A DNA stretch of 20,556 nt, from the IMG/VR virus record IMGVR_UViG_3300037137_000881, positions 1-20,556 of that record. One strand, given 5' to 3'. This document shows positions 1 to 20,556 of the stretch, piece by piece (position 1 is the first letter of the stretch; every line of letters starts with the position of its first letter). Under the pieces are notes generated by a model that was not told the origin of the DNA, did not search any database, and saw only the letters and a program-made list of their open reading frames with translations. The position numbers were made by a program, and so were the translations under genes. This DNA comes from a virus.

Positions 1-212
1 GGTCTTCTCATTATTGTTGATAACATTTCTTCGTTATATGGAATTTCTCTTGTTAAATATATTATTCCATTATCATTACATTTTCCAGCCATTGTTATCA
101 ATTTAAACCATATAATTAGAATAGTATCTGAATCGGGTAATGTTTCGATAAGTCTGATTTTTTCATCGTCAAATATATCGACAATGATTTTTATCCATTT
201 GACATTCGCCAT
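1..212 (-). CDS. Phage replisome organizer, N-terminal part (cut by window edge)
   Basis: Seventy codons are visible before the left edge. The ATG at 212..210 has a good AAGGAAGG ribosome binding site 5 bases upstream. The protein begins MANVKWIKIIVDIFDDEKIR and continues through a VIWFKL-like segment (LIIWFKLI) and an AGKCNDNG turn. I recognise this as the N-terminal domain of the phage replisome organizer family, usually a winged-helix origin-binding domain followed by a DnaC/DnaD-like part. Such proteins open the phage origin and recruit host helicase. Only the first domain can be seen. The gene sits directly downstream of a terminator-like hairpin, so its expression may depend on read-through. 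It fits with the ERF/YqaJ/SSB recombination genes upstream in the same direction. Confidence 0.85.
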   Translation of the reverse strand, partial: MANVKWIKIIVDIFDDEKIRLIETLPDSDTILIIWFKLITMAGKCNDNGIIYLTREIPYNEEMLSTIMRR

Positions 213-230
213 TTGTACCTTCCTTAAATT

Positions 231-290
231 AAAAAACCCCTCACCTATGGAAGCAAAACGTCTGCTGAGGGATTCCATAAATAAGGGGTT
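231..290 (-). terminator. Intrinsic terminator or attenuator before the replisome organizer
   Basis: Read leftward, 285-290 (AACCCC on the minus strand) pairs with 235-240 (GGGGTT) and 273-279 pairs with 246-252 (TATGGAA/TTCCATA). A symmetric 5x5 internal loop separates the two stems and a 20-base loop caps them. A run of six T on the minus strand follows at once (231-236). That is a leftward Rho-independent terminator. It ends only 18 bases before the ATG of the replisome organizer, so it may act as an attenuator rather than an operon end. On the plus strand there is no T tract, so it is not bidirectional. Confidence 0.65.
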
Positions 291-292
291 AT

Positions 293-309
293 AGATTTCA
301 ATTAAATCT
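293..309 (-). other. Leader hairpin between promoter and terminator
   Basis: AGATTT at 293-298 and AAATCT at 304-309 are perfect reverse complements with a 5-base loop. The hairpin lies in the predicted leader transcript between the promoter at 358-385 and the terminator at 231-290. It is AU-rich and weak by itself. It may be part of a structured leader. Confidence 0.3.
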
Positions 310-357
310 ACGCTCTATTCTTCCCTCAAAGTTTAAAGCGAGTATTTAATGTGTTAC

Positions 358-385
358 ACACTATCTTATATAGTGTAAATGTCAA
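358..385 (-). promoter_or_regulatory. Leftward promoter with overlapping inverted-repeat operator
   Basis: On the minus strand a perfect -35 box TTGACA (385..380) is followed, after 16 bases, by TAGTGT (363..358), which keeps T1, A2 and T6 of the -10 consensus. A 19-bp inverted repeat, ACACTAT-5 bases-ATAGTGT (358-376), fills the spacer and covers the -10 box. A dimeric repressor bound there would block polymerase. The -35 begins two bases after the stop codon of the 71-residue gene. The expected start near 351 gives a leader of about 120 nt ending at the terminator at 231-290. Confidence 0.6.
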
Positions 386-387
386 GA

Positions 388-603
388 TTATTTTATGTTG
401 CCTATAATCTCAATTGTTATGGTTTTCTTGAATATTTTAAAATAAATATTTGTGTTATTGTAGTCCAGTGTTTTTTGTATCGCTTTTATTGCATCTTCTT
501 TAGTTTCAAAACCCCATGATATAGCAAAGTCAGGGTAATTGATTCTTTCTGATGCTTTCATGTCGTAACACTGCTGAACTCCGAAAATTACTTTTGTTTC
601 CAT
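388..603 (-). CDS. Small early protein of unknown function (71 aa)
   Basis: I place the start at the ATG at 603..601, because it has a clear GGAGG 5 bases upstream; a longer reading from 666 adds 21 residues running through the hairpin at 622-639 and lacks a binding site. The protein starts METKVIFGVQQCYDMK and ends in a beta-rich stretch (NIYFKIFKKTITIEIIGNIK). A DFAISWGFETKEDAIKAI segment looks like a strand followed by a helix. There are no membrane segments or obvious catalytic motifs. It is the last gene before the promoter/terminator block at 213-387. I do not recognise the family. Confidence 0.7.
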   Translation of the reverse strand: METKVIFGVQQCYDMKASERINYPDFAISWGFETKEDAIKAIQKTLDYNNTNIYFKIFKKTITIEIIGNIK

Positions 604-621
604 ATGTCCTCCGTAATTAAA

Positions 622-639
622 CCGGGCTTTTACACCCGG
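622..639 (-). other. Short GC-rich hairpin upstream of the 71-aa gene
   Basis: CCGGG at 622-626 and CCCGG at 635-639 form a 5-bp stem with an 8-base loop. On the minus strand TTTAATT follows, then the GGAGG site of the next gene. It could be a weak terminator or an mRNA-stabilising or processing hairpin between two genes of the early operon. The T tract is too short for a confident terminator call. Confidence 0.3.
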
Positions 640-675
640 CAATGTTCGTTTTGTTAGCCTCAACAAAACGATAAT

Positions 676-843
676 TTATTCTATTTCTTTCTTTGCCAAG
701 TCAACCAGTTCAATCAATTTATTATTTATTGACTGATTGATCTTTTCAATCTTTTGCAGCAGTGTCCAGATTGACCAGATCGCCACAAACGGCATGATAG
801 CCATAAACAGTCCGAGCAGTATTAAAATAAATGCAAATTCCAT
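676..843 (-). CDS. Small single-pass membrane protein with coiled-coil tail (55 aa)
   Basis: This short reading frame begins at the ATG at 843..841 with an AGGAG site 7 bases upstream. The protein starts MEFAFILILLGLFMAIMPFV. It has a strongly hydrophobic segment at residues 3-28 and then a charged helix (LLQKIEKINQSINNKLIELVDLAKKEIE) with heptad-like leucines and isoleucines. The layout is an N-terminal membrane anchor with a cytoplasmic coiled coil. It follows another membrane-plus-coiled-coil gene by 10 bases, so the two may act together. No known family is recognised. The binding site, position in the operon and composition support a real gene. Confidence 0.7.
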   Translation of the reverse strand: MEFAFILILLGLFMAIMPFVAIWSIWTLLQKIEKINQSINNKLIELVDLAKKEIE

Positions 844-853
844 GTGTATCTCC

Positions 854-1036
854 TTAGATTTTATTTTGTGATTTAAGTGTTACTATTTCAGACTGTAACT
901 CGCTTATATGTTCCTTTAAATAATCCGCATAAAGTGTGTTTTTCGGATTTTTCTTTTTATAGAATTTTTCGCACTCTCTCCAGCCGAGCCCCCAGAATAC
1001 TAAAGCTACTATCATTATTACGAAAAATGTACCCAT
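854..1036 (-). CDS. Small single-pass membrane protein (60 aa)
   Basis: The start is taken at the ATG at 1036..1034, 5 bases after an AGGGGG site; an in-frame ATG at 1081 adds 15 residues with a poorer site. The protein starts MGTFFVIMIVALVFWGLGW, a single membrane helix at about residues 2-19. A basic segment (FYKKKNPKN) follows, then an amphipathic helix (YLKEHISELQSEIVTLKSQNKI) that could form a coiled coil. The positive residues after the helix suggest the C-terminal part is cytoplasmic. Its neighbour at 676-843 has the same architecture. Possible roles such as holin-like or exclusion proteins are guesses; the early operon position argues against lysis. Confidence 0.7.
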   Translation of the reverse strand: MGTFFVIMIVALVFWGLGWRECEKFYKKKNPKNTLYADYLKEHISELQSEIVTLKSQNKI

Positions 1037-1094
1037 GTTATCCCCCTGTGTTGCCCTCAGACTGCATAGGAACGCTCCCAAGAGCTTTTAGTTT

Positions 1095-1355
1095 TCAAAA
1101 CGGTGTGGCGTCCTCCCAAGACGGTGAACTGTCATTTTGTGCGTTTCCGGTCTTTTCCTTTGGTGCAAACATCGAAATAATAATAGACTCTTTCCCGTCT
1201 GCATCTATTCCGGCAGGGTTGAAAGATCTTTTCAGAAACATAAACTGACCTTTGTCTCCTTCCATAATCGCACCGACATTTTCATAACGGTTTTTTGTCT
1301 CGCCGTCCTTTTGGTAACTGCCAACTTTAACGGCTAAATCGTAAACTTTTTTCAT
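1095..1355 (-). CDS. Putative phage single-stranded DNA-binding protein (86 aa)
   Basis: The protein starts MKKVYDLAVKVGSYQKDGET, and the middle is beta-rich (NVGAIMEGDKGQFMFLKRSF, then IIISMFAP). The C-terminus is Asp/Ser-rich and ends EDATPF. An acidic tail ending in Pro-Phe is the hallmark of bacterial and phage SSBs, where it docks partner proteins. The position directly after the exonuclease and annealase genes in the same operon supports an SSB role. The core is shorter than a standard OB-fold SSB of about 110 residues before the tail, so this would be a compact phage type. The start has an AGGAG site 7 bases upstream. Family assignment is by analogy. Confidence 0.6.
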   Translation of the reverse strand: MKKVYDLAVKVGSYQKDGETKNRYENVGAIMEGDKGQFMFLKRSFNPAGIDADGKESIIISMFAPKEKTGNAQNDSSPSWEDATPF

Positions 1356-1367
1356 ATCTATCTCCTT

Positions 1368-1526
1368 TTATTTTTGCTCTCTACAAACTATCTCGCCCTT
1401 AACAGGATCGATCTTACTAAATCGACTGCAAGACTTGCAATCGTGTGCATCTCTAAAAACTTCTATCCGGGGACAATATACTCGATATGTCCCGTCATCT
1501 TTTTTAATGATCTTTTCATGGTTCAT
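1368..1526 (-). CDS. Small 4-Cys protein, putative zinc-binding (52 aa)
   Basis: The ATG at 1526..1524 overlaps the TGA of the exonuclease gene (ATGA), and a GGTGAGG site lies just upstream inside that gene. The protein starts MNHEKIIKKDDGTYRVYC. Cysteines fall at about residues 18, 31, 34 and 48, a CX12CX2CX13C spacing that could bind one zinc ion. The central CKSCSRF resembles a zinc knuckle. It is translationally coupled to the exonuclease and followed after 12 bases by the SSB-like gene, so it is likely an accessory of the recombination module. No family is recognised. Confidence 0.7.
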   Translation of the reverse strand: MNHEKIIKKDDGTYRVYCPRIEVFRDAHDCKSCSRFSKIDPVKGEIVCREQK

Positions 1527-2143
1527 AAAGCCCTCACCTGTATTTCAAGTTCATCAAGTTCTGATAAGAATAACTTAACTTCAGATAATATTTCTTCAAT
1601 CATTTTTTCATCGCGGTCAATTCTTTTAATAAACAATCTTAGATTGATAGGAAGTCTGTCATCATAAGAGACAAAATCTACCCACTTTCTACCAGAACAA
1701 TACATCTGATGTTGCATTTGCAAAATGTATTCTCTTTTAATATCGCCTGACATTTTAGTCTCTATGTGCGTTGATGTATTAGGATTTTTAATCTCAATCA
1801 ATCCGTCATCACCAACAAGTCTATCAGGTGAACTGCCAGACATTACACCGTCTGGTGATTCAAAGAATCCGCACTTTGTAACTATTGAATACGTTTCGGC
1901 TTCATAAGCATCGGCTGCTGATTGTTCTTTTTCAAGCCCTCTTTGCATTTCAGGGCTTGAATAATGATCTGCCATTTCTCCAGTCAACCGTTCAAGTAAT
2001 AATTGATACATATAGTTTTTTCTGGTTGCTGAAGGTTTATCACCTTTTCCCTTCGCTAAAATATCGCTTATCCTTGAACTGGTTATTTTTCCCAAACGGC
2101 AAGCGATCCATTCAGCACTGCCTTGCTCAACATCTATCATCAT
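1523..2143 (-). CDS. YqaJ-like viral recombinase (lambda exonuclease family)
   Basis: This 206-residue protein is an alkaline-exonuclease-type nuclease that resects double-stranded DNA ends 5' to 3' and leaves a 3' strand for the annealing protein. It shows the family pattern in order: GSAEWIACRLGKITSS at 8-23, an RGLEKE helix at about 69-73, the metal-binding SPD at 105-107, EIK at 117-119, and QMQHQMYCSG at 142-151. D107, E117 and K119 form the PD-(D/E)XK core. The length is usual for the family. Its start overlaps the end of the annealase gene by 4 bases, as expected for partners made in fixed ratio. No key residue is missing. Confidence 0.92.
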   Translation of the reverse strand: MMIDVEQGSAEWIACRLGKITSSRISDILAKGKGDKPSATRKNYMYQLLLERLTGEMADHYSSPEMQRGLEKEQSAADAYEAETYSIVTKCGFFESPDGVMSGSSPDRLVGDDGLIEIKNPNTSTHIETKMSGDIKREYILQMQHQMYCSGRKWVDFVSYDDRLPINLRLFIKRIDRDEKMIEEILSEVKLFLSELDELEIQVRAL

Positions 2144-2724
2144 TTTAATTGACTCCTTTTATCGGAGTTTGCAAAATCAAGCTCTTTTGACTCTTCATCT
2201 GTCCATAGTCTCGCTTCTATCAGTTTGCAGATTTTTTCAAGATTCTCAATAGTCTTTGATTCTGATATTGCTTTTAACGCCCCTTTTAAGTCTCCTTTTT
2301 GCTTTTCTTCTTTTTTCGTTTCTTTTTTATCGCTTGAAACATGATTTGCGTCGTCATCATCTTCAGATGCAATATTTAAAAATGCTGACAACTGGTATCT
2401 CCGACCATAAGTTATACCCGATCCCTGTCCCTGCGCTGTCGCTTTTTCTACTGACATTTGCAGTTTGTCGGATATAATATACTGCCCTGAAGTGTGATAT
2501 ATTCCGGTTTCTATTGACACGAATCTGTCATCGGTAGAAACATTTTGAATGATGATAAGTCCGTGTTTACTCAATATAGGTCTTACCATGTTTAAGATAT
2601 CGCCAAGTGGCGCATACTTACTTTTAAAAAATGGATTTTCAGCAGTGTTTTTAGGATTGCTTATTTCTCCAGTTGCAATCGTTAAGGCTTTGATAATTTC
2701 ATTTACTTCATTAGATTGTTTCAT
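2140..2724 (-). CDS. ERF-family single-strand annealing protein
   Basis: This 194-residue protein is an Essential Recombination Function (P22 Erf-type) annealase that pairs complementary single strands during phage recombination and genome circularisation. Family hallmarks are NPFFKSKYAPLGDIL at about 30-44, the glycine/glutamine-rich AQGQGSGITYGRRYQLSA at 97-114, and EDDDDANH at 121-128. The tail from about 130 is lysine- and glutamate-rich, as in other ERF proteins, where it links to a small helical C-terminal domain. An AGGAGGA site lies 4 bases before the ATG. It is followed with a 4-base overlap by the YqaJ exonuclease, the usual annealase-exonuclease pair. Confidence 0.93.
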   Translation of the reverse strand: MKQSNEVNEIIKALTIATGEISNPKNTAENPFFKSKYAPLGDILNMVRPILSKHGLIIIQNVSTDDRFVSIETGIYHTSGQYIISDKLQMSVEKATAQGQGSGITYGRRYQLSAFLNIASEDDDDANHVSSDKKETKKEEKQKGDLKGALKAISESKTIENLEKICKLIEARLWTDEESKELDFANSDKRSQLK

Positions 2725-2741
2725 AACGTCCTCCTGTGTTT

Positions 2742-2769
2742 ATTGTCGCCATACCTGTTTTAATGTCAA
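2742..2769 (-). promoter_or_regulatory. Possible internal leftward promoter before the annealase gene
   Basis: A perfect minus-strand TTGACA (2769..2764) is followed after 16 bases by GACAAT (2747..2742), matching four of six -10 positions. A start near 2735 would fall on the ribosome binding site of the annealase gene, which is awkwardly close. It may be a weak or chance promoter. Confidence 0.25.
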
Positions 2770-2777
2770 CAACTATT

Positions 2778-2945
2778 TTACTTATATTCTATGTCTCGAC
2801 ATTTAATTACTTCTTGTTGCTTATCATACCCTTTGCAGTTTAAACACTGTGCGCAAGTTACCAGTAGTGTCCATTCCTCAATTTTCTGGCAATATACTTT
2901 TTCTACGCCGCTGTGCTTAATTACGTGCTTGTCTCTGATCTTCAC
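2778..2945 (-). CDS. Small Cys-rich protein with CxxCxxC motif (55 aa)
   Basis: I choose the GTG at 2945..2943. It overlaps the TGA of the preceding gene (GTGA) and has GGAGG 7 bases upstream. The in-frame ATG at 2963 lies 18 bases earlier without a binding site. The protein starts MKIRDKHVIKHSGVEKVYC. Cysteines occur at about 19, 31, 34, 37 and 49, with the compact CAQCLNC in the middle. This suggests a small zinc-binding or redox protein. It is followed by the annealase after a 53-base gap. I do not recognise the family. Confidence 0.65.
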   Translation of the reverse strand: MKIRDKHVIKHSGVEKVYCQKIEEWTLLVTCAQCLNCKGYDKQQEVIKCRDIEYK

Positions 2946-3112
2946 TTCGTGCCTCCATAGCATTCATTATATTTTTCTATTATAGTCTTTGAAACCGCCT
3001 CAGAATATCCGTAAAACATTAGATACATAACCGTGTCTCCGCCGAGTATCCTGTGTTTAGCATCTGCAATTCTATAATGGTCAAACGCCTTGCTGTAATC
3101 AATTTTTTTCAT
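2942..3112 (-). CDS. Small early protein of unknown function (56 aa)
   Basis: The ATG at 3112..3110 has a GAGGA site 7 bases upstream. The protein starts MKKIDYSKAFDHYRIADAKH and ends KYNECYGGTK. It is predicted to be mostly helical, with a central GGDTVMYLMFYGY turn-helix. Its TGA is shared with the GTG start of the next gene, which implies translational coupling. It has no membrane segment or known motif. Its place between two Cys-rich mini-proteins in the early operon suggests a host-takeover or recombination accessory role, but this is only context. Confidence 0.65.
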   Translation of the reverse strand: MKKIDYSKAFDHYRIADAKHRILGGDTVMYLMFYGYSEAVSKTIIEKYNECYGGTK

Positions 3113-3125
3113 TTTTTATTCCTCA

Positions 3126-3311
3126 TTAGTGTACCAGCCAGTCAGCTAATTTAGGTATGTGCTTGTCACAATGGCAATCAAGGCAGAGCTTAGAGTCAAA
3201 CATGTCCCTCCACAGATCAAGCGTCGTTTCTTGCATATTTGTACGGATTTCCAGTGCTACCGGATCACTGCACTTGATACATTTGTAGGATACTAAATTA
3301 CATACTTTCAT
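3126..3311 (-). CDS. Small zinc-ribbon-like protein (61 aa)
   Basis: The ATG at 3311..3309 overlaps the TGA of the hexapeptide-repeat gene (ATGA), with a GAGGTG site upstream. The protein starts MKVCNLVSYKCIKCSDPV. A CIKC pair at residues 11-14 and a CLDC pair at 43-46, followed by His47, Cys48 and His51, form a two-knuckle zinc ribbon arrangement. The 28 residues between the pairs include a TLDLWRDMF helix. Zinc ribbons in small phage proteins usually bind nucleic acid or a host protein. No family is assigned. Confidence 0.7.
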   Translation of the reverse strand: MKVCNLVSYKCIKCSDPVALEIRTNMQETTLDLWRDMFDSKLCLDCHCDKHIPKLADWLVH

Positions 3312-4144
3312 TTTTTCACCTCAATTGATTTGTAATATTCATACATTTTTTTAATGTATTCGATAGTGAGTAAATATTCGTTTGCAAACTGATTGTCTTT
3401 GTGAACTTCTTTAACTTTAATTTCAAAATTGTCGATTGAATCAAAATAACAACCGCATCTAACCATAATACCGTTTTCTTCTGTTAAGTAAAAAAATGAG
3501 CTTTCATTTCTGCTTCCAATATTTGAAATCATAATCAAGGGTTTTTTATTTAATAAAATGTTCCCTTTACTATAAATATTCCCTTTACTATAAATATTCC
3601 CTTTACTGTAAATGTTCCCTTCACTGTAAATATTCCCTTTGCTGAAAATATTCCCTTTGCTGGAAATATTCCCTTCGCTGTAAATGTTCCCTTCGCTGGA
3701 AATATTCCCTTCGCTGGAAATATTCCCTTTACTGTAAATATTCCCTTCGCTGAAAATGTTCCCTTTACTATAAATATTCCCTTTACTGGAAATATTCCCT
3801 TCGCTGAAAATATTCCATTCGCTGGAAATATTCCCTTTACTAAAAATATTCCCTTTACTATAAATATTCCCTTTACTATAAATATTCCCTTTACTATAAA
3901 TATTCCCTTCGCTGAAAATGTTCCCTTTGCTGGAAATATTCCCTTTGCTGGAAATATTCCCTTCGCTGTAAATGTTCCCTTCGCTGGAAATATATTTATT
4001 AAAACAAATAAATCTATTTACTTTTACCTCAACATTACCATTAAACTCATATCTTCCGGTTCTTTCGTTGTAAAATGATTCATCTTTAAAACATCCGTTT
4101 TCATCAAAATGCTCTTCCGTTAAAACTATTGTATTCATAATCAT
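3308..4144 (-). CDS. Hexapeptide tandem-repeat protein, putative beta-helix (278 aa)
   Basis: The N-terminal 52 residues (starting MIMNTIVLTEEHFDENGCF) are followed by 24 uninterrupted hexapeptides at about 53-196, consensus (Y/S/F)-S-(K/E)-G-N-I. A non-repetitive C-terminal domain follows at 197-278. Only positions 1 and 3 vary, apart from one Gly-to-Trp change in unit 10. An Ile every sixth residue with Gly-Asn turns is what a hexapeptide-type parallel beta-helix needs; 24 units would make eight three-sided turns. Similar early phage proteins exist to my recollection, but I know no function. It overlaps both neighbours by 4 bases (ATGA). Role unknown: scaffold, decoy or host-binding surface are all possible. 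An in-frame ATG two codons later could also start it. Confidence 0.85.
   Translation of the reverse strand: MIMNTIVLTEEHFDENGCFKDESFYNERTGRYEFNGNVEVKVNRFICFNKYISSEGNIYSEGNISSKGNISSKGNIFSEGNIYSKGNIYSKGNIYSKGNIFSKGNISSEWNIFSEGNISSKGNIYSKGNIFSEGNIYSKGNISSEGNISSEGNIYSEGNISSKGNIFSKGNIYSEGNIYSKGNIYSKGNIYSKGNILLNKKPLIMISNIGSRNESSFFYLTEENGIMVRCGCYFDSIDNFEIKVKEVHKDNQFANEYLLTIEYIKKMYEYYKSIEVKK
3557..3988 (-). repeat. 18-bp tandem repeat array (24 copies) inside the hexapeptide gene
   Basis: Twenty-four contiguous 18-bp units encode the hexapeptides. GGG-AAT/AAC-ATT is almost constant, while substitutions cluster in the first codon (TCC, TAT/TAC, TTC) and the third (AAA or GAA). The frame is never broken. 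Units 1-6 and 10-15 share the same charge order (E E K K E K), which suggests block duplication. Such an array is prone to copy-number change by slippage or annealing. Confidence 0.95.
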
Positions 4145-4335
4145 CTCCTAGGCTCGTAGTTTTCTATTTCTCTCATGTCTTGCAATCCTGATTCGTATTT
4201 GTCGACAACTGCATTTTCAATGTCATCTTGCAACTGTTCTGCGGCGGCTTCTTCCATGTCCATAGGACACATCTGATTTGTTTTCTTGCGACATTCTCCA
4301 TCATAGTTTTCATATCGGCATGAACTATAACACAT
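4141..4335 (-). CDS. Small 4-Cys acidic protein (64 aa)
   Basis: The protein starts MCYSSCRYENYDGECRKKTN. Cysteines at residues 2, 6, 15 and 23 make a compact N-terminal CX3CX8CX7C site that probably binds zinc. The remaining two thirds is acidic and helical (MDMEEAAAEQLQDDIENAVVDKY). A GGAGG site lies 9 bases before the ATG. The stop overlaps the start of the hexapeptide-repeat gene. I have the impression of similar small proteins in early regions of other phages, without any known function. It may be a small adaptor that binds nucleic acid or protein. Confidence 0.75.
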   Translation of the reverse strand: MCYSSCRYENYDGECRKKTNQMCPMDMEEAAAEQLQDDIENAVVDKYESGLQDMREIENYEPRR

Positions 4336-4357
4336 TTTTAATATCCTCCGTTTGTTT

Positions 4358-4663
4358 TTAAAATTTTATTATTTTTGTGTCTTTGCCCCAGAAAATATTT
4401 TCAAAACTTGCCAAATCTCTGTCGTCTCCTGATTCTGCAATGTTTATTTGCAATGCTTCTTCAATTGTTATTTCTTCAATTTTAGGAGTTAATCCAAGCT
4501 CTGCGCAAGCTCTTAATCTATGGCATCCTTCAACTGCTATAAAAACGTCGTTAAAATCATCATATACAACTCTTATTATTGGAGTTCCAAGAACCAACAT
4601 TTCCGCTTTAACTTCTTCTAAATGTTTTTCGTCAAAATGGTTGTGGAAAAGTTGTACTTTCAT
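4358..4663 (-). CDS. ParB/sulfiredoxin-fold protein (101 aa)
   Basis: The start is taken at the ATG at 4663..4661, with GGAGG 7 bases upstream. An in-frame ATG at 4705 lies inside the spacer of the early promoter and cannot be used by its transcript. The protein starts MKVQLFHNHFDEKHLEE. The segment GTPIIRVVYDD (26-36) then VEGCHRLRACAELG (44-57) fits the ParB N-terminal/Srx fold, in which a GxxR-type loop binds nucleotide. There is no HTH domain, so this is not a full partition protein. It is the first gene of the leftward early operon. Stand-alone phage members may be nucleotide-binding or nuclease-like regulators; the exact role is unknown. Confidence 0.7.
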   Translation of the reverse strand: MKVQLFHNHFDEKHLEEVKAEMLVLGTPIIRVVYDDFNDVFIAVEGCHRLRACAELGLTPKIEEITIEEALQINIAESGDDRDLASFENIFWGKDTKIIKF

Positions 4664-4692
4664 TTTGTGTCCTCCGTTTTCTTTATGTTGTA

Positions 4693-4721
4693 AATATACT
4701 TTCATTGTCGGTAACTGTCAA
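4693..4721 (-). promoter_or_regulatory. Leftward early promoter
   Basis: On the minus strand TTGACA (4721..4716) is followed by a 17-base spacer and TATATT (4698..4693), eleven of twelve consensus positions. Transcription should start near 4686, about 23 bases before the ParB-like ATG. This should be the main promoter of the early operon running to about 388. Confidence 0.85.
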
Positions 4722-4747
4722 CTATTATTTTACCGCAATTAAGAAAA

Positions 4748-4810
4748 AAGTGAAAAAAACAGCAAAAAAATTTTATAACATATGTTTAGTAGTTTTGAAA
4801 GTGAAAAAAA
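4748..4810. promoter_or_regulatory. A-rich intercistronic region with direct repeats and a palindrome
   Basis: The 12-mer AAGTGAAAAAAA occurs at 4748-4759 and again at 4799-4810, 51 bp apart, in the same orientation. Between them lies the palindrome AACATATGTT (4777-4786). The second repeat ends five bases before the rightward -35 box. This arrangement between two divergent promoters could be a regulator binding region or a bent A-tract element. No binding protein can be named from the sequence. Confidence 0.4.
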
Positions 4811-4815
4811 TTATC

Positions 4816-4844
4816 TTGACATTATAGAGATATATTAGTAATGT
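4816..4844 (+). promoter_or_regulatory. Rightward promoter of the KilAC regulator operon
   Basis: TTGACA (4816-4821) is followed by 17 bases and TAATGT (4839-4844), which keeps T1, A2 and T6 of the -10 box. The predicted start is near 4851, exactly where the self-complementary leader begins. It diverges from the leftward early promoter about 95 bp away. Confidence 0.65.
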
Positions 4845-4850
4845 AAATAA

Positions 4851-4923
4851 TCCTTTGATTAAGCCGGTATAGGTTTGCAAGCCTTGCCGGCTCCTCACTA
4901 TCAAAGGAAATACAATCAAAGGA
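4851..4923 (+). promoter_or_regulatory. Structured leader with alternative anti-RBS pairing
   Basis: TCCTTTGATT at 4851-4860 is the perfect 10-bp complement of AATCAAAGGA at 4914-4923, which contains the ribosome binding site (AAAGGA, 7 bases before the ATG at 4931). The same segment is also a 9-bp complement of ATCAAAGGA at 4900-4908. A 6-bp stem AGCCGG/CCGGCT (4862-4867 with 4887-4892) is compatible with both. The leader could therefore switch between an open and a closed ribosome binding site. No known riboswitch class is recognised. Confidence 0.55.
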
Positions 4924-4930
4924 CATAATA

Positions 4931-5536
4931 ATGAACGAATTAAGTATTGAAAAGACTATGACTGTAAAAGAAGTTGCTATGGTTTTAAACTGTACAGAGC
5001 AAACTATCAGGAATTATTGCAATAGATTATTTCCAGATAAAATTAAAAACGGTCTTACAACATATTTAACTGAAATTGAAGTGACAAAAATAAAGTTAGA
5101 AATGAATGAAAACTATAGCCTCAAAACCGATTTTGAGGTTAGGACTAAACTTGAAAAGAATCTTATAGTCAGGCAGGCTATACAGTTTCTTGAAGAAGAT
5201 AAACTTGAACTCATTGAGCGAAATAAAGTTCTTACCAAAGAAAATCAGGAATTAAAGCCTAAAGCACTTGAACATGATTTATTCATGGACAATAAAAACG
5301 CTCAAAAAATAGGGGGAGTTGCTAAATCTTTTGGAATCCCCGTTCAAACGTTTCATCAAATGCTCAGAGATGCTAAAATAATGATGCCTGATTATCAACC
5401 ATACTCACCATACGAAAAGTATTTTAAAACAGTAATAACCCCTACTAAAGCCGGGAATGTTTTTACGAGTTATATTTATCCCTCAGGTATATCTTATATT
5501 GCTAAACGGTTTAAATTAACGGAGGTTAAAGGATGA
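4931..5536 (+). CDS. KilAC-domain phage regulator, antirepressor-like (201 aa)
   Basis: Residues 9-35 (TMTVKEVAMVLNCTEQTIRN...) form a MerR/HTH_17-like helix-turn-helix; the following LTTYLTEIEVTKIK resembles the strand-helix seen in this group. Residues 72-108 are a charged coiled coil. Residues 109-195 match the phage antirepressor KilAC domain: a KPKALEHDLF entry, SFGIPVQTFHQMLRDAKIM, YEKYFKTVITPTKAG, and SGISYIAKRF. Such proteins relieve repression or control the lytic switch. It is the first gene of the only rightward operon and diverges from the early genes, which suits a regulatory role. The AAAGGA binding site can be masked by the leader. No CI-type repressor is visible nearby, so its target is unknown. 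Confidence 0.82.
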   Translation: MNELSIEKTMTVKEVAMVLNCTEQTIRNYCNRLFPDKIKNGLTTYLTEIEVTKIKLEMNENYSLKTDFEVRTKLEKNLIVRQAIQFLEEDKLELIERNKVLTKENQELKPKALEHDLFMDNKNAQKIGGVAKSFGIPVQTFHQMLRDAKIMMPDYQPYSPYEKYFKTVITPTKAGNVFTSYIYPSGISYIAKRFKLTEVKG

Positions 5537-5739
5537 AAACAACGAAATTCAACTATGAAATAGGATTATTTATATATTTTTTATTCTGTGAATCAATAGG
5601 AATATCCTGTATATTATTTGCTAATTATTTGCATCATGGGTTTTTCGCATCTTTGATTGGTATATTGGGAGTATCTGCTTTATTTTGGGGATTTATAGGA
5701 TTAATAATGATGTTATTATCATTATTAGATATTATCTAA
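5533..5739 (+). CDS. Small two-helix membrane protein (68 aa)
   Basis: The ATG overlaps the TGA of the KilAC regulator (ATGA), and GGAGG lies 8 bases upstream, inside the regulator gene. The protein starts MKTTKFNYEIGLFIYFLFCE. Two hydrophobic stretches, at about 10-30 and 37-66, make it an integral membrane protein with a short His-containing loop (NYLHHGF). Coupling to the regulator suggests a shared programme, for example superinfection exclusion or a holin-like role. No family signature is recognised. The operon has no U-tract terminator in its own direction. Confidence 0.75.
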   Translation: MKTTKFNYEIGLFIYFLFCESIGISCILFANYLHHGFFASLIGILGVSALFWGFIGLIMMLLSLLDII

Positions 5740-5772
5740 AAAACCGCCGGATACCTTAAAACTATCCGGCGG
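5738..5772 (-). terminator. Strong leftward intrinsic terminator
   Basis: A perfect 10-bp GC-rich stem, CCGCCGGATA at 5744-5753 with TATCCGGCGG at 5763-5772, has a 9-base loop. On the minus strand six T follow (5743..5738). It would end the late leftward transcript and any RNA begun at 5813-5840. On the plus strand the hairpin is followed by AAAAGG, so it should not stop the rightward operon. Confidence 0.88.
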
Positions 5773-5806
5773 AAAAGGAGGAGTTTATGAAAGTGTTATG
5801 GAGGAT
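5738..5806 (-). ncRNA. Putative ~69-nt small RNA with two anti-Shine-Dalgarno motifs
   Basis: A consensus promoter and a strong terminator on the minus strand frame about 69 nt with no leftward reading frame of note. The predicted RNA starts near 5806. Its single-stranded 5' half carries UCCUCC twice (in AUCCUCC and ACUCCUCC), and the terminator hairpin forms the 3' half. UCCUCC is complementary to the GGAGGA ribosome binding sites used by several early genes here (before 4663, 4335, 2724 and 603). The expected role is a trans-acting translation repressor, or an antisense to the opposite strand. Start and end are inferred from promoter and terminator positions. Confidence 0.5.
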
Positions 5807-5828
5807 AAAACTATTATATATTGTATAA
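5787..5828 (+). CDS. Possible 13-codon peptide opposite the small RNA
   Basis: AAGGAGG at 5775-5781 lies 5 bases before an ATG that opens MKVLWRIKLLYIV and then TAA. The peptide is short, basic and hydrophobic, as in some type I toxins. The predicted small RNA is exactly antisense to its ribosome binding site and first codons. The binding site could instead be only the mirror image of the RNA's anti-SD motif. Evidence is limited to the site, the frame and the antisense arrangement. Confidence 0.22.
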   Translation: MKVLWRIKLLYIV

Positions 5829-5840
5829 CTTATATGTCAA
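5813..5840 (-). promoter_or_regulatory. Consensus leftward promoter in the convergent gap
   Basis: Minus-strand TTGACA (5840..5835), a 16-base spacer, and TATAAT (5818..5813) match both consensus boxes perfectly. The -35 starts two bases after the stop of the lipoprotein gene. The only thing downstream before the terminator is about 69 nt of non-coding sequence. Confidence 0.82.
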
Positions 5841-5841
5841 G

Positions 5842-6126
5842 TCATTTCCGCATAAGCAATAAACAGTCTTTAAATTCCATTTTATTGTCTTTTAGCACCG
5901 GATTAAGACAAGCCTGAAAATCGTTTGCTGATTTACACCCATCGGCAAGCGAAAGACAAACGCTCTTGTCGGGGTTCTTTTGATTATAGTACATACAGGT
6001 CAAGAATACTTTACAAGATGGTTCATATCCTTCGACTGATTGTTCATTTAGATCGCACCCGCATAATAAAACCATAAAAGCCAGAACACATAATACTATG
6101 ATTAGTTTAAATTCGTTGTTTGACAT
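5842..6126 (-). CDS. Small Cys-rich lipoprotein (94 aa)
   Basis: The protein starts MSNNEFKLIIVLCVLAFMVL, a short charged N-region and a hydrophobic core, then the lipobox LCGC with the modified cysteine at residue 24. The mature part has six more cysteines (about 38, 44, 57, 64, 73, 88), enough for three disulfides. It should be an envelope lipoprotein facing outside or the periplasm. It is the last gene of the late operon, where phages often carry lysis helpers, exclusion factors or lysogenic-conversion genes. A GGGGGAA site precedes the start, which lies inside the end of the NrdD-like gene (20-base overlap). An Rz1-type spanin is less likely, since it is not proline-rich and no partner is seen. 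Confidence 0.75.
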   Translation of the reverse strand: MSNNEFKLIIVLCVLAFMVLLCGCDLNEQSVEGYEPSCKVFLTCMYYNQKNPDKSVCLSLADGCKSANDFQACLNPVLKDNKMEFKDCLLLMRK

Positions 6127-6286
6127 TTAATTCCCCCGGTATTTTTAAATTTAATCTTTCTTTGAACTCTTGCCGTTTCGCATTATTCCATTGAAAAACT
6201 GGACGATAATATCCCGAAATTCTACTATAGATTTCTGCGGGAATAACAAGGGATTTATTTTGAGCTTCTGGATTAACATAATTCAT
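6107..6286 (-). CDS. Stand-alone NrdD-like glycyl-radical domain (59 aa)
   Basis: Class III (anaerobic) ribonucleotide reductase carries its radical on a glycine in a C-terminal RxxGY loop. This small protein keeps only that end: EIYSRISGYYRPV at about 18-30 with Gly25 in the radical position, then QWNNAKRQEFKERL, which matches the WN-G-K-EF-R tail of the NrdD C-terminus. It lacks the ten-stranded barrel, the catalytic cysteines and the CxxC zinc site. The parallel is GrcA/YfiD, a spare glycyl-radical domain that repairs pyruvate formate-lyase. By analogy it could restore an oxygen-damaged host or phage NrdD; blocking it is also possible. Start ATG 6286..6284 has a GGGGGAG site only 2 bases away, unusually close. 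It lies between membrane-protein and lipoprotein genes of the late operon. Confidence 0.72.
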   Translation of the reverse strand: MNYVNPEAQNKSLVIPAEIYSRISGYYRPVFQWNNAKRQEFKERLNLKIPGELNVKQRI

Positions 6287-6294
6287 AACTCCCC

Positions 6295-6480
6295 CTATTT
6301 TTTTAGTTCAACACTTATATCAAAAGGCTTCCAGTATATCCCACCTTTACTTTTGTCGTAGCCTACATTGATAATTAACATTGATATAATTCCCACAGTT
6401 ACAACCAGCAACAAGAATCTAAAGAATCGCTGTGACTTGTTCGCTCCTAATGCTAGGTACATTTTCGCCAGTAATTTCAT
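6295..6480 (-). CDS. Small single-pass membrane protein (61 aa)
   Basis: The protein starts MKLLAKMYLALGANKSQRF. A basic amphipathic N-terminal stretch is followed by one membrane helix at about residues 19-40 (FFRFLLLVVTVGIISMLIINV), then a 20-residue polar tail (YDKSKGGIYWKPFDISVELKK). An AAGGAG site precedes the ATG. It comes directly after the cysteine-peptidase-like gene, so a holin or pinholin-like role in a lysis cassette is possible. Its single helix and short tail do not prove it. No family is recognised. Confidence 0.65.
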   Translation of the reverse strand: MKLLAKMYLALGANKSQRFFRFLLLVVTVGIISMLIINVGYDKSKGGIYWKPFDISVELKK

Positions 6481-6490
6481 ACTTGTCTCC

Positions 6491-7021
6491 TTATTTTTTA
6501 GGTTTTATCTCTAATAACCATTTAAAATGATTTTCGTCAACTCTTTTTGCACCTATCGCTGGAACACCCACACCCCTTGACCCACTATCATATATCAGCA
6601 TTATGTTATGGTCGTCAACTCCACAGATCATAAAATGCATAGAATTTTCAAGTTTCATTTGATATAGAGATTCTTTATCTAGCCTGAACGGATTTATAAC
6701 GTCTTCAAAGTCTTTGACGTATTCAATGTCAAAGTCAACCCCGAAAAGATCTCCCATTATTGCATCTTTGGATATATTTATAAATCCGTCGTCACGGCAA
6801 AAATCATGATCTAGCATAAGTTTGAAAAAGTCTGCATATTCTATGTCTGTGTATCCTTGAACTTTTATACCGGCCCAAAATGATACTAAATTACAGTGGC
6901 TCATAGCGTACTTCATGGCGGTTTTATCATCACAATTTAACACGGCTTTAATGTCATCGAATAACTGTGATTTTTCGTTTTGGTTGTATCTTTTGATTAT
7001 TTGCTTTAATTTATCGTTCAC
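6491..7021 (-). CDS. Putative cysteine-peptidase-like protein (176 aa)
   Basis: The start is a GTG at 7021..7019 after a G-rich site. The protein starts MNDKLKQIIKRYNQNEKS. The C-terminal part, SMHFMICGVDDHNIMLIYDSGSRG (about 127-150), resembles the His-Asp half of papain-like/C39-type folds, and Cys43 in SHCNLVSFWAGI, at the start of a helix, could be the nucleophile. Candidate residues are Cys43, His129 and Asp145. DUF261-like proteins of spirochaetes have a similar look, which is only a resemblance. Its place after the tail tip genes, where endolysins usually sit, suggests a peptidoglycan or peptide hydrolase. It could also be an inactive fold. Confidence 0.55.
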   Translation of the reverse strand: MNDKLKQIIKRYNQNEKSQLFDDIKAVLNCDDKTAMKYAMSHCNLVSFWAGIKVQGYTDIEYADFFKLMLDHDFCRDDGFINISKDAIMGDLFGVDFDIEYVKDFEDVINPFRLDKESLYQMKLENSMHFMICGVDDHNIMLIYDSGSRGVGVPAIGAKRVDENHFKWLLEIKPKK

Positions 7022-7067
7022 AAACCCCCCAATTATTTAGCGTTTTTCTTTCAAATTCGTTACTCAT
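7011..7067 (-). CDS. Possible 18-residue leader peptide
   Basis: AAGGAG lies 6 bases before an ATG (7067..7065) that opens MSNEFERKTLNNWGVCER and ends at TAA 7013..7011. Its end overlaps the GTG start of the next gene, so it may feed ribosomes to that weak start by coupling. Alternatively the site is a remnant. Only the good binding site and overlap support it. Confidence 0.35.
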   Translation of the reverse strand: MSNEFERKTLNNWGVCER

Positions 7068-7077
7068 ATTTTCTCCT

Positions 7078-7989
7078 TTAGTTTCCGAGGTAAGAGGCTG
7101 AAAAAAATACTCTTGCTGCTATCGTTGGAGTTGTTCCTGTTGTATGAGGTCGAATAACGTCACCTTTTTTAAAATACATTGTTACGGTAGTTGTCGCCGG
7201 CAATATTATGCCTGCTTGCGCTGATGTATAATGAGCTGATAATATTGTTGATTGAGTTACCGTTGATATTGATGTTGTCAATTGAGAACTGTTTAATGTT
7301 AATCCACTGTCTATAATGGCAGACGCTTGGCAGCAGTCATCAAAAGTAATTGAATATAATCCACTTCGATTTATAGTAATTTCTAAACCTTTAGCATTAC
7401 CGGAATACCCACTGACATGATTTTCTGAAAACATATTCCCGAAATTTTCAACGACATTTGTAAAACGCATAATTTTATTATCTGTAGAACCGTATCCGGC
7501 ATAAGTATTTAATCGTAATTGACTTGTGATTGATTCATCTGTAATTTCCCAGAATCCCGAATTTGAAGATTGAACTAATGAAACATAATTCCCAACTTTA
7601 GGCAGAATTATTGACGCTAATCCATCGTTAGAAAGTTTATTTGCGTCTGTAGCGTGTGGAGATATCGTTACAACATCGGCGGAAGCGTCATTTTTGACAA
7701 ATGCAATTGTTATTTTACGTCCGATATTATTAGCCATCAGTGGAAGCGTAATTGTCGCTGCCCCGGCGGTCGTATTAACTTCTATCCGGCCATAGCCGTC
7801 TCCGTCAAGAATTGCATATGACGCTTCTTTATATACCGTAGAACCTGCTCCGATGAATGACGCTATGGTGTCACGGATAGTTGACCACATAGTTTTTTTG
7901 CTTGTCCCGGCATTTTCCTGAAGTTCAAAATAGTCATCGGCATTTAATACGGTTTGTGTCGTTGTAATATCTTTAATCGTTACGCTCAT
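7078..7989 (-). CDS. Tail tip / receptor-binding protein with C1q-like end (303 aa)
   Basis: The protein starts MSVTIKDITTTQTVLNADDY, a short linker that probably docks to the tail hub. Residues about 53-150 (YKEASYAILDGDGYGRIEV... then ITLPLMANNIGRKITI) form a beta domain often found in phage fibres, where alternating strands stabilise a trimer. The last 110 residues, with GLYSITFDDCCQAS and the final KKGDVIRPH... VFFSASYL, look like a C1q/TNF jelly-roll head, a common phage receptor-binding fold. The ATG overlaps the end of the hub gene by 4 bases. I infer host-surface recognition. The ligand cannot be told from sequence. Confidence 0.7.
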   Translation of the reverse strand: MSVTIKDITTTQTVLNADDYFELQENAGTSKKTMWSTIRDTIASFIGAGSTVYKEASYAILDGDGYGRIEVNTTAGAATITLPLMANNIGRKITIAFVKNDASADVVTISPHATDANKLSNDGLASIILPKVGNYVSLVQSSNSGFWEITDESITSQLRLNTYAGYGSTDNKIMRFTNVVENFGNMFSENHVSGYSGNAKGLEITINRSGLYSITFDDCCQASAIIDSGLTLNSSQLTTSISTVTQSTILSAHYTSAQAGIILPATTTVTMYFKKGDVIRPHTTGTTPTIAARVFFSASYLGN

Positions 7990-9794
7990 TGTTGCGCCAT
8001 CCTTGTTCTTCCGTCTGATAGTATTCTAAATTCTCCCGTGCTTGTAACTCTGACATCGTACTGAGTCACTACCGGTACATAAGTCTTAATATATTTTAAG
8101 GTTAATTGTATCCTGAAATTGTTAAAATCTTTGTTAATGTCTATAATCTCATAAACACCCTTTATTTCAGTTCCAGATCTTCTACGGATAGGATCGCAGA
8201 TAACAAAGTCCATAATTTCTAAATCGTAAAACTCAAATCCAACTTTAATCTTTACAATGTCTTGAATATACTTTGAAAATGCCATAATTGATTCTGATTT
8301 CGCCTGTGCTGATGCAAGGTCTGAAAGTCCAGTTTCTAATGTCTTAGTCTGGAGCGCCTTGTAATATGCAAATACTTCCGCTTCATAAAGTGTATTCTCA
8401 TAAGTTGAATATGATCCCGTTGATTGATTCTTATTGTACTTGATAATAACAGATGACAAGAATTGATCTTCATTCCCGTCTATCGCTGGTGATCCTTCGA
8501 GTATTTCATCAAATTCAATAGTCTGCGCCGGTGTTCTGTCGCTGTCGTAAATCCTTACAGTCCATAGGCCATCATCATGCTGAAAGAAAAGGCCGTCAAT
8601 GTCAATACATACTTTTTCAAGTGCTTTTTTTACATCGGTTTCTTCTTTGATGTATAAGGCAACATTGCGCCCGGAGCAGTCTGTCACGGCTTGCGCGGTT
8701 TCTACAAGGTCGTAATATTCATCGATGTAATCGGTATCTGCGTATCGCTTAAGAATATCTTTAATTATATCCACTCCGTTGTCAATTGCGTTTGCTGTAA
8801 AGCTCGCAGTTACTGATGATTTGTCACTCCCGGCAATAGCTGAAGTTAATACAAAAGTACCGGCAGCAAGATTTGAACTATAAACAGATACTGCCACATT
8901 ATTAACCTTAACCGTGCCAAGTGCTGAAACTGCATTGTATTCAGTATCACATAAAAGAAAGGTATAGTAAGATGAACTTTGCTCTTCGTTTAGGCATATA
9001 CACGGGGCATTATTTATCTCACCGTATGCAATAGGTTTTGGAGCGTCAACGTTTGAATCTGAAAGATTAGGCCAGTCTGCTTTTTTAAGTTTATTCTTAG
9101 GCATCTTATTTGATAGCACGTTACGCGGATCTTCAAATTTAATCGAAAAGTTATCCCATGACCGTGTATGCTCACCAATTACACCAGCACCCACCGGAAC
9201 AAAATCGGCATATTCGTCACCTACTTCGCCGAATAAAAGTCTTGTCGGCTGTCTATATGACTTTTGATCTCGCCATGAATCAAACTCGCCATCGGTGTTA
9301 ATCAGCTTTACTGTGCCGGTATTGTATTTAAGCAAACCATAAAATAGAGGGTCTTTTGATTTCTTTATGCCTGATATAGATTGTACTATGGGCTTGTAAT
9401 AATTACCTGAAAATACATTTCCGTTGTTGTCGTCTTTGTTCGCGTAGCCAACAGCAATACCGATTGTTATAAATTGATTTAACCACGGTTCATAATTTGT
9501 AAAAGTGATATATATAGTTTTTAGATCAACATCATAATAGTACGATTCATCTTGTGTAATCAGGTCATTTAAACTTGATACGGATAAATATATAACTCCG
9601 TCAATGACTAATGATTTAACATTATAACTGACTGAATTTGTATAACTATAATACCCGGTGTTTCCGTTGTCATCTGTTACGGTTATATCTCCGGGAGTAA
9701 TGCACCATTGCCATATCCCGGCGGAATAATTAAGCATTGTTAAGTTTATTAACGGAGCGTCATATTCCCATAGTATAATATTATCTGTAGACAT
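7986..9794 (-). CDS. Baseplate hub / tail-associated protein (602 aa)
   Basis: Downstream of the tape measure and distal-tail-like genes, this long protein fits the hub that closes the tail tube. It starts MSTDNIILWEYDAPLINLTM. The N-terminal half contains a GLLKYNTGTVKLINTDGEFD segment and a long beta-rich stretch. Its middle has a helix pattern (VDIIKDILKRYADTDY, VKKALEKVCIDIDGLFF) typical of hub proteins that fold like phage T4 gp27 or lambda gpJ parts. The end (VKIKVGFEFYDLEIMDFVICD, then YEIIDINKDFNNFRIQLTL) resembles the last beta domain of such hubs. No lysozyme or peptidase domain is seen. Its start overlaps the stop of the previous gene (TAATG). Confidence 0.68.
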   Translation of the reverse strand: MSTDNIILWEYDAPLINLTMLNYSAGIWQWCITPGDITVTDDNGNTGYYSYTNSVSYNVKSLVIDGVIYLSVSSLNDLITQDESYYYDVDLKTIYITFTNYEPWLNQFITIGIAVGYANKDDNNGNVFSGNYYKPIVQSISGIKKSKDPLFYGLLKYNTGTVKLINTDGEFDSWRDQKSYRQPTRLLFGEVGDEYADFVPVGAGVIGEHTRSWDNFSIKFEDPRNVLSNKMPKNKLKKADWPNLSDSNVDAPKPIAYGEINNAPCICLNEEQSSSYYTFLLCDTEYNAVSALGTVKVNNVAVSVYSSNLAAGTFVLTSAIAGSDKSSVTASFTANAIDNGVDIIKDILKRYADTDYIDEYYDLVETAQAVTDCSGRNVALYIKEETDVKKALEKVCIDIDGLFFQHDDGLWTVRIYDSDRTPAQTIEFDEILEGSPAIDGNEDQFLSSVIIKYNKNQSTGSYSTYENTLYEAEVFAYYKALQTKTLETGLSDLASAQAKSESIMAFSKYIQDIVKIKVGFEFYDLEIMDFVICDPIRRRSGTEIKGVYEIIDINKDFNNFRIQLTLKYIKTYVPVVTQYDVRVTSTGEFRILSDGRTRMAQQ

Positions 9795-10462
9795 TACATA
9801 TATTCCACTGTTATATAAAAATCTATTGCAGTTCCAGTTGTTGATCTATCTATATATATTGTTGTATCATTAAAATATATATTGTTTATATTATATACCG
9901 ATGAAACATTGCTTATTGATGGAGACAATACACCGCTTTTGTATGCGATATAATTTATTGACAATATTCTTTTATTTGTGTTAGCATTTGAAATATCGTG
10001 ATTTATAGTTTTATTGGCATCCCCAGACCCGAATGATGCGATAAATTCTCTTTTAATTATTCTGGAGTTTATTACATTTTTTCCGGTATATACTGCGGAC
10101 GCTTTATTAAGTATATAAATATATCTACAATTAACTGTTCCAGATGTCCCATACCATCCTTGTTTACTATCCGACCATGTGGGGGAGATGTTTGTGAATA
10201 CTGCCGTTATTGTTGCCGGGTCAATGTAAATGTAAACAGTCCCATCTGACGGGCTTCCTGTTATGGCTTCTTCTGAAGTAAATTTATATAGTGCCCCGTT
10301 GACTTCGATTACAGAACCGGCGGCAACTGCGGGCAGAGATGTATTGTCGTAATTGGTAAGTGAAACTTGATGCTTGCCTTTAAAACTTTGGTCTGATGTT
10401 AATTGCAATTCTAAAATATTTGAATCCGATTGATTATAATTATTTATTTTTACTCCGGCCAT
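9794..10462 (-). CDS. Minor tail protein of unknown fold (222 aa)
   Basis: The protein starts MAGVKINNYNQSDSNILELQ. It is beta-rich with many Ser, Thr, Asn and Tyr residues. A segment SDGTVYIYIDPATITAVFT at about 71-90 is typical of phage fibre and baseplate modules that display short beta domains. It lies between the distal-tail-like gene and the hub and is joined by TAATG overlaps on both sides, so it is made with them. Likely a tip accessory or adsorption protein. No exact family can be given. Confidence 0.6.
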   Translation of the reverse strand: MAGVKINNYNQSDSNILELQLTSDQSFKGKHQVSLTNYDNTSLPAVAAGSVIEVNGALYKFTSEEAITGSPSDGTVYIYIDPATITAVFTNISPTWSDSKQGWYGTSGTVNCRYIYILNKASAVYTGKNVINSRIIKREFIASFGSGDANKTINHDISNANTNKRILSINYIAYKSGVLSPSISNVSSVYNINNIYFNDTTIYIDRSTTGTAIDFYITVEYM

Positions 10463-11208
10463 TAAAATGTCTCCTTAATTGTCATTGATAAATTCCATAA
10501 TGCTCCGATGTGATCTGCTCTTTGCCAGTCCGGATCGTTTGTTATTAAACAGTAAATCGGGTCTTCAAGAGTCAAGTCAGCTTCCCATATAATAGCTATT
10601 ATCGGAGTGTATTTGTCAATTAGTTTAAATGCTGTATTAAATATTAAACGGTTTGCATTTGTTATATTTTTAAAGTTGAATGTTCCGGCTTTATAGAAAT
10701 ATCCCGGATCGCCGTAACTTTGTCCGCTGTTTGAATCGTCTACGGTTGAAGTTGAATACATCGGGAGCTTTTGATCCTTGCCCATATATCCAATAGACAA
10801 ATAAGCGCCTAAATATATCTTGCTGAACTGGATATAATCATTTGTATTATTAGTATCGTGAATAGTAACTCGCCAGTATCTATATGATGTTGTCGACGTA
10901 AATTCATGCAATAAATATGTGCCATATGTAACCGTAATGTCTACCGTTGGAGCTGTCCAAACGTCTGTGGCATTAGCCTGAAGGTGTACAACCGCCGTTG
11001 CTGTGAGGTTATGGTCAATCAGCACAAAATAAGATATTGCCTTTGCAGTGCCTAAATCGAATAAAAATGTCTGGTTGCTTTTTGATAAAGTCCTTCCTCT
11101 GCGGCTTCTCCGAGTATCTTTTAGAGCCGTATCGAATGAATAACCCGGCGTTTCTGTTAATGCTGTTATCGTTGCTGTTTTTACTTCATTTGTGGTCAAT
11201 ATTCTCAT
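10462..11208 (-). CDS. Distal-tail-like protein with discoidin-type domain (248 aa)
   Basis: The protein starts MRILTTNEVKTATITALTET. Residues about 35-135 look like an F5/8 type C (discoidin, galactose-binding) beta-sandwich: FLFDLGTAKAISYFVLIDHN, then VVHLQANATDVW, then SYRYWRVTIHDTNN and YIQFSKIYLGAYL. The closing YWRVTI-to-FSKIYLG pattern is the usual end of this fold. The C-terminal part (NFKNITNANRLIFNTAFKLI) is alpha/beta. It directly follows the tape measure gene, where the distal tail protein normally sits. The domain may bind cell-wall or surface sugars, or be structural. Confidence 0.7.
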   Translation of the reverse strand: MRILTTNEVKTATITALTETPGYSFDTALKDTRRSRRGRTLSKSNQTFLFDLGTAKAISYFVLIDHNLTATAVVHLQANATDVWTAPTVDITVTYGTYLLHEFTSTTSYRYWRVTIHDTNNTNDYIQFSKIYLGAYLSIGYMGKDQKLPMYSTSTVDDSNSGQSYGDPGYFYKAGTFNFKNITNANRLIFNTAFKLIDKYTPIIAIIWEADLTLEDPIYCLITNDPDWQRADHIGALWNLSMTIKETF

Positions 11209-13280
11209 TATGCGACCATTCCGTTTTTACTGTATATTGTTTGTCCATTTTTAGTGGTATTGTATATCCACTTTCCAAACTCTTCGCCGTCCACCATGAG
11301 CGTTATCTGTGTCGGCAATCCGCCCCCGGCAACTTCTTTTAGAACGTCTTTGCCCCGGCTGTCGAGAGGAATAACGGCCTCACGGCTTCCACCTTCTCCG
11401 AGCGTGTACTTGTTTCCGCCGGGTACTGATGGAACGATACCACCTTCAGCAAGTGCGGGGAGTGGTTGCTCTTGAATCAATTGAATCTGCTTTGCTCCGA
11501 GTGCAAGCGTTGCAATTGCCGCCGCCATGCCAAGTGCGGGCCCGACAAAAGGTATTCCAGAAAGTGCCGCGTATGCCGACATTGCCGCTTGTGGTGCTGT
11601 TATCATAACTTGAAATATTGCTAGTTGTTTTTGTATCTTAGCGTTTTCCCGGGCAATTTTTCTTTTCTCTTTAGCCGCCGCGTCCTCTAAGGCTTTTGAA
11701 TCGCGGGCTTTCTTTTCATCGAGTGCTTTTAATTTAGCGTCTTTTTCTTCCTGCGTAATTACTTCAGCATTAACCGCGGCGACATCAGCCTCATACTGCG
11801 CGTTAAGTGCTTCTTGCTGTGCAGTGAGTTCGTTGTCAATTCTTGCGGTCTGGTTACTTGCAGACATATTAGCAAGGTTAGATAGTTGGCTCGCAAAACC
11901 ATTAGCAACATTTGCGATTTGTGAATAATACCCCATCTTTTTTTCAGCGTTTATTACAAAATCCGCCATCTCTTGAGAGCCGTACAACTTAGTATATTCT
12001 GCCCTTTTTTCAAGTTCCTTTTTCTGTTCTGCTGTTAACTTTTGCTCTATTGCAACTTTCTGTTCTGCTGCTGCTGATTTTTTAACAACGGTTTGTTGTA
12101 CTATTCCATTTTCTTCATCTGCAATTCTTTTCTGTATCTTTGCAACATTGTTTATCATTTCCAATTCTTTTGTATGGAAGTTTTCAGCATTCTTTGTTTT
12201 TTCAGCAGATGAAGCCAGAACCCTTTTATTTTCTTCTTGTACTCTTTTTAATTCATCTCCAGATAATTGACCGCTTTTTACAAGTTGTTCTGTTGATTTT
12301 ATTCTTGTTTTATATAATTCCTGTTCTGCGGCAGCTTCATCTCTCAATCTATCTGCCTGTGATGTGCCTCTCATTTGATCGAGTTTTGCAATAAGAATAG
12401 CAACACCATTTATTGTATCTGCAACATATTTTGTAATAGCTCTTAAAGAATCGCCTAAAAATCCACCGTCTTTCGATGCACCTAAAAAGGCTAATCCAAG
12501 ATTTGACATTGCCGGTATAAGCATTGTCCCTATGCTTGCCTCAAAGTCTGCCATCTGTGAATCAACACGCCGCTGTATATTTGCGTATGAATCAAATGAC
12601 CTCGCCATGTCTCCTATAGCGTTTCCTGACTGCCTGTAAGCTATTGCAAGAGTTGCTTCTGACTCTGCTTGTTTTCTCGCCATTCCGGTTAATTTATCTT
12701 TCCCGGTTGCTACTAATTCAGCTTTTATAAGTTCTTCATTAACTACTATACCATAGGCTTTTAATGCCTCTCTCTCTCCTGTCAATGCACTTGTAAGTGC
12801 CGCTATTGCCCTTTCAGATCCTCCGGCAACATTTGAAAATGAAGCAAGGTCAATCCCTAAAGTTGCAACACCATTTGCAAGTTCAAGAGCCTTATCGGAC
12901 GCCATGCCCATTCCGATTAGAATGTCACCCGTACCGGCAAGGAATGCCATTGATTCTTGTGTTGCTAACCCATAAGAGTCTACAAGTGCCTTTGCAAATA
13001 TATCAGCCTGTTTTTTGCTTTCTCTGAAAACTACGTCAAATTTATTTTGTGTTTCCTGCAGGTCTGATCCGGCTTTTATCGCGTCTTTATAAGCTCCGAC
13101 AATTTTATATATAGCGGCACTTACACCGAGTCCGCTCGCTAATCTTGTAAATGTCCCTGATAAATTACTCCCCATTTTGGAAGTTTGATTTAATCGTGAT
13201 TCAAGCGTCTTGAGGTCTTTTTCTAAAGTCCCCATCTTCGCCTGAATTTCTATATATACTGAGCCTACTTTTTCAGCCAT
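11208..13280 (-). CDS. Tail tape measure protein (690 aa)
   Basis: The protein sets tail length and is expelled during DNA injection. It starts MAEKVGSVYIEIQAKMGTLE, a classic tape-measure opening. Features in order: an N-terminal coiled coil (10-40); an Ala/Gly-rich helical region with the SGNAIGDMARSFDSYANIQR and FEASIGTMLIPAMSNL segments (about 217-261) shared by many tape measures; long charged coiled coils at about 305-390 and 480-555; a hydrophobic stretch at about 555-598; and the C-terminal LAEGGIVPSVPGG ... GSREAVIPLDSRG motif (610-643). At roughly 0.15 nm per residue, the tail would be near 100 nm. It follows the chaperone genes and overlaps the extension ORF by 8 bases. Confidence 0.93.
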   Translation of the reverse strand: MAEKVGSVYIEIQAKMGTLEKDLKTLESRLNQTSKMGSNLSGTFTRLASGLGVSAAIYKIVGAYKDAIKAGSDLQETQNKFDVVFRESKKQADIFAKALVDSYGLATQESMAFLAGTGDILIGMGMASDKALELANGVATLGIDLASFSNVAGGSERAIAALTSALTGEREALKAYGIVVNEELIKAELVATGKDKLTGMARKQAESEATLAIAYRQSGNAIGDMARSFDSYANIQRRVDSQMADFEASIGTMLIPAMSNLGLAFLGASKDGGFLGDSLRAITKYVADTINGVAILIAKLDQMRGTSQADRLRDEAAAEQELYKTRIKSTEQLVKSGQLSGDELKRVQEENKRVLASSAEKTKNAENFHTKELEMINNVAKIQKRIADEENGIVQQTVVKKSAAAEQKVAIEQKLTAEQKKELEKRAEYTKLYGSQEMADFVINAEKKMGYYSQIANVANGFASQLSNLANMSASNQTARIDNELTAQQEALNAQYEADVAAVNAEVITQEEKDAKLKALDEKKARDSKALEDAAAKEKRKIARENAKIQKQLAIFQVMITAPQAAMSAYAALSGIPFVGPALGMAAAIATLALGAKQIQLIQEQPLPALAEGGIVPSVPGGNKYTLGEGGSREAVIPLDSRGKDVLKEVAGGGLPTQITLMVDGEEFGKWIYNTTKNGQTIYSKNGMVA

Positions 13281-13581
13281 TTATAGTGCCCTCATTCGCT
13301 TTTTCTTGCGCTTCAATCTTTGCATAAAGTCGTTTTGTCTGTCGCTCAAAAGTTTCATCGTCTACTTTGCCGTTTGCAAGTGTTTCAGTTTCCGGTATGT
13401 CTTTCCCGTACTTAATCTCGAGTGCCCGTCTATGCCAGTAAAAGAAGGTGTCCCACTCCAGCCCCATAATGTAATCAAGGCTGAAGGTTGGAAACACGTT
13501 CATCATTACGGCTATATATCGACCTAAGACAAGCGACGTTTCCGGGGTCTTTTCGGCTTCCCGGCTTCCTTCGGTTTTGGG
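13273..13581 (-). CDS. Tail assembly chaperone extension, reached by -1 frameshift
   Basis: This is the second half of a lambda G/GT-type chaperone. In this frame the reading is open from the slippery site at 13575-13581 to the stop at 13273, with no stop in between; the ATG at 13506 is only an internal methionine. The visible residues before it (TSLVLGRYIAV) run smoothly into MMNVFPTFSLDYIMGLEWDT, which is protein-like throughout. The fusion product would be 110 residues of the upstream protein plus 100 here, 210 in total. The extension ends 8 bases inside the tape measure gene. It would bind tape measure while the shorter form coats it. Confidence 0.8.
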   Translation of the reverse strand, partial: PKTEGSREAEKTPETSLVLGRYIAVMMNVFPTFSLDYIMGLEWDTFFYWHRRALEIKYGKDIPETETLANGKVDDETFERQTKRLYAKIEAQEKANEGTING

Positions 13582-13904
13582 AAAAACATTTCAGTAACAA
13601 GATTTATAAGCTGAGAAGCCACTTCCTCGTTAGTGATGTTTTCTTTTACCCATTTAAGGTCTTTATCTGGGTAATGTGTCTTTATCCACCTTGTAAGATA
13701 GATAAAACCGATCTCGTAATTAAATTCGTAAGAGGCCATTTCGTCACGCTTATCAAGAAGTGATTTTACGTCTTCACTAGCCTGCAAACTCATAATAATT
13801 GTTTTCTTAACGGGTAAAGAATAATCCTTCCCGTCTTTTGCGCCTTTGAATTTAACTACATCGACTTCGGGTTCAACAATGTGTCTTAGGTCAATAATCT
13901 TCAT
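13524..13904 (-). CDS. Tail assembly chaperone, short form (126 aa)
   Basis: The protein starts MKIIDLRHIVEPEVDVVKFK and ends in a basic tail (KPKEAGKPKRPRKRRLS). Its position between the major tail protein and the tape measure is that of lambda gpG and its relatives, which hold tape measure in solution during tail assembly. The helical body (SLLDKRDEMASYEFNYEIGF, then LTRWIKTHYPD) fits this type. A CCCAAAA heptamer in frame at codons 108-110 leads into an open -1 frame, giving a longer G-T type product. It is not similar to lambda gpG in sequence that I can see, so the call rests on order, size and frameshift. Confidence 0.78.
   Translation of the reverse strand: MKIIDLRHIVEPEVDVVKFKGAKDGKDYSLPVKKTIIMSLQASEDVKSLLDKRDEMASYEFNYEIGFIYLTRWIKTHYPDKDLKWVKENITNEEVASQLINLVTEMFFPKPKEAGKPKRPRKRRLS
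13575..13581 (-). promoter_or_regulatory. -1 ribosomal frameshift slippery site
   Basis: The heptamer CCCAAAA (minus strand, 13581..13575) is read C-CCA-AAA in the chaperone frame (CCA is codon 109), fitting X-XXY-YYZ. About 10 bases downstream, CCGGG and CCCGG form a 5-bp stem with a 13-base loop that could stall the ribosome. The -1 frame then stays open to 13273. Confidence 0.72.
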
Positions 13905-13907
13905 TGT

Positions 13908-14720
13908 TTACCCCACTACGGTTTTGCGCATTAACTGTTTTCCAGCAACTAAAGTAATGTCCTGTCTTACCTGAATTGATACGGGAACGGGCACTCGCGG
14001 ATCATCTGCATTGTACTTCTTAAATACAATCTCGTCACCTTTGTTAAGGTTACATTTACCGAGTGTTTCCCATTTAACGATCTTTCCGTTTTCATCTGTG
14101 TTGGTCATTCTTACATAGAAATATGGTACTGCTGACTTTCCGCCTGTCTCGTAAATGACTGAAGCATTAGGTGTGTAATCATAAACGATTGCCAAGTTCT
14201 GCGCTATTGTTGTTACTGTTGCAGAGTCCTTGACCATAATTCCATAAATTCCATCGTCATTTTTTACGATAAAATAATCAGTCTCGGCTACGAGTGCGCC
14301 GTTTGTTGATCCGGTTACTGAGGTTACTGATATTATAGTCCCTGCGCCGTTCTGATGATCAAAAGGCTCAAATGTATTAAAGCCCCATGAGCCGGAATAA
14401 ATAGTTTGTGCCGCTCCGGTTACAGCAGATCCGGGAACATTAGTAATTGTATCAAGAGTACCTCGCATTATAGCCCGTGCGGTCTCGTTCAGCATTTGAA
14501 TCTGCTCAAACTCAATCATACCTTTCTGTTCGGTTACGATATCCCTATCGACTGCGTTATCGCTTTCAAGGGTGCTGATCTTCATTTCCTCTGTGTATTT
14601 CGCGCCGTTTACAGCTCCGATGTCTATAGCACCGGCGAAGTTAGCAGCGGTTGAAACTTCAATTTTTACAGCACCATATAATACCTGGCTAGTTGTTTCT
14701 GTGGTTTGCGGATTTGCCAT
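13908..14720 (-). CDS. Major tail (tube) protein (270 aa)
   Basis: The protein starts MANPQTTETTSQVLYGAVKI. It is beta-rich, with NGAKYTEEMKISTLESDNAVD at about 39-59 and IEFEQIQMLNETARAIMRG at about 69-87, a layout common in tube-forming major tail proteins of siphoviruses. A Gly/Ser/Thr-rich region (95-160) likely forms an extra surface domain, as the length exceeds the 150-200 residues of a minimal tube protein. It sits between the tail terminator and the chaperone genes, exactly where the tube gene belongs. No sheath gene follows, so the tail is non-contractile. Confidence 0.85.
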   Translation of the reverse strand: MANPQTTETTSQVLYGAVKIEVSTAANFAGAIDIGAVNGAKYTEEMKISTLESDNAVDRDIVTEQKGMIEFEQIQMLNETARAIMRGTLDTITNVPGSAVTGAAQTIYSGSWGFNTFEPFDHQNGAGTIISVTSVTGSTNGALVAETDYFIVKNDDGIYGIMVKDSATVTTIAQNLAIVYDYTPNASVIYETGGKSAVPYFYVRMTNTDENGKIVKWETLGKCNLNKGDEIVFKKYNADDPRVPVPVSIQVRQDITLVAGKQLMRKTVVG

Positions 14721-14732
14721 TTTTAATACCTC

Positions 14733-15149
14733 TTATTGTAATGTTCTCATTTTTAAATTATAGTCTTGAATAACAATCCAGCAATTTGACACTGAATCGA
14801 AAAACGGGTCTTGATTTGAAACATTGTGAGAAAAAAGTATATTTGTAGAACCGAATGAGCCTTGAACCTCATGCAGTAAATCGAGCAATTTTAAAGAAGC
14901 TGTAAGCGCCGCGCCTTTTGGATTCGTGCCGGTTTTCGGGAAACATATCCAGAACCGCCATAATTGATTCCTGAGTTTGCTGTCGTCTAAACGGTTATCG
15001 TTAAGCATTTTATAAATAACAATACGCTTAGTAGTGGCAGTATCGGGCATCTGTCCCCATCCTATACCGCCGGTGTCAAGTAGCGTTGTTAATGTCGCTT
15101 CTCCGTTGAGATAAGCGTATATATTGTCTTTTAAAGATATATTAGCCAT
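14733..15149 (-). CDS. Tail terminator / completion protein (138 aa)
   Basis: The protein starts MANISLKDNIYAYLNGEATL. A short helical N-terminus is followed by GGIGWGQMPDTATTKRIVIYKML, then RNQLWRFWICFPKTG. This is the layout of DUF3168/gpU-like tail terminators, small proteins that cap the tube and join it to the head. It lies directly before the major tail protein gene and overlaps the gp10-like gene by 8 bases. An AAGGAA site precedes the ATG. The family call is by shape and position, not by a decisive motif. Confidence 0.68.
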   Translation of the reverse strand: MANISLKDNIYAYLNGEATLTTLLDTGGIGWGQMPDTATTKRIVIYKMLNDNRLDDSKLRNQLWRFWICFPKTGTNPKGAALTASLKLLDLLHEVQGSFGSTNILFSHNVSNQDPFFDSVSNCWIVIQDYNLKMRTLQ

Positions 15150-15507
15150 TTATTCCTTCCAAATGTTTGATAAAAGGCTTTAATTGTTCTCTTGTTCTTG
15201 CCATAATTCCATATGGTTTTTCTATTCTAAAATCGTATTCCATTGGAGCGATAATATAAACCGTGTCATTTTCTAAATCTGGCGTTCCCGTTACTCTCTT
15301 AACATCTTCAAAATTTTTAAAAGGTGTTATTTTATCGGGGTGTGTCCATGTGTACTGTTTAGCATTTACGCTTGCCCCCGTGTCAATGTGAGGGTGAGTG
15401 TTTAATACTGCTAAACTTTGCCCCATTTCTCCGACCTGAGTTAATACACGTTTCCTCGCCATTTTACCGACTTTTATGATTAACGGGTTATTTAGCTCGT
15501 ATGACAT
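15142..15507 (-). CDS. HK97 gp10-like tail/neck protein (121 aa)
   Basis: The protein starts MSYELNNPLIIKVGKMARKR. The order helix, DTGASVNAKQYTWTHPDKIT, then IAPMEYDFRIEKPYGIM, then a C-terminal helix (TREQLKPFIKHLEGING) is seen in the HK97 gp10-like group found between head closure and tail terminator genes. The D-TGAS element resembles the D-TGxL turn of that group. Its start overlaps the stop of the head-closure gene (TAATG). The exact position in the virion is not known for all members. Confidence 0.6.
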   Translation of the reverse strand: MSYELNNPLIIKVGKMARKRVLTQVGEMGQSLAVLNTHPHIDTGASVNAKQYTWTHPDKITPFKNFEDVKRVTGTPDLENDTVYIIAPMEYDFRIEKPYGIMARTREQLKPFIKHLEGING

Positions 15508-15965
15508 TATGACCTCTGCAATAGCAATTCAAAGTGTCTACCCATTTCGTTCGGGTTTTTCTTTGAATAGATAGAGTATTCTTTTCCGTCTGCCTTGCGA
15601 CCTGTCCCGGTGTTAGTGCTTGCCTGATAGAATATACAGGCTTGACCTATTGCCGCAGAGGCTGTCAGTGTCCATGCTGATCCGGCACTTGTTTTGTGAT
15701 ATTTAGATACGTCTGCAATGGCTATAATATGGTCTTCAATCACTTTAACACGGTCTTTGTCTGTAATCACAGTGTCAGGATCACAATACATCTTCATATC
15801 TATATTGATTGATGAACCTTGCTCTTGCCATATTCTATTGCTGGACTGAGTATCGAGTAAGCAATAGAACTCATCTTGTAGAGCATATGACGGCTCATAA
15901 TCCGGTGCGCTCCCTTCGCTGAACTTGTTTACAGATACAAGGCTATTGAAATAATCGCTTATCAT
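15507..15965 (-). CDS. Head closure / head-tail stopper protein (152 aa)
   Basis: The protein starts MISDYFNSLVSVNKFSEGSA. It has a beta-barrel-like pattern (EFYCLLDTQSSNRIWQEQGS, then INIDMKMYCDPD, then KDRVKVIEDHIIAIADVSK) that matches phage head-closure proteins of the SPP1 gp16/HK97 type: the D-DRV turn and a final strand are typical. Its place after the connector and before the gp10-like gene agrees. It overlaps the connector gene by 4 bases. It would plug the portal channel once DNA packaging is finished. Confidence 0.68.
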   Translation of the reverse strand: MISDYFNSLVSVNKFSEGSAPDYEPSYALQDEFYCLLDTQSSNRIWQEQGSSINIDMKMYCDPDTVITDKDRVKVIEDHIIAIADVSKYHKTSAGSAWTLTASAAIGQACIFYQASTNTGTGRKADGKEYSIYSKKNPNEMGRHFELLLQRS

Positions 15966-16519
15966 GCGGTCACATACCGTTTAATAGATTTGAATATGTC
16001 ATCCGGTACGCCGTAAGGATTGCTTGTATCTCCCTTGCTCCATGAGTAAGAGCCGACACTTTCGGAGCGTAAGCCGTTCATACTATTAGAGTTCATCATG
16101 TACTGTATAAGCTTAGCAGCAACCATCTTTGAGCCTTGTGGATAGACTGTAAATACTACACTATCAGCCGTTGATCCTGCCGCCGTGTCTATCTCAACTG
16201 AGTTAGCGGTGTCATTGACTTCAGTAACATAATTATCAATAGATTTTAATGAGCTGTAAAGATAGTCCATACGGTTAATAAAACTCGCTGTACTTTTATA
16301 ACTGCTTATTGATAAGTCTCTTACAGTTGATGGATAAAGTGTTATCCCGGATATAGTCTTACTGGCGTTTGTGGTATTCCCGTAAAACATATGAAAAGGA
16401 TAATTCCTGATCTGTAAATATTTAGCTTCAGCTTCAGGGATTAAAGCAGTGATTAGAGTATCTTTACTTGTCCCTGTAAGGTTAAGAAGAGTCTTAATCT
16501 GTGATAAGGTCGCTATCAT
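15962..16519 (-). CDS. Head-tail connector / adaptor protein (185 aa)
   Basis: The ATG at 16519..16517, with GAGG 6 bases upstream, is preferred over a TTG at 16531. The protein starts MIATLSQIKTLLNLTGTSKD. The first 33 residues (LSQIKTLLNLTG... LITALIPEAEAKYL) form the paired helices of gp6/gp15-type adaptors, which bind under the portal. The end (GSYSWSKGDTSNPYGVPDDI) is a loop-rich tail. The 60-130 region is unusually Ser/Thr/Asn-rich and may be an insertion. The gene starts 26 bases inside the previous small ORF, which suggests coupling. Confidence 0.75.
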   Translation of the reverse strand: MIATLSQIKTLLNLTGTSKDTLITALIPEAEAKYLQIRNYPFHMFYGNTTNASKTISGITLYPSTVRDLSISSYKSTASFINRMDYLYSSLKSIDNYVTEVNDTANSVEIDTAAGSTADSVVFTVYPQGSKMVAAKLIQYMMNSNSMNGLRSESVGSYSWSKGDTSNPYGVPDDIFKSIKRYVTA

Positions 16520-16655
16520 CTTTTTCCTCAATTAGTTGAATCGAGTTTAATATTCCCTGTACTGCATTCATGTTCTGTAAACCGCCTGTCTTTAAAGCGA
16601 TATCGCATAGTTGTACTAAAATGTCTTTCCCTTCTTTGTCACACATTATACGCAT
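16494..16655 (-). CDS. Small helical protein after the homing endonuclease (53 aa)
   Basis: The ATG at 16655..16653 lies inside the last codons of the endonuclease gene, with AAAGGA 9 bases upstream. The protein starts MRIMCDKEGKDILVQLCDIA and continues LKTGGLQNMNAVQGILNSI, a strongly helical sequence with an acidic end (EEKDDSDLITD). It overlaps the connector gene by 26 bases in another frame. The sequence is too protein-like for chance. It is probably an original structural-operon gene whose translation start now depends on the endonuclease end. A second in-frame ATG three codons later is possible. Function unknown. Confidence 0.6.
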   Translation of the reverse strand: MRIMCDKEGKDILVQLCDIALKTGGLQNMNAVQGILNSIQLIEEKDDSDLITD

Positions 16656-17284
16656 AATATTTTATCCTTTATTTTTATGTTTGCAAATTCACCAAATAAT
16701 TCTCCAGCTTTAATGCAATATGCATTATATGCTTCATCTGGATTATCAAATGACCCTATATGTAATTTTTTACAATTGAATCCTATTTGTGCATACCATT
16801 TTTTAGCTTTTTTATTCCATGTAATTCCAGTACTTTTTTTATTGTAATTATTCTGCGATCTTGTTGCCATTCTGAGATTATTCTTACAATTATTTAATCT
16901 GTCATTATCTATATGGTCAATTTCCATTGACTTATCTATATCCTTATACAAATATCGAGATAGGGAAATAGTTGAACCTTTTTTATCATTTGCGTAAGCA
17001 TAACCATCGCCATTTATAAACCATTTATAATCTTTGCAAACATCTATATCGTCAATATCTATTTTTGTTTTTCCTATTATTTCATTATTGCGGTATAAAC
17101 ATATTTCAGCATAATTATCATGTATTATAATTTCATTTTTATCTTTTTTTGTTATTTCTCTTGTTTTTCCATGTGAGTACATCTGTAATCTATGTTTATT
17201 ACATAATGTCATTCCAAAACGTTTTGAATTTATTATGTTATAATTTTCATTTGTTTTTCCACATATTTCACAGACTTTCAGCAT
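16646..17284 (-). CDS. HNH homing endonuclease with zinc-finger and AP2 domains (212 aa)
   Basis: This looks like a free-standing homing endonuclease that cuts DNA lacking its gene. An N-terminal zinc finger (C5, C8, C28, H31) leads to a beta-rich region, then the HNH core MEIDHIDNDRLNNCKNNLRM at about 120-139 (His124 catalytic, Asn127 and Asn136 likely). The C-terminal AP2 domain (about 153-203, GITWNKKAKKWYAQIGF ... HIGSFDNPDEAYNAY) recognises the target site. It stands between a helical small gene and a 53-residue ORF, in an otherwise structural operon, and its DNA is visibly more AT-rich than its neighbours. An AAAGGAG site precedes the ATG. All expected key residues are present, so it may be active. 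Confidence 0.92.
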   Translation of the reverse strand: MLKVCEICGKTNENYNIINSKRFGMTLCNKHRLQMYSHGKTREITKKDKNEIIIHDNYAEICLYRNNEIIGKTKIDIDDIDVCKDYKWFINGDGYAYANDKKGSTISLSRYLYKDIDKSMEIDHIDNDRLNNCKNNLRMATRSQNNYNKKSTGITWNKKAKKWYAQIGFNCKKLHIGSFDNPDEAYNAYCIKAGELFGEFANIKIKDKILCV

Positions 17285-17294
17285 ATAATCTCCT

Positions 17295-17540
17295 TTATTC
17301 GTTAAGGTCTATATCATCAACGGTTATACCGCTAATTGCTTGTTGTTGTTTTACATATCTCTCATGAGTAACCACAAATGTTTTCAAATATTCTTTGACC
17401 ATGCTGGTTAAATGGCCTATTATCTGTTCATTAGTATCAAGTACAATATTGTTTTCTTCGCCTAACTCATACTGTGATAATATAACATCTTTAAATCTTT
17501 GTAAATCTTTGTTTTTAATGTCTAATTTCAATCTTGCCAT
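17295..17540 (-). CDS. Small helical protein in the head-tail region (81 aa)
   Basis: The protein starts MARLKLDIKNKDLQRFKDVI and is largely helical and polar, ending in an acidic GITVDDIDLNE. An AGGAG site lies 5 bases before the ATG. It lies between the beta-helix fibre gene and the homing endonuclease. The pattern (a LKLDIKNKDLQRFKDVI strand-helix, then a MVKEYLKTFVVTHERYVKQQQ helix) is shared by small phage proteins near the connector, which are often annotated only as hypothetical. It may be a head or neck accessory. Confidence 0.68.
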   Translation of the reverse strand: MARLKLDIKNKDLQRFKDVILSQYELGEENNIVLDTNEQIIGHLTSMVKEYLKTFVVTHERYVKQQQAISGITVDDIDLNE

Positions 17541-17548
17541 TGTAACTC

Positions 17549-20500
17549 CTAAAGTTGTGTAATTGCATTGCGCCCACCATTATGGACTGTATAGTAAAGC
17601 TTAATATCGTTCGCTACAATAGATGCACACGCAATAGTTACCGATATCGTTATCTTGTTTGTCCCGCTTGTTATCGCCCATGTATCTGTAATTGCTACTC
17701 CGGTTGAGTTTGCATCGGCTGATCCAGCAATTGGAGCTTCTACAATTTGTGAAGTATACACACCTGCCTTATTTACTGCCGCATAATTTACATTACAGGC
17801 ATGAGACTGAAAATCAGTCCCGTCAGTAGCAAGTATCTGGAAAGACATACTACCCGCGCACATTCCACCAGCAGGAAGAGCGACCTCGAATAGGTTCACT
17901 GAACCTTCAGCGGTTATACTCTTTTCAGCCATAACAACTATTCCGTCAATCAGAGTATTGTCAGCTGTTCCAGTCGCTCCTGCCCGTGTGAGTCTTTTTA
18001 TTCTTGTCGATCCTTTTCCTGTTCCTGTAGAAAGTCCGGGCTGGACAACAACCATGCCGCCGTCTTTATCGGTCGCCCCGCTTGTCGCTCCTCCGCCCTG
18101 AATTGTTAAATTATTACCAGCCGTATTTGCTGTTGTATGGCGTTCCATCCAAATTGTTCGGGCTGAGTTTCCGCCGAATGAAAGGATATTCGTTGGAGCG
18201 ATTGTTCCTATGCCCATATTACCATCGACCAGAACCATCCAGTCTGTTTTTGTCGCAGTCGCTGTATTCGTGCCTGAGATAATAAATTTTATACCTCTAT
18301 TTGTGGCACTCCATGCCTCGGCTGCTATTACCTTAAATTCTGCCCCCCTGAACATATCGGAAGTGCCTGTATTGAATCGGCCAAAATATCTAAATGAACC
18401 CATTTCAAAATCTGCACCCAACGCTGTAGGTAAAGCCTTTGTTCCGTTGCTTCTCATATACTTTATTGCGGGAGCTGTTCCTGTTGCAATAGACCATAGT
18501 TCGTTCTCAACGGTACTGGCATTTGTCGCACTATCAACCTCGGTTCTTATTAGTGCAACAGAACCACTGCCAGCAACATGTAATGGTGTTGTTGGGGCGA
18601 TTGTTCCAATTCCAACTCCAGTATCAGTTACACGAACTCTCTCGTTAGCGGCGAGCGTGCCTCCCGTAAAGAAGCTGATGTATTTGGACGCATCGGCTGT
18701 TCCAATAGAAAGATTTCCGCCTCCGCCTGCCGCTGCCTTTGCATAAACATAAGCGTCTCTTGCGCCGTTGATAGTCCATGCTGCATCATCCCACCCAGAG
18801 CTATTAATACCCATATTGATGAAGCCAGTGGTATCCGTTCCATCGTCGCAAGTTGCCACCCAATCCGCCGAAGCTAAGGCATTTGAACTAAGATTCTGGA
18901 TATTGTTTTGAAGATATCCAGCTACCGTATCGTAAGCATTTAGCTTGGCATTAGTAAGTGTTGTCGGCGTCCCTGTTCCGCGTAGGGTTAGCCTTGCTCC
19001 ATTGAAAACAAACCCGGCAGTCTCATACCATACATCTCCGCTTATCGGAGACGCGGGGGCTAAACTGGTCTGTAAATTAAGAACGTTCTCTAACGGGAAA
19101 GATGAATTGATATTCCGCGTATTACTTGTGAATATAGTATATATTGTCGGCTGATTCCCAACATTTGGTGCAGATACATTTAGCGTACTATTTACTCCCG
19201 TGGTGCAATTTTTAATTATCAGTATTTGATTTGAGAGTATTATTCCGCTGTAATTGCTACTTAAACCAGTAGCAAAGTTATTCACAATACAATATTGCAG
19301 TGTCCCTGCAAATGCAATACTTGACGCTACACCAATTCCTTGCTTTGCTCCACCGCCTTGGAATTTGCTTCCTCGATGTTGGTATAGATTATTATATTGC
19401 GCTCTAAAGCATGTCCCGCTTGTTGTATTATTGAAATAGCAACAATACGTATCCACCTGATTAAAATTCCATAACCGCAAAGCATTACCAGTTGTATATG
19501 ATTTGAACGAGCAATTCCTAAATTGTGCTTGTGAATAGTTCTTCATCATAACTGTGCATAACTGACCTTCCACGGTGTTATTGCCGCCGAGGAAAGACAC
19601 CATATCAACAATAACGCCAGTCTGCCCGCCATCAATATAAAACAAGCCTGTAATGATCGTCGCCCAATCCTGAATCGTATATGCATCGCCAGTCGTGCAG
19701 GTATTGACTGGGCCAGTCAGCGATAGCGTGTCATCTGTATGAGTGTCGATAATGCGTTTATCTAGTGTGAATGGTTGTGCCCAAGGGTCGGTAATCGTTG
19801 CACATTGAAACATCTTACCTGCATATACTTTTGCCACGAATTGCCCTGTGTCTGTTACAGTGCCTTGAACGATACCTGCGCCGCTTGCTACAGCATCAAC
19901 TTTTGAATCAATCGTACCGGCGTCAAGTTGCGTCAATACTCCGATAATGTAGAGACTAGCAGGCACAATAAAACGCTTGTCGGAGATCGTCACGTTCTCT
20001 GTATAAGTTCCAGCACCTATATTGACTACAACATCACCGCCGTTGAGTGTCGGTATATTATTGATTGCGTACTGAACAGTTAAAAAAGCTCCTGCACCTG
20101 CTGAATAACCTCTTCCAACTGCGTCCGATCCCGCTTTATCTACATAGATAGTTACTGCTCCATATGAAATAACAGGTTTCCATGATGTTTCATAATAGAA
20201 TAATGTCTTAATGTCCGTTGCATAGAACCATTGACCATTAACAACTGCAACTGTTGGAATATTTGCTATCACATCTTTATGACAAACAAGAGATATTGCT
20301 TGATAATGATTAAAGTCAGCATTTGCTTGTAAACCTGTGATTAGATCATTGGTAACATTATCAACTGTTCTTGTTAGTCCGCTTGAAAAGGTTAAAGGAA
20401 CTTCAACACCGCTTGTAAGTGCTATAGTTCCGCTTGCGTTCGGTGCGGTTAGTGTCCTTGTAGTGCCTGTTGCAATAGTAGAAGACTCAAATTTTAAAAC

Positions 20501-20556
20501 TCTTGTATTATCAACATTATCATATATGCGAAAATTATCGTCATCGAAAAAAGGTA
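17549..20556 (-). CDS. Large fibre-like protein with pectate-lyase beta-helix (partial, at least 1001 aa)
   Basis: The frame stays open to the right edge, so the N-terminus is outside. A GTG at 20272 is only internal: upstream codons read FFDDDNFRIYDNVDNTRVLK and TLTAPNASGTIALTSG, a segment common in phage fibres. After it come a strand-rich coiling region (IYVDKAGSDAVGRGYSAG, then TVQYAINNIPTLNGGDVVVN, then GTYTENVTI), typical of a right-handed beta-helix (pectate lyase fold) over roughly 130-480, and a C-terminal part with GVGIGTIAPTTPLHVAG and MGIGTIAPTNILSFGGN repeats that are typical of trimeric fibre stems. No S74 peptidase end is seen. It is upstream of the connector, where head genes end, so it may be a head fibre or depolymerase-like spike. 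Confidence 0.72.
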   Translation of the reverse strand, partial: PFFDDDNFRIYDNVDNTRVLKFESSTIATGTTRTLTAPNASGTIALTSGVEVPLTFSSGLTRTVDNVTNDLITGLQANADFNHYQAISLVCHKDVIANIPTVAVVNGQWFYATDIKTLFYYETSWKPVISYGAVTIYVDKAGSDAVGRGYSAGAGAFLTVQYAINNIPTLNGGDVVVNIGAGTYTENVTISDKRFIVPASLYIIGVLTQLDAGTIDSKVDAVASGAGIVQGTVTDTGQFVAKVYAGKMFQCATITDPWAQPFTLDKRIIDTHTDDTLSLTGPVNTCTTGDAYTIQDWATIITGLFYIDGGQTGVIVDMVSFLGGNNTVEGQLCTVMMKNYSQAQFRNCSFKSYTTGNALRLWNFNQVDTYCCYFNNTTSGTCFRAQYNNLYQHRGSKFQGGGAKQGIGVASSIAFAGTLQYCIVNNFATGLSSNYSGIILSNQILIIKNCTTGVNSTLNVSAPNVGNQPTIYTIFTSNTRNINSSFPLENVLNLQTSLAPASPISGDVWYETAGFVFNGARLTLRGTGTPTTLTNAKLNAYDTVAGYLQNNIQNLSSNALASADWVATCDDGTDTTGFINMGINSSGWDDAAWTINGARDAYVYAKAAAGGGGNLSIGTADASKYISFFTGGTLAANERVRVTDTGVGIGTIAPTTPLHVAGSGSVALIRTEVDSATNASTVENELWSIATGTAPAIKYMRSNGTKALPTALGADFEMGSFRYFGRFNTGTSDMFRGAEFKVIAAEAWSATNRGIKFIISGTNTATATKTDWMVLVDGNMGIGTIAPTNILSFGGNSARTIWMERHTTANTAGNNLTIQGGGATSGATDKDGGMVVVQPGLSTGTGKGSTRIKRLTRAGATGTADNTLIDGIVVMAEKSITAEGSVNLFEVALPAGGMCAGSMSFQILATDGTDFQSHACNVNYAAVNKAGVYTSQIVEAPIAGSADANSTGVAITDTWAITSGTNKITISVTIACASIVANDIKLYYTVHNGGRNAITQL

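Follow-up and report, generated by a model that had tools for sequence, protein, structure and literature searches.

A stand-alone glycyl-radical domain of anaerobic ribonucleotide reductase encoded by phages, and its possible action in trans on NrdD

The DNA analysed here, referred to as the window, is a viral record of 20,556 bases, which may be a fragment, and the gene of interest lies on its minus strand at positions 6107-6286. The gene begins with ATG, comprises 59 codons and is preceded by a Shine-Dalgarno sequence, GGGGGAG (6289-6295, minus strand), which can be read directly from the sequence 2 nt ahead of the start codon. Its product, MNYVNPEAQNKSLVIPAEIYSRISGYYRPVFQWNNAKRQEFKERLNLKIPGELNVKQRI, hereafter called mini-NrdD or simply the mini, carries the motifs SRISGYYRP...QWNNAKRQEFKER in this order. 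Namely, a radical loop, SRISGYYRP, occupies residues 21-29 (6200-6226, minus strand), with Gly25 (codon at 6212-6214, minus strand) as the candidate radical residue, and is followed by the NrdD C-terminal tail WNNAKRQEFKER at residues 33-44 (6155-6190, minus strand), a motif that is also found in full-length NrdDs. Ten positions, Gly25 included, are invariant among 37 aligned minis: S21, R22, G25, Y26 and R28 of the loop, and W33, N34, K37, E40 and R44 of the tail.

Directly downstream, in the same transcription unit, a 94-aa ORF (5842-6126, minus strand) overlaps the mini gene by 20 nt; its lipobox-like LLCGC suggests a putative lipoprotein, and family searches with it gave sub-threshold matches only. 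Upstream lies a gene for a 61-aa predicted single-pass membrane protein (6295-6480, minus strand). Elsewhere on the minus strand of the window, positions 3308-4144 encode a 278-aa protein built of the short repeat EGNIYSKGNI, which matches FapA/bactofilin-type beta-solenoid families (FapA, 3.8e-13), and positions 16646-17284 encode a putative homing endonuclease of the HNH/AP2 type amid structural genes. The sequence-only reading that preceded this analysis considered the place of the mini gene in a late operon odd. Such a site is indeed unusual for genes of nucleotide metabolism, but it is typical of moron genes, and members of the family elsewhere are often found near replication or packaging genes.

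The same reading took the protein for a stand-alone glycyl-radical end of NrdD, an assignment that is confirmed by sequence homology. In particular, the Pfam NRDD profile (PF13597) matches it with E=4.6e-7 and 29.3 bits, above the curated cut-off of 26.2, and the match is confined to profile positions 533-560 of 562 (the last ~28), i.e., to the very C-terminus of NrdD. Three NrdD models of NCBIfam match as well (8.5e-8 to 7e-5), with equivalog scores far under their full-length cut-offs. At E<=1, Pfam and NCBIfam return solely NrdD families, the pyruvate formate-lyase (PFL) type domain (IPR011140) not being among them. The RxxGY loop characteristic of NrdD is present near the C-terminus, and the protein as a whole is a glycyl-radical domain encoded alone, with homology to the C-terminal part of a larger glycyl-radical enzyme. 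As had also been claimed, its 59 residues hold neither the barrel with the active-site and finger-loop cysteines nor the zinc site (CxxC...CxxC) ahead of the radical loop, the window mini being devoid of any cysteine, and there is no second NRDD match anywhere else in the 20.6-kb record. In the AF2 model (mean pLDDT 77), two short strands (residues 19-21 and 26-28) flank the loop. A search of the PDB gave no match by sequence nor, using Foldseek with this model, by fold, because the chain is too short. PHROGs gave no significant match either, and a phage annotation pipeline based on PHROGs would therefore miss the gene.

Dozens of viral contigs contain related minis. In a protein-pattern scan of IMG/VR that used the window protein as the query, 11 loci were returned, every one of them a stand-alone mini of about 45-100 aa, and in a second scan, with the alignment of these minis as the query, 80 of 461 relatives were kept. 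The loci gathered comprise 75 viral stretches with a stand-alone mini, counting the window and the ANMV-1 virus, and 19 in which the domain lies inside a long NrdD; among the best 80 matches in cellular genomes, nearly all are full-length and three are stand-alone. Some full-length NrdDs from gut bacteria and from phages (L002, i.e., MT835493, and many Clostridia, e.g., L100 and L105) have a redoxin-like domain (TCPNC) fused to them behind the radical loop. One could argue that the conservation of the glycine is an artefact of the search pattern. To avoid this bias, IMG/VR was also scanned with a glycine-agnostic DNA pattern covering the tail only, W-N-x-G-K-x-x-E-F-x-x-R, which found short ORFs at 68 of 80 loci, long NrdDs at 7 and ORFs cut by a contig end at 5. 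RxxG[YFW] was still present in 60 of the 65 unique short ORFs, the other five being mostly chance or frame-broken matches, and the artefact is rejected; Gly25 is conserved among homologues, as the sequence-only reading would have it.

The family is under purifying selection, with dN/dS of about 0.02-0.13 in most close pairs (e.g., 0.012/0.53 and 0.031/0.82), and ribosome-binding sites precede many of its copies. It has two main forms, namely a short one, resembling the window mini, and one with a zinc-finger-like CxxC...CxxC upstream (L110, L044, L090, L008); while N-terminal extensions vary, the short unit itself stays the same. The ANMV-1 virus (KP703175) has a mini of the long form that is annotated as 'anaerobic ribonucleoside triphosphate reductase', and its record contains no barrel. 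A search for other phages having the mini and no full nrdD, which had been suggested at the outset, gave the following result: a complete NrdD occurs in 0 of 50 whole viral records with a mini, and 46 of the 50 have no barrel whatever. In one viral record of 178 kb (G009, locus L181), the mini is accompanied by an NrdG-like gene (5.8e-5), with no NrdD barrel detected. The only relative of the window phage found was a 4.6-kb contig that stops before the mini. A search for its host through ERF similarity matched phages of many hosts and was uninformative, and a search for the host of the isolate-derived prophages L010 and L067 gave no match in phage and plasmid records. The mini family is large, occurs alone in many viruses and is apparently undescribed.

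The remaining viral records, together with a group of bacteria, yield a new finding, namely a class III ribonucleotide reductase (RNR) that is split in nature, in which the barrel ends just ahead of the glycyl loop and the mini is encoded by a separate gene. The WOR-3 phylum contributes 18 genomes with a barrel that lacks the glycyl loop, to which one more bacterial MAG and about five viruses can be added. Most of these barrels are followed by a separate mini gene, and in the two operons checked the gene for the activase NrdG2 follows in turn. In a WOR-3 MAG (L095), a barrel of 706 aa without the loop precedes a mini of 52 aa and an NrdG2 (175.6 bits against a cut-off of 131.15), the barrel and the mini being the only NRDD matches of this MAG; the same order recurs in genome G179 (L220). 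Within the WOR-3 phylum, 19 of the 147 sampled genomes have a mini, and in 18 of these 19 the barrel ends at profile position 521-540, although in some genomes it lies on a different contig. In four of the 50 viral records (G008, G014, G036 and G047), the barrel ends at profile position 525-534, directly before the radical loop; a fifth viral truncated barrel (L017) is cut by the contig end, and in one phage the barrel and the mini are 70 kb apart. No barrel ending before the loop is present in the 20.6-kb window record, itself a fragment.

Could the two halves be joined by read-through? This was ruled out. Namely, only 6 of 19 adjacent barrel-mini pairs are in the same frame, which is the chance level, and the stop codons include both TAA and TAG, so the halves are separate genes. 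The split barrels retain the catalytic cysteines of the active site and the finger loop (Cys177, Cys382 and Cys383 of L095), and most of them have an altered zinc site, CPY[PDE]H replacing CPxC. The model of the L095 barrel has a pLDDT of 82, and its best Foldseek matches are all class III RNRs. In a tree of barrels, most split ones fall into two neighbouring clades, with the phage barrel of G047 among the cellular ones. Those of phages G036 and G008 arose by separate splits, and the tree requires a minimum of three changes. A search with the split barrel of G036 as the query returned nothing but G036 itself. Some split barrels (L179 of G014, at 6979-10188 of that locus, as well as L238 and L239) measure 1000-1470 aa and contain large in-frame inserts between NRDD segments, which are probably inteins.

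How might a free radical domain work in a phage? In NrdD, NrdG puts a radical on a glycine, a cysteine of the barrel then receives it, and oxygen cuts the chain at the glycine (PMC12288474). The mini spans exactly the piece of NrdD that is expected to be lost on such cleavage, with both the glycine and the tail. We consider it fairly probable, on the strength of the sequence comparisons, that the mini represents the glycyl-radical domain of a class III RNR in detached form and acts in trans on an NrdD body. The docking of the phage mini in trans is suggested by the split systems, in which the radical piece forms a chain of its own beside an activase and a body that is otherwise intact. In this scheme, the SRISGYY loop would dock into the barrel of the NrdD body, an NrdG-type radical-SAM activase would install the radical on Gly25, from where it would move to the finger-loop cysteine of the barrel, providing dNTPs for the DNA of the phage. 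For certain bacteria and large phages, the mini is the regular subunit, encoded separately, of a split NrdD. Where a phage has no barrel found, as in the window phage, the mini would most likely equip or re-equip the NrdD of the host, which would lose its own radical end on oxygen cleavage at the radical glycine and which the mini may serve to repair. In other words, the NrdD body that partners the mini in the window phage is probably the host's. That said, several points speak against the action in trans: the window contig is a fragment, and a barrel could sit in the missing part; the mini is without the N-terminal half on which docking and control depend in YfiD; the late-operon site is not where nucleotide-metabolism genes usually lie; and the model of the mini alone has no fold match.

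A stricter version, in which the mini is a GrcA-type spare part for oxygen damage and takes the place of the C-terminus cut from a full-length NrdD of the host, is in our view possible, though less probable than not. It had already been put forward in the sequence-only reading, and the retention of the radical glycine, the existence of the mini as a separate chain and the placement of some cellular copies are all consistent with it; what that reading overlooked is that the mini can be a constitutive subunit of a split RNR. As for the placements, a Smithellaceae MAG that also encodes a full-length NrdD has a rubrerythrin gene followed, 87 nt downstream, by a mini of the zinc-finger type (L110, 3583-4619). 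What is more, G179 has, on top of its split operon, a second mini (L219, 3006-3179) in a 4.5-kb cluster in the order Rrf2 regulator, Cys/Met PLP enzyme, mini, NifS, NifU, and in G178 a further mini is flanked by two rhodanese-type sulfur-transfer genes. These extra cellular minis may point to a function in oxygen or Fe-S stress, but each placement is a single case: rubrerythrin is absent beside the two relatives of the L110 mini that were checked, within the stretch covered (G281 and G344).

If, on the other hand, the host itself had a split NrdD, whose barrel never carries a radical loop, the phage would simply be bringing its own copy of an obligate small subunit. We regard this as rather unlikely, even though split operons do exist in WOR-3 and in another MAG, and even though the window mini is nearest, among 36 compared minis, to the WOR-3 split subunit (52%) and starts with the Ile/Val-Pro-x-Glu-Ile-Tyr-Ser-Arg typical of split systems. 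Namely, split barrels were detected in just part of one sampled phylum and in one unplaced MAG, whereas the viruses bearing a mini are diverse, and several cells (G051, G281 and G344) have a mini alongside a complete NrdD. Less probable still is a decoy or inhibitor, also raised in the sequence-only reading, which would fill the barrel of host NrdD or sequester NrdG and so deprive the host or a rival phage of dNTPs. The Pfam NRDD match would lead one to expect the same partners as for the homologous domain of NrdD, and small accessory genes of late operons are frequently inhibitors; however, a decoy need not retain the radical glycine, which is invariant in minis, phages need dNTPs too, and a mini that belongs to a split system has to be functional. 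Finally, a degraded, functionless remnant of a full nrdD gene, which the restriction of the match to the C-terminus might suggest, is hardly credible and is contradicted by the purifying selection and the wide spread of the same short unit with its varied N-terminal extensions, by the ribosome-binding sites ahead of many copies and by the lack of any barrel remnant in the window record.

It is instructive to compare a mini acting in trans with known systems. GrcA (YfiD) of E. coli replaces the lost piece of pyruvate formate-lyase (PMC8683613), and phage T4 has such a factor too (Y06I, IPR011140); like the mini, these are small, stand-alone C-terminal glycyl-radical domains. The mini differs in being derived from NrdD and not from PFL, in having 59 aa as compared with ~14 kDa, i.e., less than half, and in having no N-terminal docking part. 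By analogy, it would work like GrcA while belonging outside the GrcA family, being of the NrdD and not the PFL type. With the C-terminal domain of NrdD (PF13597, TIGR02487), the mini shares the loop, the tail and the profile positions 533-560, but it has its own gene and, in the window copy, neither zinc site nor barrel. In the split class II RNR of Pseudomonas aeruginosa, NrdJa/NrdJb (PMC4520616), the C-terminal part, NrdJb, is likewise a separate chain (PMC9669993); this is a cobalamin enzyme, however, and the parallel is an analogy only. Introns, inteins or homing endonucleases have been reported to split nrdD genes of phages (PMC3653736), and as in the split systems the coding sequence of such genes is in several pieces. 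Those cases concern interrupted or broken genes in individual phages, whereas in the mini systems the same boundary recurs and the radical domain is an independent gene, often far from a barrel or without one.

The authors of the YfiD rescue study considered spare parts for other glycyl-radical enzymes possible and expected, if undemonstrated (PMC8683613). In the literature searched, which includes few subscription papers, we found no stand-alone NrdD radical domain, split class III RNR or RNR spare part, nor a demonstration that NrdD is repaired in this way, which weighs against the spare-part reading in particular.

What, then, would a radical domain acting in trans mean? With bacterial split enzymes in existence, there is, in our estimate, about an even chance that the radical domain is an exchangeable module, which viruses of anaerobes widely carry without the rest of NrdD and plug into the host enzyme, thereby taking over or rejuvenating anaerobic dNTP synthesis. 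If true, NrdD would be the first glycyl-radical enzyme besides pyruvate formate-lyase to have a spare-part or subunit system. The mini family, viral and cellular, offers direct spare-part candidates for the DNA-precursor enzyme of anaerobes, and many 'nrdD' genes tallied as viral metabolic genes may encode the mini only, long NrdDs accounting for just 7 of the 80 loci of the glycine-agnostic scan. Moreover, the WOR-3 split operon would provide a natural three-part system, consisting of body, radical subunit and activase, for the installation of a radical and its transfer between chains.
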